A stretch of DNA of 64,000 nucleotides from Amedibacterium intestinale (lineage in GTDB: Bacteria; Bacillota_I; Bacilli_A; Erysipelotrichales; Erysipelotrichaceae), in NCBI RefSeq assembly GCF_010537335.1, contig NZ_AP019711.1, positions 1,674,001 through 1,738,000 on the forward strand, given 5' to 3'. Below are positions 1 to 64,000 of this stretch, one piece after another. The notes under the pieces are model-generated. The model did not search any database, had not been told where the DNA came from, and saw only the letters and a list, made by a program, of their open reading frames with translations. Position 1 is the stretch's first letter. The number at the start of each line of letters is the position of its first letter. A program made the translations under genes and the position numbers.

Positions 1-951
1 GTTATGGGAAATTCTGTATTATATCTTCGTATTTATTTTTGTGGAATCTTATCTGTTCTTGTCTATAATATGGGAAGTGGAATTTTACGTGCTGTAGGAG
101 ATTCCAAAAACCCTTTATATTTTTTAATTGTATCTAGTATAACAAATATTATTCTAGATTTATTGTTTGTTGTCGTATTAAAAATGGGGATTGCCGGAGT
201 TGGGTGGGCAACCCTGATATCACAAACCATCAGTGCTATTTTAACTCTTATCTTATTAATAAAAACAAAGCAGGAATATAAAGTAACACTTAAAAAGATA
301 CGTTTCCATAAAGAACGCTTAATAGAAATTATTCGTTTAGGTTTACCTAGCGGTATTCAAAATGGTGTTGTTTCTTTTTCAAATGTCATTGTACAAAGCA
401 ATATTAATGCTTTTGGTTCTGTTGCAATGGCAGGATGTGGAGCATATACAAAAATTGATGGTTTTGCGATTCTGCCTGTCATGAGCTTCTCCATGGCACT
501 TACTACATTTACAGGACAAAATATGGGAGCTAACAAACTAGAACGTGTTCATCAAGGTGCGAAAACGGGTATTTTCATGAGTGTAGCTACAACCGTAGTT
601 ATATCTATTCTATTGGAATTGTTTGGCCCTCAAGTTCTTTCTATCTTTACAGATAACCAGCAGGTTATTCATTATGGTTTGTATATGCTTCATATACTTG
701 CTCCTTGTTATATTTTCCTTGCGATATCCCATGCATTTAGCGGTATTATTCGAGGGGCTGGTATTACTACCATTCCTATGATTGTTATGATTAGCTGCTG
801 GTGTGTTCTTAGAATGGCATGGATTCTAACAAGTGTACCTATCTTTCATGATATTGGAGTTGTCTTCATGGGCTGGCCAATTACATGGTTTGCCAGTGCC
901 TTATGGTTATTCTTATATTATAAAAAAGGTAACTGGATGAAACAAAATTAA
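1..951 (+). CDS. MATE family efflux transporter, 5'-truncated by window edge
   Basis: This is the C-terminal part of a multidrug and toxin extrusion (MATE) transporter, an inner-membrane exporter that couples export of drugs or metabolites to sodium or proton entry. The reading frame is open through the first base, so the true start lies upstream. About 315 of the usual 450 residues are present. Many hydrophobic helices are visible, and near the start there is the MATE-typical segment GSGILRAVGDSKNP, which normally follows the fourth helix. A second similar region, AFSGIIRGAGITT, marks the equivalent position of the C-terminal half. The stop is followed by a hairpin. The substrate cannot be told from the sequence. 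Confidence 0.88.
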   Translation, partial: VMGNSVLYLRIYFCGILSVLVYNMGSGILRAVGDSKNPLYFLIVSSITNIILDLLFVVVLKMGIAGVGWATLISQTISAILTLILLIKTKQEYKVTLKKIRFHKERLIEIIRLGLPSGIQNGVVSFSNVIVQSNINAFGSVAMAGCGAYTKIDGFAILPVMSFSMALTTFTGQNMGANKLERVHQGAKTGIFMSVATTVVISILLELFGPQVLSIFTDNQQVIHYGLYMLHILAPCYIFLAISHAFSGIIRGAGITTIPMIVMISCWCVLRMAWILTSVPIFHDIGVVFMGWPITWFASALWLFLYYKKGNWMKQN

Positions 952-985
952 ATAGAATTATGCTCATAGTTTATAAAAATTAAAA

Positions 986-1054
986 AGGCTATAAATTAAT
1001 AGAAGATCTTAATTAAACAGATCTATCTATTGGAGTTATAGCCTCTTTATTTTA
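986..1054 (+). terminator. Rho-independent terminator after the MATE gene
   Basis: Inverted arms AGGCTATAA (986-994) and TTATAGCCT (1036-1044) are followed by CTTTATTTT. The loop is long, about 40 bases, and contains a smaller AGATCT stem. Confidence 0.6.
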
Positions 1055-1113
1055 ACTGTAATCAAATACACTAGCAGTATTCTCTTACACCTAATATTCT
1101 ATATTTTTGAGTG

Positions 1114-1157
1114 TAAAAACGTAAGATTTTACAGAGTGGCTGTTGTAAATCTTACGC
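1114..1157 (-). terminator. Terminator of ispD
   Basis: On the minus strand, just after the ispD stop, arms CGTAAGATTT and AAATCTTACG (1147-1156 and 1120-1129 on plus) are followed by a run of T. Confidence 0.75.
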
Positions 1158-1165
1158 TTCTTTGT

Positions 1166-1813
1166 TTACTTTCCTTGTAAATCCTCTATGGTCGTTACTT
1201 TCTGATTTTCATAACTTCCTTCTACAACTTCTACTTTTTCTTTTCCACATAACTCCATGATTTGGGCATCATCTGTTGCCTCAATCCCTTTTTCAAATGC
1301 AACCTCAAACGCTTCTTTTATACATTCTGTTCGAAAAGCCTGTGGAGTCTGTGCCTGCCAAAGTGTACTTCTTTGTGGGGTATGTTTCACAATTCCATTT
1401 TCCACAACCTTGATTGTATCCTTTACCGGTACCATCAACAAACACGCATTGCACGTCTCTAATTTTTCCACAATTCGATCAATACAATCGATGCTAAGCC
1501 ATGGTCTTGCCCCATCATGAATCAAGACATGTGAGCAGTTTACTTTCTGCAGCCCATTCCATACGGATTCCTGACGAGTTGTTCCACCTTCTACTATACA
1601 TATATTTTTTTCATCACACACTTCATGAAATGTTTCCATATCCTGTGCACTTGCGACTACCACAATTTGATGACACCTTGCATCCTGTTGAAACACCTGT
1701 AACGTTTCCTCTAAAATGGTATTTCCATTCTGCAGTTTATATAACATTTTATTATAACCTAATCCAACACGACTTCCACTTCCTGCCGCTACAACTAATG
1801 CTGTATACTCCAT
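1166..1813 (-). CDS. ispD: 2-C-methyl-D-erythritol 4-phosphate cytidylyltransferase
   Basis: IspD joins CTP and 2-C-methyl-D-erythritol 4-phosphate to give CDP-methylerythritol in the non-mevalonate isoprenoid pathway, in the cytosol. The 215-residue protein has the usual family length. The N-terminal nucleotide-binding motif AAGSGSRVG with a following NKM (residues about 9-23), the VHDGARPW-like HDGARPW segment and the C-terminal TDDAQIME segment are all visible. It is monocistronic, with its own terminator, and divergent from the aminopeptidase gene. The absence of ispF beside it rules out the common ispDF fusion. Related TarI-type cytidylyltransferases share the fold, but nothing nearby points to teichoic acid synthesis. 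Confidence 0.9.
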   Translation of the reverse strand: MEYTALVVAAGSGSRVGLGYNKMLYKLQNGNTILEETLQVFQQDARCHQIVVVASAQDMETFHEVCDEKNICIVEGGTTRQESVWNGLQKVNCSHVLIHDGARPWLSIDCIDRIVEKLETCNACLLMVPVKDTIKVVENGIVKHTPQRSTLWQAQTPQAFRTECIKEAFEVAFEKGIEATDDAQIMELCGKEKVEVVEGSYENQKVTTIEDLQGK

Positions 1814-1887
1814 ATATTCACCCCTAACACTACTTGCATTATACCAGTAAATTATCGTATCGTCTATGCAAAGTAAGAGGGTATTGC

Positions 1888-1912
1888 TATAATAGGAAGT
1901 AGTAAATGGAGG
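1888..1912 (+). promoter_or_regulatory. Probable -10 box and ribosome site of the aminopeptidase gene
   Basis: TATAAT at 1888-1893 is followed 14 bases later by GGAGG (1908-1912), seven bases before the ATG at 1920. No convincing -35 hexamer is visible. Confidence 0.6.
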
Positions 1913-1919
1913 TATTTAT

Positions 1920-3170
1920 ATGTATCAAAAAAGAAGACAGCGCTTTATGGAAAAACTTCCAGACAACAGTATTGCTTTATTTTTCAGTGGAAAAGCACCC
2001 TATAAAGTAGGTGATGAAAAATATCCTTTTTCTGTTGATCGAAGTTATTACTGGATGACAGGTTTAGATAAAGAAAATATGATATTACTTGTAGGAAATA
2101 TACAGGGAATGACTTATGAATATTTGTTTATAGAACCTTATGATGAAGAACTTGCAAAATGGGTCGGAGGAAGAATACTGCCAGAAGATGCATCGTATAT
2201 TTCTGAAATCGAAGAAATATACGAAGTAGGAGATTTGTGGGATACACTTTCTTCCATCTTTTCACGTATGTTTAACAATATGGAAAAAATCGATGTATAT
2301 GCAGACTTCACAAAACAGGAAGCTTTTCAAGAGGACAGTGAAGCCATTCGTTTTTCAAAAGAACTTTTACAACGTTATCCACATATCAATTTGTTAAATG
2401 TTGCGCCAATAATGGCAGAACTTCGTATGATAAAAGATGAAGACGAAATCAAGAAACTAACTAAAGCAATTTCAATCACTAAAGAAGCGATTGAAAATAT
2501 GATGAAACATGCTCATGGCGGCATTTATGAAAACGAACTGGAAGCTTACTTTGATTTTGTTTTAAAGATGAACCAGTGTGAACACTCTTTCTCTTCTATT
2601 ATTGCTGGTGGAAAAAATGCGACCATTCTGCATTACGACGACAACAACCAGAAAGTAAAAGATCGCTCTTTGGTGCTATGTGATTTAGGCGCCAGCTATC
2701 AATACTTGAATGCAGATATCACAAGAACCTTCCCAGTCAATGGAAAATTCACAAAACGCCAGCGTCAAATCTATGAAATCGTCTTAAAAGGAAATAAGAA
2801 AATCATAGAAATGGTAAAACCAGGACTAACTTTAAAAGATTTAAACAATGCACTGCTTACTTTTTATCAAAAAGAATTAAGTGCAATTGGATTATTAAAA
2901 CATGGAAAACAGATATCTGATTATTACTGGCATGGCGTTTCACACATGTTAGGTTTAGAAACACATGATGTTTCCATAGCTGGTTATAAACTAAAACCTG
3001 GAAATGTTTTCACAATAGAACCTGGACTCTACTTAGAAGACGAAAATATCGGTATTCGTATTGAAGATAATGTACTTGTTACAGAAGATGGCTGTATTAA
3101 CCTAAGTAAAGACATCATCAAAGAACCTGATGAAATCGAAGCCTTTATGTCCCAATTCCAATATAAATAA
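1920..3170 (+). CDS. Aminopeptidase P family (Xaa-Pro) metallopeptidase
   Basis: A cytosolic M24B metallopeptidase that removes an N-terminal residue preceding proline and helps recycle peptides. The 416 residues split into an N-terminal AMP_N-like domain (about 1-170) and a C-terminal pita-bread domain. All five expected metal ligands are present: D255 (LCDLG), D266 (NADIT), H342 (VSHMLGL), E367 (FTIEPG) and E382 (RIEDN). The 11-residue spacing of the two aspartates matches the family. The start is supported by GGAGG seven bases upstream. It is transcribed alone and ends at a strong terminator. Confidence 0.9.
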   Translation: MYQKRRQRFMEKLPDNSIALFFSGKAPYKVGDEKYPFSVDRSYYWMTGLDKENMILLVGNIQGMTYEYLFIEPYDEELAKWVGGRILPEDASYISEIEEIYEVGDLWDTLSSIFSRMFNNMEKIDVYADFTKQEAFQEDSEAIRFSKELLQRYPHINLLNVAPIMAELRMIKDEDEIKKLTKAISITKEAIENMMKHAHGGIYENELEAYFDFVLKMNQCEHSFSSIIAGGKNATILHYDDNNQKVKDRSLVLCDLGASYQYLNADITRTFPVNGKFTKRQRQIYEIVLKGNKKIIEMVKPGLTLKDLNNALLTFYQKELSAIGLLKHGKQISDYYWHGVSHMLGLETHDVSIAGYKLKPGNVFTIEPGLYLEDENIGIRIEDNVLVTEDGCINLSKDIIKEPDEIEAFMSQFQYK

Positions 3171-3183
3171 TAACTAACTGCAA

Positions 3184-3235
3184 AAAGAGCTGTAACTTTT
3201 TGAGTGAAAAAACTCAAATGTTGTAGCTCTTTATT
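3184..3235 (+). terminator. Terminator of the aminopeptidase gene
   Basis: Arms AAAGAGCT (3184-3191) and AGCTCTTT (3225-3232), with an inner stem around GAGTG/ACTC, followed by ATTAACTTTT. Confidence 0.7.
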
Positions 3236-3309
3236 AACTTTTGTTCAATCGCCTACTATTTTTCCTGCTGTGTTAAAAAACCCCCTATTGAAAAAAATAC
3301 TAGTCCAAA

Positions 3310-3700
3310 ACAACCCCAGTAAGTTTTTTGATCATTTCTTTACTAAAACCTTCCAGTTTCATTTTCTTTGCTATATCCATTTTTTCTTCAACCTCCCTTT
3401 TTTAACTCCTACCACAATTCCTTGTTTGCGTCCTTCCTTACGTCCCTGTAGGATTCCTTCTTCTTTGATATACTGACTTAAATTACACATTTCTTCCAGC
3501 TCCTTTCCCAGTTCTTTTTTCTTTGATCCACATCATACTATCCTCCATTTTCTCTTTATCCAGTAAATTCATATATTCACACCACATCAACTTTTCATCT
3601 ATACAAATTCATTGAGGTAAAAGCAATCAAAAGCTCTTCTGCATACTTGATGATTTCTTCACTCTCCATTATGACTCCTGCTAAGTTTCCGACTACATAC
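3310..3700 (-). pseudogene. Decayed C-terminal half of an Rpn-family (PD-(D/E)XK) nuclease/transposase gene
   Basis: On the minus strand this stretch is plainly related to two intact Rpn-type genes of the window. Around 3628-3700 the translated pieces match the GVITENEEIIKYAEE region of the copy at 50815-51846. Around 3310-3515 they match the KELEEMCNLSQYIKEEG region and the arginine/glycine/glutamate repeat of the copy at 3803-4762. The reading frame is broken by stops and frameshifts, for example at about 3590 and 3525, and no N-terminal half with the catalytic residues remains. It therefore looks like a dead relative left beside the intact copy. The rest of the gap from 3236 to 3802 holds only this remnant and a terminator. 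Confidence 0.75.
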
Positions 3701-3754
3701 ATTTATGTATTTCTTTATTTTTCGTTATTACTCTACTTATTCTATACCACACTA

Positions 3755-3796
3755 AAAACGAAACCTCTTCATAAGCATACAAAGAGGTTTTCGTAT
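3755..3796 (-). terminator. Terminator of the first Rpn-type gene
   Basis: Minus-strand stem AACCTCTT/AAGAGGTT with a T-run. The same terminator, with similar flanks, follows the second Rpn-type gene at 51858-51899. Confidence 0.8.
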
Positions 3797-3802
3797 GTAA
3801 TT

Positions 3803-4762
3803 CTAATGTAGAAGGATTCCTGTTAATTCTTCTATTTCTTTTGTAGAATATCCTTTTTCCTTCATTTTCTTTGCGATATCCATTTTTTCATCAGCCTTCC
3901 CTTTTTCAACTCCTTCTACAATTCCTTCTATGCGCCCTTCTCTACGTCCTTCCTTACGTCCCTGCATGATACCTTCTTCTTTGATATACTGACTTAAATT
4001 GCACATTTCTTCCAGCTCCTTTCCAAGTTCTTTTGTCATTGGTATTCCATAGTTTTTTGTAAGAATTTCCTTTTTCCTTGTTGAATCCATCCCTGATGTA
4101 AACAGTATGTACAAAAGTGTCATGAACGTTCCATCATAGATATCCTCTACTTCTTTTGGTGGATAGATCATGACAATGTTCATCAAATCATAATGTTTCT
4201 TTGGAAATGCATAGGCTGTTCCCAAATGTTCTTCATGCAGGGAATAGCGATTCATTACACCGCTTTTCTTTTTACTGTGTTTCATGCATATCCAGATGGA
4301 ATACACTTTCTTTAGATCCTCATAGTTTGTCTTTTGAAATCCATTGGGTGTATTCTTCTGCCTTACCAGCAAACGACTTCCATAATATATGCTTCTTTCC
4401 AATAATGGATATCCCATATTGTCTTTTCCCTGTGCTTCAATATTCATGAACATATCTACTTTTCCTTCATGATTTGGCAAGCCCAGACCACATAGTACAT
4501 CATAGCGAACAAGTCCACCCTTTCCTGTTATATCCTCTGTATTCATACCGTTAATCTTTTCGCTTTGTTTGATACCTTCCTTTGTATCTGGTTCAAGACA
4601 GGTCAAAACTTCCTTTATGCTCATTCCTTTAAACTCCGTAATGACATGTCTTGAAATATGGGAAAGTACATATTTGTTCATAAGAACCTTCTTGCAGTAT
4701 TCATCATAGCTTATTTCTTTGTTTGACAGCTGATCAATAGCCGCTGCAGCTTCTATCTGCAT
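3803..4762 (-). CDS. Rpn-family recombination-promoting nuclease / PD-(D/E)XK transposase-like protein
   Basis: A member of the Rpn/YhgA group (PD-(D/E)XK nuclease family transposase). E. coli relatives are DNA nucleases that raise RecA-independent recombination. The 319 residues carry the family's core: D88 in RYDVL, then E109 and Q111 in NIEAQ, where glutamine stands in for the usual lysine. Residues about 270-300 are a repetitive, strongly charged glycine/arginine/glutamate segment (GRKEGRREGRIEG), which is typical of the family. The protein ends in KEIEELTGILLH, almost the same ending as the copy at 50815. AGGAGGTG lies nine bases before the ATG. It is a single gene with its own promoter and terminator, both shared with the other copy. 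No terminal inverted repeats flank it, so active transposition is unproven. Confidence 0.85.
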   Translation of the reverse strand: MQIEAAAAIDQLSNKEISYDEYCKKVLMNKYVLSHISRHVITEFKGMSIKEVLTCLEPDTKEGIKQSEKINGMNTEDITGKGGLVRYDVLCGLGLPNHEGKVDMFMNIEAQGKDNMGYPLLERSIYYGSRLLVRQKNTPNGFQKTNYEDLKKVYSIWICMKHSKKKSGVMNRYSLHEEHLGTAYAFPKKHYDLMNIVMIYPPKEVEDIYDGTFMTLLYILFTSGMDSTRKKEILTKNYGIPMTKELGKELEEMCNLSQYIKEEGIMQGRKEGRREGRIEGIVEGVEKGKADEKMDIAKKMKEKGYSTKEIEELTGILLH

Positions 4763-4794
4763 CGTATTTCACCTCCTAAAACTCTCTACATAAC

Positions 4795-4824
4795 TTAATA
4801 CGAGAAAAAGAAGGAAAAATACAA
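4795..4824 (-). promoter_or_regulatory. Promoter of the first Rpn-type gene
   Basis: Minus strand: TTGTAT (4819-4824), an 18-base pyrimidine-rich spacer, then TATTAA (4795-4800), 33 bases before the start. The same arrangement precedes the second Rpn gene and the PemK-like gene. Confidence 0.6.
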
Positions 4825-4970
4825 AAAATAATGCAAGAATCTTAATTTTTTAAGATAAGATTATTTACAATAGAATGATAATATCTGTCATAATCATAAT
4901 ACGCTAACTTTTCATAACTTACCATATACATATTGGTATAAATACAACAGTTTTTAATTCATAAGCATAG

Positions 4971-5038
4971 AAAAGAGACATTAACCTAATAGGATACATA
5001 TTTATTCAAAATACCTTATCAGGTCATTGTCTCTTATT
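4971..5038 (-). terminator. Terminator of glmS
   Basis: Long imperfect hairpin with outer arms AAGAGACA and TGTCTCTT (4973-4980 and 5028-5035) and an inner ACCT/AGGT pair, followed by TTTTC on the minus strand. Confidence 0.7.
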
Positions 5039-5054
5039 TTTTTTATTTACTGGG

Positions 5055-6869
5055 TTATTCTACCGTAACAGATTTTGCTAAATTGCGCGGCTGATCAATC
5101 TCACAGCCTCTTTGCTTTGCACAAGTGTACGCCAGCATTTGTAAAGGAACAATACTAACGATTCCCTGCAAAAATTTAGATAGTGATGGCAGAAGAAAAC
5201 ATTCATCATATACATCTTCGGAAATATTTCTCATGTCTTTTACAAACAGTAATACGTTCGCTCCGCGAGCTTTAACCTCTTTTATATTACTCATTGTTTT
5301 CTCATACAATCTTTCCTCATTAACAAGAGCAATCACAGGTGTTTTATCTTCAATTAAAGATATCGTACCGTGTTTTAATTCACCTGCTGGATATGCCTCA
5401 CTATGAATATACGATATTTCTTTTAATTTTAAACTACCTTCTAAAGATAATATATAATCGATTCCTCTTCCAATAAAGAATACATTATCATGAGTTGAAA
5501 TCTGTTGAGCTAATGTCTCATAATAAGGATAGTCAATCATCTTTTCGATATAATCTGGAAGAAGAGAAAGTTCTTCTTTTATTTCTTTTAAATCTTCAGA
5601 TGATAATTTATTATGCAAGAGTGCTAAGTGTATTGTCATAAGAGAAAGAATGCATAGCTGTGAACAATATGCTTTTGTTGTGGCTACACTGACTTCTTTT
5701 CCTGCCTGCGTATAGATTACATGATCTGCTTCTTTCGATAAAGCTGAGCCAATCACATTTACAATTGCATATGTTTTTACACCATATTCTTTTACTTTGC
5801 GAAGTGCAGCCAAAGTATCTGCAGTTTCTCCTGATTGACTAATAAAAACAGCTAATGTATTTTCATCATAGATTGGGGTTTGATATCGATATTCGCTTGC
5901 ACAATAACATTCACATCGAATGCGTACATATTGTTCAATCATATATTTCGCAACCATTCCAGCATACATTGCACTTCCACAGCCAACAATGTGTATATTG
6001 TTGAATTTTTCTAGATTTGGAAAAGCATTTGATAAATCGCTAACATCATTAGGCATGATAGAGTGGATTGTATCCTTTACAACCTGTGGTTCTTCATGAA
6101 TTTCCTTCAACATAAAATGATCATAATTATTCTTTTGGACACCGTTTGCATCTAAAAGACTTATCTCAGGTTCTTTATAGACTTCTTTTAATTCCAAATT
6201 ATAAACATGGACATTGTCTTTTTTTATTTCTGCAAGTTCTTCATGCTGTAAAGTGATAAATTTTTTGCTGAATTGTAAAAAAGCACTAATATCACTTGCG
6301 ACAAAATTTTCATCCTCTCCATGTCCGATAACCAAAGGGGAATGCTTTCTCATCGCATAAATCGCTTCTTTATGATCTTCAAATAAAATCGCAAATGCAA
6401 AACTTCCCTCCAACAACTGATATGCTTTTGCCATAGCTTTCAATGCGTGTCTTTCCTCTTTATAACATGCATCAAGACATGCAGCAGCAACTTCACTATC
6501 TGTATCAGATACAAACACATAACCCTGTTTCTCAAGTGAATTTTTCAATGTCTTATAATTCTCAATAATACCATTATGTACCAAAGTGATATTACCAATT
6601 TGATGTGGATGACAATTGATTTCATTTGGTACTCCATGTGTTGCCCATCGAGTATGTCCAATACCAATTGTACTTTTAGGCAAAGGATGACAGAGAATAC
6701 TTTTTTTCAACTCTTCAACTTTACCTTTTTTCTTTCTTAATTCAATTTTATTCTTTCCTAATACTGCAATGCCTGAAGAATCGTATCCACGATATTCAAG
6801 ATGAAACAGACCCGCTAACAACATATCCACAGCCTGTCTTTTACCAGTATAAGCAATAATTCCACACAT
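5055..6869 (-). CDS. glmS: Glutamine-fructose-6-phosphate aminotransferase (isomerizing)
   Basis: GlmS makes glucosamine 6-phosphate from fructose 6-phosphate and glutamine, the entry step to UDP-GlcNAc and the cell wall. The start is fixed at 6869: the mature protein must begin with the catalytic cysteine of CGIIAYTG, and GGAGG lies eight bases upstream, while the ATG at 6884 overlaps that ribosome site. The 604 residues comprise a class II glutamine amidotransferase domain (about 1-220) and two SIS sugar-isomerase domains (about 280-420 and 450-590), ending in LAKSVTVE as expected. It is preceded by a glmS ribozyme and ends at its own terminator. Confidence 0.97.
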   Translation of the reverse strand: MCGIIAYTGKRQAVDMLLAGLFHLEYRGYDSSGIAVLGKNKIELRKKKGKVEELKKSILCHPLPKSTIGIGHTRWATHGVPNEINCHPHQIGNITLVHNGIIENYKTLKNSLEKQGYVFVSDTDSEVAAACLDACYKEERHALKAMAKAYQLLEGSFAFAILFEDHKEAIYAMRKHSPLVIGHGEDENFVASDISAFLQFSKKFITLQHEELAEIKKDNVHVYNLELKEVYKEPEISLLDANGVQKNNYDHFMLKEIHEEPQVVKDTIHSIMPNDVSDLSNAFPNLEKFNNIHIVGCGSAMYAGMVAKYMIEQYVRIRCECYCASEYRYQTPIYDENTLAVFISQSGETADTLAALRKVKEYGVKTYAIVNVIGSALSKEADHVIYTQAGKEVSVATTKAYCSQLCILSLMTIHLALLHNKLSSEDLKEIKEELSLLPDYIEKMIDYPYYETLAQQISTHDNVFFIGRGIDYILSLEGSLKLKEISYIHSEAYPAGELKHGTISLIEDKTPVIALVNEERLYEKTMSNIKEVKARGANVLLFVKDMRNISEDVYDECFLLPSLSKFLQGIVSIVPLQMLAYTCAKQRGCEIDQPRNLAKSVTVE

Positions 6870-7069
6870 ATTTATTTCCTCCATTATCTTTTATAAAGCA
6901 TGATAAGAAAATGGATGTTTAAATGTAGTTATCCATTATAAATTCACTTAATAGACCAAAAGATCCATTAGGATATAAACATACATTTGATTCATATATT
7001 AGGGATGTTTTTTATTTTATTAAACAATGAAAGCTGATGGTCTATCAAAGAAATTAAAATCATCATACT

Positions 7070-7200
7070 TTGTATGTGGTGAATATGTTTTTGTACTCAT
7101 AAAAAGATTTTGTTCATATTCTAACGATTCACATATCCGCAATAGTACCCGCCGAAATATCGATAACTATTGTCCTCGTCAACCCATCGGTTCTGGCGCT
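7070..7200 (-). ncRNA. glmS ribozyme (glucosamine-6-phosphate-activated)
   Basis: The minus strand shows the conserved glmS ribozyme core. It runs from the cleavage-site context A|GCGCCAGAAC near 7199/7200, through GTTGACGAGGA and TATCGATATTTCGGCGGG. P1 is very short (AACC, loop GATG, GGTT). P2 pairs CAATAGT with ACTATTG, and the 5' CGCC can pair with GGCG of the core. Beyond it, TATGTG/CACATA encloses GAATATG/CATATTC, read here as the P3-P4 extension. The family cleaves itself when glucosamine 6-phosphate is abundant, which destabilises the glmS message. The 3' limit is approximate. About 200 bases between ribozyme and glmS hold nothing else I recognise. Confidence 0.93.
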
Positions 7201-7247
7201 TATTATGTCTGATTTTCTATCCTCCTCAACAGAGCATAACTGGTAGA

Positions 7248-7276
7248 AGTATACTATGATATATTAAATAATGCAA
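7248..7276 (-). promoter_or_regulatory. Promoter of the glmS ribozyme-glmS transcript
   Basis: Minus strand: TTGCAT (7271-7276), 17 bases, TATACT (7248-7253). The predicted start near 7241 puts about 40 bases before the ribozyme cleavage site. Confidence 0.75.
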
Positions 7277-7334
7277 ATCTTTTATACTTCATTCTTTCCT
7301 ATCTGATATATTATTTTTCAAAAATACTATATAA

Positions 7335-8051
7335 CTACTTTAATAAATAATTCAACATTCTTTCTGGACATTTTAAAAACTCACTATATACTTGATAAAT
7401 TTCTGTATCTTTATACTCTACTTGTTTCATACCCTTATCAGAAAGCTCATAAATCGTTGCCTCAGGATAAGCTAATAATATAGGGGAATGCGTTGAGATA
7501 ATAAATTGCGAATTATCATTAACCAGTTCTTGAATACGAGAAATTAAAGTCATCTGTCGCATAGGGGATAATGCGGCTTCTGGCTCATCTAAAATATACA
7601 GTCCTTTCCCCCAAAATCTATTTAAAAAAAGTGAAAGAAAGCTTTCTCCATGCGACAGCTCATGCAATGAATGCTCACCATATCCATTAACACCAATTGT
7701 TTCAATATTAGAAGCAACATTATAAAAACTTTCCGAACGAAGAAAATAACCATCTTTCGCATATGCCTTTCTCGCTATTTTTAAATGTTCAGCAAGTTCA
7801 TATTTCGTTTCTCTTGTTGTAAATTGAAAATTTTTAGATCCACCTTCTGCATTAAAACCATAACTAACAGCAATTGCCTCTAGTATAGTAGATTTTCCTG
7901 TACCATTCTCTCCTACAAAAAATGTAACATTATTTTTAAACTTTAACCTGCATCCGTTTTTTAAATATTGCACGACAGGAATGTCATTTAAATAGGAATT
8001 CTCGTTAATTTTACCTTCTAGCCATATTTCTTCAACATATTGATTCATCAT
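7335..8051 (-). CDS. AAA/SMC-like ATP-binding protein
   Basis: A compact 238-residue ATPase of the RecF/SMC/ABC-type fold, like the predicted ATPases of COG3910. Visible are Walker A GENGTGKST (about residues 48-56), an ABC-signature-like HGESF near residue 135, Walker B with the catalytic glutamate in YILDEPEAALSP (about 150-162) and a switch histidine in STHSPIL. GAGGTG lies about seven bases before the twin ATG ATG at 8051/8048, so either could be the start. Its physiological role is unknown; such stand-alone ATPases occur near DNA repair and defence genes. Its neighbours (a small membrane protein, a broken HipA-like kinase and a ClpC-like protein, all on the same strand) fit an accessory island. 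Confidence 0.75.
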   Translation of the reverse strand: MMNQYVEEIWLEGKINENSYLNDIPVVQYLKNGCRLKFKNNVTFFVGENGTGKSTILEAIAVSYGFNAEGGSKNFQFTTRETKYELAEHLKIARKAYAKDGYFLRSESFYNVASNIETIGVNGYGEHSLHELSHGESFLSLFLNRFWGKGLYILDEPEAALSPMRQMTLISRIQELVNDNSQFIISTHSPILLAYPEATIYELSDKGMKQVEYKDTEIYQVYSEFLKCPERMLNYLLK

Positions 8052-8094
8052 AAAATCACCTCATTTTTCATGTCTGATTTTATCACTGTAGCTT

Positions 8095-8295
8095 TTAGAT
8101 TACTATAAATCTATCCTTGGGACAGTTTATGAAAATTATTATTTGCATAAGAAAATTATCATATAGATGTTTTAAAATTATCCGAGAACTTGTTTTTCCA
8201 CTCTTATAAAAACAGATAATAGCCTCAATATAGAACTCAACAGTATGATTTACCGCCATAAATAAAGGAGCATTAAGACTTGGAAGATTACACAA
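8095..8295 (-). pseudogene. Doubtful short ORF, possibly a fragment of a HEPN-like protein
   Basis: A 66-codon frame with only a TTG start and no clear ribosome site. The segment NAPLFMAVNHTVEF followed by YIEAIICFYKSG resembles the helix core of HEPN-type proteins, which often read like a ...RHA(L/V)E...KA(I/L) pattern. That likeness is weak and from memory. If real it is a fragment, since most of a HEPN domain is missing. It lies between the ATPase and the small membrane protein. Confidence 0.22.
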
Positions 8296-8304
8296 TCTTT
8301 CTTT

Positions 8305-8541
8305 TTATTTTTGTTTGTTTTTATAATCATAATATATACGACAAGTATTAATTCCTATTAAAAACCCAAGTAATAAAAAACTTAACATAGGATCAACAGA
8401 AAGTGATGGAAATTTAATACCTTTTTCATAAAGAAAAAAAGAAAATCCATCAAACAAATTCATTATTAAAAGCAAAACAACAAAAACAATCATATTTTTC
8501 ACTGTAAAAATGTATTTAAAAAATCCTATCATATTTTTCAT
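8305..8541 (-). CDS. Small two-helix membrane protein, unknown function
   Basis: Seventy-eight residues with two hydrophobic helices (about 17-37 and 52-70) joined by a short loop, and a basic C-terminus (YYDYKNKQK). The start is well supported by AAAGGAGAGG about eight bases upstream. I do not recognise a family. It lies in the same orientation as the broken HipA-like gene upstream and the ATPase downstream, so co-transcription is possible. Confidence 0.6.
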   Translation of the reverse strand: MKNMIGFFKYIFTVKNMIVFVVLLLIMNLFDGFSFFLYEKGIKFPSLSVDPMLSFLLLGFLIGINTCRIYYDYKNKQK

Positions 8542-8652
8542 AAAGAATCCTCTCCTTTTGATTGATACATCCAGTGTACATAAAATATATAAAAAAACAG
8601 GATGTATATATATAAAGAATTCTAAATCTATAAATCATAAATACATTCACAC

Positions 8653-9785
8653 TTACTTCAATAAACATGCTGCTCTTTTATGAATTTCTTTCTCTATCAA
8701 TTTCAATCTTTCATCAGATAGATTATAACGAACATGTCTTTTAAATTTAAAATTCAATAAACGACGAAGTCCTTCTCTATGTTTTCGTGTAAGAACATCT
8801 TTTGCAGTGCCAATAAAGTCATCGTATACACATGGAAGTAAGGTATCCGCATATTCAGATAAGTTTTCCTCTGATTCAAAAACATCTTTCCCTGCAAAAT
8901 TAAACAAAGAGTTTCCATGGTCAAATAATGGTGCAGGAGCTATAATCGTATTCGTTTCATTATCCACAAGAAAGCCAAAATTACCAAAATGGCGATCCGT
9001 ATTGCAAATAAGAGCATCTAGTACAAACATATCATGCAATGCATCTATATACTTATCTCCTAATTTCAGATAATATTCTTCTACCGCCTTCATCCCACCT
9101 GTAGTAATGATTTTCCCAACAGGTATAAAAGAATACTCTTTACTTGTAAATAATTCACAAGTAGAACATAACTCACTTTTCCACATAGATAAACCATATT
9201 TCACTGCATCTATACCAAGAATTTCCGCAATCTGATAAGCATAGTATTCAGAGTATGGTTCATTTCCTGTATTCGATGCACCAAAAGTACCGCCTTTATA
9301 AAGTTGTACTTTTCCTTTTACCCTTCTCCAGCATTTAGGTAGCATCCCGTTTGTGGTAAATTCAGGACTAGAAGCTAAAGAAGTGCGGACACTGCTGCCA
9401 TAACCAGTAAATGCAATTAACGCAAGAATATTACTGAAACGATTATCGTATAAATTATATTTATCAAAAGTTCCCTGAAATCCATCTTCAACAACCCAGT
9501 AACAATCATTCAGTGACAATCCTTTTGATACATCAATAATACGCATGGGACGATTTAGATTTAAAAAACATTTACTCAGAAAGCTATGCACATATGCTCT
9601 ATTTTTAGGTACTATTCTCTTTTTCAGCCATTTTAAAAGACCATCTTCTGTAAGTTTTAAATCCAGTGGTAATAAATACTCGTATGATCATTTATCCATG
9701 TAAGATGTATTTCAGGGATACTACTGTCATTTGTAGAAGAAAATTTTAATAATATTGTATCAAAATGTCTTAATTCATAATTCAT
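8653..9785 (-). pseudogene. HipA-like kinase-domain gene, broken by a single frameshift
   Basis: The long downstream part (to codon MHSF at 9591) carries the HipA C-terminal hallmark ICNTDRHFGNFGFL and APLFDHGNSL, the kinase-like catalytic and metal-binding segments. Upstream, GGGGGTG and an ATG at 9783-9785 start a frame reading MNYELRHFDT, which stops at YYHWI. The same DNA in the next frame reads EYLLPLDLKLTEDGL and runs straight into the long part. A one-base loss near 9681-9683 therefore explains the break. Intact relatives in gut Firmicutes have this N-terminal extension ending in PKNRAYV. HipA kinases can block translation, but these short HipA-domain proteins are not proven toxins. 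Unless recoding or a sequencing error is involved, the gene is inactive. Confidence 0.75.
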
Positions 9786-9913
9786 TTGAGCACCCCCTTC
9801 AAATCAAAATATAATTATATTCTAACATAGAGGATACAATAACGAAAACACATCAAAAACTCCTATTTTAAGATTTACTTATCTACTTCTTAAAAACATA
9901 TGTACAAAAATAC

Positions 9914-9947
9914 CGATGATATTACATTAACACATATAATATCATCG
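9914..9947 (-). terminator. Terminator of the ClpC-like gene
   Basis: Perfect arms CGATGATATTA and TAATATCATCG (9914-9924 and 9937-9947), followed on the minus strand by GTATTTTTG. Confidence 0.75.
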
Positions 9948-9966
9948 ATATATTATGCATACTTAT

Positions 9967-11871
9967 TTATCCTTCTATAAATGTATTTCTAATCTTTTTT
10001 TGAATTTCTTTTATAGTTAGATTTTCATTTAAGAATACTTCTAAATCTTTTTGATTTACCTGCATATTTCTCTTTTCTAAAGCTTTCGTTACGATTTTTT
10101 CTTTATCTTCCTTCGATAATGCAGAAAAATAAAAGACTTCATCACATAAGTCTAGAACCTCTGGTGAAAGATTCCTATCCATACACTTGTCTTTCATAAA
10201 ATCCAAAGTGTTTTGTTTTTCTTCTGTATTCCATTCTAATACAATTAAACAATGTGTTAAATCTGCACATTCTTTTTCCTGCTGTAACTGGTTCGTTTCC
10301 ATGATTTGTCTCAAAAATGAAATCTTCGCAGTACTTGCTTGTTCCATATGCGGAAAATATAAGAGCTGATTTGGATTTCTGCGAAGTTTTTTTATTACAG
10401 AAAGTGTATCTTGTTCGTCCTGGATACTTAAATAATCTTGCTGCTGAAAAAAAGACTGGGCAAAAAGTGTCGCCAGCATATCTTTTCCAGTTCCATCTTC
10501 TCCCACCAGCACCCATAACCCAAGTGGCTGATTTTCCATAGAAACAGATAAAGATCGTGCTTGTTTCAAAATCTGCTGCTTCACTGTATCCTGTCCAACA
10601 AAGCGTTCATCCAGTATATTTTGTAAAGACAGCAATCGATTTTTAAAAGATATGGAAACTCCACTAACTTCTTCTACCACTTTGTTAATCATATCTTCAC
10701 TTATTTCCGATTTTTTTAAGAAACGAGCTTTTACACAAGATAAATCCAATACATCAATCGCTTTGTCCGGAAACTTGCGATTTTTTAAATACATTGCACT
10801 TTTTTCTATCATATATTTCAAAATATCATCAGAAATGTTTACGTCATGATATTCCTCATACTCTTTTTTCTTTTTCTTCAACATCTCTAAAGTTTCCGAT
10901 TCACTTGGCTCTTTCATATAAACAAGCTGAAATCTTCTTTCCAATGCTCGATCACATTCCATATATGTTTCATATTCATCCATTGTTGTTGCGCCAATAC
11001 AACGAAATTTTCCTCTTGCCAGATATGGCTTTAAAACACTGGATACATCAATACTTCCTTCTGATTTTCCTGCACCTATCATCTGATGTATCTCATCAAT
11101 AAATAAAATAACATCTGGATATTTCATCAGTGCATCTAAAACTTTTTGAAGTTTCTCTTCAAAATCTCCACGATACCTTGTTCCTGCCACCAACGTATTT
11201 AAATGCAGTTCATATACACGAGAAGAGGATAACTCTGGCAGCATTTGGTGTTCCAAAAGCCATGCGAAATGTTCCACCAAAGCACTTTTTCCTACACCTG
11301 CATCTCCTACCAGCAAAGGATTTCCTTTATCTTTACGAAGCAATATGGATATCATAAGCTGCAGTTCTTTTTCTCTTCCTGCTATTTGTTTGCCTTTATC
11401 ATCTACTCCTAAACGACGCAATTCCTTAAATTCATCCAATTCGCAATAACCGCTATGTCGCAAAGCAGTTAAAAGCTTTTGACAGTCAATCTCATAACGA
11501 TCAAGCATTTGAGAAGCTACACATTCCTTTGTTCCTAGCAATGCAGATAAAAGACAATCCATATCCATCTCCTCTTCTGCACGCTCCATTGCCATTCGAT
11601 TTCCCTTTTCCAGTATTTCTATAACTGTATCCGAGTATAAAACTTCACCTTCTTTTGATTTCCCACAGCCAAATAAAACAAGCAAATCCTTTTTAATCTT
11701 CTCATAATCAATATGTTCTTTTCTTAATTTATCATATAAAGGATTTTGTGTATCCCATGCAAAAGCAAGCAAAAGATGTTCACTTCCAATATACATATTT
11801 CCCATATCTTTTGCTTCTTGTTGCGCTCTTTCTAGCAGCATCGTTGTTTTATGATCCATTGAAACTTTCAA
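9967..11871 (-). CDS. ClpC-like AAA+ protein with a degenerate second ATPase domain
   Basis: Resembles ClpC/ClpA-type unfoldases but has 634 residues rather than about 810. Residues 1-145 form a Clp N-terminal substrate domain. The first AAA+ domain is intact: Walker A GDAGVGKS (189-196), Walker B ILFIDE (255-260) and arginine finger ERRF (311-314). The coiled middle domain expected after residue 385 is missing. The second AAA+ domain starts normally at VGQD (425-428) with a P-loop GEDGTGKD (457-464), but the pore-loop stretch is absent and Walker B reads LLYFPHMEQ (503-511), lacking the DE pair. It probably does not hydrolyse ATP there, and no IGF-type ClpP-docking loop is apparent. A TTG start at 11871 has GGTG eight bases upstream; the ATG at 11859 is an alternative. 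It has its own terminator and lies next to an IS. Confidence 0.8.
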   Translation of the reverse strand: MKVSMDHKTTMLLERAQQEAKDMGNMYIGSEHLLLAFAWDTQNPLYDKLRKEHIDYEKIKKDLLVLFGCGKSKEGEVLYSDTVIEILEKGNRMAMERAEEEMDMDCLLSALLGTKECVASQMLDRYEIDCQKLLTALRHSGYCELDEFKELRRLGVDDKGKQIAGREKELQLMISILLRKDKGNPLLVGDAGVGKSALVEHFAWLLEHQMLPELSSSRVYELHLNTLVAGTRYRGDFEEKLQKVLDALMKYPDVILFIDEIHQMIGAGKSEGSIDVSSVLKPYLARGKFRCIGATTMDEYETYMECDRALERRFQLVYMKEPSESETLEMLKKKKKEYEEYHDVNISDDILKYMIEKSAMYLKNRKFPDKAIDVLDLSCVKARFLKKSEISEDMINKVVEEVSGVSISFKNRLLSLQNILDERFVGQDTVKQQILKQARSLSVSMENQPLGLWVLVGEDGTGKDMLATLFAQSFFQQQDYLSIQDEQDTLSVIKKLRRNPNQLLYFPHMEQASTAKISFLRQIMETNQLQQEKECADLTHCLIVLEWNTEEKQNTLDFMKDKCMDRNLSPEVLDLCDEVFYFSALSKEDKEKIVTKALEKRNMQVNQKDLEVFLNENLTIKEIQKKIRNTFIEG

Positions 11872-12072
11872 TTATTTCACCATCCATTTCCATATAGTGT
11901 ATGACACATCCTCTAAGTATTTGTAGTATTCCCTGTCTTCTATTTTTAAAACGATTGCTTAAGAATATTACAAAAAAATATATTCCTATTTCTACTCAAC
12001 TTAATAAAACATAATATTAGATGATTTATAAATATAAAAAGAAAGAAGATGATGCTAATAAATACGGTAATC

Positions 12073-12105
12073 TAAAATTACGTGGTGTTTGAAAGGACAA
12101 CACTT
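12073..12105 (+). repeat. Left terminal inverted repeat of the first ISL3-type element
   Basis: TAAAATTACGTG at 12073-12084, then AAAGGACAA about 10 bases on. It matches, in reverse complement, 14532-14565. Confidence 0.7.
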
Positions 12106-12291
12106 TATGCTGTGGTCTTAGTGACTGCAGCTTTTTTCATGCTCTCATCATCTTTGGGGTACCTTTTCTGATATTTCCTCATTATTTCGATCATCATTTA
12201 TGTTATCATATCTTTAAATCAATATATAAAAAAAGTAAGAACCACAAAGTTTAGCGACCTAGGTTCTTACTTACCCAAAGTAGGCATCTTT

Positions 12292-12771
12292 ATGATAACA
12301 TTTAATAACTTTTCTCTCAAGTACATATCTCAAAAATCTTATGACGACTATATTTCTAAGATCGAACTTTCTTCCATCACATGTCCATGCTGTTCTCATC
12401 TTGGATTTCATTTTCATGCTTATTATAAAAGATCTTTACTTACACATAATGGTATTATTACCTTAAAGATATGCAGGATTATTTGTCCTCACTGTCACAA
12501 GACTCACGCCATCCTTCCTGTTTCTTTAATTCCTTACACCAGACTCCTGGCTTCTGATGTAATAGAAATCATTCTCGATCACGATACTGATAAAGATCAT
12601 TCTAACCTTTTTCTTGATCCAGTTTACTTTTACTCCATCTTTCATCGATATCATTCCTTTTTACTGAATATTTCCTATTTCCCTTCAATTACTGATTTTT
12701 TCGTCTTTCATATTCATAGATTTCATAGAAATTTTGCTCAGTTGCGCGGCTTTCTTTTCATTCCCACATAG
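12292..12771 (+). CDS. DUF6431-type zinc-ribbon protein, accessory ORF of the ISL3-type element
   Basis: A 159-residue protein with two CxxC pairs, CPCC (about residues 31-34) and CPHC (about 64-67), spaced as in a zinc ribbon. It is followed by a hydrophobic, histidine- and phenylalanine-rich tail. It lies 110 bases before an ISL3-type transposase. The second element at 61.1 kb has a clear homologue in the same place: SYDDYISKI here aligns with SYDNLINKF there. The zinc-ribbon part resembles the N-terminal zinc finger of ISL3 transposases, so it may bind the element ends or regulate the transposase. That role is inference. The start codon is the ATG after GTAGGCATCTTT; its ribosome site is weak. 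Confidence 0.65.
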   Translation: MITFNNFSLKYISQKSYDDYISKIELSSITCPCCSHLGFHFHAYYKRSLLTHNGIITLKICRIICPHCHKTHAILPVSLIPYTRLLASDVIEIILDHDTDKDHSNLFLDPVYFYSIFHRYHSFLLNISYFPSITDFFVFHIHRFHRNFAQLRGFLFIPT

Positions 12772-12889
12772 GATTCCTTTCCTGCCTTCCATTTTGCCTT
12801 CATAATGACACTGTAATGATCATTATAGACTGGAGGTTGATGAAAACATCCATTGTATTTTCAGTTCTTGATGTTTTCTTTTGATTTTT

Positions 12890-14290
12890 ATGAAAAACGA
12901 TACTACTTCTGCGTCCATCAGTGACGACTATATCCTTCATCTCTTTCATCTCCAGAAAGAACAGATAGATTCTTTCCAGGTAAATCATCAGGATGATGGT
13001 GTTCATGTAAGGATCAAGCTTACCCCAAAGACTACTTCATGTCCTGTCTGCGGCTTTCCCACTTCCAAGGTAAAAAGCTATGTACATAAACGCATAACAC
13101 ATTCCATGCTGAATACGGAAGCCTGCTATATCGATTACCAGGCCAGACGCTATATCTGCCCTGCATGTAATAAGACTTTCTATGAGGACAATCCTTTTAC
13201 TTTCAAGGGAATGAAGATCTCTTTATTGACCGTATATAATGTCCTTCGAGATCTGAAAAACCCTGCCGATACATTTAAAAGCGTTGCACAGAGAAATCAT
13301 ATATCCTCTACTTCTGCCATGTCCATCTTTGACAGGCATGTCCAGATATCCAGAAGAAAACTTCCTGAATATCTGAATATCGACGAAGTCTACAGTTTCA
13401 AATCTGAAAACAGTTCCTATGTATGTGTCCTTCTGGATTTCAACTCCCAAAATGTCATCGATCTTCTTCCAGGCAGGAAAAAGTCCGAACTCATCAATTA
13501 CTTTTCTTTCATTCCCCGAGAAGAAAGATGTGCTGTAAAGGCCGTATCTATTGATTTATGGGAAACCTACAGGATCGTCGCAAAGATGATGTTCCCCAAT
13601 GCCGCCATAGCTGCGGATAAATTCCATCTCATCCAGGAACTGAACAGAAGAGTAGACAAGGTGCGTCTGCGTACGATGAATCAGTTAAAGAACTATAAGC
13701 TCATGGATCTGAAAAATGCAGATGCAGCTTCGATAGAAAAAGCTGAAAGAATGCGTAAACAGTATTACCTTTATAAAAAATTCAACTGGCTTCTCTTCAC
13801 AAACGATCCTGCATATACAGATCCAAATAGAGAAAAGAAATATAATAAAGTACTTCAGGGATACTATAACTATAACGATATCCTGCATTATATGTGTTTG
13901 TATAACCCTGAACTTGAAGAAGCCATGAATCTGAAAGACAGGATGATATATTTCTATAAGAACAGTGATCTTGATAATGCAAGAAAAGATATCAATGAAC
14001 TGATCAGTGCTTTCAGGGATTGTAAAGTACCTGAAATATCATCCTTTGCGAATACGATGACCAGATGGAAGACTGAAATAATAAATTCTTTTATCGTCAC
14101 GAATGAACATGGAAGAAAGATAAACAGCGGGATCATAGAAAACAGAAACAGGACGATCAAATGTATCAAGCACAATTCCAATGGATATACCAATTGGAAA
14201 CGATTCCGAAACAGAGTGCTTTATGTACTGAATAAAGATACCACTTATCACTTATACCCTAAGGAAGGAGAAAATGAAAATGAACAATAA
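12890..14290 (+). CDS. ISL3 family transposase
   Basis: A DDE-type transposase of 466 residues. The N-terminal zinc ribbon is visible as CPVCGFPT and CPACNKTF (about residues 45-90), and is followed by an HTH-like region. The RNase-H-like catalytic core has likely acidic residues in NIDEVYSF, in IAADKFHLIQELNRR (the family's DxxH motif) and in IIENRNRTIK, followed by NGYTNWKRFRNR near the C-terminus. The frame is intact over the normal family length, so the element could be active. A TTG at 12881 is an alternative start; no good ribosome site is visible for either. The last 17 bases overlap the next small ORF. Confidence 0.88.
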   Translation: MKNDTTSASISDDYILHLFHLQKEQIDSFQVNHQDDGVHVRIKLTPKTTSCPVCGFPTSKVKSYVHKRITHSMLNTEACYIDYQARRYICPACNKTFYEDNPFTFKGMKISLLTVYNVLRDLKNPADTFKSVAQRNHISSTSAMSIFDRHVQISRRKLPEYLNIDEVYSFKSENSSYVCVLLDFNSQNVIDLLPGRKKSELINYFSFIPREERCAVKAVSIDLWETYRIVAKMMFPNAAIAADKFHLIQELNRRVDKVRLRTMNQLKNYKLMDLKNADAASIEKAERMRKQYYLYKKFNWLLFTNDPAYTDPNREKKYNKVLQGYYNYNDILHYMCLYNPELEEAMNLKDRMIYFYKNSDLDNARKDINELISAFRDCKVPEISSFANTMTRWKTEIINSFIVTNEHGRKINSGIIENRNRTIKCIKHNSNGYTNWKRFRNRVLYVLNKDTTYHLYPKEGENENEQ

Positions 14291-14438
14291 AATTTATTAC
14301 CAACGTAAAGAAAGATGGCTCAAAAGAGAACTTTACATTAAAAAGCAGCGCCTTATGATGCTGGAGCTGGAAGTAGAAAATCTACGATTGAAACTTCTTT
14401 TGGAAAAAGAAAAAAACAAAAATATTCTTCCATTCTGA
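14274..14438 (+). CDS. Small basic coiled-coil protein inside the ISL3-type element
   Basis: Fifty-four residues beginning MKMNNKIYYQRKERW and continuing with a leucine-rich heptad pattern (MMLELEVENLRLKLLLEKEK), so very probably a coiled coil. It starts inside the transposase gene in another frame, overlapping it by 17 bases. A strong AAGGAAGGAG sits four to ten bases before the ATG, which suggests translational coupling to the transposase. The ORF ends ten bases before a perfect palindrome. The second ISL3-type element has no counterpart. Function unknown; a transposase partner or regulator is conceivable. Confidence 0.6.
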   Translation: MKMNNKIYYQRKERWLKRELYIKKQRLMMLELEVENLRLKLLLEKEKNKNILPF

Positions 14439-14448
14439 TATTAAAAAC

Positions 14449-14470
14449 GAGAGAGCTGATCAGCTCTCTC
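14449..14470 (+). terminator. Perfect palindrome at the 3' end of the IS operon
   Basis: GAGAGAGCTG (14449-14458), AT, CAGCTCTCTC (14461-14470). The following T-tract is weak (ATCCTTTACATCTTG). Confidence 0.55.
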
Positions 14471-14531
14471 ATCCTTTACATCTTGTTTTCAATAAACATC
14501 TTTGGGGTACTGATGCCCACAAGTTATTTTA

Positions 14532-14565
14532 TTGTCCTTTGTTAGTTTTACCACACGTAATTTTA
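14532..14565 (-). repeat. Right terminal inverted repeat of the first ISL3-type element
   Basis: TTGTCCTTT at 14532-14540 and CACGTAATTTTA at 14554-14565, reverse complement of the left end blocks. Confidence 0.7.
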
Positions 14566-14587
14566 CAAAGCCATAAATACTATGCAT

Positions 14588-15448
14588 CTATCTACTTTCT
14601 TTTCGTTTTATATTCCATGTACCTATTACTTCATTAATTGTAGAAACAGTTACAAAAGCTTCAATATTCGCTGTCTGTAAATAATTCAATAACTGCCGAT
14701 ACTCATTTACCGTCATGATTGTCACAAGCTCTGTGCGTTCTGTTTTTTCATAACCACCTTGTGCTTTGTAAAGAGTAACTCCTCTTTTCATATGATTTAA
14801 TATATGTTCTTTAATAACTTCATAGTCGTTTGATAAAATACAGATTTTTTTCTTTTTATTAAATCCATCAATAAAATAATCAATTGCCTGTCCATTCGCA
14901 TATGTACCTAAAATACTAACGACCAATGTACCTACATCATACACAAATATCGAAGTGAATGCCGTTACCATACCAGCTAATGTAACTGCTTTCCCAATTT
15001 CCATATGCGTATATTTACTAATTACTTTTGCGACAATATCCAAACCTCCAGAAGACGCATTGACTCTAAAAAGCATTGCCTGACCTAACGCAATCATTAA
15101 AATATAAGCTGCTAAATCAAAAACAGCATTTCCTGTTATAGAACCCTCAAAAGGAAACATTTTTTCAAACATCCACAAAAATATCGGAAGAAGAAAAGAA
15201 GTATAAACTGTTTTTGCGCCAAATTCTTTTCCAATAAGCAAAAATCCTACCACCAGCAGCACTGCATTTAAGATTAAAGTAATAAGAGACATTGGCATAC
15301 TTAACAGCTGCGATAAAACCATTGCTAATCCTGAAATACTTCCCACTACAATTCCACTTGGAACTAAGAAGAAATATACAGATGCAGAAATAAAAAGCAT
15401 TGCAAACGTAATATAAATAAACTCCTTAAACTGTTCTTTTTTTTCCAT
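14588..15448 (-). CDS. YitT family membrane protein (DUF161 plus DUF2179)
   Basis: A 286-residue membrane protein of the YitT family. Five or six hydrophobic helices (about residues 10-185) form the YitT domain, and a soluble C-terminal DUF2179 domain (about 205-280) contains the GVTLYKAQGGYEKTER motif typical of the group. The start at 15448 is preferred over 15487 because GAGGAGAG lies seven bases before it. The physiological role of YitT proteins is not settled. It stands alone between the IS and a lipoprotein gene. Confidence 0.88.
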   Translation of the reverse strand: MEKKEQFKEFIYITFAMLFISASVYFFLVPSGIVVGSISGLAMVLSQLLSMPMSLITLILNAVLLVVGFLLIGKEFGAKTVYTSFLLPIFLWMFEKMFPFEGSITGNAVFDLAAYILMIALGQAMLFRVNASSGGLDIVAKVISKYTHMEIGKAVTLAGMVTAFTSIFVYDVGTLVVSILGTYANGQAIDYFIDGFNKKKKICILSNDYEVIKEHILNHMKRGVTLYKAQGGYEKTERTELVTIMTVNEYRQLLNYLQTANIEAFVTVSTINEVIGTWNIKRKESR

Positions 15449-15550
15449 CACGACTCTCCTCTTATATATACGTTTAAACAATACCATATTTACAGAAAAA
15501 CTTCCTTAGTTTTTTAATATTTTAATATATATTAAATCTATACAATCAAA

Positions 15551-16153
15551 TTAGTTTGAAGACAGCTCTTTTTTACTAAAACAGATGGTAACTGCATAAA
15601 CTGCTTCATGTCCAGCATCATATTTTTCAGGATGTGAAAAATCTTCTACCCCATATGCTTCTATGTTTGGTTTTGAAGAAAAATACTGAATGGCAAGTGG
15701 AATATCTTTTTCATATTCTATGTTTGTCTCTCCACTTATTTTGTTTGTTGTAGTTCCCAAATCATCAAAGGATGTATCGTCTGCTGATGCTTCTAAAACA
15801 CTAGAATTTTTTAGATGTTCACTTTTAAAAACGATATTTGCCCCTTTATACATTTTGTCAAATCCCACAACAAAACGTCCTTTTGAATCATTCATTGCTA
15901 CTGCACCTTCTCTTTCCATTTCCCATTTTCCATCTTTTAAACAGTAAACACGCAAAGCAACACTTTTTACTTGCTCATCAACGTTATAATCAAAAATCTG
16001 CTGCTGATTTTCAGGATCAAGCAAGTTTTTAATATCAGTTTCTTCTTGCGATAATTTTGAAGGCTGTATGCTCATAGAAGAATTTTGCTGTTTTGTACAG
16101 CCTGCGCTAAGCATAAGACTTAAAGCACATATAACAACAAATATTTTTTTCAT
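15551..16153 (-). CDS. Putative lipoprotein, unknown function
   Basis: Two hundred residues with a lipoprotein signal peptide: MKKIF start, hydrophobic core, and lipobox LSAGC with the cysteine near residue 19. The start at 16153 is chosen because AGGAG lies seven bases upstream. The earlier in-frame ATG would spoil the signal peptide. After the signal comes a low-complexity linker and then a soluble domain I do not recognise. It lies downstream of phoU on the same strand, but a terminator separates the two. Confidence 0.75.
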   Translation of the reverse strand: MKKIFVVICALSLMLSAGCTKQQNSSMSIQPSKLSQEETDIKNLLDPENQQQIFDYNVDEQVKSVALRVYCLKDGKWEMEREGAVAMNDSKGRFVVGFDKMYKGANIVFKSEHLKNSSVLEASADDTSFDDLGTTTNKISGETNIEYEKDIPLAIQYFSSKPNIEAYGVEDFSHPEKYDAGHEAVYAVTICFSKKELSSN

Positions 16154-16235
16154 ATCCAATCTCCTCAAACTCTTATTTTTATTGTTTTTCCACTTTTATA
16201 ATATACAACAATAAACAAATAAATATAGAAAACAA

Positions 16236-16269
16236 CACATCAGATAATGGTCTAAATATCCCTGATGTG
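16236..16269 (-). terminator. Terminator of the pst-phoU operon
   Basis: Arms CACATCAG (16236-16243) and CTGATGTG (16262-16269). On the minus strand the stem is followed by TTGTTTTC, about 80 bases after the phoU stop. Confidence 0.7.
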
Positions 16270-16347
16270 CTGTCTCTATTTTCCCCTTATTTCAATGTTT
16301 CTAATTTATTTTTATACAATTATTCCCCAGGAAATATTTACATATAT

Positions 16348-16986
16348 TTAACCAAAGTCGTAATGCTGCCCCTTCATCATATAAATGATATGTTCGCAGA
16401 TATTTTTAATATGATCTCCTGCTCTTTCAATATTTCGTAACATACCACTTACTACAAATACATCTTCAATCAAATTTTCTCCAGATTCTTCTTTTAATCT
16501 TGCTCGTATTTCTTTTACCAGCTGATTGAGATACTGATCACGTTTTACAATTTCAAATGCACTTTCCACATTACGCTCTTCATAAGCTTTCATTGTTTCC
16601 TGCAGCATATTGATCATATATTTTTCCATCTGCTGTGCATATTCCAAGACATGAGGGAACTGCGCATCTTGTTTCAATAAGTATTTTGCTACATTTTTCG
16701 CATAATCTCCAATACGTTCCAATTCAGATGCAATTTTAATATCTGCCACAACTTTTCTTAAATCGCTTGCGACTGGAGAAAGAAGAGCCAAAGAGCGTAC
16801 TGCCTGATCGTTTACTTCTTCTTCCATGTGGTTGATGATGTCATCTGCCTGCATGATTTCAAGTTCCATTTCACGATCTGGATTTTCCAATACTTCCACT
16901 ACTTTTTCATGCATGCTAATTACCTGTCTTGCCATTTTCATGACATTGGCTTCCATTGTATCCAGTTCTTTATCAATTTTTACCAT
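16348..16986 (-). CDS. phoU: Phosphate transport system regulatory protein
   Basis: PhoU restrains Pst uptake and the phosphate sensor when phosphate is plentiful. The 212 residues form two PhoU three-helix repeats. Metal-binding segments DIKIASELERIGDYAKNVA and ERAGDHIKNICEHIIYM are in the expected places (about 82-102 and 183-205). AGGAGG is eight bases before the ATG. It lies 12 bases after pstB, as the last gene of the pst operon. Confidence 0.95.
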   Translation of the reverse strand: MVKIDKELDTMEANVMKMARQVISMHEKVVEVLENPDREMELEIMQADDIINHMEEEVNDQAVRSLALLSPVASDLRKVVADIKIASELERIGDYAKNVAKYLLKQDAQFPHVLEYAQQMEKYMINMLQETMKAYEERNVESAFEIVKRDQYLNQLVKEIRARLKEESGENLIEDVFVVSGMLRNIERAGDHIKNICEHIIYMMKGQHYDFG

Positions 16987-16998
16987 AATTTCTACCTC

Positions 16999-17757
16999 CT
17001 ATCCAAATCTACCAGTAATATAATCTTCTGTACGTTTATCCTCAGGATTTTGGAAAATCTTACTTGTATTATTAAATTCAATGACTTCCCCTAATAAGAA
17101 GAAAGCTGTATCATCACTGACACGAGATGCCTGCTGCATAGAGTGCGTTACAATTACAATCGTATAATCTTTCTTTAATTCTTCAATCAAGTCCTCTATT
17201 TTACTAGTCGCAATAGGGTCTAATGCACTTGTAGGCTCATCCATTAAGATTACTTCTGGTTCCATGGCGATTGCTCTTGCGATACATAAACGCTGCTGCT
17301 GTCCACCTGATAAACCAAAGGCACTATCGTGTAAGCGATCTTTTACTTCTTCCCATAAGGCTGCTTTTTCTAATGACTGCTGTACGATTTCATCCAGTAC
17401 TTTTTTATTTTTGATACCCTGACATTTAGGACCATAGGTAATGTTATCATAAATTGACATTGGAAATGGATTTGGTTTCTGAAATACCATACCTACCTGT
17501 GTACGCAAATCTACAACATTTAATTTATCGCTGTGAATATCCGTTCCATCAATTTCAATCGTACCTTGTATACGACATCCATCAATCAAATCGTTCATAC
17601 GATTCAAACAGCGAAGAAAGGTTGATTTCCCGCATCCACTAGGTCCAATCAATGCAGTAACTTTGTTTTTCTTAATATCCAGCGCTACATTTTTAAGTGC
17701 GTGTTTTTCTCCATAATATAAATTTAGATTATCTACATGAAAGATCGTGTTTTCCAT
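16999..17757 (-). CDS. pstB: Phosphate ABC transporter ATP-binding protein
   Basis: The ATPase subunit that drives PstSCA phosphate import at the cytoplasmic face. The 252 residues show Walker [10 protein letters not shown], the PstB-typical LNRMNDLI segment, Q-loop [13 protein letters not shown], signature LSGGQQQR, Walker B VILMDEP and switch VTHSMQQA. The start at 17757 (MENTIFHV) is preferred over 17778: AGGAGG lies eight bases before it, while the earlier ATG overlaps the pstA end. Confidence 0.97.
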
Positions 17758-17768
17758 TTGTTTTCCTC

Positions 17769-19013
17769 CTAATACCATGCCTTACTGAAACGTTTGCTTA
17801 AGTATTTTACTGTAATATTTAAAATTAGTACGAATACAAGAATAATAATTGAAATAGCACATGCCAGTTCAAAGTTTGGTTGTTCACTACTCATAATGTT
17901 ATAAATCTGAACTGCAAGAGATGTCCCCTGTGTTGTTAAAGTAGGTGCATCGTTTACATAAGTTCCCATGGTATAAATCAATGCCGCACTTTCACCAATC
18001 ACACGTCCAATACTTAACAATACCCCAGTTAAAATACCAGGAACTGCACATGGAAGAACAACTTTAAAAATCGTTTGACTTTGGTTTGCCCCTACCGATA
18101 AAGAAGCATCACGCAAAGACTGTGGAACTACAATAAGTGCTTCTTCCGTAGAGCGAATGATCGTTGGAAGAAGAATGATTGCCATCGTTAGTCCACCTAG
18201 TAAAACATTTGTAGTTTTTGCGCCAAACAATTGTGTTACTGGGAATAAAACTGTTACCCCCATCAAACCAAAGATAATACTAGGTACTCCTGTTAACATT
18301 TCAATACCACTTCGAATAATGGAAGTTAATTTATTCACTTTTGCATATTCATGCAGATAAATCGCAGCTGCAATTCCTAAAGGAAGAGCAATCAATAAAG
18401 ATACAGCAATCAGATACAAAGTTGTGATAATAGAACCGCGAACTCCTCCACCTGGTGTTTTAAAATAGACTTTTCCAATAGATACTGCCTGTGTATCCAA
18501 GGTATCTGCCAAATCTTTTGCACTTTGGCTCATAATCGCACCACCAATGCCACCAACACCATTCGCATCTGTATATGGAAGATTTTCTACCTGATACCCT
18601 ACTTCCACTTGTCGTTTATCTTTTGTTTTTACACTTTCATCGATCATTTTCAAAAAAGGAGAGTTTTTATCGATGTATTCTACAAGTATGATATCATCTT
18701 TATTTGTATCTTTTGCATCTACAAAACCAATTCCCCATTTGCTGCTGAAGAAAACATTTTCATCTAAATCTGATGGACGCTCAAAATTACCAGGTTTATT
18801 ATACGCTTCTTCTACACTTAACATATAATTGCTGGACCAGTAATTTCCCGTCAGCATTTTTAACCCCAATGTTCCAGAACCTTTGGAAAAGATAAATACA
18901 AAGATTGCCAAAAGTACGAAAACACTTAGTGCACTGGAAAGATAGGTTATGATATTTAAAACACTATCTTTTATTTTACGTTTCTTTTTCATTGTTTCAG
19001 ATGCTGCTATCAT
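17769..19013 (-). CDS. pstA: Phosphate ABC transporter permease PstA, with a large extracytoplasmic insert
   Basis: One of the two membrane subunits of the phosphate importer. The C-terminal part (about residues 195-414) is a standard PstA permease, with the cytoplasmic coupling region around [21 protein letters not shown]. The protein is 414 residues, well above the usual 280-300. The excess is a soluble insert of about 140 residues (about 50-190) between helix 1 and helix 2, containing [13 protein letters not shown] and [12 protein letters not shown]. By topology it faces outside. Its start codon overlaps the pstC stop (ATGA), which indicates translational coupling. The insert has no annotation I recognise. 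Confidence 0.93.
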
Positions 19014-19951
19014 TTCACATTCCCTACTTTCTTTTTCACAAGATTCAACAACAGATTAGAAAGCAGGATGACTGCCATCAGCACAAGACCTGCAGAGAAT
19101 CGAATATCATAATCTAAACCGGATGTTTCTTTTAAACCGGATAACATCGTTGTAGTTAAGGTACGTGTAGTATCAAATAGATTTACCGTTGGTCCAAACA
19201 TTTTATTTCCAGCTACCATCGCAACGGCAGTTGCTTCACCAAAGGCACGACCAATACCTAAGATTGCCCCTGCAAAAATTCCTGATTTTGCACTTGCCAG
19301 CACAACTTTAAAGTTTGTTTGTGTTTTTGTAGCACCTAGTGCCAGGCTTCCAAGCTCAATATCTGGATCAACAGATCGAATTGCTGTAATACTTAAAGAA
19401 GTAATTGTTGGATAAATCATAATAGCAAGTAATAAAATTACTGCTAGTAAGGAACTTCCACCAGCGGTAACATAACCAAAGCTGGCAGCTAATTTACTAA
19501 CCAATACAGTAATGGTACCAGAAGCAAATACCCCATAAACAACAGATGGAATAGATGCTAAAAGTTCGACTACTGTTGTCATGACTGCAGATACTTTTTT
19601 AGGCGCAATCTTTACAATAAACAACGCACTTAATACGGATAATGGAAAAGAAATCAACAATGCTCCAAAAGAGGAAACAAGAGTATTGATGATGATAAAT
19701 CCAACTCCATATACGCCCTGATCTTTTCTCCATAAAGTTCCAAATAGAAAATCTAAGAAATTTACTTGTCCATACTGATAATCAGGCATGAATGGAGAAA
19801 TTCCCTTCAAGCTGATAAATATGATAATTATCGCAATCGCACTGGAAGATAAAAGTGCAGCCAGCATGAACAGAAATCGCATTCGCATATCTTTCTTTAG
19901 TTTTTTCGCATTTTTTTCTGAGCTAATATACCCTCTGACATAAGTCTTCAT
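19010..19951 (-). CDS. pstC: Phosphate ABC transporter permease PstC
   Basis: Membrane subunit pairing with PstA. The 313 residues have six predicted helices, and the PstC coupling region around SVDPDIELGSLALGATKTQT and IGRAFGEATAVAMVAGN is clear. It overlaps pstA by four bases. An 80-base gap with a hairpin separates it from pstS, allowing more PstS than permease to be made. Confidence 0.95.
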   Translation of the reverse strand: MKTYVRGYISSEKNAKKLKKDMRMRFLFMLAALLSSSAIAIIIIFISLKGISPFMPDYQYGQVNFLDFLFGTLWRKDQGVYGVGFIIINTLVSSFGALLISFPLSVLSALFIVKIAPKKVSAVMTTVVELLASIPSVVYGVFASGTITVLVSKLAASFGYVTAGGSSLLAVILLLAIMIYPTITSLSITAIRSVDPDIELGSLALGATKTQTNFKVVLASAKSGIFAGAILGIGRAFGEATAVAMVAGNKMFGPTVNLFDTTRTLTTTMLSGLKETSGLDYDIRFSAGLVLMAVILLSNLLLNLVKKKVGNVK

Positions 19952-19984
19952 TTCATCACCAATCCTTATTCCTATACAGTAAAT

Positions 19985-20007
19985 AACAGCCTGACCCGCA
20001 GGCTGTT
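19985..20007 (-). terminator. Intercistronic hairpin between pstS and pstC (attenuator-like)
   Basis: Perfect arms AACAGCCTG (19985-19993) and CAGGCTGTT (19999-20007). The T-tract after it is poor, so it may act as a partial terminator or 3'-end stabiliser for the pstS message. Confidence 0.6.
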
Positions 20008-20030
20008 TATGCGATTACTTACGCTTTTAT

Positions 20031-20966
20031 TTATTTAACATCTTCCCAGTTTGTTGTTTCCCCTTTGAAGATAGACTGTAACTGAGCCTGTGTCATATTG
20101 CTTGTTGGGTTGTCTTTCTGTACAACTGCAACAACGGCATCAATACAGTACTGTCCACTTTCCATTGCACTTGTGATATCTCCATCTTCATCTTTAAATT
20201 CACGAGAAGCAAAACCGATATCAGCAGCGTTAGGACCATCTTTTTCTCCACCAAGAACACGTTTTACAGCATCTCCACTACCTGTCTGGTTCATAACAAA
20301 TTTGAAGTTACCTGCCATTGGTGAGAATGCTTCCAATGTTGCTTTTACTGTTTTTTCTACAGAAGTAGAACCACCTGTTGTAATCGTAATTCCAGAATTA
20401 TCTTTTTCTAATACTGGATATTTTTTCGCAAGTTCTGCCCATGGAGTTGCTTTTGATAAATCAACTTCTCCACCATTTTTCTGAACGATTGTCATACCTT
20501 CTTTAGAATTCTGAATGAAGTCTAGATATGCAGCAACTAACTGTTCTTTATCTTCACTTCCAAAATCACCTTTTGCACGAGTAACGTAATTAAATGGTCT
20601 TTGTAATTTGTAAGAACCATCAAGAACTGTTTCACTAGATGCTGTTACTCCTTCATACTGTACAGCTTTTACATTGTTTTTCTCAAAATCTGTTGATAAG
20701 GATGTATATCCAATACCATTTGCATCCTGTCCAACTTTTGCGGCCATATCATCATTTGATGATACTTCTGTTGCAGATTTTGTTAATTCCTTTTCAAAAC
20801 CTACACCTTTTTCAAAAGCTTCTCTTGTACCACTTGTGGAATCACGAGTGTATACATGAATTTCCCCTTTCAATCCAGTTGCAGAAGCATCTTTTCCATC
20901 TCCGCCTGTACTTCCACATCCTGCTAACATTGCAACTACAAATAAACTAGCTAATAATTTTTTCAT
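20031..20966 (-). CDS. pstS: Phosphate-binding lipoprotein PstS, apparently circularly permuted
   Basis: The first gene of the pst operon, encoding a 311-residue lipoprotein (MLAGC lipobox, cysteine 17) that should capture phosphate outside the membrane. The two halves of the PstS fold are in swapped order. Residues 36-190 begin with RDSTSGTREAFE, then GIGYTSLS and a SYKLQRPFNYVTR strand; in ordinary PstS these follow the central linker. Residues 196-311 then give GGSTSVEKTV, QTGSGDAVK, ADIGFASRE and a C-terminal QLQSIFKGETTNWEDV; in ordinary PstS these come first. The protein ends exactly where the usual N-terminal half ends. The known phosphate-binding elements (GSTS, GSGD, SGTR) are all kept. 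AAGGAGGAGAG precedes the ATG. Confidence 0.9.
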   Translation of the reverse strand: MKKLLASLFVVAMLAGCGSTGGDGKDASATGLKGEIHVYTRDSTSGTREAFEKGVGFEKELTKSATEVSSNDDMAAKVGQDANGIGYTSLSTDFEKNNVKAVQYEGVTASSETVLDGSYKLQRPFNYVTRAKGDFGSEDKEQLVAAYLDFIQNSKEGMTIVQKNGGEVDLSKATPWAELAKKYPVLEKDNSGITITTGGSTSVEKTVKATLEAFSPMAGNFKFVMNQTGSGDAVKRVLGGEKDGPNAADIGFASREFKDEDGDITSAMESGQYCIDAVVAVVQKDNPTSNMTQAQLQSIFKGETTNWEDVK

Positions 20967-21032
20967 TTATAACTCTCCTCCTTGAAGACAGTTATAGAAT
21001 ACAACAAGTTTATGAATTCCATATTTCATTCT

Positions 21033-21049
21033 TGTTAAGAAATTGTTAA
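21033..21049 (-). promoter_or_regulatory. PhoP-box-like direct repeat before pstS
   Basis: On the minus strand TTAACA occurs twice with an 11-base period (21044-21049 and 21033-21038). This fits the TT(A/C/T)ACA repeats bound by PhoP in Bacillus. It lies about 70 bases before the pstS start. Confidence 0.6.
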
Positions 21050-21085
21050 ATTCTGTTTTTTTACCTTATATATTGAAATATTAAA

Positions 21086-21110
21086 AAACGGATATTCTTA
21101 CTATCCGTTT
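21086..21110 (-). terminator. Terminator of the phosphatase-YibE/F operon
   Basis: Arms AAACGGATA (21086-21094) and TATCCGTTT (21102-21110), followed by TTTTAAT on the minus strand. Confidence 0.8.
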
Positions 21111-21123
21111 AAATAATCTTTAT

Positions 21124-22293
21124 TTAATTATTTATTTTCCTAAACCAGCTGCAGCGCAGAAAAAATTTCTCACTTAACATTCCAGCACATAACATGGATG
21201 CAATAGGAACCGTTAATACAATTCCTAATGTTCCAGTAATTCCCTGCGCAAATTCAATTGTAATATAATTCGAATTCATCAGCTGCTTAACATCTACATT
21301 AAACGAAAACAAAACTAGCAAGGATACAAACGCACTTCCTGCAAATGCCAGAATTAACGTATTCGTCATGGTACCTATCATATCTTTTCCTATTTCAAGT
21401 CCAGAATGAAATAATTCCTTTGTGGTAATATCTGGCTTATGTGTACGAATTTCGAATAAAGAAGATGTAATCGACATTGCCACATCCATAATTGCACCTA
21501 AGGAAGAAATTAAAATTCCTGCAAACATAATATCTTTTATAGATAATCCTGTTTCAGCACTGATTAAAATTAAACTCTCTGCTTCTTCACTGCTAAATCC
21601 ATCGATATGCAACAAAAAAGACATAAAGTAAAAGCATAATGAACAAAGCAACACTCCACTGATCGTAGATAAAATTGCGCTATACGTTTTGATAGAATGA
21701 CCATTTAACAAAAGCAACGTGACAACTGTTGATAAGGCTATTACAAGTACAGTCATGAGCAAAGGCGGATATCCGGAAAATACAGTCGGCAATAAAACAT
21801 AAATGATGAGATACAAAGAATATGCTAATCCAATAATTGATTTCACGCCTTTTCCTTTACCTATAAAAATAACCGCAAGACATAAGATGGATATAAAAAG
21901 AATCATTCCAAATGATCGGTCATATTGATAAACGGTATAATAGGGCTCAATGTTTTCCGGCTCATCAGCATTAACTATAATTTTTGTTCCTTCCTTTACT
22001 ACTACATTATGAACAGCTGTTACATAATTGTTAATTTCTACCCTTTCCCCTTTATGCTTTCCTTCTAAAAATTCTACTTCGATATTTTGCTGACCTAAAT
22101 TTAGTTTTAATTTTTCATCATATGTTAAAGTATTACTTTTTACTTTCGTAACCTTTGCAGAAATATAATAATTTGCACTGTTATTTACTCTTGAGTATTC
22201 TTTTTTATAAAATTTATTAAATAATAAGGAGAATAACATGGTTAAAATCATTATGATTAAAACCACCTTATTCTCTTTTAACTGTTTTATCAT
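21124..22293 (-). CDS. YibE/F family membrane protein
   Basis: A 389-residue multi-pass membrane protein of the YibE/F family. One N-terminal helix (about 10-27) is followed by an extracytoplasmic beta-rich domain (to about 125), then seven or eight helices. The family segments around GALGAIMDVAMSITSSLFEI and GKDMIGTMTNTLILAFAGS are visible. Biochemical function is unknown. It starts three bases after the stop of the surface phosphatase gene, so the two are one operon. That operon stands just upstream of pstS and ends at its own terminator. Confidence 0.85.
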   Translation of the reverse strand: MIKQLKENKVVLIIMILTMLFSLLFNKFYKKEYSRVNNSANYYISAKVTKVKSNTLTYDEKLKLNLGQQNIEVEFLEGKHKGERVEINNYVTAVHNVVVKEGTKIIVNADEPENIEPYYTVYQYDRSFGMILFISILCLAVIFIGKGKGVKSIIGLAYSLYLIIYVLLPTVFSGYPPLLMTVLVIALSTVVTLLLLNGHSIKTYSAILSTISGVLLCSLCFYFMSFLLHIDGFSSEEAESLILISAETGLSIKDIMFAGILISSLGAIMDVAMSITSSLFEIRTHKPDITTKELFHSGLEIGKDMIGTMTNTLILAFAGSAFVSLLVLFSFNVDVKQLMNSNYITIEFAQGITGTLGIVLTVPIASMLCAGMLSEKFFLRCSWFRKINN

Positions 22294-22296
22294 TTA

Positions 22297-24882
22297 TTAT
22301 TTAGATTCTTTTTTATTTTTTCTCAAGACAACAGCACTGCCTAATGCTCCAACCATCATGAAAGCATAAGGAATTACATTCATTTGTACACCTGTTTTAA
22401 CATCATCTTTAGATGAAACATTCTGTGTATTCTCAGAATTTACAGGTTTTTTATCATTGTCTGACAATTGTGGTACCTCTGGCAATTGTGGTGTCTGCGT
22501 ACCTGTATCTGGTTTATTTACATCCTGTCCTTCCTGATTTCCAGATTCTGTATCCCCTGTATTACCTGTACCATTTCCATCATCTGTTGCTGCTTTTTCA
22601 TTCACAAGAACAAAACTTCCTAAATCTTTAGTTGTTACGATAATAGAAGAGCCATCTACTGTATAAGAAAGCTTATTTAGAGTGTAATTTTTTGCTGTAT
22701 CAGATAATTTATAAACACCTAAATGATTTACATCAAATCCAGCTGGAAGATCAAATTTAATTTTAATATCTCCTGTTGGTAAAATATTTATATTATTTTT
22801 TACCAATGCAATATCAATAATATTAAATTCTTTATCTTTATATTGTGATTTTACATAATCATAAACTGTTCCTTCTTTAATATCCTGAACCTGGAACTGT
22901 GCATCCTTTTCGATAGAACCAGCAGGAGCTGTAATTTCTGTTTTCACTGATGTTTCATCAGATGAAACTACAACATCTTCACTATTTACTTGTGGAGATT
23001 TTTTTACACTAAATTCATCAAGCAGTTCCCAGCTGCTGTCATTATATAAATAGGTTGACATTTTAAATTCATTGTCACTAACTTCAACATTCGAAATTGT
23101 ACGTTTTTTAGACTGATCCATTTTTGCAGCAAATGGGAAATCCATATTTGTTTTAATATCATAATACTTACTTCCACTAGCTGAGTTTGCAGTTAAATAT
23201 ACAATACCATCAGGATCTGTTACACTTTTTAAGTTTGTGGTATCCGTAACAACTTCTTGTCCTTTCATAACATGTGTACGTGTATAAACATGATCATGTC
23301 CCATTAAAACAACATCAATTCCTAATTCATCAAAAACTGGTGGAAGTTCATTTCTTCGCTGAATAATATCTCCATCTGTTGTATGACTTGCAGTTGAATA
23401 AACAGAGTGGTGGAATACTACAACTTTCCAGCGAACATCTTTATTTTTCGCAATTGCATCTTCCATAAATGCTTTGTGTTCTGCAGTGCTGGTATTATTT
23501 GAGTTAATATCCATAAACAATGTATTGTTGTAAACATACCAGTAATCTGTACCTGCTGTAGAATCTCCTAAATCTGCAGATTCATTTGGTAAATTAAAAT
23601 GCTGATTATAAGAATTTGAACTACTGTCATGATTTCCAATACTTGTTGCCTGTGGCATGCTTGAGAAAATTTCCTGATTTAAATAACCATCATATTGAGA
23701 CTCATTACTAGCTGTATTTACCTGGTCTCCAGCTGAAAGCAAGAAATTAGGATTGAATTTTTCTTTCGCATCATTTAAAGTTGCACTCCATCCTTCTGCA
23801 TCACTTTTAGCATTTCCACTGGCCCCAATCTGTGGATCTCCTGCAAAAATAAAGTTATATGATCCGTCAAAATCTTTTGTTTCAAATGTTTTAATATCAC
23901 TAGCTATATCACCATTTATAACACGATAAGCATATTTTGTGTTTTCTTTCAAATCTTTGATAGTTGCCTGATAATATCGTTTACCAGCATCATTTGATGG
24001 ATTTGTCAATGCCTTAATTGTTTTGCAATTACTAGGAATTTCTCCATTTACAAGATTCTTGTATTCTGTAACTTCTACCATTCCATCTGCATCCGTATTT
24101 GCATACCATGTAAGATTCATGCTTGTTTCATCACTGCCTACAGTAAGATTAATATCCTCTTGTATAACAGGTTCTTCCCCATACAATAACTGCATGTCAC
24201 TCATTTCAAAATAGACATCTGAACTGCTGCTTCTTCCCTGATGAATTTCAACAGAAACAATGTTTTTTCCGTTATGCAAAACATCTTTTAAATCATCCTT
24301 TGATAATTTCATATCAACTGTTTTTGGGCTACTATCATTAGAACCACCATATTCCATATTAGATGTAAAGCCACCATCAGGTTCATCATATGCAGCTACC
24401 TTATGTCCATTTATATAAATGATTGCGGCATCATCATATTTGAAATTAGCTGTTAACTCCGTTACTTCTTCTGCATTTTCAATGTTAACTTCTGTTCTAA
24501 AGAAAAATGCAGGAACATCTCCGTTATTTTTATCACCATTGATATATTGATTTAATAATACCGTAGGTGTGCATCCTCCACCTACATCATCCAACTTGCC
24601 ATTTTTAGCACCAAATTTTCCAGCTGCTTTATCCCAGCCGCTGATATCATAAGTATCTTTTGTCCACGCAAAACGATCTTCTGGTGTTCCCGGATCTACA
24701 TTGTTATCCAAATAAGACCATTGTGTATTCGCATTGATTAATTGCACTTTTTCTGTTTGTTTTGTATTTCTAGTTGCTTTTACCTTTATTGGAGTAACAG
24801 GATACGTTTGTGCTACCTGTACTGCCCCCATTGTTAACAGCAACGTTGCTGCTGATGCTTTTAAAACCTTGTTTTTATTCAT
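22297..24882 (-). CDS. Large surface metallophosphoesterase with C-terminal membrane anchor
   Basis: An 861-residue secreted protein. After the signal peptide (about 1-27) comes a galactose-binding-like domain (about 50-235), then a fibronectin-like purple acid phosphatase N-domain (about 240-335). A metallophosphatase domain (about 340-600) follows, with all motifs: FAGDPQ, SAGDQ, SIGNHDS, VFHHSVYS and MGHDHVYTRTH. The C-terminal region has a beta domain, a Gly/Pro/Thr-rich linker with repeated TPQLPEVPQLS, and then DVKTG (827-831), a hydrophobic helix (836-853) and RKNKKESK. That tail looks like a sortase-type or simple membrane anchor, although canonical LPxTG is absent. It probably releases phosphate from extracellular organic phosphates, feeding the neighbouring Pst system. 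GGAGG sits nine bases before the ATG. Confidence 0.88.
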   Translation of the reverse strand: MNKNKVLKASAATLLLTMGAVQVAQTYPVTPIKVKATRNTKQTEKVQLINANTQWSYLDNNVDPGTPEDRFAWTKDTYDISGWDKAAGKFGAKNGKLDDVGGGCTPTVLLNQYINGDKNNGDVPAFFFRTEVNIENAEEVTELTANFKYDDAAIIYINGHKVAAYDEPDGGFTSNMEYGGSNDSSPKTVDMKLSKDDLKDVLHNGKNIVSVEIHQGRSSSSDVYFEMSDMQLLYGEEPVIQEDINLTVGSDETSMNLTWYANTDADGMVEVTEYKNLVNGEIPSNCKTIKALTNPSNDAGKRYYQATIKDLKENTKYAYRVINGDIASDIKTFETKDFDGSYNFIFAGDPQIGASGNAKSDAEGWSATLNDAKEKFNPNFLLSAGDQVNTASNESQYDGYLNQEIFSSMPQATSIGNHDSSSNSYNQHFNLPNESADLGDSTAGTDYWYVYNNTLFMDINSNNTSTAEHKAFMEDAIAKNKDVRWKVVVFHHSVYSTASHTTDGDIIQRRNELPPVFDELGIDVVLMGHDHVYTRTHVMKGQEVVTDTTNLKSVTDPDGIVYLTANSASGSKYYDIKTNMDFPFAAKMDQSKKRTISNVEVSDNEFKMSTYLYNDSSWELLDEFSVKKSPQVNSEDVVVSSDETSVKTEITAPAGSIEKDAQFQVQDIKEGTVYDYVKSQYKDKEFNIIDIALVKNNINILPTGDIKIKFDLPAGFDVNHLGVYKLSDTAKNYTLNKLSYTVDGSSIIVTTKDLGSFVLVNEKAATDDGNGTGNTGDTESGNQEGQDVNKPDTGTQTPQLPEVPQLSDNDKKPVNSENTQNVSSKDDVKTGVQMNVIPYAFMMVGALGSAVVLRKNKKESK

Positions 24883-25071
24883 CTTATATCCTCCTCATGA
24901 ACTGAACGCCCATACTTTAACATAAGAAAAATATGAATCCAATACATTTAACGTTATATTTACACAAGGAAATCATATCTTTACATTTCTTTGTTTTTTA
25001 TGTATTTCAAAAGTAGGAACTACTACATTCAACGATAGTTTTAATTATTTCAATTTGTCTTGAAACATAAA

Positions 25072-25115
25072 AAAACGATAACTGTTGTTACCTGCCAATA
25101 ACATGTTATCGTTTT
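25072..25115 (-). terminator. Terminator of rpiB
   Basis: Arms AAAACGATAAC (25072-25082) and GTTATCGTTTT (25105-25115) with a T-run on the minus strand. Confidence 0.85.
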
Positions 25116-25123
25116 TTTACTTT

Positions 25124-25564
25124 TTATTTTTCTAATGCCATGACTTTATCAATTCTTCTTTGATGACGTTCTTCATTAGAGAATGGAGTATTGATCCAAA
25201 TGTTTACAATTTCTTTTGCCAGTAATTCTCCTGTTACAAGCTGTCCAATTGCCAATACATTTGTATCGTTATGTTCTCTTGTAAGTTTTGCACTTACTGG
25301 ATCGCTTATCAATGCACAGCGAACTCCTTTTATTTTATTTGCGGTAATACTTGCCCCAACTCCTGTACTGCACAATACAATTCCTCGATCATTTTTTCCT
25401 TCTCCAACAGATTTTGCTGCAGGTGCAACCGTATCTGGATAATCCATAGAATCTTTTGTATGTGTCCCAAAATCTTCTACTTCATGTCCCATTTCGACAA
25501 GCATTTCTTTAATCATATTTTTGTAATCTAGCGCGCCATGATCACAAGCCATCGCAATTTTCAT
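25124..25564 (-). CDS. rpiB: Ribose-5-phosphate isomerase B
   Basis: Interconverts ribose 5-phosphate and ribulose 5-phosphate in the pentose phosphate pathway. The 146 residues are the normal length of the RpiB/LacAB family. Visible are ACDHGA at the start (phosphate and sugar contacts), the catalytic cysteine in LCSTGVGASI, and REHNDTNVLAIG. The CSTGVG form fits RpiB, and no LacA/LacB pair is present. It may share a transcript with the HAD gene upstream, 94 bases away. Confidence 0.93.
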   Translation of the reverse strand: MKIAMACDHGALDYKNMIKEMLVEMGHEVEDFGTHTKDSMDYPDTVAPAAKSVGEGKNDRGIVLCSTGVGASITANKIKGVRCALISDPVSAKLTREHNDTNVLAIGQLVTGELLAKEIVNIWINTPFSNEERHQRRIDKVMALEK

Positions 25565-25658
25565 ATTTTATCTCTCCTTTTTACCTTCCTAATTCCATAA
25601 ACATTATAACAGAAAGACTGTGTTTCTCAAAACGTTAATACAAATGATATCAGTTATT

Positions 25659-26327
25659 TTATAGTATTTGAGACAAACAATCCACAAGCTCATTCATGGA
25701 TGCAATCATATAATACGACATTTCCTGTGTTCTTCCACAGCTAAGATGATCCCTATTCACCCAAATACGTTTCCATCCCATCTTTGCTGCTGGTACGATA
25801 TCCCACCAATATCCTTTCGCAATATGACAATGGTTTGCATCAGACAGATGAAACGTATCTTCTGTTAAGGAAAAAAAGTTTAAAGATGGTTTATAACAAT
25901 GACAATCTTCTGCGCAAATGGCATCATCAAAAAGATAGTCTAAACTTTTCTGATGCCATTCTAACATTTCTTTTGTACAGTTTGACATTAATATAAGCCT
26001 ATATCCCTGTTTTTTACATTCTTTTAAAGCATTCATAACATCAGAAAACGGGTGAAAAAAACGATGTATATCCAAAATCTCATCATAGGAAGCAACATAA
26101 ACATTTGTATTCATTTCCATATCACAATAAGAAAGAACTTCATATAATAATTCATCATAAGAACGAAAATCTTCACCATACATCAAACGATCTTCATAAT
26201 TATGAAAAATTTCTACCGCTTTTTTACCAAATCCGCCCTTTTTATCTCCTATCTTTTGTATGTATGCATATAAATTGGAAGTATCAAGTAATGTTCCATA
26301 ACAATCAAATGTTAATATCTTATTCAT
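25659..26327 (-). CDS. HAD superfamily hydrolase (haloacid dehalogenase-like)
   Basis: A 222-residue HAD protein. Motif I is FDCYGTLLDT with the nucleophile D9, motif II is LMSNCT, motif III has the lysine in CYKPSLNFF and motif IV is DIVPAAKMGW. The CYGT form of motif I is common in haloacid dehalogenase-type (class II) members. Cap helices lie at about 15-85. The substrate is not predictable. AGGAGG precedes the ATG, and the gene lies directly upstream of rpiB, so a phosphosugar substrate is possible but unproven. Confidence 0.85.
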   Translation of the reverse strand: MNKILTFDCYGTLLDTSNLYAYIQKIGDKKGGFGKKAVEIFHNYEDRLMYGEDFRSYDELLYEVLSYCDMEMNTNVYVASYDEILDIHRFFHPFSDVMNALKECKKQGYRLILMSNCTKEMLEWHQKSLDYLFDDAICAEDCHCYKPSLNFFSLTEDTFHLSDANHCHIAKGYWWDIVPAAKMGWKRIWVNRDHLSCGRTQEMSYYMIASMNELVDCLSQIL

Positions 26328-26515
26328 ATTTCCTCCTTCTTTTTCACTAGTTCCTTTTATAGATTACTTCTCTAACATGCAGGAATTTAAAACTAACTTC
26401 TAAAAGTGCTTCTAAATAAGTTTGTAAGATACAATAATATTTTATCATTGATCCAATATCGCAACAATCCTGTAAAATCAAGAGGATAATTTGATATCTA
26501 TCTTTTCATAGAAAA

Positions 26516-26533
26516 AAGCGGTTTTCACCGCTT
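26516..26533 (-). terminator. Terminator of the amino-acid ABC transporter operon
   Basis: Arms AAGCGGT (26516-26522) and ACCGCTT (26527-26533), with TTTTTTC following on the minus strand. Confidence 0.85.
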
Positions 26534-26543
26534 CTTTGTTATA

Positions 26544-27329
26544 TTATTTTTCTTTGTCAAAGTATTTTGAAATTAACTTATCCAATTCTCCATTTTCTTT
26601 CATTTCTTTGATTACACCATTTACTTCTTCACAAAGTGCAGTATTTCCTTTTTTAAACGCAAATACATTCCCTTCTGAGTCTGTACCAACATCTAATCTG
26701 AAAGTTGCTAAATCATCATTTTTTTCAACATATTCATCCGCAACTGCCTTTTCTACTACAATAAAGTCAATACGTTTATTTTTGATTTCCTGTACCATCT
26801 GTGCATAGTTTTGTCTTGAATCTACCTTTAATTCATATTCATCTTTAATCTCATTTACGGTTGATTCTTGAATCGTACTAAGCTGTACCCCTACTTTTTT
26901 TCCTTTGATATCTTTTGTTTCTTTGATATCTCCATCTTTTAAAGTTAATACATAGTTCGTAGTATCCTCGCTTGCATTATAGTAAGAATCTGATAATTCT
27001 GCACCCTTTTTACGTTCTTCATTTGGTGAAAGACCAGCTGCTACCATATCTCCTTTACCTGTATTAACTGCACCAATCAATGCATCAAAATCAATATCTT
27101 CCCATTTTACATCTTTATATCCTAGTTTTTTTGCGATTGTTTCTGTTAGTTCGATATCAAAGCCTTCTAGTTCTCCATTTGTATTTCTAATTTCATAAGG
27201 AGGATACCCAGAATTTGTCAAAACGGTTAAAGTTTCTCCTTCGTGTCCTTTTTTTGCATCTTCTCCACTACTTCCACAACCTGTCAGTAACAAAGCTCCC
27301 ATAAGTACAACTGCCATAATTTTTTTCAT
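26544..27329 (-). CDS. Amino-acid ABC transporter substrate-binding lipoprotein
   Basis: A family 3 solute-binding protein of 261 residues. The start at 27329 gives a clean lipoprotein signal (MKKIMAVV to LLTGC) and has GGAGAGGG upstream, so the longer frame to 27395 is rejected. The fold markers SGYPPYE, GFDIELTETIAKKLG, GKGDMVAAGLSPNEERKK and GKKVGVQLSTIQE are clear. The set most resembles polar or basic amino-acid binders (GlnH/ArtJ type). It is last in a permease-ATPase-binding protein operon under a T-box. Confidence 0.9.
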   Translation of the reverse strand: MKKIMAVVLMGALLLTGCGSSGEDAKKGHEGETLTVLTNSGYPPYEIRNTNGELEGFDIELTETIAKKLGYKDVKWEDIDFDALIGAVNTGKGDMVAAGLSPNEERKKGAELSDSYYNASEDTTNYVLTLKDGDIKETKDIKGKKVGVQLSTIQESTVNEIKDEYELKVDSRQNYAQMVQEIKNKRIDFIVVEKAVADEYVEKNDDLATFRLDVGTDSEGNVFAFKKGNTALCEEVNGVIKEMKENGELDKLISKYFDKEK

Positions 27330-27348
27330 AATCTTTCCCTCTCCTTCT

Positions 27349-28074
27349 CTATAACATATTTGAAATAAATTGTCTTGCTCTTTCTGTTTTTGCATTTGTA
27401 AAGAATTCTTCTGGTGTAGTGCATTCTACAATTTGTCCCTTATCCATATATAGAATATAGTCCGCAACTTCTTTCGCAAAATTCATCTCGTGCGTTACTA
27501 CGATCATTGTCAGTCCTGTATGTGATAACCCTTTTAATACCTTCAATACTTCGGTTGTCATTTCTGGGTCTAAAGCACTTGTCGGTTCATCACATAACAA
27601 TACTTCCGGTTCCATTGCCAAAGCTCTGGCAATCGCAACACGCTGTTTTTCTCCTCCAGATAACTGATGCGGATAAGAATCTACACGATGAGATAATCCA
27701 ACATTTCCTAATAATTCAATTGCTTTTTTATAAGCACTTGTTTCATCCATACCTTTTACTTTCATTAATGCATACGCTACATTTTTCTTCACATCCATAT
27801 GAGAAAATAAATTGAAGTTTTGAAATACCATTCCCATTTTTTCTCTGATCTTTGTTAAGTCGGTAGATGGAGAATTTACAACTTCATCATCCAGTGTAAT
27901 GGTACCGGATGTTGGTTCTTCCAGCATATTTAAACAGCGAATAAAAGTAGATTTTCCACCACCGCTGGAACCAATAATCGCATAAGTTTTTCCATCTTCG
28001 AAAGTAAAGCTGATATCTTTTAATACTTTAATCTCATCACTGTAATTTTTATATAAGTGTTCTACTTTAATCAT
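27349..28074 (-). CDS. Amino-acid ABC transporter ATP-binding protein
   Basis: A GlnQ/ArtP-type polar amino-acid importer ATPase of 241 residues. Walker A is GSSGGGKST (with G where S/C is usual), the Q-loop is FQNFNLFSHM, the signature is LSGGEKQR, Walker B is [14 protein letters not shown] and the switch is VTHEMNFAKEVAD. Its start overlaps the end of the permease gene by eight bases, and the binding protein follows 19 bases later. Confidence 0.94.
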   Translation of the reverse strand: MIKVEHLYKNYSDEIKVLKDISFTFEDGKTYAIIGSSGGGKSTFIRCLNMLEEPTSGTITLDDEVVNSPSTDLTKIREKMGMVFQNFNLFSHMDVKKNVAYALMKVKGMDETSAYKKAIELLGNVGLSHRVDSYPHQLSGGEKQRVAIARALAMEPEVLLCDEPTSALDPEMTTEVLKVLKGLSHTGLTMIVVTHEMNFAKEVADYILYMDKGQIVECTTPEEFFTNAKTERARQFISNML

Positions 28075-28720
28075 ATTTCAACTTCCTTTCTAATCTTGAT
28101 CCAATAAAGCTCAATACTTTGTTTAACAGATAATAAGAGATCAATACAAGCGTTAATGGTTCAAAGAACATATACACAGATCCCTGAACAATGGTTGCTC
28201 TACGCATCAAATCCATCATACCTACAACAGAAACTACAGATGTTTCTTTCGTTAAAGCAATAAATTCATTAAACATAGCCGGTAATACATTTCTTAATGC
28301 CTGTGGAATAATAATATCTTTTGTAATATCTTTGTTTTTTACCCCTAATGCCTTTGCGGCTTCAATCTGTCCCTTATCAATTCCATCAATTCCTGCACGC
28401 ATAACTTCTGCCAAATATGCACCTGAATTTAATGAGAAGATAATAATACAGGAAACCCATCCTGGCCAGTTAAAGTTTAACAGCTGAGGAAGTGCCAAAT
28501 GGAAGAAACAAAGCTGTACATAAACCGGTGTTCCTCGAAAGAAATCAATATATGCAGCCGCAATTCCTCCACCTATACCACCTTTACGTTTCGCAAAAGC
28601 ACAAATCAATCCCAGCACACAGCCAATCGCTGCAGCTGATAAAGATAATAGAATAATTACTGGAATCCCCTGAAGAATAAATGGTATATAGGGAATAAAC
28701 TCACCAAATCTCAAATTCAT
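28067..28720 (-). CDS. Amino-acid ABC transporter permease
   Basis: A HisM/GlnP-type permease of 217 residues with five predicted helices. The family N-terminal fingerprint FRGTPVYVQL (about 61-70) and the coupling-loop EAAKALGVKNKDITKDIIIPQALRN are visible. It is the first gene after the T-box leader and overlaps the ATPase gene by eight bases, which suggests coupled translation. Confidence 0.94.
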   Translation of the reverse strand: MNLRFGEFIPYIPFILQGIPVIILLSLSAAAIGCVLGLICAFAKRKGGIGGGIAAAYIDFFRGTPVYVQLCFFHLALPQLLNFNWPGWVSCIIIFSLNSGAYLAEVMRAGIDGIDKGQIEAAKALGVKNKDITKDIIIPQALRNVLPAMFNEFIALTKETSVVSVVGMMDLMRRATIVQGSVYMFFEPLTLVLISYYLLNKVLSFIGSRLERKLKYD

Positions 28721-28746
28721 TTTCTGCCTCCTTGTTCTATACTATG

Positions 28747-28985
28747 AAAAAAAATCGTCCTTTATATACAAAGGACGATTGACTCGCGGTACCACCTTAC
28801 TTCCGATAAACATTATATTTATCGACACTCTTTCCTTTAACGCAAGGTATAACGGCATCTGCCTCCATTTCCTTTCGACAGAGCAACTCCCAGACACGTT
28901 CCTCTTTACTTGATCCGCTGATTTCCACCAACCATCAGCTCTCTATGCGATATTTTTCAAGAGTACTACTTCTGTTCTCAGTTTT
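28747..28985 (-). promoter_or_regulatory. T-box leader of the amino-acid ABC transporter operon
   Basis: The minus strand has the full T-box layout. Stem I contains AGTA, AGAGAG, GATGGTTGGTG and GGGAGT elements. Further on is the T-box GGTGGTACCGCG (28785-28796), followed by a terminator AATCGTCCTTT/AAAGGACGATT (28753-28780) with eight T. T-boxes sense uncharged tRNA and allow read-through in starvation. The specifier loop reads GAACGTGTCTGGGAG. CGT (Arg) fits the position before a purine best, but GTG (Val) or TGT (Cys) cannot be excluded. The rest of the 367-base gap (28986-29087) holds nothing I recognise. Confidence 0.92.
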
Positions 28986-29087
28986 TATGCTACTTATTAT
29001 AACAATACTTTCTAAGATTGCAAGGCTTTTTTTGAAAATTTTTGGTAGAATTTTATGAAAATTATTTCAAAACAATTTTCATATAAC

Positions 29088-29705
29088 TTACTTATGCAAT
29101 ACTTTCATTATCTGCTTTTCACTGATAGGGCCTTCTCTTAAAATACGCACATCCCCATCACTAACATCCACGATCGTGCTAGAACTATCTCCTTTTGCAC
29201 ATCCCATAACGATTGCATCCATTCTGCCATCAAGCTGTTTTAAAACCTCTTCTCCTGTTTTGCCAGGCTCTTCCCCAGATAAATTTGCGCTTGTTACAAG
29301 CAGCGGTTTTTCACATAAGTCAATTAAATGAAGGATAAAATCATCATCAGGCATACGAATTCCAATTGTATCCAAACCGTTTGTTAAATAATCTGGAAGA
29401 TTTTCATTTTTCTTTAAAATCATCGTAAACGCACCAGGCATAAATTCTTCCGCTAAATCTCTTGCTTCTTCGCTCATAATTGCGATTTCCTCCATTTGGC
29501 GAAAAGAAGAAACCATAGTCGGTATCGGTTTTTCTTCTGGTCGAATTTTGCACGCTTTCAAAGCTTTTAGAGCTTCTTCATTATCATAAATACATGCCAG
29601 TCCATAAACGGTATCCGTTGGAAAAGCAACCACTTTTCCTTCTTTTAATAAGTTTGCTACAGTTTCTATATCCTTGATCTCATATTGTTCAGTCTTCAAT
29701 TTCAT
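29088..29705 (-). CDS. L-threonylcarbamoyladenylate synthase (TsaC/Sua5/YwlC family)
   Basis: Makes threonylcarbamoyl-AMP, the first step of the t6A modification at position 37 of ANN-decoding tRNAs. The YrdC-type domain is plain: VVAFPTDTVYGLAC, RPEEKPIPTMV, MPGAFTMILKK, GIRMPDD and VTSANLSGE. The protein is about 205 residues and lacks the extra C-terminal Sua5 domain, so it is TsaC-like. The ORF extends to 29783, but GAAGGTG lies directly before the ATG at 29705 and seven bases before a TTG at 29699, so one of these is the start. Confidence 0.9.
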   Translation of the reverse strand: MKLKTEQYEIKDIETVANLLKEGKVVAFPTDTVYGLACIYDNEEALKALKACKIRPEEKPIPTMVSSFRQMEEIAIMSEEARDLAEEFMPGAFTMILKKNENLPDYLTNGLDTIGIRMPDDDFILHLIDLCEKPLLVTSANLSGEEPGKTGEEVLKQLDGRMDAIVMGCAKGDSSSTIVDVSDGDVRILREGPISEKQIMKVLHK

Positions 29706-29808
29706 CACCTTCTGTTTATTGTTTATTCTAACATAATTATACACAGAATACGAATTTTTTACATCCTTCTTTAAAAGAAACAAAAGATCTGTTAAACAGA
29801 CCCTTTGT

Positions 29809-29973
29809 TTATTCCATAATACTAGTTGAATACAGACGAATAATAATCTCTAAAACTTTCGCACTGCCCACTTCTTCCATCCATTTTCTCAATTGGGCAA
29901 GATTATCTGCTTCATTCTCTATCTTCATAATACTAGCAACCATACGAAACTCTTCTTCATCTACGATATGCAT
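29809..29973 (-). CDS. Small acidic ORF, unknown function
   Basis: A 54-codon frame beginning MHIVDEEEFRMV and ending RLYSTSIME. It has a charged, helix-rich composition like a real small protein. A G-rich tract (GGGGGAATCGGGG) precedes the ATG by about five to fourteen bases. A small hairpin with a T-rich tail follows at 29783-29803. It lies in the 400-base gap between tsaC and the ArsC-like gene. I recognise no family; it might instead be a remnant. Confidence 0.4.
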   Translation of the reverse strand: MHIVDEEEFRMVASIMKIENEADNLAQLRKWMEEVGSAKVLEIIIRLYSTSIME

Positions 29974-30187
29974 TGTCCCCGATTCCCCCTTTTTTATGGA
30001 TTATAAGTATACTACCATAATTTCATGAGAATTATTGATTTTCATGGGCCAATTCTTATTTTTTTTAATTATTTGTAGTTAATTCTATTTTTTTATCATT
30101 GTATCATTTCATCAAAATTATAGTGCATATATATTGCTTTTCCTGATAAAATTATTTACTATAATGCAAGCGAGGTGTTAAGTTTGT

Positions 30188-30547
30188 ATGAAAATTTTAT
30201 TTATTGAATACCCAAGATGTTCTACATGTATAAAAGCTAAAAAATATCTACAATCTTTATCTGTAGATTTTGAAGATCGCCATATCGTTGAAGATACGCC
30301 ATCAAAAGAGGAATTAACAAACTGGTGGAAACAAAGTGAACTTCCATTAAAAAAATTCTTTAACACAAGCGGCAAACTTTATAAAGAAATGAATTTAAAA
30401 GAAAAACTTCCTGCTATGAGTGAAGAAGAGCAGTTAGAACTTCTTTCCAGCAATGGTATGCTGATCAAACGCCCTTTACTGATAAGTGATAAAGGTGTAT
30501 GTGTTGGATTTAAGGAAGACAATTTTAAAATGTTGTGTTCACAATAA
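30188..30547 (+). CDS. ArsC/Spx/YffB family protein
   Basis: A 119-residue thioredoxin-fold protein of the arsenate reductase (ArsC) superfamily. The N-terminal motif is YPRCSTCIKAKKYL, with CxxC at about residues 11-14. The later RPLLISDKGVCVGF segment matches the family's cis-proline region (RP(L/I)). Spx regulators and YffB-like reductases share this outline. The length (119) and the CSTC motif are closer to the YffB/ArsC-like reductases, but Spx activity cannot be excluded. It is 42 bases upstream of the MntR-type gene and may be co-transcribed with it. Confidence 0.8.
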   Translation: MKILFIEYPRCSTCIKAKKYLQSLSVDFEDRHIVEDTPSKEELTNWWKQSELPLKKFFNTSGKLYKEMNLKEKLPAMSEEEQLELLSSNGMLIKRPLLISDKGVCVGFKEDNFKMLCSQ

Positions 30548-30589
30548 TGAAAGTATGGTATATTTAAAGTAAATATTGAGGTGATGAGT

Positions 30590-30949
30590 GTGAGATTGGG
30601 AGAGTCTTTAGAAGATTATTTGGAAACATTGCTTATTCTTGAAAAAACAGGAAAAATTCGCTGTGTTGATGTTGCGTCTAAGTTAAAAGTGTCAAAACCC
30701 AGTGTTAATAAAGCTATGAATGTATTAAAAGAAAAAGGGTATGTACATCAGGAAAGTTATGGAGATATTCATTTAAGTGATGAAGGTAGAAAAATTGCAC
30801 AGGAAGTATATCATCGACATCAGGTTATTTCTTCTTTTCTAACTGATGTATTAGGTGTTGCTCCTGAAACAGCGGAAGAAGACGCATGTCATATTGAACA
30901 TCAAATCAGTGATGAAACGTTTCAAAAAATTGAAAAATTTAAAAGATAA
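30590..30949 (+). CDS. DtxR/MntR family metal-dependent transcriptional regulator
   Basis: A 119-residue regulator with an N-terminal winged helix (about 5-70; ASKLKVSKPSVNKAMNVLKEKG is the recognition region) and a dimerisation/metal domain (about 75-119). Metal-binding residues expected for MntR are visible: D in EDYLE, H in YHRHQ and the E/E/C/H cluster EEDACHIEH. It lacks an SH3-like C-terminal domain, as MntR does. It probably represses manganese uptake genes in response to Mn. The GTG at 30590 is preferred: GAGGTG lies six bases upstream, while the earlier GTG/ATG codons overlap that site. Confidence 0.88.
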   Translation: MRLGESLEDYLETLLILEKTGKIRCVDVASKLKVSKPSVNKAMNVLKEKGYVHQESYGDIHLSDEGRKIAQEVYHRHQVISSFLTDVLGVAPETAEEDACHIEHQISDETFQKIEKFKR

Positions 30950-30959
30950 TTACTATGTA

Positions 30960-30990
30960 AAAAGCAGGATGTGAATTGTATCCTGCTTTT
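30960..30990. terminator. Bidirectional terminator between the MntR-type gene and tatD
   Basis: Arms AAAAGCAGGAT (30960-30970) and ATCCTGCTTTT (30980-30990), so an A/T tract is present on both strands. It can serve both converging genes. Confidence 0.85.
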
Positions 30991-30998
30991 TATATACG

Positions 30999-31766
30999 CT
31001 ACTTTTTACCAAAAAGCGCTTCATAGTTTTGTTTCATCTGCTTTGCCAGAATTTCTTTATCTACCTGTTTAATCTCACACATCTTATCAAATGTAACTTC
31101 TACATATTTAGGCTCATTTTGTTTTCCTCTGTAGGGATGTGGAGTTAAATATGGACAATCGGTTTCTACAAAAAGTCTATCAAGTGGAATTTGTTCACAC
31201 ACTTCAGGAGCACCTCTGGAATTCTTAAAAGTTAAAGGACCTCCATAAGCAATATGAAACCCCATATTTAAGACAATATCTGCCGTTTCCCTGCTGCCGC
31301 TAAAACAATGAAAAATCCCTTTATGAGGAGCATACTCCTGCAAAATATCCAGTGTATCTTTTGTAGCTTCCCGCATATGAATCAAAATAGGTTTATCATA
31401 CTTTTTAGCTAATTGTATCTGTCGAACAAAACCTTTTTTCTGGTCTTCTTTTTCTACATCTTTCCAATGATAATCCAATCCGATTTCACCTACTGCAGCT
31501 AATTTTCCTTCTTGTAACAGCTGCTCTAGACGAAGATAGTCATCTTCTGAAAAATCATATAAATCACATGGATGAAATCCTAACGCAATATCAAACATAT
31601 CTTCTTTCTGTTTCAAAGATTCTGCTCTTTCATACTCTTTAAAACCTGTACATACGATCATCATTCTTTCCACATGATGTTCTTTCGCATTTTGTATTAC
31701 TTCATCAATTCTTTCATATAAAGCATCACATGTTATATGACAATGGGTATCAATTAATGTATACAT
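30999..31766 (-). CDS. TatD family metal-dependent hydrolase
   Basis: A cytosolic TIM-barrel metallohydrolase of the amidohydrolase superfamily; characterised TatD proteins act as DNases. The 255 residues begin with DTHCHI (metal ligands). They continue with GEIGLDYHW, LIHMREAT, FHCFSGS and ETDCPYLTPHPYRG, all family signatures. It is followed after 15 bases by the mnmE stop on the upstream side, so mnmE-tatD form an operon. The position beside tRNA-modification genes does not define its own substrate. Confidence 0.9.
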   Translation of the reverse strand: MYTLIDTHCHITCDALYERIDEVIQNAKEHHVERMMIVCTGFKEYERAESLKQKEDMFDIALGFHPCDLYDFSEDDYLRLEQLLQEGKLAAVGEIGLDYHWKDVEKEDQKKGFVRQIQLAKKYDKPILIHMREATKDTLDILQEYAPHKGIFHCFSGSRETADIVLNMGFHIAYGGPLTFKNSRGAPEVCEQIPLDRLFVETDCPYLTPHPYRGKQNEPKYVEVTFDKMCEIKQVDKEILAKQMKQNYEALFGKK

Positions 31767-31781
31767 ATCGTTCCTCTTTTC

Positions 31782-33113
31782 TTATTTTCCTAAACAGAAA
31801 TTAGAGAAAAGTGTATCCAAGAGATCTTCTCTATGTACTTCTCCTAAAATTTCTTTTAATGCTGTATAGGCATCTTGAATATCAATTTCCACAAGATCAA
31901 GCTCCAATCCATTTTCCATTGCCTCAACAGCTTGAAGCATCGATTGTTTTGCCTTCATCATAAATCCAATCTGTCTTTCATTTCCTAATACAGGTTCTTC
32001 AATTGCGATTTTATGATGGTCAAACAATTCATGAATTTTATTTACCAAAGGTGTGATTTCCTGTTTGGCTGCACTAATAGAAATCCCATCGGATACCTCA
32101 TATAAATCATTTTTATTATAAACAACAATTCTAGTTTTATCTTTGGTCATTTCTAACAGTTCATCATCCTGCTCATCCAATGGACGGCTTCCATCTAATA
32201 CAACAATTACCAGCTGTGCATCCTCCATTGCCTGTAAACTTCTTTGAATACCAATCTTCTCTACCACATCTTCTGTATCACGAATCCCTGCTGTATCAAT
32301 CAAATTCAATGTCAATCCACCTAAATGAATATGACCTTCCACTATATCTCTTGTCGTACCTGCAATGTCTGTAACAATTGCCTTATCTTCTTCCAGCAAT
32401 GCATTTAAAAGGCTGCTTTTTCCAACATTCGGTTTCCCCACGATTGCTGTGCGAATACCTTCTTTCATAATTTTTCCACTTTGTGCTCTATCTAAAATTG
32501 TATCAATGTTATCTAACCATGCTTTTGCTTTTGGAAGCACCACATCATTTGTCAACATTTCCACATCATCATATTCTGGATAATCAATGTTCACTTCAAT
32601 ATTCGCAATAATATCTAAAATATTTTCCAGTAAAGGATCTAATAATTTTTTAACACTTCCTTTAATTCCATGAATAGCCAGTTTCATATTTTCATTAGAA
32701 TCTGCCAGTATCATATCATTAATCGCTTCTGCCTGTGTTAAATCAATTCTGCCATTTAAAAATGCTCGTCTAGTAAATTCTCCAGGTTCTGCTAATCTTG
32801 CCCCCTGCATCAAACAAAGAGAGAGTATTTTTTTTGTAACAAATCTGCCTCCATGACAATTGATTTCCACTATATCTTCTCTTGTGAACGTTTTAGGTGC
32901 TTTAAAAACACTAAATAACACTTCATCAATCTCCTGTAATGTAATAGGATCAACAATGAAACCATAACTTATCGTATGACTTTTTTTATTCAATAAATTT
33001 ATACTTGCGATGCTATTGGCAATTTCTATTGCGTCATCTCCACTTAATCGAACAATGGAAATCGCACCATCAACCGCTGCAGTAGAAATCGCTGCAATCG
33101 TATCTTTCAACAT
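31782..33113 (-). CDS. mnmE: tRNA uridine-5-carboxymethylaminomethyl(34) synthesis GTPase
   Basis: MnmE (TrmE), with MnmG, modifies the wobble uridine of several tRNAs. The 443 residues show an N-terminal formyl-THF-binding domain (about 1-115), helical domain, and an inserted G domain with GKPNVGKSSLLNAL, DIAGTTRD, DTAGIRDT and NKND. The C-terminal motif FCLGK contains the conserved cysteine. Start 33113 (MLKDTIAAIS) has AGGTG eight bases upstream; the frame extends to 33122. MnmG is not in the window. Confidence 0.95.
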   Translation of the reverse strand: MLKDTIAAISTAAVDGAISIVRLSGDDAIEIANSIASINLLNKKSHTISYGFIVDPITLQEIDEVLFSVFKAPKTFTREDIVEINCHGGRFVTKKILSLCLMQGARLAEPGEFTRRAFLNGRIDLTQAEAINDMILADSNENMKLAIHGIKGSVKKLLDPLLENILDIIANIEVNIDYPEYDDVEMLTNDVVLPKAKAWLDNIDTILDRAQSGKIMKEGIRTAIVGKPNVGKSSLLNALLEEDKAIVTDIAGTTRDIVEGHIHLGGLTLNLIDTAGIRDTEDVVEKIGIQRSLQAMEDAQLVIVVLDGSRPLDEQDDELLEMTKDKTRIVVYNKNDLYEVSDGISISAAKQEITPLVNKIHELFDHHKIAIEEPVLGNERQIGFMMKAKQSMLQAVEAMENGLELDLVEIDIQDAYTALKEILGEVHREDLLDTLFSNFCLGK

Positions 33114-33166
33114 AATTTTCACCTGCTTTTTTTCAGTGGTATTGTACCATATTTTAAATGTATAAA

Positions 33167-33200
33167 AAAGGCATTACCTTTTTGGATAATACCTTTCAAT
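33167..33200 (-). terminator. Terminator after ftsH
   Basis: Minus strand: AAAGGTATTATCC pairs with GGTAATGCCTTT around AAAAA, followed by TTTTAT. It starts three bases after the ftsH stop. Confidence 0.75.
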
Positions 33201-33202
33201 TC

Positions 33203-35209
33203 TTATTCTTCAGAATGTTTTGTTAATTCTTTTAAAGCATCATCAAAACTTTTTTCAACTTCTGCTTTTTCTTTTGTTTCCTTAACAGTTTCTTCTTCTG
33301 CTACTTTTGCTTCCTCTGCATTTTGAATGTTTTCGACATTGCTGTCTTCATTCTGTTCTTCTTGTTTCTTTATTTCTTCAGGAGAATGAATGCTTCCATA
33401 TTCAACAAGGTTATTGATCTGTTCACTTGTAATTGTTTCTTCTTCAATTAATGTTTCCGCAATTAATGTTAACAAATCTTTATTGCCCTCGATAATTTCT
33501 TTCGCTTTATCATAACATTCATTAATGATTTTACGAATTTCTTTATCGATTTCATAAGCAATTTCACCAGAATAATTACTTCCGCTGCTGTAATCTCTTC
33601 CTAAGAATACATTTCCACTGCCATCATCATACTGAATTGGCCCCAGTGATGACATACCCCAGCTTCGAACCATAGCTTTGGCAATTTTAGTAGCTTTTTG
33701 AATATCATTACTTGCACCAGCAGATATTTCATTGAACATAACATCTTCCGCAACACGTCCACCCATAAGCCCAGTAATCTGTGCCATGAAATCTGCTTTT
33801 GTTGGGAACATCTTTTCTTCCTGTGGAGTCATTAGGTTATATCCACCAGCCTGTCCACGAGGAATAATCGTTACTTTTTCTACTTTATCTGCATCTTTCA
33901 ATTTTAAACCGATAACAGCATGTCCTGCTTCATGATACGCAACAAGACGTTTTTCCTGTTCTGTATATTTCTTTGATTTTTTTGCCGGCCCCATCATAAC
34001 ACGGTCAATAGCTTCATCAAGATCAGCCATCGTAATTACTTTACGTTTATCACGAACTGCTAGAATAGCCCCTTCGTTCAATACGTTTTCCAAATCCGCA
34101 CCTGAGAAACCTGGTGTACGTTTTGCCAGATTTTCCAAACTGATTTCACTAGAAAGTTTTTTATTTCTTGCATGTACTTTTAAAATTTCATAACGTCCTT
34201 TTTTATCAGGAAGATTTACGGTAATCTGACGATCAAATCGTCCGCTACGAAGAAGTGCAGGGTCTAATACATCTGGACGGTTAGTAGCCGCAATAATAAC
34301 GATACCTTTGTTTTCTTCCATACCATCCATTTCAACAAGCATCTGATTCAATGTTTGTTCACGTTCATCATTTCCACCGCCCATACCAGCTCCACGCTGT
34401 CTACCAACGGCATCGATTTCATCAATAAATACGATACATGGTGCTGTCTGTTTGGCTTTTTTAAACATATCACGCACACGACTTGCCCCTGTACCTACAA
34501 ACATTTCCACAAAGTCAGAACCACTGATGGAGAAAAATGGAACATCCGCTTCCCCAGCTACTGCTTTTGCAAGTAATGTTTTTCCGGTACCTGGAGGCCC
34601 TACCATTAACATTCCCTTAGGAATACGAGCACCCATGTCCGTAAAACGTTTAGGATCTTTCAAATAGTCAATAATTTCTTTAACTTCTTCTTTTTCCTCA
34701 TCACATCCGGCTACATCTTTAAAACGAACTTTGATGTTTCCTTCAATTTTTGCTCTTGATTTACTAAATTCGAAGGCTTTGTTGCTTCCCCCTGCATTCA
34801 TTTTAGAGAAAAGGAAAATAGCAACTCCACCTAACAATAGAAACGGCAGGAAATTTTTCAGGAACATCTCCATGAAAGTTTCCCTGTTTGCATCCAGTAC
34901 TTCTACTTTCGTATTTTTGTTTTTCGCAAAAATATCACTTAGCCACTGAATATTTTCATCTGTCTTTGGAACAGATACTGTAAAGTTTTCAAGTTTTCCA
35001 TTGTTCTCATATGTTCCAACGATATTAACAACCGTAGTTCCTACAGACATCCTAACATCTTTGAACTCCATCTTCTCTGCACTAGCAGAAAATTCGTTAT
35101 AATTGAAAACTTTTGTAGCATTTCCGTTTCCAAACGTAACCAGAAGCAGCAAAATCGAAATAACCAGAATATAAGGCAGAAAATTAATTACCTTTTTGTT
35201 GTTATTCAT
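33203..35209 (-). CDS. ftsH: ATP-dependent zinc metalloprotease FtsH
   Basis: A membrane-anchored AAA+ protease that degrades misfolded membrane and regulatory proteins. The 668 residues show two N-terminal helices (about 8-27 and 113-131) around an extracytoplasmic domain, then the AAA domain with [23 protein letters not shown] and the SRH region LRSGRFDR. The peptidase zinc motif is HEAGH. A charged, glutamate-rich tail (about 620-668) is longer than the core needs. It follows hpt by 32 bases on the same strand, in the tilS-hpt-ftsH order typical of Firmicutes. Confidence 0.97.
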
Positions 35210-35241
35210 AAACGATTTGTCCTCCTTGTTTTTTTCTATGT

Positions 35242-35784
35242 CTATTGTTCGTAGACTTCTCTTTTCAATACACCAATATATGGAAGATTACGATATTTTT
35301 GATCATAATCAAGACCATATCCGACTACAAATTCATTTGGAATGGTAAATCCAACATATTCTGCTTCTATATCTACCACACGACGCTCTGGTTTGTCCAG
35401 TAAAGAGACCACATTCACTTCTTTTGCCCCTTTGCTCATCAACATACGTTTAACTTCTTTTAAAGTTCTTCCTGTATCCACAATATCTTCTACCAGTAAA
35501 ATAGAAAGATTATTTACAGAACAATCCAAATCTTTCACGATACGAATATTACCAAGCGATTCTGTACCTTCATAGCTTGATACATCCATAAAATCTATCT
35601 GAATTTCCAAATCAATATGTTTAATGATTTCTGCCATAAATGGGACACTTCCCTTTAATAGACCAACCACCAAAGGAATCTCCTTTTTATTCTTATAATC
35701 TTCGCTGATTTGTTTTCCCATTTCAGCACAACGTTTCATAATTTCTTCTTGCGTAACTAATACTTTTTCCACTACATCTAGCAT
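35242..35784 (-). CDS. hpt: Hypoxanthine phosphoribosyltransferase
   Basis: Salvages hypoxanthine or guanine to IMP or GMP using PRPP. The 180 residues are of normal length, with [11 protein letters not shown], the acidic-plus-glycine PRPP motif [13 protein letters not shown] (about 97-109) and [25 protein letters not shown] lies before the ATG. It sits between tilS and ftsH, the conserved Firmicutes arrangement. Confidence 0.95.
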
Positions 35785-35811
35785 GGTTTTTCCTCCTAAT
35801 ACAGCTAATAT

Positions 35812-37032
35812 TTATTTTAACACAAATATGTTTGGATTGTTAGAGAAATGTGCAATATCACAACCAATTCCCGGTACAAGTACGATATTATTGGCCGCAT
35901 TGACAACTACTGGCCACACTTTTCTTTGTTTTCTAGGAATTTTACGGTCAATAAACCAGCGATGCACCTTCTTTGTGCCAAATCGAAGAGTAATGCGATC
36001 CGCCTCTTTTACATTTCGAATCGTAATTGGAAAGTCTTTTTCTGAAAGGGTTAAAGCTTCCACACCTCTTCCTGTTTTTGAAATTTCAAAGTAAGGTGTC
36101 TTTCCATACTTTAAACTGTTATATTCATATGCATAGGATATATCACTTCCATCATCAAAATCTAGTTTACCATATTCCTGATATAAAATTTTATCTTTTA
36201 CAGGTATTTCCCAGCTATCTTTTTTATACAAAAGCTGTTGTATCTTAGATAGCTGTTTTGCGCTTAAACTTGTCTTTGTCTTATCTTTTATCCACAAAAA
36301 CAAACAGCGATAACGAAGATTTTCATCTAACTCCAATAAAGAAGAAACATCAAAATCCCACTGACTTAAAAAGTGTCTTGCTTTTTTATTTTCCTGCAGC
36401 AGCCTTTCATTTTCCTCTTGAATCTTCTGTGCCAAATTCAGTTTCTCTTCCATTGTCATATGCTCAATTTGTTCATGTCGAATCTTATTTCTTGTATAAT
36501 CATCTGTCAAATTGCTTTCATCAATTCCAAATGCCACACCTTGTTTTTTACAATACATTTCTAGCTGTGCTTTTGTAAAAGATAGAAGAGGTCGAAGAAT
36601 GGGACAGCCAAAAATTTCTGTTTTTTCTTTAATTCCATGCCATTCCCCTAGTGATTTTCTTTGTTTCTGCATCAGATATGTTTCTAAATGATCATCTAAA
36701 TGATGTGCCAGCAAGACTCCCTGTGCCTTATATTCATCTAATAATTCTTTATAAAAACGATATCGTTCTTCTCTGGCGAATGCCTGAAAATTTCCCTGAC
36801 ATGTTTTATTTTGCTTTCGAATCACACAAGGTATTCCATTTTCTTCACAATACTTTCTTACAATTTCTTCATCCCGTAATGCGCTATCTCTTTTCTGATA
36901 ATTCATATGTGCTACAACAAGCGAATATCCCTGCTTTTTACACATATCTAAAAGAGCCATAGAATCTGGCCCTCCACTAACCCCTATAATATATGTTTCT
37001 TTCTTATCCAATAATATTTCCCAGTTTTCCAT
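35812..37032 (-). CDS. tilS: tRNA(Ile)-lysidine synthetase
   Basis: Converts the wobble cytidine of tRNA-Ile(CAU) to lysidine so that it reads AUA. The N-type ATP pyrophosphatase P-loop SGGPDS is at residues 19-24, followed by VAHMNYQKRDSALRDEE and LAHHLDDHLETYLM. The C-terminal TilS substrate domain ends with RFGTKKVHRWFIDRKIPRKQ. The start at 37032 (MENWEILL) gives the usual short N-terminus. No ribosome site precedes it, and the -10 box lies only six bases before the ATG, so the message may be leaderless. It starts the tilS-hpt-ftsH run. Confidence 0.93.
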   Translation of the reverse strand: MENWEILLDKKETYIIGVSGGPDSMALLDMCKKQGYSLVVAHMNYQKRDSALRDEEIVRKYCEENGIPCVIRKQNKTCQGNFQAFAREERYRFYKELLDEYKAQGVLLAHHLDDHLETYLMQKQRKSLGEWHGIKEKTEIFGCPILRPLLSFTKAQLEMYCKKQGVAFGIDESNLTDDYTRNKIRHEQIEHMTMEEKLNLAQKIQEENERLLQENKKARHFLSQWDFDVSSLLELDENLRYRCLFLWIKDKTKTSLSAKQLSKIQQLLYKKDSWEIPVKDKILYQEYGKLDFDDGSDISYAYEYNSLKYGKTPYFEISKTGRGVEALTLSEKDFPITIRNVKEADRITLRFGTKKVHRWFIDRKIPRKQRKVWPVVVNAANNIVLVPGIGCDIAHFSNNPNIFVLK

Positions 37033-37052
37033 GAGTGTATTATAGCACACTC
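37033..37052 (-). promoter_or_regulatory. Extended -10 promoter inside a palindrome at the tilS start
   Basis: On the minus strand the bases just before the ATG are GAGTGT, GCTATAAT, ACACTC. The extended -10 TGCTATAAT thus sits between the arms of an inverted repeat that touches the start codon. Confidence 0.55.
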
Positions 37053-37096
37053 TTTTTAAATTCTAAGCTTTTCACACGATATTCCATATTCTCACA

Positions 37097-37125
37097 AAAA
37101 AAATCACGCGAAATAGCGCGAAATT
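37097..37125 (-). terminator. Weak terminator after spoIIE-like gene
   Basis: Minus strand: CGCGCTATTTCGCG, a short GC stem, followed by TGATTTTTTTT, directly after the stop at 37126. Confidence 0.5.
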
Positions 37126-38988
37126 TTACTGTTCCTTTACTCTTGCCAAAATAATGGTAGAATCATCTTTTCGTAATTTTCGTTTCAGTATATCCATAAA
37201 GATCTCCACATCTTCCTTCATACTATCCTCCTGACGTTCCCTCATCCATGCATAAACTTCCTTCATCTCTACACCATCACTCATCATAATAAATTCATCT
37301 TTATCCTGCAGTTCGATTTCAAAACAATCTGGCTGTATGGTAGAGACAATTCCTACCGGCAAAGCACTGCCGCTTAATTCATATAATTTATGTTCTCTTA
37401 AAAGCCAGGTTGGACAAGCCGCTGATTTTGATAAATAAGCAACCCCTTTGGAACGATTAAAACATATAACATCCAATGTTGCATAAGTATCACTTTGCAT
37501 TAACTTATTAATGCAGCGTATTGCATTATCCTGTGGAATACCGCTAACCACCATCTTTTGAAATATACTGCTTACCAAATGAGATATCTGTGCAGCTTTT
37601 TCTCCATTCCCCATGCCATCACTAATCATGCAGACCAAACTTTGTCGAAAATGGAAAATTGAAAATGCATCTCCACTGGTTGTTGAAGCATTTTTTAAAC
37701 TATCTCCATCAACTTCAATTTCAAAAGGCAAATTATCTTGTAAAACAACATCATACCCTTTAGAAAAACGATGGTCTTCTACCGATATTACTTTCATTTT
37801 TCGCTGTAACAATCCTTCTAATAAAGGTTTTAGCGTTGTACATATTTCTTTTTTATGTAAATTGGAAATGGTTATATGCAAACGCAAAGACCCATCTCGA
37901 AACTCTTCTATATGTAAATTTTCTACAGCAAACTGATATCCTTCTAAAGCTTGTATGATTCTTGTTTTATTTTCTTCTCCACACATAGGATGTTCAAGTT
38001 CATCTGCCTGATACTGTAACGCAAAAGCCATGCTTTCTAAAAGTTCTGCATGTGGATTCTTCATTGTTTCATAGTAGCTATGCAAAGACTCAAAAATAGA
38101 GGCATAATTTTGCAGCTGCCTTCTTAATAAATTATCCTGCGACAGTGATTTAGAAATGCTTAGCGGTTTTGTTTCTTCACTGACAAAAGGAAGCATTTCT
38201 TTTTTTATAATAACGATACAAAGAGCATTTACAAATAAATAGATAATATGAAACAAGTTTTCTGCATACTGTATTCCAAACAAACCAAGAAGTGTCACTG
38301 CCACAATTTTTTCTTCTTTAAAAACAGATACCAGCAAAGCTACAAGCAGCCAAAAAGGCTGAGGTAAAGCGGTAAGTAAAAATAAGGCCGCAACATATAA
38401 CATCATTTCCCTTGCATGACAAAAGAAAGCTGCCCCACTCAAAAAAACAAGCAATAGATTATAAGAAACAGATGGAAATATCTCTCCTGCACACAAACCT
38501 GCACCTATAAACATCCCACCATAAATAATATTCGATAAGGCAAAGGATTGTTTGATCCAGCTATATTCTTTCAACATTTCTCTTGTTAGGGCATAGACAA
38601 TACTTCCAATGATAAAAACACCATAACTTCTATACTGTAATAAGGCAAAAGGCATAGCAGATATTGCATTTATAAGAGGTATCCATTGATATACATTGCG
38701 ATTTGAAAGTTTTACAAGATAAATCAAAACAAAATAAAAAGCAATTCCCAATGCATAAAAATACAAATACATCATATCTTTTGTAAGCAGACTTATAAAA
38801 AGAAATAAAATCATGGAAATCGTTTCTGATGTTGAACGAAGATAACAATGTGTTAAAAACAAAAACACCAATATCGGTTCCATCAATCCCTGCACACTTC
38901 CTAACACCAAAGCAAACAGTGCACACCACACATCACCTGAACGAATTACAAATGGCTTTCTCATTTTTTCCATTATGACCTTTTCCAT
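37126..38988 (-). CDS. spoIIE: SpoIIE family membrane protein phosphatase
   Basis: SpoIIE is the PP2C-type phosphatase that activates sigma-F in the forespore by dephosphorylating SpoIIAA. The 620 residues have about ten hydrophobic helices (about 25-270), a regulatory middle (about 280-400) and a C-terminal PP2C domain with SGDAFS, VCMISDGMGNGEKA, LDVICFN and FIMMSDGVE. It is shorter than the 827-residue B. subtilis protein. The position upstream of tilS-hpt-ftsH is where spoIIE sits in Bacillus, which strengthens the identification and suggests a spore-forming ancestry. Start 38988 is chosen because AAGAGGTG lies seven bases upstream. Confidence 0.85.
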   Translation of the reverse strand: MEKVIMEKMRKPFVIRSGDVWCALFALVLGSVQGLMEPILVFLFLTHCYLRSTSETISMILFLFISLLTKDMMYLYFYALGIAFYFVLIYLVKLSNRNVYQWIPLINAISAMPFALLQYRSYGVFIIGSIVYALTREMLKEYSWIKQSFALSNIIYGGMFIGAGLCAGEIFPSVSYNLLLVFLSGAAFFCHAREMMLYVAALFLLTALPQPFWLLVALLVSVFKEEKIVAVTLLGLFGIQYAENLFHIIYLFVNALCIVIIKKEMLPFVSEETKPLSISKSLSQDNLLRRQLQNYASIFESLHSYYETMKNPHAELLESMAFALQYQADELEHPMCGEENKTRIIQALEGYQFAVENLHIEEFRDGSLRLHITISNLHKKEICTTLKPLLEGLLQRKMKVISVEDHRFSKGYDVVLQDNLPFEIEVDGDSLKNASTTSGDAFSIFHFRQSLVCMISDGMGNGEKAAQISHLVSSIFQKMVVSGIPQDNAIRCINKLMQSDTYATLDVICFNRSKGVAYLSKSAACPTWLLREHKLYELSGSALPVGIVSTIQPDCFEIELQDKDEFIMMSDGVEMKEVYAWMRERQEDSMKEDVEIFMDILKRKLRKDDSTIILARVKEQ

Positions 38989-39072
38989 AGGAACACCTCT
39001 TTCTTTTCGAATCGCATTATAAACGAAGTGTCTATGCCGATTGTGTCGGAATTTGAAAAAATCCATCCTCTT

Positions 39073-39101
39073 TTTACAAGTTTTTATATTTTTGATACAA
39101 T
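39073..39101 (+). promoter_or_regulatory. Promoter of the second MATE gene
   Basis: TTTACA (39073-39078), 17 bases, TACAAT (39096-39101), about 30 bases before the ATG at 39131. AAGGGG follows at about 39116. Confidence 0.7.
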
Positions 39102-39130
39102 ACAGACATATTTATAAGGGGATACTACAT

Positions 39131-40498
39131 ATGATAAATAAACGTACTTTTTTAACGATGCTGGCAAAGATTGGTTTACCCATTGTTTTACAGCAGGTCA
39201 TTTCTTTAAGTTTAAATATGATTGACACTTTTATGATTGGAAGTGTTGGAGTCAGTGAACTTGCGGCAGTCGGGGCTGCCAATAAAATCTATTTTATTTT
39301 CTCTACCATATGTTTTGGTCTATACAGTGGTGCCAGCATTTTTATTTCACAATACTGGGGTGTTAAAAATGTAAAACAAATTCAAAAAGTAGTTGCGATT
39401 GAAATGTGGATTGGTTTTTTTCTTTCTATATTTACCGTTTTTATCGCCTTTACCTTTGCCCCACAGATTCTTTCTTTGTTTGTAAGAGAGGCCTCTACCA
39501 TTTCAATCGGTGCTTCCTATTTGCGTATTACCTGCTTTACATACATTCTAACAGCCTTTTCTTTTTTAATGAGTTTTAATTCACGAGCAATTCACAATCT
39601 AAAGATTCCTACAATTGCCAGTGTACTTGCTATTTCCATCAATACTGTTTTGAATTATGGATTGATTTTTGGTAATTTTGGATTCCCTGTATTAGGAGTG
39701 AAAGGGGCTGCTATTGCAACTTTAACTGCTCGTATCGTAGAGCTGATCTTTATCATGAGTTATGTATACAAAAGCAAAGACCACCCTCTTGCCGCAAATC
39801 TCTCTACAATTTTTCACTTAGATAAACAATTATGTAAAAGAGTCATTAAAACTGCCTTGCCTGTTGCCGCAAGTGAAAGTGCATGGAGCATAGGCACTAC
39901 TGGATTATTCGTTGCCTATGGCCTGTTAGGAACAAGTGCTGTAGCGGTTGTACAGGTTGCTGGTGTTATCAATGATTTATTTCAATGCATCTTTTTTGGA
40001 CTGGGAAATGCCTGTGCTGTTATGATTGGCAATGAACTGGGAAGAAACAACAAAGATCTTGCCTTTGCTTATGGCAAAGTATTTATATGGATAAATCTAG
40101 CCTTCTGCATCGTAATGTCACTTCTTCTTTATACAAGCAGAATCGCTATTTCTAACATTTACCAATACGATGCCCAGACAACAGCTCTTTTACAATCCAC
40201 GATTGCCGCATTTGCTTTATATAACACTCCAAAAATGATGTCTTATGTATTGATTTGTGGAATCCTGCGCTCTGGAGGAGATACAAGATTTTGTATGTAT
40301 TGCGATGTTCTTGGTATATGGTGCATTGCTAACCCATTAGCATTTTTAGCGGCTGGTGTATGGCATCTTTCTTTGCCTCTTGTTGTAGCTCTTTCCTTTA
40401 GTGATGAAATCGTAAAAGCCATTATTACCTATTTACGTTTTCGTTCTAAAAAATGGATTCATGTACTTATCCACGCCAATGAAATTCCTGCATCCTAA
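39131..40498 (+). CDS. MATE family efflux transporter
   Basis: A 455-residue exporter of the MATE family with twelve predicted helices. Hallmarks are GLPIVLQQVISLSLNMIDTFMIG in helix 1, AVGAANKIYF and the second-half GLGNACAVMIGNELGR and GILRSGGDTRFCMY. The 39131 start (MINKRTFL) is 30 bases after a good promoter and has AAGGGG upstream; the earlier frame to 39041 overlaps the promoter. It diverges from spoIIE. Substrates are unknown. Confidence 0.92.
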   Translation: MINKRTFLTMLAKIGLPIVLQQVISLSLNMIDTFMIGSVGVSELAAVGAANKIYFIFSTICFGLYSGASIFISQYWGVKNVKQIQKVVAIEMWIGFFLSIFTVFIAFTFAPQILSLFVREASTISIGASYLRITCFTYILTAFSFLMSFNSRAIHNLKIPTIASVLAISINTVLNYGLIFGNFGFPVLGVKGAAIATLTARIVELIFIMSYVYKSKDHPLAANLSTIFHLDKQLCKRVIKTALPVAASESAWSIGTTGLFVAYGLLGTSAVAVVQVAGVINDLFQCIFFGLGNACAVMIGNELGRNNKDLAFAYGKVFIWINLAFCIVMSLLLYTSRIAISNIYQYDAQTTALLQSTIAAFALYNTPKMMSYVLICGILRSGGDTRFCMYCDVLGIWCIANPLAFLAAGVWHLSLPLVVALSFSDEIVKAIITYLRFRSKKWIHVLIHANEIPAS

Positions 40499-40512
40499 GA
40501 TGCAGTTTTTTT
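40488..40512 (+). terminator. Terminator overlapping the MATE stop codon
   Basis: Arms CTGCATC (40488-40494) and GATGCAG (40499-40505) followed by seven T. The TAA stop of the exporter lies in the loop. Confidence 0.85.
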
Positions 40513-41080
40513 ATTCCAGACTTTGTATGACTCGTTCTTTAATTTCCTTAAATAGATTGCTATGTATATCCAAATGTGCTTTTACATCAATGATTCTAGC
40601 GGTATTAATAAATTTTGCATCGTTAATAAACAACACAGAAGTCTTATTCATTCCTTTGATACGTCCAAGTTTCATTAAATGCCTTTTCCCTTTTGGATTT
40701 GTTTTACTGTAAGCTTTTTGATAAGCTTCATAATTTCCACTCATAGGAATCACAAAGGCTTTGTTATGAAAAATAGACAAGATTAATCCAAAATGCTGAA
40801 AACCAATTTCATTAATATAAGCAGGTCCAAAATCAATGTAGCAAATATCTCCTTTTCGTATATCCACCCCCATTTCATTACTATTGGCTTTATACCTTCT
40901 TTGACGATAATTCACTTCACTGACAAGCAAAGGAAGGGCATCTTTTACTTCCGCATACGTATAATCATTTGCCTGCTCCTCTACCACACAATTCCACAAA
41001 TCATTCCAGTAGCATTTTTCTGTAATTCGACCTTCCTTGTCCTCCTTCTCAATCATTTTATTTAATTCTTTAATATCCAA
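40511..41080 (-). CDS. PemK/MazF-like protein with an N-terminal extension
   Basis: The C-terminal part (about residues 70-165) has the MazF/PemK fold markers IRKGDICYIDFG, FGLILSIFHNKAFVIPMSG and RIKGMNKTSVLFINDAK; members are usually mRNA interferases of type II toxin-antitoxin pairs. About 70 extra charged residues precede it, and no separate antitoxin ORF adjoins. The extension might hold an antitoxin-like role or other binding function. The frame is open to an ATG at 41101, but that codon sits next to the -10 box. GAGGAG lies nine bases before a TTG at 41080, which I prefer as start. The second arginine/serine of typical MazF active sites cannot be confirmed by eye. Confidence 0.7.
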   Translation of the reverse strand: MDIKELNKMIEKEDKEGRITEKCYWNDLWNCVVEEQANDYTYAEVKDALPLLVSEVNYRQRRYKANSNEMGVDIRKGDICYIDFGPAYINEIGFQHFGLILSIFHNKAFVIPMSGNYEAYQKAYSKTNPKGKRHLMKLGRIKGMNKTSVLFINDAKFINTARIIDVKAHLDIHSNLFKEIKERVIQSLE

Positions 41081-41102
41081 GCTTCTCATCTCCTCTAACA
41101 TA

Positions 41103-41132
41103 CATATACGCCAAAAGAAATGAGAAATACAA
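41103..41132 (-). promoter_or_regulatory. Promoter of the PemK-like gene, of the Rpn type
   Basis: Minus strand: TTGTAT (41127-41132), 18 pyrimidine-rich bases, TATATG (41103-41108). Spacer and flanks resemble the promoters of both Rpn genes. Confidence 0.55.
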
Positions 41133-41277
41133 AAAATGAAAGAATTTTTTTATTAATTCATCCGCTTTTTGTCATACCTATAAACCTATGTTTTATACAG
41201 CAAATATAATGCAGTATATATCGGCAGAATATAAAATCTATCGTTGAGAAACAGACATTGACAATGCAAGTGTTTTT

Positions 41278-41367
41278 GAAACCAGCTATAATTTCACACA
41301 ATGTGCTATCGTGGTAAGATAAAAGAAGGCTTTTCAGCAGAGAATCCTCTGTTGGAAGGTTTTTTTA
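41278..41367 (+). promoter_or_regulatory. Possible short transcript ending in a terminator, upstream of oppA
   Basis: A TATAAT at 41277-41282 is followed 50-80 bases later by a stem of CTTTTCAGCAGAG and CTCTGTTGGAAG (about 41331-41360) with a run of seven T (41361-41367). This looks like an intrinsic terminator with no ORF in front of it, so a small RNA or an attenuated leader. Because a separate good promoter for oppA lies at 41452-41481, a free small RNA is as likely as a leader. I could not match it to a known riboswitch class. Confidence 0.4.
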
Positions 41368-41451
41368 TATTCGAAGTGTCCACGATTGAAAAACAAACTG
41401 AAACAAAATGTATATGTATTGTAAATTGTTGAAACATTTTGTGAAAATATG

Positions 41452-41481
41452 TTGAAACTTTTTTCTGAAAGTGTATATAAT
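41452..41481 (+). promoter_or_regulatory. Promoter of the opp operon
   Basis: TTGAAA (41452-41457), 18 bases, TATAAT (41476-41481), about 80 bases before the oppA start. Confidence 0.65.
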
Positions 41482-41560
41482 AGGAACATAAATTTCATAT
41501 CTTCAAACATGACACTTGTTATAAGGATGATGAAGTTTGAATACAAAGGAGGGGTTTTAC

Positions 41561-43192
41561 ATGAAAAAATTATTTTCTCTACTCGCCTGTACCATGATGG
41601 CGATATCTCTGACAGGATGTGGTTCTAGTGGATCTTCATCTAAAAATGTATTTAATTTTGCAAGTGAACTGGATATCATCTCCCTAGATTCAACAAAAGC
41701 AAATGATGGAATGTCTTTCAATGCCATCCACGCCTTTACGGATGGTTTAATGGGAAGAGATAAAGACGGTAATACCTCAAATGCATTGGCTGAATCTTAT
41801 GAAGTAAGTGACGATGGTTTGACATATACTTTTAAATTAAAAGATGCGAAATGGTCCAATGGGGATCCAGTTACTGCCAATGATTTTGTATATTCATGGA
41901 GAAAAATCATTCAGGAAGCTGGAAACTATGCCTATATGCTTGGTACAGATGGTGCCGGTGTTAAAAATGCAGATAAGCTGATGGCAGATCAGGAAGCTGG
42001 AAAAACTTTGGATGATAAAGCAATGGAAACTTTAGGAATTACAGCCAAGGATGATAAAACCTTAGTCATTGAACTGGAAAATCCATGTCCATTCTTCCTT
42101 GATTTAATGACATTCCCATGTTACTATCCACAAAATGAAAAATTCGTAGAAGAACAGGGGAAAAACTATGCTACTTCTGCAGAAACAACACTTTCCAATG
42201 GTGCCTATAAATTAACAGCATGGGAAAAAGGAAGCAAAGCTACTTTTGAAAAAAATAACGATTACTATAATGCCGATGCTGTAAAACTGGAAGAATTAAA
42301 TATGCTTTTAGTACAAGATCCAAAAACTGCAGCCATGAACTTTGACAGCAAAGCAAATGATTATTGTACTATCAACTCTGAACTTGTAGATAAATACAAA
42401 ACAACAGAAAACTTCAAACAAATCCCAGAAGGTTATCTGTTCTATTTACAAATAAATTTCAAAAATGAAGACTTAGCAAACGCAAACATTCGTAAAGCTT
42501 TATCTTATGCAATCAATCGTCAGGACTTTACGGATAATGTATTAAAAGATGGTTCCTTACCTGCAGCAGGATTTGTCCCTACAAAATTATCTACTGGTCC
42601 AGATGGAAAAGACTTTAGAGAAACGGCAGATAAATATACAGATTACAACTTAGAAGAAGCACAGAAATATTTTGATGCAGGATTAAAAGAATTAGGAAAA
42701 GACAGTATTGATCTTCGTCTATTGTATGGAACTGATGAATCTCCAATGGATACCATGGCAGAATATTTACAAAATGCTTTTAGTAAGTTAAATGGATTAA
42801 ACATCGAAATGGTTGCGACTACGAAAAATGATCGTATCTATACAAAACAAAGAAATGGTGAATTTGATGTATCCTTAACTCGCTGGGGACCTGATTTCTC
42901 TGATCCTATCACATATTTAAACTTATTATTAACAGGAAATACCAACAACTATGGAAAATACAGCAGTGCAGCCTTTGATCAGGCAATGGACAATGCGAAA
43001 AAATCCGCTTCTAATCCTGAAAAACGCTGGGATTATCTGATAGAAGCAGAAAAAATCGCAATGGAAGATTATGCATTCATTCCTGTATTTGAAAAAGGAT
43101 CCGCTGTACTACAAAGCCAAAAAGTTAAAAACTTAATTCAAAAACCTGTTGGTGTACCTTATGATTTCACATACGTAGAAATCGCTGAATAA
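41561..43192 (+). CDS. oppA: Oligopeptide ABC transporter substrate-binding lipoprotein
   Basis: A family 5 solute-binding protein that catches peptides outside the membrane. The 543 residues begin with a lipoprotein signal (MKKLFSLL to SLTGC). The family signature DGLTYTFKLKDAKWSNGDPVTANDFVYSWRK is split across about residues 85-115, and the RKALSYAINRQ segment is present. Start 41561 has AAAGGAGGGG seven bases upstream; the ORF opening at 41537 is not used. It is the first gene of oppABCDF. Confidence 0.94.
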   Translation: MKKLFSLLACTMMAISLTGCGSSGSSSKNVFNFASELDIISLDSTKANDGMSFNAIHAFTDGLMGRDKDGNTSNALAESYEVSDDGLTYTFKLKDAKWSNGDPVTANDFVYSWRKIIQEAGNYAYMLGTDGAGVKNADKLMADQEAGKTLDDKAMETLGITAKDDKTLVIELENPCPFFLDLMTFPCYYPQNEKFVEEQGKNYATSAETTLSNGAYKLTAWEKGSKATFEKNNDYYNADAVKLEELNMLLVQDPKTAAMNFDSKANDYCTINSELVDKYKTTENFKQIPEGYLFYLQINFKNEDLANANIRKALSYAINRQDFTDNVLKDGSLPAAGFVPTKLSTGPDGKDFRETADKYTDYNLEEAQKYFDAGLKELGKDSIDLRLLYGTDESPMDTMAEYLQNAFSKLNGLNIEMVATTKNDRIYTKQRNGEFDVSLTRWGPDFSDPITYLNLLLTGNTNNYGKYSSAAFDQAMDNAKKSASNPEKRWDYLIEAEKIAMEDYAFIPVFEKGSAVLQSQKVKNLIQKPVGVPYDFTYVEIAE

Positions 43193-43269
43193 TTTATTCA
43201 ATACCACTTGAGGGGGCATTGGTAAATACTCTATGCTCCCCTCTTTTTCATAAGAAAGGAAGGGAAACT

Positions 43270-44214
43270 ATGGACAAATCTATGTTGAAATATATTGCCA
43301 GAAGATTGCTGATTTCTGCAGTTACTTTATTTGTCATATTGGTAGTTTTGTTTGCTTTGACAAAACTGCTTCCAGGCTCTCCCATCAACAACGAGAAACT
43401 TACGGATGCACAACGTGCTGTTATTGAAGCAAAATATGGTTTAGATAAGCCAATTTTAGTACAATTTTGGAATTATTTAACAAACATGCTGCATGGTGAT
43501 TTTGGCGTTTCCTATACGATGTATAAAGATATGGAAGTTGCAGGTTTAGTTTTTGATGCCGCCAAAATTTCTTTCATGCTTGGTATTCTGGCATGTATTT
43601 TTGGTGCTGTTGTAGGTATGGCATTAGGTGTATTTGCTGCCTTGCATCGAAATACCATTTGGGACAGTATCTCCACAATCATCTCTGTTCTTGGAGTATC
43701 CATTCCATCATTTGTATTTGCCCTGCTTATTTTAATGCTTTTTGGAGTAAAACTGCATTGGCTTCCAACCATTTATAACAGTTCTCAAATGTTATATTCA
43801 TCTATTTTGCCTGTCTTGGCATTATCCATGAGCGTCATTGCCAATGTGGCAAGATTTACCAGAACCGAAATGATCGGTGTTCTTGGAAGTGAATATATGA
43901 CACTGGCAAAGGCAAAAGGATTAGATAGAAAAACACTGATTTTTCGACATGCACTTCGTAATGCCTTAATTCCTGTAATTACCATTTTAGGACCTATTTT
44001 AGTTAATCTAATGACAGGAACCATGGTCGTTGAACAAATATGCGGGGTTCCAGGACTTGGAAAACTGTTAATCAACAGTATTCACACCAATGATGTAAAT
44101 ATCATTCTGGCATGTTCATTCCTATATGCTGCACTGTATATTATCATGATGCTGATCATCGATGTTGCTTATGGGATCATCGATCCAAGAATTCGTTTAG
44201 GAAAGGGGGATTAG
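43270..44214 (+). CDS. oppB: Oligopeptide ABC transporter permease OppB
   Basis: First membrane subunit of the peptide importer. The 314 residues have six helices. The N-terminal RRLLISAVTLFVILVV helix, the FALTKLLPGSP segment and the coupling motif RTEMIGVLGSEYMTLAKAKG (with the following RHALRNALIPV) are typical of OppB/DppB. Start 43270 has AAGGAAGGG upstream. It ends two bases before oppC. Confidence 0.95.
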   Translation: MDKSMLKYIARRLLISAVTLFVILVVLFALTKLLPGSPINNEKLTDAQRAVIEAKYGLDKPILVQFWNYLTNMLHGDFGVSYTMYKDMEVAGLVFDAAKISFMLGILACIFGAVVGMALGVFAALHRNTIWDSISTIISVLGVSIPSFVFALLILMLFGVKLHWLPTIYNSSQMLYSSILPVLALSMSVIANVARFTRTEMIGVLGSEYMTLAKAKGLDRKTLIFRHALRNALIPVITILGPILVNLMTGTMVVEQICGVPGLGKLLINSIHTNDVNIILACSFLYAALYIIMMLIIDVAYGIIDPRIRLGKGD

Positions 44215-44215
44215 T

Positions 44216-45145
44216 ATGGAAGACAAGACTTTTTTAGAAGATGATTTTACCTTTGTATCACAAGATCATGAAGTTATATTAAAAGATGAAGTTCTTCCAG
44301 AAAAGCCTTTCTGGAAAGATATTTTAAAACGTTTCTGTGAAAATAAAGGAGCCGTCATTGGAGGAATTTTTATTCTTCTTATTACTATCCTAGCTTTTGT
44401 TGTACCAATGCTATCTTCCTGGGGATTTGATGATATCAATACTTCCATTGCCAATCATACACCAGATAGCACCAACTGGTTTGGTACCGATAATTATGGA
44501 CGAGATTTATTCATTCGTGTTTGGAAAGGTGCTCGTATATCCTTATTTATTGCCTTTGCGGCGATGGTTATTGATGTATGTATCGGTATTATCTATGGTC
44601 TGGTTAGTGGATATTTTGGTGGTAAAGTAGATGTCATCATGCAAAGAATCCAGGAAATCATTAATTCTATTCCAACTCTTGTTGTACTGATTATTTTATT
44701 AACGATCATGAAAGCATCTTTATTTACTATCATTCTTGCCTTAACATTCACCGAATGGATTGGTATGGCACGTATTACCAGAGCACAGGTATTAAAGATA
44801 AAAGAAGAAGAATTTGTACTGGCATCCAGAACGATGGGTGCAGGAAGTTTTTTTATCATCTGTAAAGAAATTCTCCCCAATATTTTTGGACAATTGATCA
44901 TTATGTTTATGATGAATATTCCAAATGCTATTTTCTATGAAGCATACCTGGCATTTATTGGATTAGGCTTACCTAGACCAGAAGCTTCTTTAGGAACTTT
45001 AATCAATGATGGATTTGATTTATTCCTTATATATCCGCACATGATGCTGATTCCAGCTGCTATTTTAGCTATTTTGATGTTAAGCTTTAACTTGTTTGGA
45101 GATGGAATCCGTGATGCCTTTGACCCTACGATGAAGGAGAGATAA
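44216..45145 (+). CDS. oppC: Oligopeptide ABC transporter permease OppC
   Basis: Second membrane subunit, 309 residues. A cytosolic N-terminus of about 45 residues precedes the first helix, as in OppC. The GTDNYGRDLFIRVWKGARIS segment, the coupling EFVLASRTMGAGSFFIICKE and the ending GDGIRDAFDPTMKER are family hallmarks. It is tightly packed between oppB and oppD. Confidence 0.95.
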   Translation: MEDKTFLEDDFTFVSQDHEVILKDEVLPEKPFWKDILKRFCENKGAVIGGIFILLITILAFVVPMLSSWGFDDINTSIANHTPDSTNWFGTDNYGRDLFIRVWKGARISLFIAFAAMVIDVCIGIIYGLVSGYFGGKVDVIMQRIQEIINSIPTLVVLIILLTIMKASLFTIILALTFTEWIGMARITRAQVLKIKEEEFVLASRTMGAGSFFIICKEILPNIFGQLIIMFMMNIPNAIFYEAYLAFIGLGLPRPEASLGTLINDGFDLFLIYPHMMLIPAAILAILMLSFNLFGDGIRDAFDPTMKER

Positions 45146-45148
45146 GTT

Positions 45149-46231
45149 ATGAAAGAAAGACAACGTATCCTAAAAATCAGAAACCTGAATATATCCTTTA
45201 AGACCGATAGTGGTAAAGTGAGTGCTATTCGTGGTGTAAATCTAGACTTGTATAAAGGAGAAACCATTGCCATCGTGGGAGAATCTGGAAGTGGAAAATC
45301 CGTCACAACAAAAGCCATCATGGGAATCCTTTCAAAAAATGGAACGATTGACAGTGGTTCCATTGAATATACATGGGAAGATGAACAAACCAAAGAACTT
45401 CATAGTGTAGATTTATTACAATTAAAAGAAGCACAAATGCAAAAAGAAATTCGTGGAAGAAAGATTGCAATGGTATTCCAGGATCCTATGACTTCCCTAA
45501 ATCCTACCATGACCATTGGAAAACAAATCATGGAACCTATGATGTATCATTATGGAAAAACAAAACAAGAAGCCTATGCACAGGCAGTGGAATTGCTGGA
45601 ACTTGTAGGTATCACAGATGCAAAAAAACGTATGAAAAACTATCCGCATCAATTATCCGGTGGTATGCGACAAAGAATTGTTATTGCGATTGCCTTATCT
45701 TGTGATCCTTATGTATTGATATGTGATGAACCAACAACAGCACTGGATGTTACCATTCAGGCAAAAATCTTAGAATTGATTCAAGAGATTCAAAAGAAAA
45801 AGAACTTATCCGTTATTTATATAACACATGATCTTGGAGTTGTCGCAAAGGTTGCGGACTTTGTCAATGTCATGTATGCTGGAAAAATTATTGAAACAGG
45901 TACGATTGATGAAATCTTCTATGATCCTCGACATCCCTATACATGGGGATTATTAAGTGCTATGTCAGATTTGGATACCGATGATGATGAGCTGTATACC
46001 ATTCCAGGAACTCCTCCAAACCTTACACAGCGTATTGAAGGAGATGCATTTGCCCCTAGAAACAAATATGCATTAAAAATAGATTTTCGAAAAGAACCCC
46101 CTATGTTTGATGTACCTGGTTCTTCATCCCATAAAGTTGCCAGCTGGCTGATGCATGAAAATGCACCTCATGTAGAAATGCCTGCAGCATTAAGGAAACG
46201 ATTGGAAAAGATGCGAAAAGGAGGTATGTAA
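45149..46231 (+). CDS. oppD: Oligopeptide ABC transporter ATP-binding protein OppD
   Basis: One of the two ATPases. The 360 residues have Walker A GESGSGKSV, Q-loop FQDPMTSLNPTM, signature LSGGMRQR, Walker B VLICDEPTTALDVT and switch ITHDLGVVAKVAD. The C-terminal extension typical of OppD begins HPYTWGLLSAM. The CxxC/iron-sulfur-like cluster sometimes seen in this tail is not present. Confidence 0.95.
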   Translation: MKERQRILKIRNLNISFKTDSGKVSAIRGVNLDLYKGETIAIVGESGSGKSVTTKAIMGILSKNGTIDSGSIEYTWEDEQTKELHSVDLLQLKEAQMQKEIRGRKIAMVFQDPMTSLNPTMTIGKQIMEPMMYHYGKTKQEAYAQAVELLELVGITDAKKRMKNYPHQLSGGMRQRIVIAIALSCDPYVLICDEPTTALDVTIQAKILELIQEIQKKKNLSVIYITHDLGVVAKVADFVNVMYAGKIIETGTIDEIFYDPRHPYTWGLLSAMSDLDTDDDELYTIPGTPPNLTQRIEGDAFAPRNKYALKIDFRKEPPMFDVPGSSSHKVASWLMHENAPHVEMPAALRKRLEKMRKGGM

Positions 46232-46232
46232 A

Positions 46233-47159
46233 ATGGAAACAAAACAACCCATTTTAGAAGTAAAGAACTTAAAACAATATTTTAAGGTAAATCGTAAATT
46301 TACAGTAAAAGCTGTTGATGACATTTCTTTTTGCATCTATCCAAAAGAAACCTATGGACTTGTAGGAGAATCTGGAAGTGGAAAATCAACGACTGGAAGA
46401 AGCATCATACGTCTGTATCAGCCTACCGACGGTGAAATCTATTTTAATGGAAAAAATATATCAAAAAAAATGGATAAAGAAACAGAAAAAATGCTGCATA
46501 CAAAAATGCAGATGATTTTTCAAGATCCAATGGCTTGTTTGAATCCTAGAAGAAAGGTCATGGATATTATTGCGGAAGGTTTAGATATTCATCATGACTA
46601 TAAAACACAAGAAGAAAGAAAGGAAAAAGTGTATGAGATGCTGGAAATGGTTGGCTTATCTAAGGAACATGCCAATCGTTATCCACATCAGTTCTCTGGT
46701 GGACAGAGGCAGCGTATCGGTATTGCACGAGCATTAATTATGCATCCTGATTTGGTCATTGCAGACGAAGCTATCAGTGCGTTGGATGTGTCCATTCAGG
46801 CACAAGTCGTCAATCTAATGAAACAGATACAGAAAAAAACAGAAACAGCCATTTTGTTTATCGCCCATGATTTGAGCATGGTAAAATACATCTCCGATCG
46901 TATTGGCGTACTGCATCTGGGTCATCTGGTAGAAACAGGAACAACAGAAGAAATTTTTTCCCATCCTATTCATCCTTATACAAAAAGTCTTCTAAGTGCT
47001 ATTCCAAGCCCAAACCCAGCTGTAGAAAGACATCGTACCTCTATCCATTATGACTATGAAGCAAGCGGTATTGATTATACAGCAGGAACACAGCACCTGG
47101 TGGAAGGCAGCCACTATGTGTTATGTACAGATGAAGAATTTAAAACCTGGACGAAATAG
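46233..47159 (+). CDS. oppF: Oligopeptide ABC transporter ATP-binding protein OppF
   Basis: Second ATPase of the pair, 308 residues. Walker A is GESGSGKST, the Q-loop FQDPMACLNPRRKV, signature FSGGQRQR, Walker B LVIADEAISALDVS (alanine in place of the usual proline after DE) and switch IAHDLSMVKYISD. The HPYTKSLLSAIPSPNP tail is typical of OppF. It starts one base after oppD, and the operon ends here. Confidence 0.95.
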   Translation: METKQPILEVKNLKQYFKVNRKFTVKAVDDISFCIYPKETYGLVGESGSGKSTTGRSIIRLYQPTDGEIYFNGKNISKKMDKETEKMLHTKMQMIFQDPMACLNPRRKVMDIIAEGLDIHHDYKTQEERKEKVYEMLEMVGLSKEHANRYPHQFSGGQRQRIGIARALIMHPDLVIADEAISALDVSIQAQVVNLMKQIQKKTETAILFIAHDLSMVKYISDRIGVLHLGHLVETGTTEEIFSHPIHPYTKSLLSAIPSPNPAVERHRTSIHYDYEASGIDYTAGTQHLVEGSHYVLCTDEEFKTWTK

Positions 47160-47201
47160 TACAGTCTTGTTTCTACACTAGATTGTATAGGCGATAAGCC
47201 T

Positions 47202-47240
47202 AAAAAAGCGTATGATTCTCCATGAATTATATGCTTTTTT
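47202..47240 (+). terminator. Terminator of the opp operon
   Basis: Arms beginning AAAAAAGC (47202-47209) and ending GCTTTTTT (47233-47240), with an inner AT-rich stem. Confidence 0.85.
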
Positions 47241-47364
47241 CTTTTCCACTTGTCATAATCATTTAACAAGCAAAGATTTACCATACTTCACTTATTCTTT
47301 AGATTAAATTTAGCCTTCCTCTTTATGATGTACGTAAGAATTACTAAAAAGAGGTGATTTCAGT

Positions 47365-47649
47365 ATGAAACATAAAAATATAAAAAACATTCTATTAAAG
47401 AATTTTTTCATTCTGTTTCTTGTATGGACACTTGTTAAATTAAGCGATTATATACTTGCGAAAACCATATTAAATTCAAATATCATAGATAACATAACCA
47501 TCGACAAGTTATCAAATAGCGCCCTCACTCCAAATCAACAAAAAATTATTTTATTTATAACTATGACGATTATAATAGTAAACTTAATTATAAGAGAAAT
47601 CATTCCTTACTATGAAAGAAAAAAGAAGAATAAGAATAATTTAACATAA
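47365..47649 (+). CDS. Small membrane protein, unknown function
   Basis: Ninety-four residues with two hydrophobic helices (about 11-34 and 60-80) and a highly basic C-terminus (YYERKKKNKNNL). The start is well supported by AAAGAGGTG nine bases upstream. The asparagine/isoleucine-rich composition differs a little from the neighbours. I recognise no family. It is monocistronic, between the opp terminator and a bidirectional terminator. Confidence 0.65.
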   Translation: MKHKNIKNILLKNFFILFLVWTLVKLSDYILAKTILNSNIIDNITIDKLSNSALTPNQQKIILFITMTIIIVNLIIREIIPYYERKKKNKNNLT

Positions 47650-47700
47650 AGAGAGAAAATCTACTTGTTTCTATTGTGTAAACAAAAGAATAGACAATAC

Positions 47701-47731
47701 AAAAAGACATCTATAATAAAGGTGTCTTTTT
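47701..47731. terminator. Bidirectional terminator
   Basis: Arms AAAAAGACA (47701-47709) and TGTCTTTTT (47723-47731), placed between converging genes. Confidence 0.8.
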
Positions 47732-47773
47732 AACAAATTCCACATGCAATATTCAAATCATCTACTAACTTCA

Positions 47774-48997
47774 TTATAACTTTTCCTTTGGATAATATAC
47801 CTTCTGTTCTTCTTTTAAATCTGCTTTTGTCAAAGCATGTACGATTTCACTTGCTTCTTCTAATTCTGAAATACTTCCATCTTCTTTTAATACCCATACC
47901 GCATGAGCAGTATTCTTTCCAGAATATGGAGCATATGGTTTTTGGAATACTATATCTCGATGCACATAATAGGATGGATCATATCCCATATCCTGTACTC
48001 TTTTTCTAATGTCTTCAATTTCCTTTTCATCATGAATCGTTTCATATTCAAACAGTTTACGATCTAAAATACGTCTGCTTAAATCTTTTAAAATCTCATC
48101 TTCACTATTTCTTAAACAGGAAAAACCATACAAAGCAGCACCCTCATCCAATAAGAATAAATCCTGAATACTTGCTGCTTCTTCTTTTAAGAAAGGTACA
48201 AACATCGAAACTTCTTTTCCAAAATCTGGATGTTTTCTATATAATTCTTTCATTCTTTTAAAAATAGATGTAAGCAGGATTTCATAACTTCTGGCAACTG
48301 GATGAAGATATACTTGCCAATACATATGATAACGAGCCATAATGTAATCTTCTACACTATGAATTCCACTTTCTTTTACTACGATTTTTCCATCTTTTAC
48401 ACGTATCGTACGAAGAATTCTCTCTAAATCAAATTTTCCATAATTCGTTCCAGTAAAATAAGCATCTCGCAATAAATAATCCATACGATCGGCATCCAGC
48501 TGTCCACTTACCATTTGATTTAAACATTCTTTTGGATGGCGATATTGTATGATACTTGCGACATCTTCACTTAAATGGGGATGACAATTTTCCAGTATCT
48601 GATGAACCTCACTAGATTCTTCCATAATAATCTTTACTGTATATTCCTCATGACGAAGTTGTGAAATATTTTCAAAAGCATGAGAAAATGGACCATGTCC
48701 AATATCATGTAACAATCCTGCCAGCATAACAGTTGTTTTTTCATATTCACTTAAAGTATCATGTAATGCCTGAACCTCATTTACCATACGACGTACGATT
48801 TCATATACACCTAAAGAATGTGCAAAACGACTATGTTCCGCTGTATGATAGACTTGATAATCTCCACCCAGCTGATGAATTCTTTTTAAACGCTGCATTT
48901 CTTTCGCATTGATACAATCCCATATAACCTGTAAATCCACATGGATATACCCGTGAATAGGATCACGTAATACCTTTCTTTCCTCTGTTTTCTTCAT
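47774..48997 (-). CDS. HD domain phosphohydrolase (dGTPase-like, YwfO/SamHD1 group)
   Basis: A 407-residue HD-superfamily protein. The first histidine lies in HTAEHSRFAHSLGVYE and the HD pair in GLLHDIGHGPFSHAFE. The partner aspartate is in LDADRMDYLLRD. The opening RDPIHGYIHVD is characteristic of the bacterial YwfO-like dNTP triphosphohydrolases. Substrate preference is not readable. Its start, after GGGGAAAGGAG, lies 35 bases inside the mutT gene in another frame, so the two are translationally coupled and may both act on nucleotides. Confidence 0.87.
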   Translation of the reverse strand: MKKTEERKVLRDPIHGYIHVDLQVIWDCINAKEMQRLKRIHQLGGDYQVYHTAEHSRFAHSLGVYEIVRRMVNEVQALHDTLSEYEKTTVMLAGLLHDIGHGPFSHAFENISQLRHEEYTVKIIMEESSEVHQILENCHPHLSEDVASIIQYRHPKECLNQMVSGQLDADRMDYLLRDAYFTGTNYGKFDLERILRTIRVKDGKIVVKESGIHSVEDYIMARYHMYWQVYLHPVARSYEILLTSIFKRMKELYRKHPDFGKEVSMFVPFLKEEAASIQDLFLLDEGAALYGFSCLRNSEDEILKDLSRRILDRKLFEYETIHDEKEIEDIRKRVQDMGYDPSYYVHRDIVFQKPYAPYSGKNTAHAVWVLKEDGSISELEEASEIVHALTKADLKEEQKVYYPKEKL

Positions 48998-49394
48998 ACT
49001 CCTTTCCCCTTTCCAATGCATTTACTGCATCTAATATATCTTTATCTGCTTCTTCAAACGCATATTGATACAAATCTTTCGCTTCTACAAAGCATAGTTT
49101 ATGATGTGCATGTAAATGAATGTCACCTTTTACCCATTTGCATACATACGCACACACATGTAATATACAATCTTCTCTTACATCGTGAATGCTGCATAAT
49201 GCACCCAATACTTTTATTTCAATACCTAATTCTTCTTTAAATTCACGAATCAATGCCTCTTCTTTTGTTTCCTGATTTTCTACTTTCCCACCTGGAAACT
49301 CCCACACTCCATCATGAACATTGCTTTTTCTTTGTCCAATTAAATATCCTTTTTCTGTTTTAATAACTCCACATACAATATCTATGGTTTTCAT
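48963..49394 (-). CDS. MutT-type Nudix hydrolase ((deoxy)nucleoside triphosphate pyrophosphohydrolase)
   Basis: A 143-residue Nudix enzyme. The Nudix box GxxxxxExxxxxxxREUxEExGU is complete (GGKVENQETKEEALIREF, then KEELGIE, about 35-58). The preceding QRKSNVHDGVWEFPGG is typical of MutT-like enzymes that clear oxidised dGTP. It overlaps the HD hydrolase gene by 35 bases. It is divergent from the oxidoreductase gene. Confidence 0.9.
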   Translation of the reverse strand: MKTIDIVCGVIKTEKGYLIGQRKSNVHDGVWEFPGGKVENQETKEEALIREFKEELGIEIKVLGALCSIHDVREDCILHVCAYVCKWVKGDIHLHAHHKLCFVEAKDLYQYAFEEADKDILDAVNALERGKEYEENRGKKGIT

Positions 49395-49527
49395 GCAATC
49401 ACACTTTCCTGTTACCTGTATTTTAACACTTTTTATAAAAAGAAAACAGTATGCATATTTTTGTATATTCTTCTTATAAAAAAATATGGTATAGTATCCA
49501 TAAAGAAGAATAGATAGGAGTGATTAG

Positions 49528-50520
49528 ATGAAAGTCGCAACCATTGGTACAGGATTTATCGTTGACTGGTTTTTAAATGCTGTAAAACAAAATGAAGGAA
49601 TTTCTTGTGTTGCCATGTATTCAAGAAATGTAGAACACGCCAAAAATTTAAAAGAAAAATATGAAGTGGAAAAAGTATATACAGACCTGGATGAAATGTT
49701 GAATGATTCAGAAATTGACTGTGTATATGTTGCGTCTCCAAACAGTTTACATTTCGAACAATCTTTAAAAGCTTTGAAAGCAGGAAAACATGTTATTTGT
49801 GAAAAACCATTTACATCTACTTTAGAAGAATTTGATATATTATCAAACTATGCAAGAGAACATTCTTTATTCCTTTTTGAAGCAATTGTAACTGCACATA
49901 TGCCAAATTATTTAAAAATCAAAGAACAGATTTCTCGTTTAGGTACCATACGTATGGTACAATGCAATTTCTCACAATATTCCAGCCGCTATGATAAATT
50001 TTTAAACGGTGAAACACCAAATGTTTTCTCACCAGCTTTTTCTGGAGGAGCTTTGGCAGATATTAATATTTATAATCTTCACTTTGTCATTGGCTTATTT
50101 GGAAAACCTCTAAATGTACACTATTATCCTAATAAACATGAAAATGGTATTGATACAAGTGGAGTTGCTATTTTAGAATATCCAACTTTTAAAGCTGTCT
50201 GTGTGGGATGTAAAGATACAAGAAGCAAATGCATCTCTCAGATTCAAGGAGAAAAAGGATATATTACTTTAGAATCAGAAACAAGCAAATGTTCAAAATT
50301 CAGTGTAAACATTCAAAATACAAGTGAAGATTTAAGTGTTGAACAAAATGATGACGCATTATATTATGAAACAAAAGAATTTGTACGTATATATAATGCA
50401 AATGATTTAGAAACTTGTTATAGAAAACTGGAATATTCCAGAGTAGTTATGGAAACTTATGAAACTTTACGAAAAGATGGTGGAATTATCTTTTCTGCAG
50501 ATGCGATAAAAAGAATATAA
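49528..50520 (+). CDS. Gfo/Idh/MocA family oxidoreductase
   Basis: A 330-residue NAD(P)-dependent oxidoreductase. The N-terminal Rossmann fold shows IGTGFIVDWF (about 6-15), VASPNSLHFEQ and the family's EKPF (CEKPFTS, about 92-98). The C-terminal alpha/beta domain contains SGGALADINIYNLHFVIGLFG, where the usual catalytic D(I)GxY/H motif is represented by DINIYNLH. The physiological sugar or cyclitol substrate is unknown. AGGAGTG precedes the ATG and an extended -10 (TGGTATAGT) lies at about 49490. It is a single gene with a strong terminator. Confidence 0.88.
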   Translation: MKVATIGTGFIVDWFLNAVKQNEGISCVAMYSRNVEHAKNLKEKYEVEKVYTDLDEMLNDSEIDCVYVASPNSLHFEQSLKALKAGKHVICEKPFTSTLEEFDILSNYAREHSLFLFEAIVTAHMPNYLKIKEQISRLGTIRMVQCNFSQYSSRYDKFLNGETPNVFSPAFSGGALADINIYNLHFVIGLFGKPLNVHYYPNKHENGIDTSGVAILEYPTFKAVCVGCKDTRSKCISQIQGEKGYITLESETSKCSKFSVNIQNTSEDLSVEQNDDALYYETKEFVRIYNANDLETCYRKLEYSRVVMETYETLRKDGGIIFSADAIKRI

Positions 50521-50577
50521 TTAGGAAAGAAAAAAACATAAGAAATTTATTTTTCTATTCAAAAAACAAGATTATGT

Positions 50578-50634
50578 AAAAAGACTATGATTTTTAGAGT
50601 AAAACTAATGTTCTCTTATTTTCATAGTCTTTTT
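50578..50634 (+). terminator. Terminator of the oxidoreductase gene
   Basis: Arms AAAAAGACTATGA (50578-50590) and TCATAGTCTTTTT (50622-50634), with further T. Confidence 0.85.
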
Positions 50635-50653
50635 TTTAATTTTTCTATTTTTT

Positions 50654-50683
50654 TTGTATTTTTACCTATTTGTTTCGTATAAG
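50654..50683 (+). promoter_or_regulatory. Promoter of the second Rpn-type gene
   Basis: TTGTAT (50654-50659), 18 pyrimidine-rich bases, TATAAG (50678-50683). The 120-base leader that follows has two small hairpins: ACAGGG/CCCTGT near 50692-50713, and AAGATGA/TCATCTT near 50760-50779. Confidence 0.6.
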
Positions 50684-50814
50684 TTAGTGAACAGGGTAAT
50701 GTATGCCCTGTATATCACGATATCGGTATAGACAAACAATATTCATGTTTTTATAATGAAGATGAATATGTATCATCTTTCCGATATCCGTAAAAAAAAG
50801 AAAGGAAATAGGTG

Positions 50815-51846
50815 ATGCGTATGTCAAATCTGGATATTTTATCCAGAGATTTCTGGAAGGACAACAAACGTTTTGCGGATTTATTCAACACGGTCTTATA
50901 CGATGGGAAACAGGTCATTCTTCCTGAAAAACTGATGGAGGCAGACAGCAATCTGTCAGGAAGCATTCAGACAAAAAAGAAGGAAGATGTCTTTGTTGAA
51001 AGAAGGGCAGATCTAATTAGAAAGTTTGCAGGGGACAGTGAATATGCCATCTTCCTGCTGGAAAACCAAAGCCATATCCACTATGGGATGCCTTTGCGGG
51101 TAATGATGTACGATGCCTTAGGGTATCGTGAAGAATGTGCAAAGAAGAAAAGAGAAAACAAAAAGAATGCAGTTTATGCAAACAGGGATGAATTCCTGTC
51201 AGGGATGCGAAAAGAAGAAAGGATCCATCCTGTATTTACCCTGGTGGTGTATTATGGAGAAAAGCCATGGGATGGACCAAGAAGGCTGAAGGATATGATG
51301 GTGGATATGCCAAACTGGATGGAGAAAAGCTTCAGCGACTATTCAATGAACCTGCTGGAAATACGGTCAAGTGAACATGCATTTCAAAACGAGGATGTAA
51401 GCAGGCTTGTTTATATGATCCAGCACATCTACAGAAAACAGATAGAAGAAATGAAAAAAGAATGTGCAGATGTGTATGTAAAAAAAGATGTCATAAAGCT
51501 GGCAGGAGTTATAACAGAAAATGAAGAAATCATAAAGTATGCGGAAGAACACAAAGAAGAGGAGGTACTAAATATGTGTGAAGCAACGAAACAGTGGGAA
51601 GAGGAAATTGGAAGAAGAAACACAAACAATATCATCAACATGATGGGAGTAAGGAAAGAAGGAGAAGAAAGCCTTGCACCTGAAGAAGCAATTGAAAGAT
51701 TAAAAACAGAAGGAGAAGCAAAAGGAAAAGCTAAAGGTATTCTTGAAGGAAGGGAAAATGAAAAAATAGAAATAGCAGAGAAAATGAAGGCAGAAGGATT
51801 TGACAATGCTCTGATTGAAAAACTAACAGGAATCCTTCTACATTAG
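50815..51846 (+). CDS. Rpn-family recombination-promoting nuclease / PD-(D/E)XK transposase-like protein
   Basis: A second intact Rpn/YhgA-type protein, 343 residues, of a different subtype from the copy at 3803. The probable catalytic residues are D66 in RRADL and E83 with Q85 in LLENQS. The middle (FTLVVYYGEKPWDGP, about 142-156) is typical of the group. The C-terminus has a short Gly/Lys/Glu repeat (GEAKGKAKGILEGR) and the ending LTGILLH seen in the other copy. Starts at GTG 50812, ATG 50815 or ATG 50821 are possible; AAAGG eight bases upstream favours 50815. It has its own promoter and a terminator shared in sequence with the other copy. Nuclease activity is inferred from the family. Confidence 0.85.
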   Translation: MRMSNLDILSRDFWKDNKRFADLFNTVLYDGKQVILPEKLMEADSNLSGSIQTKKKEDVFVERRADLIRKFAGDSEYAIFLLENQSHIHYGMPLRVMMYDALGYREECAKKKRENKKNAVYANRDEFLSGMRKEERIHPVFTLVVYYGEKPWDGPRRLKDMMVDMPNWMEKSFSDYSMNLLEIRSSEHAFQNEDVSRLVYMIQHIYRKQIEEMKKECADVYVKKDVIKLAGVITENEEIIKYAEEHKEEEVLNMCEATKQWEEEIGRRNTNNIINMMGVRKEGEESLAPEEAIERLKTEGEAKGKAKGILEGRENEKIEIAEKMKAEGFDNALIEKLTGILLH

Positions 51847-51857
51847 AGTTACATACA

Positions 51858-51899
51858 GAAGCCTCTTTGTGTATATTCACATGAAGAGGTTTCATTTTA
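51858..51899 (+). terminator. Terminator of the second Rpn-type gene
   Basis: CCTCTT (51862-51867) pairs with AAGAGG (51884-51889), extended by GAA/TTC, followed by ATTTTAA. It matches the terminator after the first Rpn gene. Confidence 0.75.
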
Positions 51900-52015
51900 A
51901 GTATGGTAAATACAAAATAAAATAGGTTTTACCAAGAACATTTTAACACAAACAACATTCAATAACTTGAATAAAATACAACATTAAGACGAAGAAAATT
52001 GATTTTCATTAAATC

Positions 52016-52056
52016 AAAAAGATTATCTGATAAATATATGAACAGATAATCTTTTT
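52016..52056. terminator. Bidirectional terminator, 3' of luxS
   Basis: Arms AAAAAGATTATCTG (52016-52029) and CAGATAATCTTTTT (52043-52056). Confidence 0.85.
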
Positions 52057-52083
52057 GTTATACAAATCTATGCTAGTTTTCTT

Positions 52084-52554
52084 TTAATCTGCCTGTGGAT
52101 ATACCAATTGTTCTTCACTCCACTCTTTTATTACTTCTCTATAGCTTCTTGCATACTGTTTTGCTTTCTCTAGATCATGATCCAAATAGTTTCCACATTC
52201 TCTAGATTCCTGTGCACCTGGAATTTCACCTTCAAAATTCGCTATGAAATCCATTGTCTCTTGTACAAGCTTAATTGCTTCTGTTTTTGACATATCATCT
52301 CTTGTCAAAAAGTAAAAACCTGTTCGACATCCCATTGGACCTGCATAAACAATACTTTCATCCCATTTTGAATTACGAACATATGTTGCGAATAAATGTT
52401 CAAATGTATGCAAACCATCATTATCTAAATATACTCCATTATTGGGTATTACCATACGCAAATCATACGTTATGACATCTCCATCTACACGAGATACATA
52501 CATACCTTCTTTTAAAATATCGTGATCAATACAAAAACTTGTAATTTTATTCAT
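52084..52554 (-). CDS. luxS: S-ribosylhomocysteine lyase
   Basis: LuxS splits S-ribosylhomocysteine into homocysteine and the AI-2 precursor DPD, in the activated methyl cycle. The 156 residues have the metal motif HTFEH (H49, E52, H53), the catalytic cysteine C76 in PMGCRTGF and the third metal ligand C120 in SRECGNYL. Length and motifs are complete, so the enzyme should be active. No pfs or metK lies beside it. It follows a small unknown gene by 12 bases. Confidence 0.96.
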   Translation of the reverse strand: MNKITSFCIDHDILKEGMYVSRVDGDVITYDLRMVIPNNGVYLDNDGLHTFEHLFATYVRNSKWDESIVYAGPMGCRTGFYFLTRDDMSKTEAIKLVQETMDFIANFEGEIPGAQESRECGNYLDHDLEKAKQYARSYREVIKEWSEEQLVYPQAD

Positions 52555-52566
52555 AAATTCTCTCCT

Positions 52567-52836
52567 TCAATATATATGTCTTCTTCCTATATTCAAATTA
52601 TCTACATAATAACGAATCACTAGATTTTCTGAATATAGTTTTTTAGGTGTTATTAGAAAAGTATCGCCTTCCAGCATCATGGAGAGCATCGCCTTGTTAC
52701 AAACTTCAAGATTTTTATCTTTATAGATAGCCAGCAGTTCTTTAGCCGTTATATCAATATATAACCATTTCTTAAAACTCGCTTCCTGCTTCATTTTTAA
52801 CAGATGACTTTGATAACGTAAATAAAGTTCCTCCAT
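52567..52836 (-). CDS. Small protein of unknown function, upstream of luxS
   Basis: Eighty-nine residues, soluble, with a mixed helix-strand look (MEELYLRYQSHLLKMK, then a LYIDITAKELLAIY stretch). No motif or signal peptide is visible and I do not recognise the family. It lies 12 bases upstream of luxS on the same strand and must share its transcript; the ribosome site is a run of AGAAAAGAGGG. A role near the methyl cycle or AI-2 is only suggested by position. Confidence 0.6.
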   Translation of the reverse strand: MEELYLRYQSHLLKMKQEASFKKWLYIDITAKELLAIYKDKNLEVCNKAMLSMMLEGDTFLITPKKLYSENLVIRYYVDNLNIGRRHIY

Positions 52837-52933
52837 AATACCCTCTTTTCTTTCTTTATTTTAACATTTATCTGTCCTATAGAAAAGATAAGATAAACAC
52901 ATCATCAAATCTTTTTAGAATGAAATTATAAAT

Positions 52934-52962
52934 TTGACATTTTCTTTCGAAGAATTTACAAT
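52934..52962 (+). promoter_or_regulatory. Promoter of the NSS transporter gene
   Basis: TTGACA (52934-52939), 17 bases, TACAAT (52957-52962), 25 bases before the ATG at 52987; GGGAG lies in between. Confidence 0.8.
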
Positions 52963-52986
52963 ATTTTCATAAGGGAGTGTAAATTT

Positions 52987-54450
52987 ATGAAAAATAGGGA
53001 GAAATTTTCATCTAGATTAGGTTTTATTCTAATCTCTGCAGGTTGTGCCGTAGGCTTAGGAAATGTTTGGAGATTTCCTTATATAACTGGATTATATGGC
53101 GGAGCAGCTTTTGTTATTTTATATCTTGTTTTTTTGGCAATCCTAGGATTGCCTATTATGGCCATGGAATTTTCTATAGGACGTGCATCACAAAAATCCT
53201 GTGCAAAATCCTTTGATGTTCTAGAACCAAAACAAACAAAATGGCATCTAATCAAATATAGTTCTATTGCCGGAAACTATCTTCTTATGATGTTTTATAC
53301 AACCATAGGAGGCTGGATGTTAAATTATTGTTTTAAAATGGCATTCGGCACCTTCCACAACATCAATAGCGAAGAAGTTAGCGCTGTATTTTCTGATATG
53401 CTGGACAGTCCTTTTCAAAATATCTTCTGGATGGTTATCATCAGTATCATTGGTTTTTTTATATGCAGTAAAGGTTTGCAGAATGGTGTAGAGAAAATAT
53501 CCAAATATATGATGTCTTTTTTATTTATCATTATGCTTGTTTTAGTTATTCGTGCTGTAACCCTTCCAAATGCAGTTGAAGGTTTAAAGTTTTATCTGGT
53601 ACCTGATTTTCATAAAATGATGGAAAATGGTTTTGGAAATGCTATATTTGCAGCTATGGGACAAGCCTTCTTTACCTTAAGCATAGGAATTGGGGCTATG
53701 GCTATCTTTGGAAGCTATATAGGAAAAGAAAGAAGTCTTCTTGGTGAAAGTTTAAATATATGTATTTTAGATACTTTAATTGCTTTTATTGCCGGTTTGA
53801 TTATTTTCCCTTCCTGCTTTTCTTTTGGAGTTGATGCAGACAGTGGACCAGGACTTGTATTTGTTACATTATCAAATGTCTTTAACGAAATGCCAGGTGG
53901 ACAGCTTTGGGGAACTTTGTTTTTCCTGTTCATGACATTTGCTGCGCTAACTACAATCATTGCAGTATTTGAAAACATTATATCTTTCGCAATGGATCAT
54001 GGATGGTCAAGAAAGAAAGCAGTTATCTTTAACTTTATCTTGATTTTGATCTTATCTCTTCCCTGTGCGCTCGGATTTAATATTTTAAGTTTTATTTCCC
54101 CATTGGGAGCGAATACTACCATTCAGGATTTCGAAGATTTTATTGTTTCCAACAATTTACTGCCATTAGGTTCTTTGTTGTATTTACTATTTTGTACTTC
54201 TCGCTATGGATGGGGATGGAAAAACTTCCTGCAGGAAGTAAACACTGGAAAAGGTTTAAAATTTCCTAACGTATTACGTTTTTATGCTACATGGATTTTG
54301 CCTGTCATCGTATTGTTTATCTTCGTTCAGGGATACATTGAAAAATTTGATGCTCCATGGAATTTTATTCTTCCTATTCTTATCGTATGTTGTATTCTTT
54401 ATATTCCTCTCCAAGCCTGGTACAGTATACAAAAAGCTAATAAATTATAG
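52987..54450 (+). CDS. Sodium-dependent transporter of the NSS/SNF family
   Basis: A 487-residue neurotransmitter:sodium symporter family member, probably importing an amino acid with sodium. The signature RLGFILISAGCAVGLGNVWRFPY opens the protein (helix 1, sodium and substrate site). The helix 6 region AFFTLSIGIGAMAIFGSY is also typical. About eleven to twelve helices are predicted, as in bacterial members such as TnaT or MhsT. It ends at a strong terminator, so it is a single gene. Confidence 0.92.
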   Translation: MKNREKFSSRLGFILISAGCAVGLGNVWRFPYITGLYGGAAFVILYLVFLAILGLPIMAMEFSIGRASQKSCAKSFDVLEPKQTKWHLIKYSSIAGNYLLMMFYTTIGGWMLNYCFKMAFGTFHNINSEEVSAVFSDMLDSPFQNIFWMVIISIIGFFICSKGLQNGVEKISKYMMSFLFIIMLVLVIRAVTLPNAVEGLKFYLVPDFHKMMENGFGNAIFAAMGQAFFTLSIGIGAMAIFGSYIGKERSLLGESLNICILDTLIAFIAGLIIFPSCFSFGVDADSGPGLVFVTLSNVFNEMPGGQLWGTLFFLFMTFAALTTIIAVFENIISFAMDHGWSRKKAVIFNFILILILSLPCALGFNILSFISPLGANTTIQDFEDFIVSNNLLPLGSLLYLLFCTSRYGWGWKNFLQEVNTGKGLKFPNVLRFYATWILPVIVLFIFVQGYIEKFDAPWNFILPILIVCCILYIPLQAWYSIQKANKL

Positions 54451-54482
54451 ACAGAAAGTTGAAATTACTTTCTGTTTTTTTT
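54451..54482 (+). terminator. Terminator of the NSS transporter gene
   Basis: Arms ACAGAAAGT (54451-54459) and ACTTTCTGT (54467-54475) followed by T. Confidence 0.85.
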
Positions 54483-54549
54483 AGATGTTTAAAAATCACT
54501 CATTCTATAGTATAATATTGACAATTTGGGATAAAACAGGGAGGTCTTT

Positions 54550-55893
54550 ATGAACACAAACACTAGTAGTAACAAACTCGCATTAAAAATGGCAATTGCT
54601 CTTGTATGTGGGCTTGTAGCTGGATTTTCATGTATCGTGCTGCGTGAACACTTAATTTCGTCAGGGAACCAGGAAATATGGAATACCATCAATAACTTAC
54701 TCTTTCAAGATATCACTGCCCAAGGTGCAGAAAATGCAATCGGTATCTTCTATATTGTAGGACAATTGTTTGTCAATGCCTTGCAGTTGATTATTGTACC
54801 TATGGTATTTGTTTCCATTACTCTAGCAATATCTGCAATAACGGATACAAAGAAATTTGGAAGAATTTCATCAAGAACCATTTTTACTTTCTTGAAAACC
54901 ACGATTTTTGCCCTTATTTGGGCAGGTATAGTTGGTACACTTGTATATCAAAGCGGTGCATTTCAGTCTGTTCAAGCAGAAGGTATTGCTATTCAAGAAG
55001 GAGCAACTGGTTCTAACCCATTAATTATTATTTTAAATATCATTCCCAACAATTTAATTTCTGCTTTTACACAAAACGGGAACGTTCTTGCAATTGTTTT
55101 TTTAGCCGTATGTATAGGTTTGGCAATGAACCAGTTAAAGGATAAAACAGAAATCTTAAGTAAACTTTTTCGTGAAGTAGATAAAATTATTTCTTTATGT
55201 CTATCTTTCATAATCACAAAATTTGCGCCTATTGCTATTTTTGCATTGTTAACTAGAACATTTGCAATTTATGGTATTGAATATTTACTCCCAGCTTTAG
55301 CTTATCTTTTATGTGTATTCTTTGCTTTGTTTGCATATTTACTAATAGGATTTCCTTTATATATACTTATTATGGCAAAAGTTAATCCTAAACCATTCAT
55401 TAAGAAAACAGCAAAAGTTGCTTTATTTGGATTCTCTACATCATCCAGTGCTGCAACTCTTCCACTAAACAAAAAAACATGTGTAGAAGAGCTAGGCGTA
55501 CATAAAGACATCGCATCTTTCACTCTTCCTCTAGGTATGACCATAAATATGGATGGAACTGCTATTATGCAGGTTATAGCCGCTTTATTTGTCGCAATCA
55601 GTGCAGGATATGATGTAACTTTTACATCTATGGCGATCATTGCTATCTTAGCATTAATTTCCTCTATTGGTACTCCTGCAGCTCCTGGTGCTGGGGCTGT
55701 GATTCTATTTACGATCTTGACAGGTATGGGATACACAAATGATGCCGCATTACTTGCATATTCCTTAATCTTGGCAATTAATCGTCCAATTGAAATGCTA
55801 GTAACATCTTTAAATGTCATAGGAGATGCTTCCACTTCTGTAATTGTTGCTAAAAAAGAAAATATGCTGGATCAGGATGTTTATAACAGTTAA
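54550..55893 (+). CDS. Dicarboxylate/amino acid:cation symporter (DAACS family)
   Basis: A 447-residue transporter of the glutamate/aspartate/dicarboxylate:cation symporter family (GltP/DctA fold). The HP1 hairpin serine-rich motif is GFSTSSSAATLPLN (about 297-310), helix 7 NMDGTA (about 337-342), and HP2 GTPAAPGAGAVI (about 377-388). These residues bind substrate and cation. Sequence alone does not separate glutamate, serine/threonine or cystine preference. GGAGG lies six bases before the ATG. Confidence 0.92.
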   Translation: MNTNTSSNKLALKMAIALVCGLVAGFSCIVLREHLISSGNQEIWNTINNLLFQDITAQGAENAIGIFYIVGQLFVNALQLIIVPMVFVSITLAISAITDTKKFGRISSRTIFTFLKTTIFALIWAGIVGTLVYQSGAFQSVQAEGIAIQEGATGSNPLIIILNIIPNNLISAFTQNGNVLAIVFLAVCIGLAMNQLKDKTEILSKLFREVDKIISLCLSFIITKFAPIAIFALLTRTFAIYGIEYLLPALAYLLCVFFALFAYLLIGFPLYILIMAKVNPKPFIKKTAKVALFGFSTSSSAATLPLNKKTCVEELGVHKDIASFTLPLGMTINMDGTAIMQVIAALFVAISAGYDVTFTSMAIIAILALISSIGTPAAPGAGAVILFTILTGMGYTNDAALLAYSLILAINRPIEMLVTSLNVIGDASTSVIVAKKENMLDQDVYNS

Positions 55894-55905
55894 TTTTTTA
55901 TATGT

Positions 55906-55932
55906 AAAGGTCTCCTCTAAGAGATCTTTTTA
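55906..55932 (+). terminator. Terminator of the DAACS transporter gene
   Basis: Arms AAAGGTCTC (55906-55914) and GAGATCTTT (55921-55929), followed by TT. Confidence 0.8.
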
Positions 55933-56130
55933 ACATAACTTATCTTTTTAAGAAATATCAAGATAAACATAATGACAAAGATGTACTACATTTTATTATG
56001 AATAAAGAAGTATTATCTATTTTCTAATCACATTTACCGATTGTTTTTTGAATTATTTTCATACTATGCAAATTTTATATTTATACAACAGAATATGATA
56101 AAATAGATGATAAAAGAAAGGATGTGGAGT

Positions 56131-56667
56131 ATGAATCGATTATGGGGACATTTTTATACCATTACTTCTCATAAGATAAAAGTTGCAGGCTTATGTTTTC
56201 GCTGTGGATTGTATAAACAGGGAATTCTACATGACTTATCAAAATATTCACCAATTGAATTTATAAGCGGAGTCCGCTATTATCAAGGACACCGCAGTCC
56301 AATTAGTAAAGAAAAAGAAGTCCTTGGATATTCCAAAGGCTGGCTTCATCATAAAGGAAGAAACCGACATCACTGGGAATACTGGGTAGACTTTTTTCGA
56401 CAAGGCATGTATGCAGTAGAAATGCCTGTTAACTTCAACATTGAAATGGTTTGTGATCGTATTGCGGCTTCAAAAACATATCTTAAGGAGTCTTATACAG
56501 ATTCCAGTCCTTTACAGTATTTTGAAGGAGAACAGGGAAGAATCGCTATGCATCCTAAAACTGTAGAAAGAACTTACTATTTGTTAAACTATTTGAAAGA
56601 TCATGGAGAAGATGCACTTATACAACATATTCGAAAAGATATTTTATCTAAAAGAATAGATTTTTAA
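56131..56667 (+). CDS. DUF5662 family protein
   Basis: A 178-residue cytosolic protein rich in histidine and aromatic residues. An HDLSKY motif (about 37-42), then LHHKGRNRHHWEYW (about 72-85) and MVCDRIAASKTY (about 111-122), suggest a metal-binding helical fold reminiscent of HD hydrolases; this pattern is that of the DUF5662 family. Function is unknown. Start 56131 (MNRLWGHFY) is chosen because AAAGGATG lies upstream; the frame is open to 56107. Confidence 0.75.
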   Translation: MNRLWGHFYTITSHKIKVAGLCFRCGLYKQGILHDLSKYSPIEFISGVRYYQGHRSPISKEKEVLGYSKGWLHHKGRNRHHWEYWVDFFRQGMYAVEMPVNFNIEMVCDRIAASKTYLKESYTDSSPLQYFEGEQGRIAMHPKTVERTYYLLNYLKDHGEDALIQHIRKDILSKRIDF

Positions 56668-56701
56668 AGTTAACTTCTTTTATTAAACTCTATAAGAAAC
56701 C

Positions 56702-56723
56702 AAACAGTCAAACAAGACTGTTT
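56702..56723 (+). repeat. Palindromic repeat, copy 1
   Basis: AAACAGTC, AAACAA, GACTGTTT. The same 22 bases recur at 56914-56935. Confidence 0.75.
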
Positions 56724-56800
56724 CAGGTTGTTGACAAACTATATATTTTGAAAATATATAAAACCAATTTAAAAAAAGTGGTAGAAAGATTCCTTTTACT

Positions 56801-56843
56801 AGGTGATTTTTGGTAAATGATAGCTTAAAATCACCTGTTTTTT
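56801..56843 (+). terminator. Hairpin with T-run in the 56.7-57 kb gap
   Basis: Arms AGGTGATTTT (56801-56810) and AAAATCACCT (56827-56836), then GTTTTTTAT. No gene ends immediately before it, so it may close a small untranslated transcript or be a second terminator for the DUF5662 gene. Confidence 0.6.
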
Positions 56844-56865
56844 ATACAAAAGTGGGGATAAAAAA

Positions 56866-56912
56866 AGACCGAATGACAAAGTCTGCTCAAAGAGCGACTT
56901 TGTCAACGGTCT
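56866..56912. repeat. Nearly perfect 47-base palindrome
   Basis: Nested arms AGACCG/CGGTCT, GACAAAGTC/GACTTTGTC and CTC/GAG around AAA. It abuts copy 2 of the 22-base repeat. The 390-base gap from 56668 to 57061 contains only these structures. Confidence 0.75.
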
Positions 56913-56913
56913 G

Positions 56914-56940
56914 AAACAGTCAAACAAGACTGTTTTTTAT
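56914..56940 (+). repeat. Palindromic repeat, copy 2, with T-run
   Basis: Identical 22 bases to 56702-56723, here followed by TTTTTT extension so that it also looks like a terminator. Confidence 0.75.
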
Positions 56941-57061
56941 ATAGGTACTTAATGAAAAAAATAGAAACACATGAGTTAAAGAAGCTACATCACTAATGTC
57001 TTAGAACATAAAAAAGCAGGAACTTTCTTTCCTTAGAATTTATCCTGCCTTTACATTTACT

Positions 57062-57580
57062 TTATTTCTGCATCTTTTTTATTTGTGGTTCTAAAGACTT
57101 ATATAGCAGTGGCACAACAATCATGCCCAATATAAGAGTTGGCAACAAATATGTACACTGATAAGTTATACTTCCCCATAAGGTTGTTTGATATACAATA
57201 ACACCAGAAATGGTAGAACTAATAAAGCGAATAAAGTTTGTCACAAACACACCGGTATAGAAATATCCGATATTTGGAAAGATACTTGCAATTCCATAGA
57301 CAGAAAACGCTATGAAATAATCAAGCAGAAATCCAATCAAATCTGGAGTATACATTGGTCCTGTCACAAATTGCGCAAATACTGAAACAATAGAAACAAT
57401 GATTCCCTTTTTCCATCCCAAATGATAACTTGCCATAAGCAGTGCAAGAGTAGATATCCCAAGGCTTCCACCATTTGGCATTTGAATAATATGCAAGGTA
57501 TTTACAAATGTGTCTAATACCATGAATAAGGCTACATAAAAAGCCATGTAAACTAGATCTTTTACTGATACATTTCTCAT
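57062..57580 (-). CDS. thiT: Thiamine ECF transporter S component ThiT
   Basis: ThiT is the thiamine-binding membrane subunit of an ECF-type importer, and works with shared EcfA, EcfA' and EcfT that are not in the window. The 172 residues have six helices. The family's N-terminal helix motif VYMAFYVALFMVLD and the MPNGGSLG loop with LALLMASYHLGWKKGI are clear, as is the C-terminal helix. The gene lies directly behind a TPP riboswitch, which confirms the role. GGAGGTG is seven bases before the ATG. Confidence 0.95.
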   Translation of the reverse strand: MRNVSVKDLVYMAFYVALFMVLDTFVNTLHIIQMPNGGSLGISTLALLMASYHLGWKKGIIVSIVSVFAQFVTGPMYTPDLIGFLLDYFIAFSVYGIASIFPNIGYFYTGVFVTNFIRFISSTISGVIVYQTTLWGSITYQCTYLLPTLILGMIVVPLLYKSLEPQIKKMQK

Positions 57581-57587
57581 AAAAAAA

Positions 57588-57606
57588 CACCTCCATGAAT
57601 GAGGCG
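57588..57606 (-). promoter_or_regulatory. Ribosome-site-sequestering hairpin before thiT
   Basis: On the minus strand CGCCTC (57601-57606) can pair, with one G-U, to GAGGTG (57588-57593), which is the thiT ribosome site. This is a likely expression platform for translational control by the TPP switch. Confidence 0.55.
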
Positions 57607-57636
57607 CAAGGCGAATAGAAAATATAAAAATACTTT

Positions 57637-57716
57637 CAGACTCCCTACGCTAGCATTACCTAGTTCAGGTCATAAGGGACTGCATAAAACATCTCAGCCT
57701 TTCGGCGCCCCTGTCT
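57637..57716 (-). promoter_or_regulatory. TPP riboswitch (THI element)
   Basis: The minus strand has all conserved blocks: GGGGCGCC, GAAAGGCTGAGAT, ACCTGAACTAGGTAATGC (with TGACC before it) and TAGCGTAGGGA. Thiamine pyrophosphate binding should shut off thiT, which starts about 60 bases downstream. The rest of the leader is a spacer plus the sequestering hairpin. Confidence 0.95.
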
Positions 57717-57831
57717 TTGACATTTATATTATATTCTAATTTCCAATTGTTTCAAGAACGAATTAATAATATTATCTATTTTATTGTATAAAAAAGAATC
57801 AATGTATGTAACATCAATTCAATTAAAACAA

Positions 57832-58719
57832 CTATAATTCTTCATCTAAACCGCCCAAAAGTTCTAATAAACGATTTAAATCATCATTTCCATTATATGC
57901 AATACTGATATGTTTTGCATCAACTTTTACCTTTGTCTGAAAACGTGTCTGTAAACGTTTTTCTACCTGTCCCAAATGAATATCTTTTGGTTTAGTTTCA
58001 GGTTTTTCTTTTGGCTCATTGATATTTTTTACCATTGTTTCTACAGCACGTACACTAAGATGTAACTGAATAGCTTTTTGTGCTACTTCTTCCATCAGTT
58101 TTTCATCTTTTAACCCTAACAAGGCACGTACATGCCCCATACTTAATTCTTGATTTACAACATGTGTTTGTACGACTGGTGGAAGTTTTAACAAACGAAG
58201 CATATTCGCTACATACTCACGAGATTTTCCAATTCTTTTTGCCAGTTCTTCCTGTGTATAACCTAATTTTTTTATTAGTTTTTCATAACCAACAGCTTCC
58301 TCAATTGCATTTAAATCTTCACGCTGTACATTCTCCAGCAATGCAATTTCCATCATTTGCTGATCATCAAAATCCATTAGAATTGCTGGAATCTTTTTCA
58401 ATCCTGCTTCTTTACTTGCACGAAGACGTCTTTCCCCAGCAATTAATTCATATCCTTTTACTGCTTTTTTTACAAGAATAGGTGTAAATACCCCATGTAA
58501 ACGAATAGAATCTGCTAATTCTTTTATTTTACCCTCATCAAATGTTTTTCTTGGCTGATATGGATTTGGGTGTACATCTTTTACATCTACTTCAAACTTA
58601 CTATCTTCATGAACTTCTGTTTTCCCTTGCTGAATATCTTCCAGCACATTGGTTACATCTTCTCCAAAAATAGCTGATAAACCTTTTCCAAGTCTTGCAG
58701 CGCTTTCCTTTTTTGCCAC
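57832..58719 (-). CDS. parB: Chromosome partitioning protein ParB (Spo0J)
   Basis: ParB is a CTP-dependent clamp that loads at parS sites and organises the origin region. The 295 residues have an N-terminal ParA-activating stretch (KKESAARLGKGLSAIFGED), the CTP/ParB motif GERRLRASKE (about 105-114), the HTH (TQEELAKRIGKSREYVANMLRL) and a C-terminal dimerisation domain. The frame opens at 58728, but AGGAGG directly precedes that codon. The GTG at 58719 is eight bases downstream and is the better start. It follows parA by 15 bases. Confidence 0.95.
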   Translation of the reverse strand: MAKKESAARLGKGLSAIFGEDVTNVLEDIQQGKTEVHEDSKFEVDVKDVHPNPYQPRKTFDEGKIKELADSIRLHGVFTPILVKKAVKGYELIAGERRLRASKEAGLKKIPAILMDFDDQQMMEIALLENVQREDLNAIEEAVGYEKLIKKLGYTQEELAKRIGKSREYVANMLRLLKLPPVVQTHVVNQELSMGHVRALLGLKDEKLMEEVAQKAIQLHLSVRAVETMVKNINEPKEKPETKPKDIHLGQVEKRLQTRFQTKVKVDAKHISIAYNGNDDLNRLLELLGGLDEEL

Positions 58720-58734
58720 AACATACACCTCCTA

Positions 58735-59514
58735 CTATGCCTTTTTCTTTTTGTTCATACGAACAACTTCTTTTGCCAGACTGGCATATGCTTTTGCTCC
58801 CTCACAGCGAACATCATATTCAAATATAGACTGTCCTCTGGAAGGTGCTTCTCCCAATTTAATATTTCTTGGTATGTACGTTTTATATACACGATCTTTA
58901 AAATGCTGACGAACTTCCTGCTGTACTTCTACACTTAAACGTGTACGAGCATCATACATTGTTAACAATACACCTTCAATAACCAAATTTTTATTGAATA
59001 ATTGCTGAACAAGACGAATCGTTAACAACAACTGCGTAACCCCTTCTAAGGCATAATATTCACATTGTACAGGAATAATAACAGAATCCGCTGCCGTTAA
59101 GGCATTCGTATTCAATAAACTTAAAGAAGGTGGACAATCAATAATAATGAAATCATATTCATCTTTTACCTGATCCAATTTGTTTTTTAATAATTCTTCT
59201 TTTCCTACTTCAAATCTTACCATCTGCAAATCTGCACCTGCTAAAGAAATGTTTGCAGGTACAATATCAATTGGTGGAGAAGTCAAGGTTTTACGAATAT
59301 CTGCTACTGTATAATCTTCCATCAACAAATTATAAACAGATAATTTATCTTCTCCAACACTTGCTCCGATTCCCTGTGTTGCATTCCCCTGCGGATCTAA
59401 ATCCACAAGCAATACTTTATTATTCAAATATCCTAAACCAGCCGCAAGGTTTAAGGATGTCGTTGTTTTTCCGACACCGCCTTTCTGATTTGAAATGGCA
59501 ATTATTTTTCCCAT
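58735..59514 (-). CDS. parA: Chromosome partitioning ATPase ParA (Soj)
   Basis: A 259-residue deviant Walker ATPase that acts with ParB to move the origin region and to tune DnaA. The deviant Walker A is KGGVGKTTT (about 11-19), Walker A' VDLDPQGNATQG and Walker B FIIIDCPPSLSLL. The order rsmG-noc-parA-parB is that of Firmicutes near oriC. It follows noc by 14 bases. Confidence 0.97.
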   Translation of the reverse strand: MGKIIAISNQKGGVGKTTTSLNLAAGLGYLNNKVLLVDLDPQGNATQGIGASVGEDKLSVYNLLMEDYTVADIRKTLTSPPIDIVPANISLAGADLQMVRFEVGKEELLKNKLDQVKDEYDFIIIDCPPSLSLLNTNALTAADSVIIPVQCEYYALEGVTQLLLTIRLVQQLFNKNLVIEGVLLTMYDARTRLSVEVQQEVRQHFKDRVYKTYIPRNIKLGEAPSRGQSIFEYDVRCEGAKAYASLAKEVVRMNKKKKA

Positions 59515-59528
59515 ACTATCCTACCTCT

Positions 59529-60293
59529 CTATTTCGGAATACGAATTGTTAGAATAACTTCATCTTCTGTTTCATCCTGTGTTATTTTCGCATCGCATCC
59601 ACTGCGATTTACCATATTTACTGCCTGATGCAGTGTATTAATAGCTATTTTTATACTTTTGCTGATCCCTTTCAGCATCACTTTCTTTTCTGGTTTTTTT
59701 TCTTGTGATTCCTGTTTCAATACTCTTTCTGTCTGTGCAACCGTCCATCCCTTTTTGACGATTTTATGTAACATTTCCTGCTGTTTATCTTCTTTTAATC
59801 CAACAAGTGCACGTGCATGGCGCTCGCTGATTTTCTTAGCAGAAACAGCTTCCTGTACTTCTTTATCCAAACCTAGCAAACGAATCTTATTTGCTATAGC
59901 ACTTTGTGACTTTCCAATACGCAAAGCCAATGTACTTTGATTGATACCGGCAAATTTCATGATTTCCACATAAGATTTTGCCTCTTCAATTGCGCTTAGA
60001 TTTTCACGCTGAATATTTTCTACCAATGCCATTTCCGCCATCTGTATTTCGTTGGCATCCATGACATTTGCCAATACTTCAACTGCACCATTTAAACGCA
60101 TAGCACGAAATCTTCTCTCTCCTGCTATGATTTGATATTTCCCATTGCTTTCTCGAACTGTAATTGGCTGAATCAATCCATTTTCACGAATAGACTGTGC
60201 TAGATCCATCAACGCATCATCATCAAATTCTAAACGTGGCTGATATGGATTAGGTTCAATCAAGTCAATCGCAATCATCTTCGTTTCTTTCAT
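59529..60293 (-). CDS. noc: Nucleoid occlusion protein Noc (ParB-like)
   Basis: A ParB paralogue of 254 residues. The motif GERRFRAMR (about 61-69) gives CTP binding, followed by VENIQRENLSAIEEA and an HTH with NQSTLALRIGKSQSAIANKIRLL. In Firmicutes the ParB-like gene between rsmG and parA is Noc, which keeps the division septum off the nucleoid. The assignment rests on position. The N-terminal amphipathic peptide of Bacillus Noc is very short here (MKETKMIAIDL), so membrane binding is less certain. Confidence 0.85.
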   Translation of the reverse strand: MKETKMIAIDLIEPNPYQPRLEFDDDALMDLAQSIRENGLIQPITVRESNGKYQIIAGERRFRAMRLNGAVEVLANVMDANEIQMAEMALVENIQRENLSAIEEAKSYVEIMKFAGINQSTLALRIGKSQSAIANKIRLLGLDKEVQEAVSAKKISERHARALVGLKEDKQQEMLHKIVKKGWTVAQTERVLKQESQEKKPEKKVMLKGISKSIKIAINTLHQAVNMVNRSGCDAKITQDETEDEVILTIRIPK

Positions 60294-60314
60294 TTTCTAA
60301 CTCCTCATATCAAT

Positions 60315-61025
60315 TTAAAGTGGATTCTTTTTGATCTGAGCAAATGCCCTTGGATACTTCTTTGGTGTTGGTTTTATTTTCTCAAATACAAAATTAACTC
60401 TGCAGGAACCATCCGATAAGTGTTTTTCATCTCTTTGTTTTTCTTTACAACCTAAAAGTGAAATAGCTTTTTTAGCTTTATCATATTCTTCCTGTGCATT
60501 TGCCCCTTTTAAAGATAAAAAGATTCCCCCTATCTTTACTAAAGGAATACACAATTCAGAAAGCATCGTTAAGTTAGCAACTGCTCTGGCACTTACAATG
60601 TCAAAGTACTCTCTATGATCTTTCGCATATTCTTCTGCACGTGCATGAACACACTCTACATCTTTTAATTCCAGTTTTTCACACAATGCATTTAAAAACG
60701 TTATTCGTTTCCCCAAAGTTTCCACGATCGTAATCTTTAAATCCGGATATACGATTTTTAATGGAATACTTGGAAATCCAGCTCCTGCTCCCACATCACA
60801 AAAACTTCCTTTAAGAGGAACATCGAAGGAAGGCAATATCGAATCTAAAAAATGTTTTTCATAGATTTCATCCAAATCTGTAATAGCAGTAAGATTCATT
60901 TTCTGATTCCACTCTACAAGCATTTGTGCATATACTTCAAACTGTTCAATTTGCCTGTTTGATAAAACGATTCCATGCTTTTCCAAAATTGAAAAGAAAT
61001 CTTCTTTTTTAAATTTTATAGACAT
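60315..61025 (-). CDS. rsmG: 16S rRNA (guanine(527)-N(7))-methyltransferase RsmG (GidB)
   Basis: Methylates G527 of 16S rRNA with SAM. The 236 residues are of normal length. The SAM-binding motif I is FCDVGAGAGFPSIPLK (about 76-91), and later EYFDIVSARAVANL contains the DIVSARA segment typical of RsmG. It is the first gene of the rsmG-noc-parA-parB run; the usual upstream neighbour mnmG is missing, and an ISL3-type element begins 75 bases upstream. Confidence 0.96.
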   Translation of the reverse strand: MSIKFKKEDFFSILEKHGIVLSNRQIEQFEVYAQMLVEWNQKMNLTAITDLDEIYEKHFLDSILPSFDVPLKGSFCDVGAGAGFPSIPLKIVYPDLKITIVETLGKRITFLNALCEKLELKDVECVHARAEEYAKDHREYFDIVSARAVANLTMLSELCIPLVKIGGIFLSLKGANAQEEYDKAKKAISLLGCKEKQRDEKHLSDGSCRVNFVFEKIKPTPKKYPRAFAQIKKNPL

Positions 61026-61104
61026 ACAATCCCTCCAGTATTTTATATTATATCAAAATTGAGGCAGAACCTAAACATTTTTATAAAAAAAATGGTTATT
61101 CAAG

Positions 61105-61143
61105 AATAGTTAGGGTTAGGGGGTTACCCAAGATTACTTGGGG
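61105..61143 (+). repeat. Left terminal inverted repeat of the second ISL3-type element
   Basis: Two blocks, AATAGTTAGGGTTAG and AGATTACTTGGGG, both repeated inverted at the right end. The inter-block spacing differs between the two ends (11 bases here, 16 there). Confidence 0.8.
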
Positions 61144-61385
61144 CAAGGAACTTACCTGCCCTTTTTTTGTTCCAAACTTTTTGGGGTTTCGTATTATACT
61201 ATGATTGAAAGGATAATAACAGGCATTAAAAAAAGCAGTTACCATATTTTCTCACCCCGGCAACCGCTTTTCTGTGGCCCTGTTCGGTACCACTCACGTT
61301 ACATCTATATTGTAATCACAATGAACAATTTAATCAACGCTCATATGACAATTTAATCAATAAATTTAATATTACGATCCATACC

Positions 61386-61751
61386 ATGGAATGTCCTCGT
61401 TGTCATGCGAAGGGTTCTTTGATTTTTTATGGACATCGTGTTCGTAAATTTATCTTTGTGACTCGCACTGTTTTGATCAATGCCCAGCGATGTCGGTGTA
61501 AAGAATGTGGTGCTATTCATATCATTCTTCCTTCTTTTGTAGTTCCAGGATTCAATCATGTCTATTTATCCATCCGAAAGGTTTTGAATAAAGAGCCTGA
61601 CCGATCATTAGAAGATTCTTATTTCTACAGATTCATCAAAAGTTTTTTCCCACCTTTTCCAAAATCTTCAGAAGATTCGGATTATCTTGCCTTCTTACGC
61701 CGGAGCCCGCTTTTTCGAAAATTCGGTTCTTATGCATTTTTAAGTCGATAA
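61386..61751 (+). CDS. DUF6431-type zinc-ribbon protein, accessory ORF of the second ISL3-type element
   Basis: A 121-residue frame starting MECPRCHAKG, with two CxxC pairs (CPRC and CKEC) spaced as a zinc ribbon, then an aromatic tail. The reading frame stays open upstream of the ATG for many codons and there encodes SYDNLINKFN, which aligns with SYDDYISKIE of the homologue at 12292. No usual start codon lies in that upstream stretch, so the N-terminus may have lost its start or use an unusual one. It lies 95 bases before the transposase. Confidence 0.6.
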   Translation: MECPRCHAKGSLIFYGHRVRKFIFVTRTVLINAQRCRCKECGAIHIILPSFVVPGFNHVYLSIRKVLNKEPDRSLEDSYFYRFIKSFFPPFPKSSEDSDYLAFLRRSPLFRKFGSYAFLSR

Positions 61752-61845
61752 AAACAGCGACCAACCTGATATGTATATCCAGATATGCCTGCTTCGCTTA
61801 TAGTTAAGGTGTACGAAGACTTGCTTTATCAGGAGGTGACACAAT

Positions 61846-63291
61846 ATGCAAGACTTTACCAATTGCGAAGCTTCTATTTGCACAATCTTCAATCTGGATT
61901 CATCGATTTTAGAATCCTGTTCCTGTATTAGACGAAATGAACAGACGATCATCGATGTAAAGCTTTTGGATTCTCGACCAGCTTGTCCTGAATGTGGAAA
62001 TCCCATCACGAAGATCAAGGGATATGTGACCAAGACCATCCAGCATTCATTACTGGCCGATAAAAAATGTGTTCTTCAATACCATGCCAGGCGATATATC
62101 TGCCCAATATGCCACAAAACGTTCTATGAATACAATCCTTTCGTCTTCCAGAACATGAAGATTTCTTCAGATCTGATGCTTCAGATCCTCAAGGACTTGC
62201 AAGAACCTGGCGAAACCTTTACCCACGCAGCTAAGAGATATCATATTTCTCCAACTTCTGTTTCATCGATCTTCGATTCGGTTGTTTCGATTCCAAGGGC
62301 AAAACTGCCAGAAATCATGTGCACAGATGAAAACTATGCCTTTCATTCCAAAACACAAAACAGTAAGTACATCTGTCTTTTGATCGATCAGACCAATGGG
62401 CGGCCAATCGATATCTTGCCTAGTCGACGATATGAATATTTGGATAAGTACTTCTCAAATATACCAAAATATGAAATAGATCAGGTCCATATCATGATTA
62501 CGGATATGTACGAACCATACCGCAGGATCATTAAAAAACATTTCAAAAATGCGATTCATGTGGTCGACCATTATCATGTTTCACAGGAACTGCACCGCAG
62601 AGTGGACAGGGTTCGCTTAAGGATCATGAACCCCCTGCGATGCATCAACACATCGAAACGCACCCAGGAACAAGAAGAAAACTATTATCTGTTAAAACAC
62701 AAGAACGGACTCCTGTTCAAGCACTTTACAAGATCTAAAGGCGCCGATGGAAAACCACTTTTCGATATTTTAAGACCAAAAGAATATAATAAGGTTCTAA
62801 AACGATATATGAACCCATACGATTATGCCAATGCGCTTGTATCTATTCATCCGGATATAAACACGGCCTGGGAATTAAAGGATGAACTTACGGATTTCTA
62901 TGTCTCGAACACACTTGAAACGGCACCTGCTGCTTTGAAAAAAGTCATTACCGATTTCAGAGAAAGCAATGTAGAAGAAATGGTCAAGTTTAGTTACACA
63001 TTAGCCAACTGGCAAACCGAGATCATCAATTCTTTCTACATAGCCAAAACCGAATACAAGCTCTCGAGAAAGACAGGACAAATCACTGTCGGATATAAAA
63101 GGCTCAACAACGCACTGATGGAACGACTCAACGGAACCGTCAAGCTGATTACCAAGGCAGCCAACGGATATACCAATTGGGAACGATTCCGTAACCGATG
63201 CATGTTGGTCCTTGAAAAAGGCATAGAATTTGCGATCGACGAGAAAGACAAAAGCGTAAAGATGGTCGAAAAAAAGGAGCCCACCACCTAG
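61846..63291 (+). CDS. ISL3 family transposase
   Basis: A 481-residue DDE transposase, clearly related to the one at 12890 but far from identical. The zinc ribbon is CPECGNPIT with CPICHKTFYEYNPF (about 45-95). The catalytic core shows MCTDENYAFH, HVVDHYHVSQELHRRVDRVR (the family DxxH region) and ALMERLNGTVK, followed by NGYTNWERFRNR. AGGAGGTG lies eight bases before the ATG, a much better ribosome site than in the first element. The frame is intact. Confidence 0.9.
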   Translation: MQDFTNCEASICTIFNLDSSILESCSCIRRNEQTIIDVKLLDSRPACPECGNPITKIKGYVTKTIQHSLLADKKCVLQYHARRYICPICHKTFYEYNPFVFQNMKISSDLMLQILKDLQEPGETFTHAAKRYHISPTSVSSIFDSVVSIPRAKLPEIMCTDENYAFHSKTQNSKYICLLIDQTNGRPIDILPSRRYEYLDKYFSNIPKYEIDQVHIMITDMYEPYRRIIKKHFKNAIHVVDHYHVSQELHRRVDRVRLRIMNPLRCINTSKRTQEQEENYYLLKHKNGLLFKHFTRSKGADGKPLFDILRPKEYNKVLKRYMNPYDYANALVSIHPDINTAWELKDELTDFYVSNTLETAPAALKKVITDFRESNVEEMVKFSYTLANWQTEIINSFYIAKTEYKLSRKTGQITVGYKRLNNALMERLNGTVKLITKAANGYTNWERFRNRCMLVLEKGIEFAIDEKDKSVKMVEKKEPTT

Positions 63292-63342
63292 GACAGGTGA
63301 TGAGCCCTTTAGACCCTCTCAACGAAATAGGGTATATGCCGC

Positions 63343-63386
63343 CCCCAAGTAATCTCGAAGATCAAATTCAGCTAACCCCAACTATT
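63343..63386 (-). repeat. Right terminal inverted repeat of the second ISL3-type element
   Basis: CCCCAAGTAATCT (63343-63355) and CTAACCCCAACTATT (63372-63386), inverted copies of the left blocks, with one mismatch in the second. Confidence 0.8.
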
Positions 63387-63501
63387 TTTGGAGCACCAAA
63401 AAAATACCATACCTAAACCCCTATACCTATGGAGGAATATCAAAATAGGAAGATACATTTTATAGAACCCTTAAAACGCCATCCTAGTCAACCACCAAAA
63501 A

Positions 63502-63538
63502 CCCCTTGACATATTCACATTCTTCCTGCCAAGGGGTG
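63502..63538. terminator. Hairpin near the decayed ORF
   Basis: Arms ACCCCTTG (63502-63509) and CAAGGGGT (63531-63538). On the minus strand it is followed by TTTTTGG, so it may end the decayed gene at 63543. Confidence 0.5.
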
Positions 63539-63542
63539 TTAC

Positions 63543-63851
63543 CTATTCAATTTTATAATTCGCGACCTCCTTATACTTTATGTCTTTGTATAAGATATCG
63601 ACCTTTTTCCTTTCTGGTCTTATCAAATTACAATACATATATCGTTAAGTAATATCGTTACTGTATTCCAGAATTATTTCCACATAAGGACTTTTATCCA
63701 ACTGTATCTTCCACGTTACAGGTTTTATATTTCCCCTGCATTTTCCATCTGCCTTATGCTTCTTTTCCCCTGCTTCATTTCTATTATGATCCTGATGTTG
63801 CTTGTACTCTCTAACTATTTTATGATGTACAAATCTTGTCAGTTTTTCCAA
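63543..63851 (-). pseudogene. Probable frameshifted gene fragment of unknown function
   Basis: A 68-codon frame from a TTG start near 63851 ends at 63645 with EYSNDIT. The next frame continues from about 63638 with YCNLIRPERKKVDILYKDI and ends KEVANYKIE at 63543. The parts read like one protein broken by a frameshift near 63640. No ATG start or ribosome site is seen, and I recognise no family. It lies beside the second ISL3-type element. The last 150 bases of the window (63852-64000) show nothing further. Confidence 0.4.
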
Positions 63852-64000
63852 TTCGCAGAGTAAACAGATCTTATAAATAACTTCGTATTCTCATCTCTTC
63901 CATCATTTAAAAGCATGGCTTCATCAAAACACTTTTGTTATTTATCCCTTCCATAGATACCCTCTCAGTCTTGTCTATCTTCCATATATATAGCTCTCAC

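Follow-up and report, generated by a model that had tools for sequence, protein, structure and literature searches.

A short ClpC with a complete first and a motif-dead second AAA+ domain in Amedibacterium intestinale and its relatives

The clpC locus

The window, that is, the whole stretch of 64,000 nucleotides of the Amedibacterium intestinale genome analyzed here, carries on its minus strand a clpC-like gene (9967–11871, stop included) which begins with TTG and specifies a protein of 634 amino acids. The short clpC genes of its relatives begin at the same position, mostly with ATG, and have ribosome-binding sites resembling that of the window gene. An aminopeptidase P gene (2001–3167) is common to the window and the clpC loci of three relatives, and a gene reading by eye as ssb occurs in seven of 18 relatives' loci. 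In Bacillus subtilis clpC sits in a cluster also containing ispD. While an ispD did not turn up in 18 kb surrounding the window gene, one lies near the gene in 13 of the 18 relatives' loci (one cluster member was read as IspD by Pfam), a conserved place which makes it unlikely that this is an accessory gene, as an earlier note on this DNA had suggested. We take the window gene to be the clpC gene of this lineage.

Upstream of clpC lies an ISL3-type element with a transposase gene identified through Pfam (12881–14290) and possible end repeats at 12056–12084 and 14554–14582, about 185 bases before the start of clpC. A further ORF (61846–63291) reads like a second ISL3-type transposase. The supposed HipA-like pseudogene corresponds to an ORF of 312 amino acids (8653–9591) whose HipA_C match of 24.4 bits falls below the Pfam cut-off of 30.5. 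From their translations 33203–35209 reads as ftsH and 57832–61025 as parB, parA, noc and rsmG, and because of these genes the locus may be near the replication origin. No CIRCE box was found in the window, and CtsR-like boxes numbered five against 8.6 expected, none of them near clpC.

Protein architecture

The protein consists of an N-terminal Clp_N region (residues 1–145; 11437–11871), a first AAA+ domain with its lid (D1, residues 146–405; 10657–11436) and a second AAA+ domain (D2, residues 406–634; 9970–10656), all on the minus strand. Pfam finds Clp_N as a single stretch at residues 16–63 [1.8e-10, PF02861], and the region is helical in the predicted structure. D1 possesses every motor motif, including the Walker A sequence GDAGVGKS (189–196), the pore loop GTRYRG (230–235; RYR, of the KYR-type class), the Walker B sequence ILFIDEIH (255–262) and the arginine pair in ALERRF (309–314). 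It is complete, as in class I Hsp100 proteins of the ClpC/ClpA type.

The top sequence match in the PDB is B. subtilis ClpC [1.1e-83]. All three NCBIfam matches lie far under their curated cut-offs: ClpA [TIGR02639, 343.8 bits, cut-off 993.15], ClpB [TIGR03346, 316.6 bits, cut-off 1232.1] and, in third place, TssH. There is no middle domain, nor is there one in any short relative, including those with an intact D2, and for that reason we do not regard its absence as part of the decay of D2.

An AlphaFold2 model (mean pLDDT 84) was built from 44 sequences which were mostly canonical and could pull it toward the canonical fold; in this model D2 takes the AAA+ fold. Residues 143–633 align with ClpC and ClpA chains as two stacked AAA+ domains. 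The closest structure is Staphylococcus aureus ClpC [9rai_a; VIA-align Z 31.3, rmsd 13.1, 593 aligned], followed by Mycobacterium tuberculosis ClpC1 [Z 31.2, rmsd 4.7, 472 aligned] and ClpA [Z 30.8, rmsd 3.6, 473 aligned].

State of the second AAA+ domain

D2 retains its P-loop, GEDGTGKD, at residues 457–464 (10480–10503), with Lys463 in place. The Walker B position, located by alignment, is occupied by LLYFPHMEQA (503–512; 10336–10365), in which Pro and His replace Asp and Glu; the acidic residue closest to it, Glu510, falls two alignment columns past the catalytic Glu. The domain has also lost the GYVG pore loop, by deletion, and sensor 2, and Leu occupies the arginine-finger column within SPEVLDLCDEV (alignment position; 10135–10167). 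By motif, then, the window ClpC is to be read as missing a complete, hydrolysing D2, even though the fold is predicted to be kept. The earlier description of a ClpC-like protein with an intact D1, a dead D2 and no middle domain, in which D2 keeps the P-loop and has lost the Walker B acidic pair and the pore-loop stretch, is borne out by these motifs, and the arginine finger and sensor 2 can be added to the losses.

The same truncated form was proposed to be sought in related genomes. It was found in 30 of the 272 genomes of the Erysipelotrichaceae-like family f1 (E below 1e-150), distributed over 16 of 59 genera (counted by hand), and D2 is dead in all 30 copies, which indicates that its state is neither chance nor an assembly slip. 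Residues were counted in the 28 dead copies from genomes with ClpP (25 of f1 and three of the sister family f2), the five f1 copies without ClpP being excluded. The D1 residues scored are kept in 28/28. In D2 the pore Tyr, the Walker B Asp and the arginine finger are each found in 0/28, and the Walker B Glu, the sensor-1 Asn and the sensor-2 Arg each in 1/28; the Walker A Lys is kept in 24/28. The column of the catalytic Glu (window residue 508) is Asn in 23 of the 28 copies and His in the window protein, and an Asn at this column may matter for the holding of nucleotide. We infer from the sequences that a retained P-loop Lys, combined with Asn in place of the catalytic Glu, would be consistent with a domain which holds nucleotide without hydrolysis.

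Probable repeated death of D2

In the sister family f2 a short ClpC occurs in 32 of 43 genomes. Among the 28 copies with a scorable D2, 25 are intact and three, all of genus g46, are dead (G049, G051 and G056); G057, G302 and G306 (partial contigs) and G311 (a truncated frame whose D2 our script had called dead) were left out. The three dead copies share their genus with the intact copies of G059 and G303, and on a tree of the N-domain and D1, made by a quick method and with long branches present, they form one supported branch. Since dead copies occur in f1 and on a separate f2 branch, an intact ancestor would imply two or more separate deaths of D2. Class-wide, 19 of 346 sampled genomes match at 1e-130, seven of them from three other families, where D2 is drifting (f19, f8) or intact (f24). 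One genome without ClpC contains a 623-codon frame weakly matching the window protein [G004:C306:6373-7695; 4e-23, 22% identity].

Between closely related copies, strong purifying selection acts on the dead D2. Six pairs of closely related dead copies had dS values under 1.3, and for these the dN/dS of D2 was 0.020, 0.028, 0.021, 0.071, 0.088 and 0.069, and that of D1, in the same order, 0.007, 0.031, 0.040, 0.041, 0.057 and 0.060; pairs in which dS was saturated or undefined were excluded. Four pairs with an intact D2 gave 0.090 to 0.143, and the dead domains are not above these. The window ClpC itself has no relative close enough for such a comparison, its genus mate being 41% identical.

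Other Clp components and co-occurrence with ClpP

The genome to which the window belongs is a single contig of 2.49 Mb, 98% complete. No second ClpC, ClpA or ClpE was found in it, nor was the full-length clpC for which the earlier note proposed a check; the only other Hsp100 is ClpB, a separate frame of 861 codons whose D2 is, by eye, without an hGF tip. An AAA_2 search of this genome returned ClpB strongly and other proteins weakly [1e-8 and worse]. ClpX was not found in this genome, and in 0 of the 272 family genomes was it over the cut-off, a single sub-threshold match occurring in G178; among 60 relatives it is present in two, both from one f2 genus. The gene for a canonical ClpP, carrying the Ser-His-Asp triad, lies at C1:1488223. 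On this evidence no candidate ClpP partner other than the window ClpC was found in the genome. A second, divergent ClpP-like protein (L035; G000:C1:514923-515426, in a frame of 269 codons) is also present, and many family genomes that lack ClpC have weak ClpP matches resembling it.

We counted as canonical ClpP all matches at 1e-67 or better, together with the split gene of G241, this cut-off being set after viewing the list. On this definition 25 of the 272 family genomes have both ClpC and ClpP, five ClpC only (G020, G138, G238, G239 and G240, all with D1 kept), two ClpP only (G177 and G216) and 240 neither (Fisher p 3e-28, uncorrected for kinship). With the ClpP cut-off loosened to 1e-40 there are 12 more genomes that have ClpP and lack ClpC (p 1e-20), and with it at 1e-15 there are 28 more (p 2e-15). 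Counted by hand at the level of genera, the corresponding figures are 14, 2, 1 and 42 (p 1e-10). For the 60 relatives they are 23, 1, 1 and 35, or 23, 1, 11 and 25 (p 2e-7) when every ClpP match is counted.

The putative ClpP-docking loop

At the place of the ClpP-docking tip the window protein has TLDF (555–558; 10198–10209), in which the Leu and Phe of [LIV]GF are kept and the Gly is not; LDF does not match the canonical [LIV]-G-[FL]. The AlphaFold2 model places the tip in a loop of low confidence that follows the sensor-1 strand and precedes the next helix, as in ClpC and ClpA. Of the 28 dead copies from genomes with ClpP, 25 have the tip Phe, the other three having Gln, Leu and Tyr, and 14 have the Gly, leaving half without it. 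Though it sits inside a loop of variable length, the Phe column ranks fourth of 204 D2 columns by conservation (similarity-weighted, effective 19). In G001, of the window's own genus, the tip is LLQ.

Before the last genome search we had predicted in writing that canonical ClpP would be found in six genomes whose tip is hGF and be missing from five f19 genomes whose tip is not, G588 being left open. ClpP is present in all twelve, so that the f19 part of the prediction failed (5/5 have ClpP). Loss of the Gly does not, therefore, imply loss of ClpP, and the hGF tip is no strict marker for ClpP. Four of the five f19 copies have Phe in the tip column though the canonical tip is lost. In consequence, what ties the loop to ClpP is the Phe, together with a single clean loss, rather than the full tripeptide: in genus g69, which has ClpC and no ClpP, the docking loop is deleted in 3/3 genomes. 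The tip Phe remains (RLF) in G020, which has ClpC yet no ClpP, and in G138 (86% complete, no ClpP found) the tip is LRF, as in sister genomes. When the alignment was viewed by eye, no clear pattern of co-variation between the ClpP pocket and the two tip types was seen.

The short ClpC proteins of f19 (L250, L251, L252, L253 and L255) have a D2 in which the pore loop and Walker B motif are drifting and Walker A, the arginine finger and sensor 2 are kept. Being without the tip Gly despite the presence of ClpP, they are nearly a mirror image of the window case.

Proposed function

This is a real, conserved and probably functional one-motor ClpC, whose docking to ClpP we infer from sequence. In the reading which we prefer, with a probability of about 0.6, D1 would pull and D2 would be a static collar for docking on ClpP. 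The N-domains and D1 of a hexamer would grip the substrate, D1 alone would pull it with ATP, and the chain would thread through a widened, passive D2 ring devoid of pore loops. D2 would dock on ClpP through its Leu-x-Phe loops, perhaps with nucleotide in the remaining P-loop. Such a one-motor ClpC should cope less well with stable substrates than with those that are unfolded or only loosely folded. We hold evenly balanced the wider proposal that it would form the family's only ATP-dependent ClpP protease, working on one ring, with D1 as the whole engine and D2 as a non-hydrolysing, possibly nucleotide-holding collar, and that this arrangement would have arisen independently in the sister family, the docking loop being lost after the loss of ClpP in g69. 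Against the collar stand the noncanonical LDF tip, the failed f19 prediction, the tip Phe of G020 without ClpP, and the fact that D2 is the principal motor in ClpA. The co-occurrence of ClpC and ClpP could also reflect joint loss of a pathway whose members have no direct contact.

In a rather unlikely alternative, the protein is a ClpP-independent chaperone or disaggregase; D1 would remodel substrates, D2 would hold the hexamer together, and ClpP would have been co-lost as part of one stress-response package. Five of the 30 ClpC-bearing family genomes do lack ClpP while D1 is kept, and the noncanonical tip of the window protein would suit such a role. On the other hand 25 of the 27 family genomes with canonical ClpP have ClpC and, with ClpX absent, ClpP would have no feeder; nor would one expect the tip Phe to be kept in 25/28 copies and the loop to be deleted in the ClpP-less g69. 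We also think it improbable that the gene is in decay, with D2 heading for loss and having no present function. That both clpC and clpP are missing from 240 of 272 family genomes at strict cut-offs, and that D2 is shortened further in g69, g20, g21 and g31, would agree with decay, but the dN/dS of the dead D2 (0.020–0.088) is not above that of the intact one, and no frame is interrupted save that of G142, which is cut by the end of its contig. The proposal of the earlier note that the protein is a scaffold or regulator of a true ClpC draws on the dead D2; it is very improbable, there being no other ClpC, ClpA or ClpE for it to serve in a one-contig, 98% complete genome, and D1 being complete. 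That it is not a normal ClpP partner holds insofar as the motifs exclude two-motor operation; it is nevertheless the sole candidate partner found, and it tracks ClpP.

If the one-motor reading is true then, with ClpX lacking, these bacteria depend for Clp proteolysis on the ring that in ClpA counts as the weaker motor, and the short-ClpC lineage shows stages toward the loss of Clp proteolysis. Work-sharing between the rings of ClpA and ClpC has so far been studied with point mutants; here evolution would have produced the one-ring form two or more times, and the intact copies of G059 and G303 beside the dead ones of G049, G051 and G056 in one genus provide natural controls. We found no description of a naturally occurring ClpC whose second ring is dead in the titles and abstract openings of the open-licence literature. 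Nor did that literature yield a paper on Erysipelotrich ClpC as an AAA+ protein, or on ClpP and ClpC in the Erysipelotrichaceae.

Comparison with known systems

The window protein has its N-domain, D1 and D2 in the same order and with the same fold as the ClpC proteins of S. aureus and B. subtilis and M. tuberculosis ClpC1. Unlike them it is without a middle domain and without the Walker B motif, pore loop, arginine finger and sensor 2 of D2, and its tip is LDF rather than hGF. Escherichia coli ClpA, the top NCBIfam match, also has no middle domain. The passages of PMC9663308 consulted describe D2 of ClpA as the principal motor and D1 as weaker, an auxiliary or back-up motor which can hold the polypeptide while the D2 loops are tucked away; in the window protein, by contrast, it is D2 that is dead by motif. 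The short ClpC proteins of the sister family (about 630–700 amino acids) have the same layout without a middle domain and differ in that their D2 is mostly intact.

Another close system is Chlamydia ClpC E644A, an engineered D2 Walker B mutant in which D1 is the sole hydrolysing ring. In the part of PMC10128030 drawn on here, Chlamydia ClpC with NBD2 dead is reported to have about 70% of its ATPase left and unaltered chaperone activity, and B. subtilis ClpC is cited as taking most of its ATPase from NBD2. Chlamydia ClpC E644A is a laboratory point mutant, whereas the window D2 has also lost its pore loop, arginine finger and sensor 2, and by evolution. For S. aureus ClpC with both Walker B motifs dead, the relevant portion of PMC12521514 states that the ClpC-ClpP complex still forms and that its map is the same as that of the wild type. 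It is because of these published results on ClpA D1, on the NBD2-dead Chlamydia protein and on the S. aureus Walker B mutant that a one-motor mechanism appears possible for the window ClpC.

Follow-up and report, generated by a model that had tools for sequence, protein, structure and literature searches.

The window analysed here is a stretch of 64,000 nucleotides from the genome of Amedibacterium intestinale, and its minus strand carries at 20031-20966 a single open reading frame encoding a PstS-family lipoprotein of 311 aa whose two halves stand in swapped order. We call A the N-terminal half and B the C-terminal half of canonical PstS. Canonical PstS proteins, such as that of Bacillus, have the order A-B, opposite to the B-A order of the window protein. 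The genes pstC, pstA, pstB and phoU follow directly after it. The features of the locus, with the evidence for each in parentheses, are:

20031..20966, minus strand: pstS, circularly permuted phosphate-binding lipoprotein, 311 aa, order B-A (profiles, solved chains, predicted model)
20916..20966, minus strand: signal peptide and lipobox, residues 1-17, LAGC with Cys17 (sequence)
20472..20864, minus strand: segment B, residues 35-165, counterpart of the canonical C-terminal half (TIGR02136 profile positions 163-291; second half of 4gd5/4q8r)
20394..20471, minus strand: new linker, residues 166-191, within GGEVDLSKATPWAELAKKYPVLEKDNSG (alignment and predicted model)
20034..20393, minus strand: segment A, residues 192-311, counterpart of the canonical N-terminal half (PBP_like_2 profile positions 11-125; solved chains)
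19010..19951, minus strand: pstC, permease (TIGR02138, 219 bits, above the cut-off of 196)
17769..19013, minus strand: pstA, permease, 414 aa (TIGR00974, 237 bits, above the cut-off of 193)
18453..18872, minus strand: extra PstA segment of ~115-140 residues, after the presumed first transmembrane helix and before the permease core (clade comparison)
16999..17778, minus strand: pstB, ATPase (TIGR00972, 434 bits, above the cut-off of 343)
16348..16986, minus strand: phoU (TIGR02135, 170 bits, above the cut-off of 130)

With all four partner genes above their curated cut-offs, the pst operon is intact, as a sequence-only reading of this DNA had proposed, and pst genes likewise come after almost every permuted homologue whose flanking sequence is long enough. 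The window PstS keeps the motifs GSTS, GSG, D-I-G-x-x-S-R and R-x-x-x-SGT, which we take to be the phosphate site of PstS. The site residues R41, S45-G46-T47, G199-S200 and S230 were 94-100% conserved in permuted and canonical units alike. Read most simply, the system would import phosphate in the normal way but through a binding protein whose chain is re-wired. Immediately upstream of pstS, at 21124-24882 on the minus strand, lie genes for a purple-acid-phosphatase-like metallophosphoesterase of 861 aa and a YibE/F-like membrane protein, and this region is possibly a phosphate-scavenging neighborhood. Elsewhere in the same genome (C1:1209700-1210398, minus strand; L235), a distant canonical-order PstS-like domain, scoring below the cut-off, was observed in a 406-aa frame with N-terminal hydrophobic segments, which lies just behind a frame resembling a penicillin-binding protein; the stretch seen beside it held no recognised pst genes.

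The swapped order was evident from both profiles and solved sequences. Segment B holds the SGTR motif, GIGYTSLS, QRPFNYVTR and the C-terminal helices, and segment A holds GGSTSVEK, TGSGDAV, ADIGFASRE, the IDAVV strand and LQSIFKGETTNWEDV. The PstS family profile TIGR02136 matched the window protein in two pieces of inverted order, with profile positions 163-291 falling on residues 35-165, and positions 11-125 of the Pfam profile PBP_like_2 fell on residues 194-309 (domain score 92.8 bits, above the gathering score of 27; whole-protein E value 3.9e-26). The N-terminal half of the window protein thus corresponds to the C-terminal half of canonical PstS, and vice versa. The canonical solved PstS chains 4q8r, 4gd5 and 1twy aligned with the window protein as two swapped pieces. 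The one exception was 4H1X, PstS2 of Streptococcus pneumoniae, which matched in a single collinear piece (window residues 28-311 on its residues 3-265). When a profile of 41 permuted homologues was compared with 28 solved PstS-like sequences, 4H1X was again the only one matched in one stretch (29-309). None of the profile or solved-chain comparisons gave a collinear match to a canonical binding-protein family. These results confirm that PstS has undergone natural circular permutation here, within an intact pstSCAB-phoU operon, and the motif order and positions given by the sequence-only reading were right. The whole-protein TIGR02136 score of the window PstS was 128.4 bits, under the curated cut-off of 206.6; six permuted single-unit homologues scored 120-199 bits and one canonical homologue passed with 242. 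Since none of the permuted single-unit proteins that were scored reached the PstS cut-off of NCBIfam, permuted PstS may be under-named in annotation.

The predicted structure agreed with this topology. An AlphaFold2 model built with the 41 permuted homologues reached a pLDDT of 92.6 and a pTM of 0.85, and its best structural matches were PstS chains. Foldseek placed 4H1X first (E 6e-25, TM 0.87), with the next protein at E 4e-6 and the canonical 4q8r at E 1e-4 and TM 0.34. By VIA-align, the model superposed on the 4H1X crystal structure over 249 residues at 1.9 Å with the same chain topology (Z 30.1), versus Z of at most 11 over ~132 residues, one half of the protein, for canonical phosphate-binding proteins. 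The model thus bears out a normal two-lobe PstS fold with permuted topology. The placement of the new ends at the hinge region, proposed earlier, probably does not hold. In the window protein the new ends separate the end of A (TNWEDV) from the start of B (GEIHVYTR), and both of these motifs should lie in lobe II. The long strands 270-283 and 122-129, expected to cross the hinge, are internal in the model, which argues that the ends are not at the hinge. From motif positions, secondary structure and established PstS anatomy, the new termini are probably inside lobe II, between '..IFKGETTNWEDV' and 'GEIHVYTRDSTSGTR'. The former ends are joined by the linker, which runs from the canonical C-terminus to the canonical N-terminus as two short helices predicted with high confidence and is conserved in the clade of the window protein. 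Motif positions and PstS anatomy also indicate that the lipid anchor would shift from lobe I to lobe II, in keeping with the earlier expectation that permutation changes which lobe is tethered. Cys17 was invariant across the 41 permuted homologues, and a lipobox regular expression matched 90 of 97 permuted open reading frames.

To describe the distribution of the permuted order, we counted full-length permuted matches in one frame, tallied by hand from the listings for sampled genomes; group names beyond the named loci were inferred from the named locus used as the center of each survey. Looked for in family relatives, the same order was present in 10 of the 25 genomes of a first survey and in 25 of 41 family members within a larger survey of the phylum, where about 81 of 392 sampled genomes had it. 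The other family of the order had it in none of the 16 genomes listed, 14 of which gave only canonical-order matches. Permuted matches were found in 56 of 246 Lactobacillales genomes (a longer spacer was seen in another five, of which two were checked), in 56 of 291 genomes of the sampled Clostridia class and in 6 of 149 genomes of the Spirochaetota, the phylum of a Treponema genome; permuted PstS was also found in Fibrobacter. All 66 top loci with full-length matches in the Lactobacillales, Clostridia and Spirochaetota surveys were B-A, and both PstS orders co-occur in some genomes. The repetition of the order in the first family survey, together with full-length single-frame copies in dozens more genomes, argues against chance or an assembly fault.

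The clade of the window protein and the 4H1X/PstS2 clade might have acquired the permutation separately, which would give at least two origins with an identical cut. The permuted groups stand apart on our careful tree with canonical proteins between them, and the linkers of the two clades differ in both length and sequence. However, a single permuted clade was not rejected by the AU test on that tree (p 0.22) or on a larger set (p 0.65), for which the likelihood was higher with one clade, and the cut site is identical in both clades. We therefore treat two origins as possible but lean toward one.

Several relatives carry forms that bear on how the order arises. According to the duplication model of circular permutation, fused intermediates are to be expected (PMC3320104). 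A fused A-B-A-B protein was found in an Oscillospiraceae MAG (L108), and fused B-A-B-A lipoproteins of 590-680 aa were found in six Acholeplasma-type genomes (L092, L098, L099, L215, L216 and L217). The copies within the fused doubles share 81-98% DNA identity, several with long blocks of 100% identity and a divergent end, a pattern that suggests gene conversion or recent duplication. It was also observed that several B-A-B-A doubles are near-identical between copies except at the end of the first copy. The careful tree requires at least three separate events for the B-A-B-A form. An AlphaFold2 model of one B-A-B-A protein was poor (pLDDT 53). L215 sits on a 1.88-Mb contig, and MAG contigs are the source of L107 and of at least three of the B-A-B-A proteins.

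Two further loci depart from the B-A order. The protein of L107 (231-1196, plus strand) has the order A-B and matches TIGR02136 in one collinear stretch, yet it is nested in the permuted clade (100/98 for an eight-row group and 100/100 for a 31-row group), still has the permuted linker, now forming a tail at its C-terminus, and is accompanied by the long PstA of the clade. It is best read as a return to the canonical order by trimming of a B-A-B-A parent. In the same genus as L215, the protein of L219 (1846-2790, minus strand) starts in the last helices of B, ahead of A, and ends with 'RPFMFVTRY'; it has its own signal peptide and pstC lies 8 bp downstream, and from its sequence we take it to be permuted at a second cut site. 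The founding duplication behind the first B-A protein was not seen in the sampled relatives, the only A-B-A-B protein found being one MAG open reading frame from another lineage with recent copies. Whether PstS permutation is both repeatable and reversible, with duplication, fusion and trimming leading through A-B, A-B-A-B, B-A, B-A-B-A, a return and a second cut, is to us an evenly balanced question. If it is true, the steps of a permutation could be ordered on a tree and tested one by one, with all the forms in living relatives.

Taken as a whole, we consider it highly probable that the window gene encodes a permuted binding lipoprotein of a PstSCAB importer, an account in which we infer binding, transport and origin. 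The chain would run from the signal peptide and lipid anchor through segment B and the clade-specific linker to segment A. Phosphate would be bound in the same cleft and handed to PstC/PstA as usual, with lobe II, not lobe I, carrying the tether. As for the origin of the order, a canonical pstS would have been duplicated in tandem and fused into A-B-A-B, and B-A would have been left once the outer A and B were lost. A process of the same kind would be ongoing in the relatives, where it would account for the fused B-A-B-A proteins, for one protein that went back to A-B and for one new cut.

Most likely the shift of the tether was tolerated or neutral, not something that selection favored. If the permuted order had been selected, anchoring through lobe II would change how PstS docks or waits near PstC/PstA, and it would have co-evolved in the clade of the window protein with the extra PstA segment. 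In that clade, including the B-A-B-A loci, L107 and L219, ~160-200 residues precede the PstA core (more in two loci), versus ~25-110 residues in canonical loci and in most of the 4H1X type, leaving out apparent PstC-PstA fusions. L218, which either lies close to the base of the clade or falls outside it, is an exception in this comparison. Every locus of the clade with a readable PstA has the long form, the B-A-B-A, reverted and new-cut loci among them. The segment is conserved; no Pfam or PDB relatives of it were found. From its place after the first transmembrane helix, it presumably faces outward, on the extracytoplasmic side, and it is a possible docking partner. The authors of work on TpMglB-2, a permuted sugar-binding protein, suggested anchoring as one reason for its permutation (PMC4990184). 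However, L107 keeps the insert with the order A-B and 4H1X-type permutants lack the insert, so insert and permutation are separable, with no one-to-one tie. Moreover, the anchor is followed by a flexible stretch of ~17 residues (low pLDDT at residues 19-27), behind which the tether point should matter little. Selection of the permuted order thus appears unlikely to us. In three loci (L115, L124 and L139), ORFs of ~600 aa replace separate PstC and PstA beside a permuted PstS, and their sequences suggest fused permeases.

It is very improbable that the halves were once separate genes that became fused in a new order. A MAG locus (L070:871-1857, plus strand) does have B and A in adjacent open frames, but these are in phase with one stop codon between them, more like a nonsense change or a sequencing error. 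We rank this fission and fusion scheme low because no free-standing halves were found in the surveyed genomes; fused doubles of both orders were found. For the L070 stop codon itself, nonsense change, sequencing error and recoding are all candidates. We can practically dismiss the possibilities that the protein is an ordinary, collinear member of some other binding-protein family and that its order is an assembly artefact: Foldseek does list OpuAC collinearly at a TM of about 0.45, but at 9 Å rmsd, and with a Z of 9.6 at 4.8 Å versus 30 at 1.9 Å for permuted PstS, while the window genome is one contig and the order is common to many independent genomes.

The idea of a natural permutant stood, then, but the topology is not unprecedented, since it has been in the PDB as 4H1X since 2012 (the collinear, Z 30.1 match). 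That protein, S. pneumoniae PstS2 (SP_2084), shares the B-A order, the cut site, the two-lobe fold and a place in a pst operon with the window PstS; it differs in its shorter linker and in belonging to another clade, at ~30-35% identity, and the long PstA is absent from the operons of its relatives. The title of the deposit does not mention the permutation, nor do Zheng et al. (2016), who called the pneumococcal Pst1 and Pst2 systems 'evolutionarily distinct' (PMC4913102). No papers on permuted PstS or citing 4H1X were found in the open-licence PMC literature; a negative of that scope is weak evidence of novelty. This seems to be a widespread topological variant, so far left undiscussed, of a binding protein that ranks among the most thoroughly studied. 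The living series of orders amounts to a natural experiment on the origin and reversal of protein topologies, and it bears on whether the tethered lobe matters for an ABC importer.

Among canonical proteins, PBP-1 of Clostridium perfringens (4GD5/4Q8R), of the TIGR02136 type, has homologous halves, the same ligand-site motifs and the same presumed role, but its order is A-B, its termini are in lobe I and it aligns with the window protein one half at a time (Z 11). Treponema pallidum TpMglB-2 (Tp0684), termed 'Type Ic', is likewise a natural permutant and a tethered binding protein of an ABC importer, with Gram-positive relatives (PMC4990184); unlike the window PstS, it has a sugar-binding Type I fold and another cut, and would represent an independent event. 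CPSARST grouped glycine betaine-binding (OpuAC, 2B4L) and molybdate-binding proteins as a circular-permutation family (PMC2395249). That pair joins distant proteins with different ligands, whereas in PstS it is homologues of one protein that differ in order.
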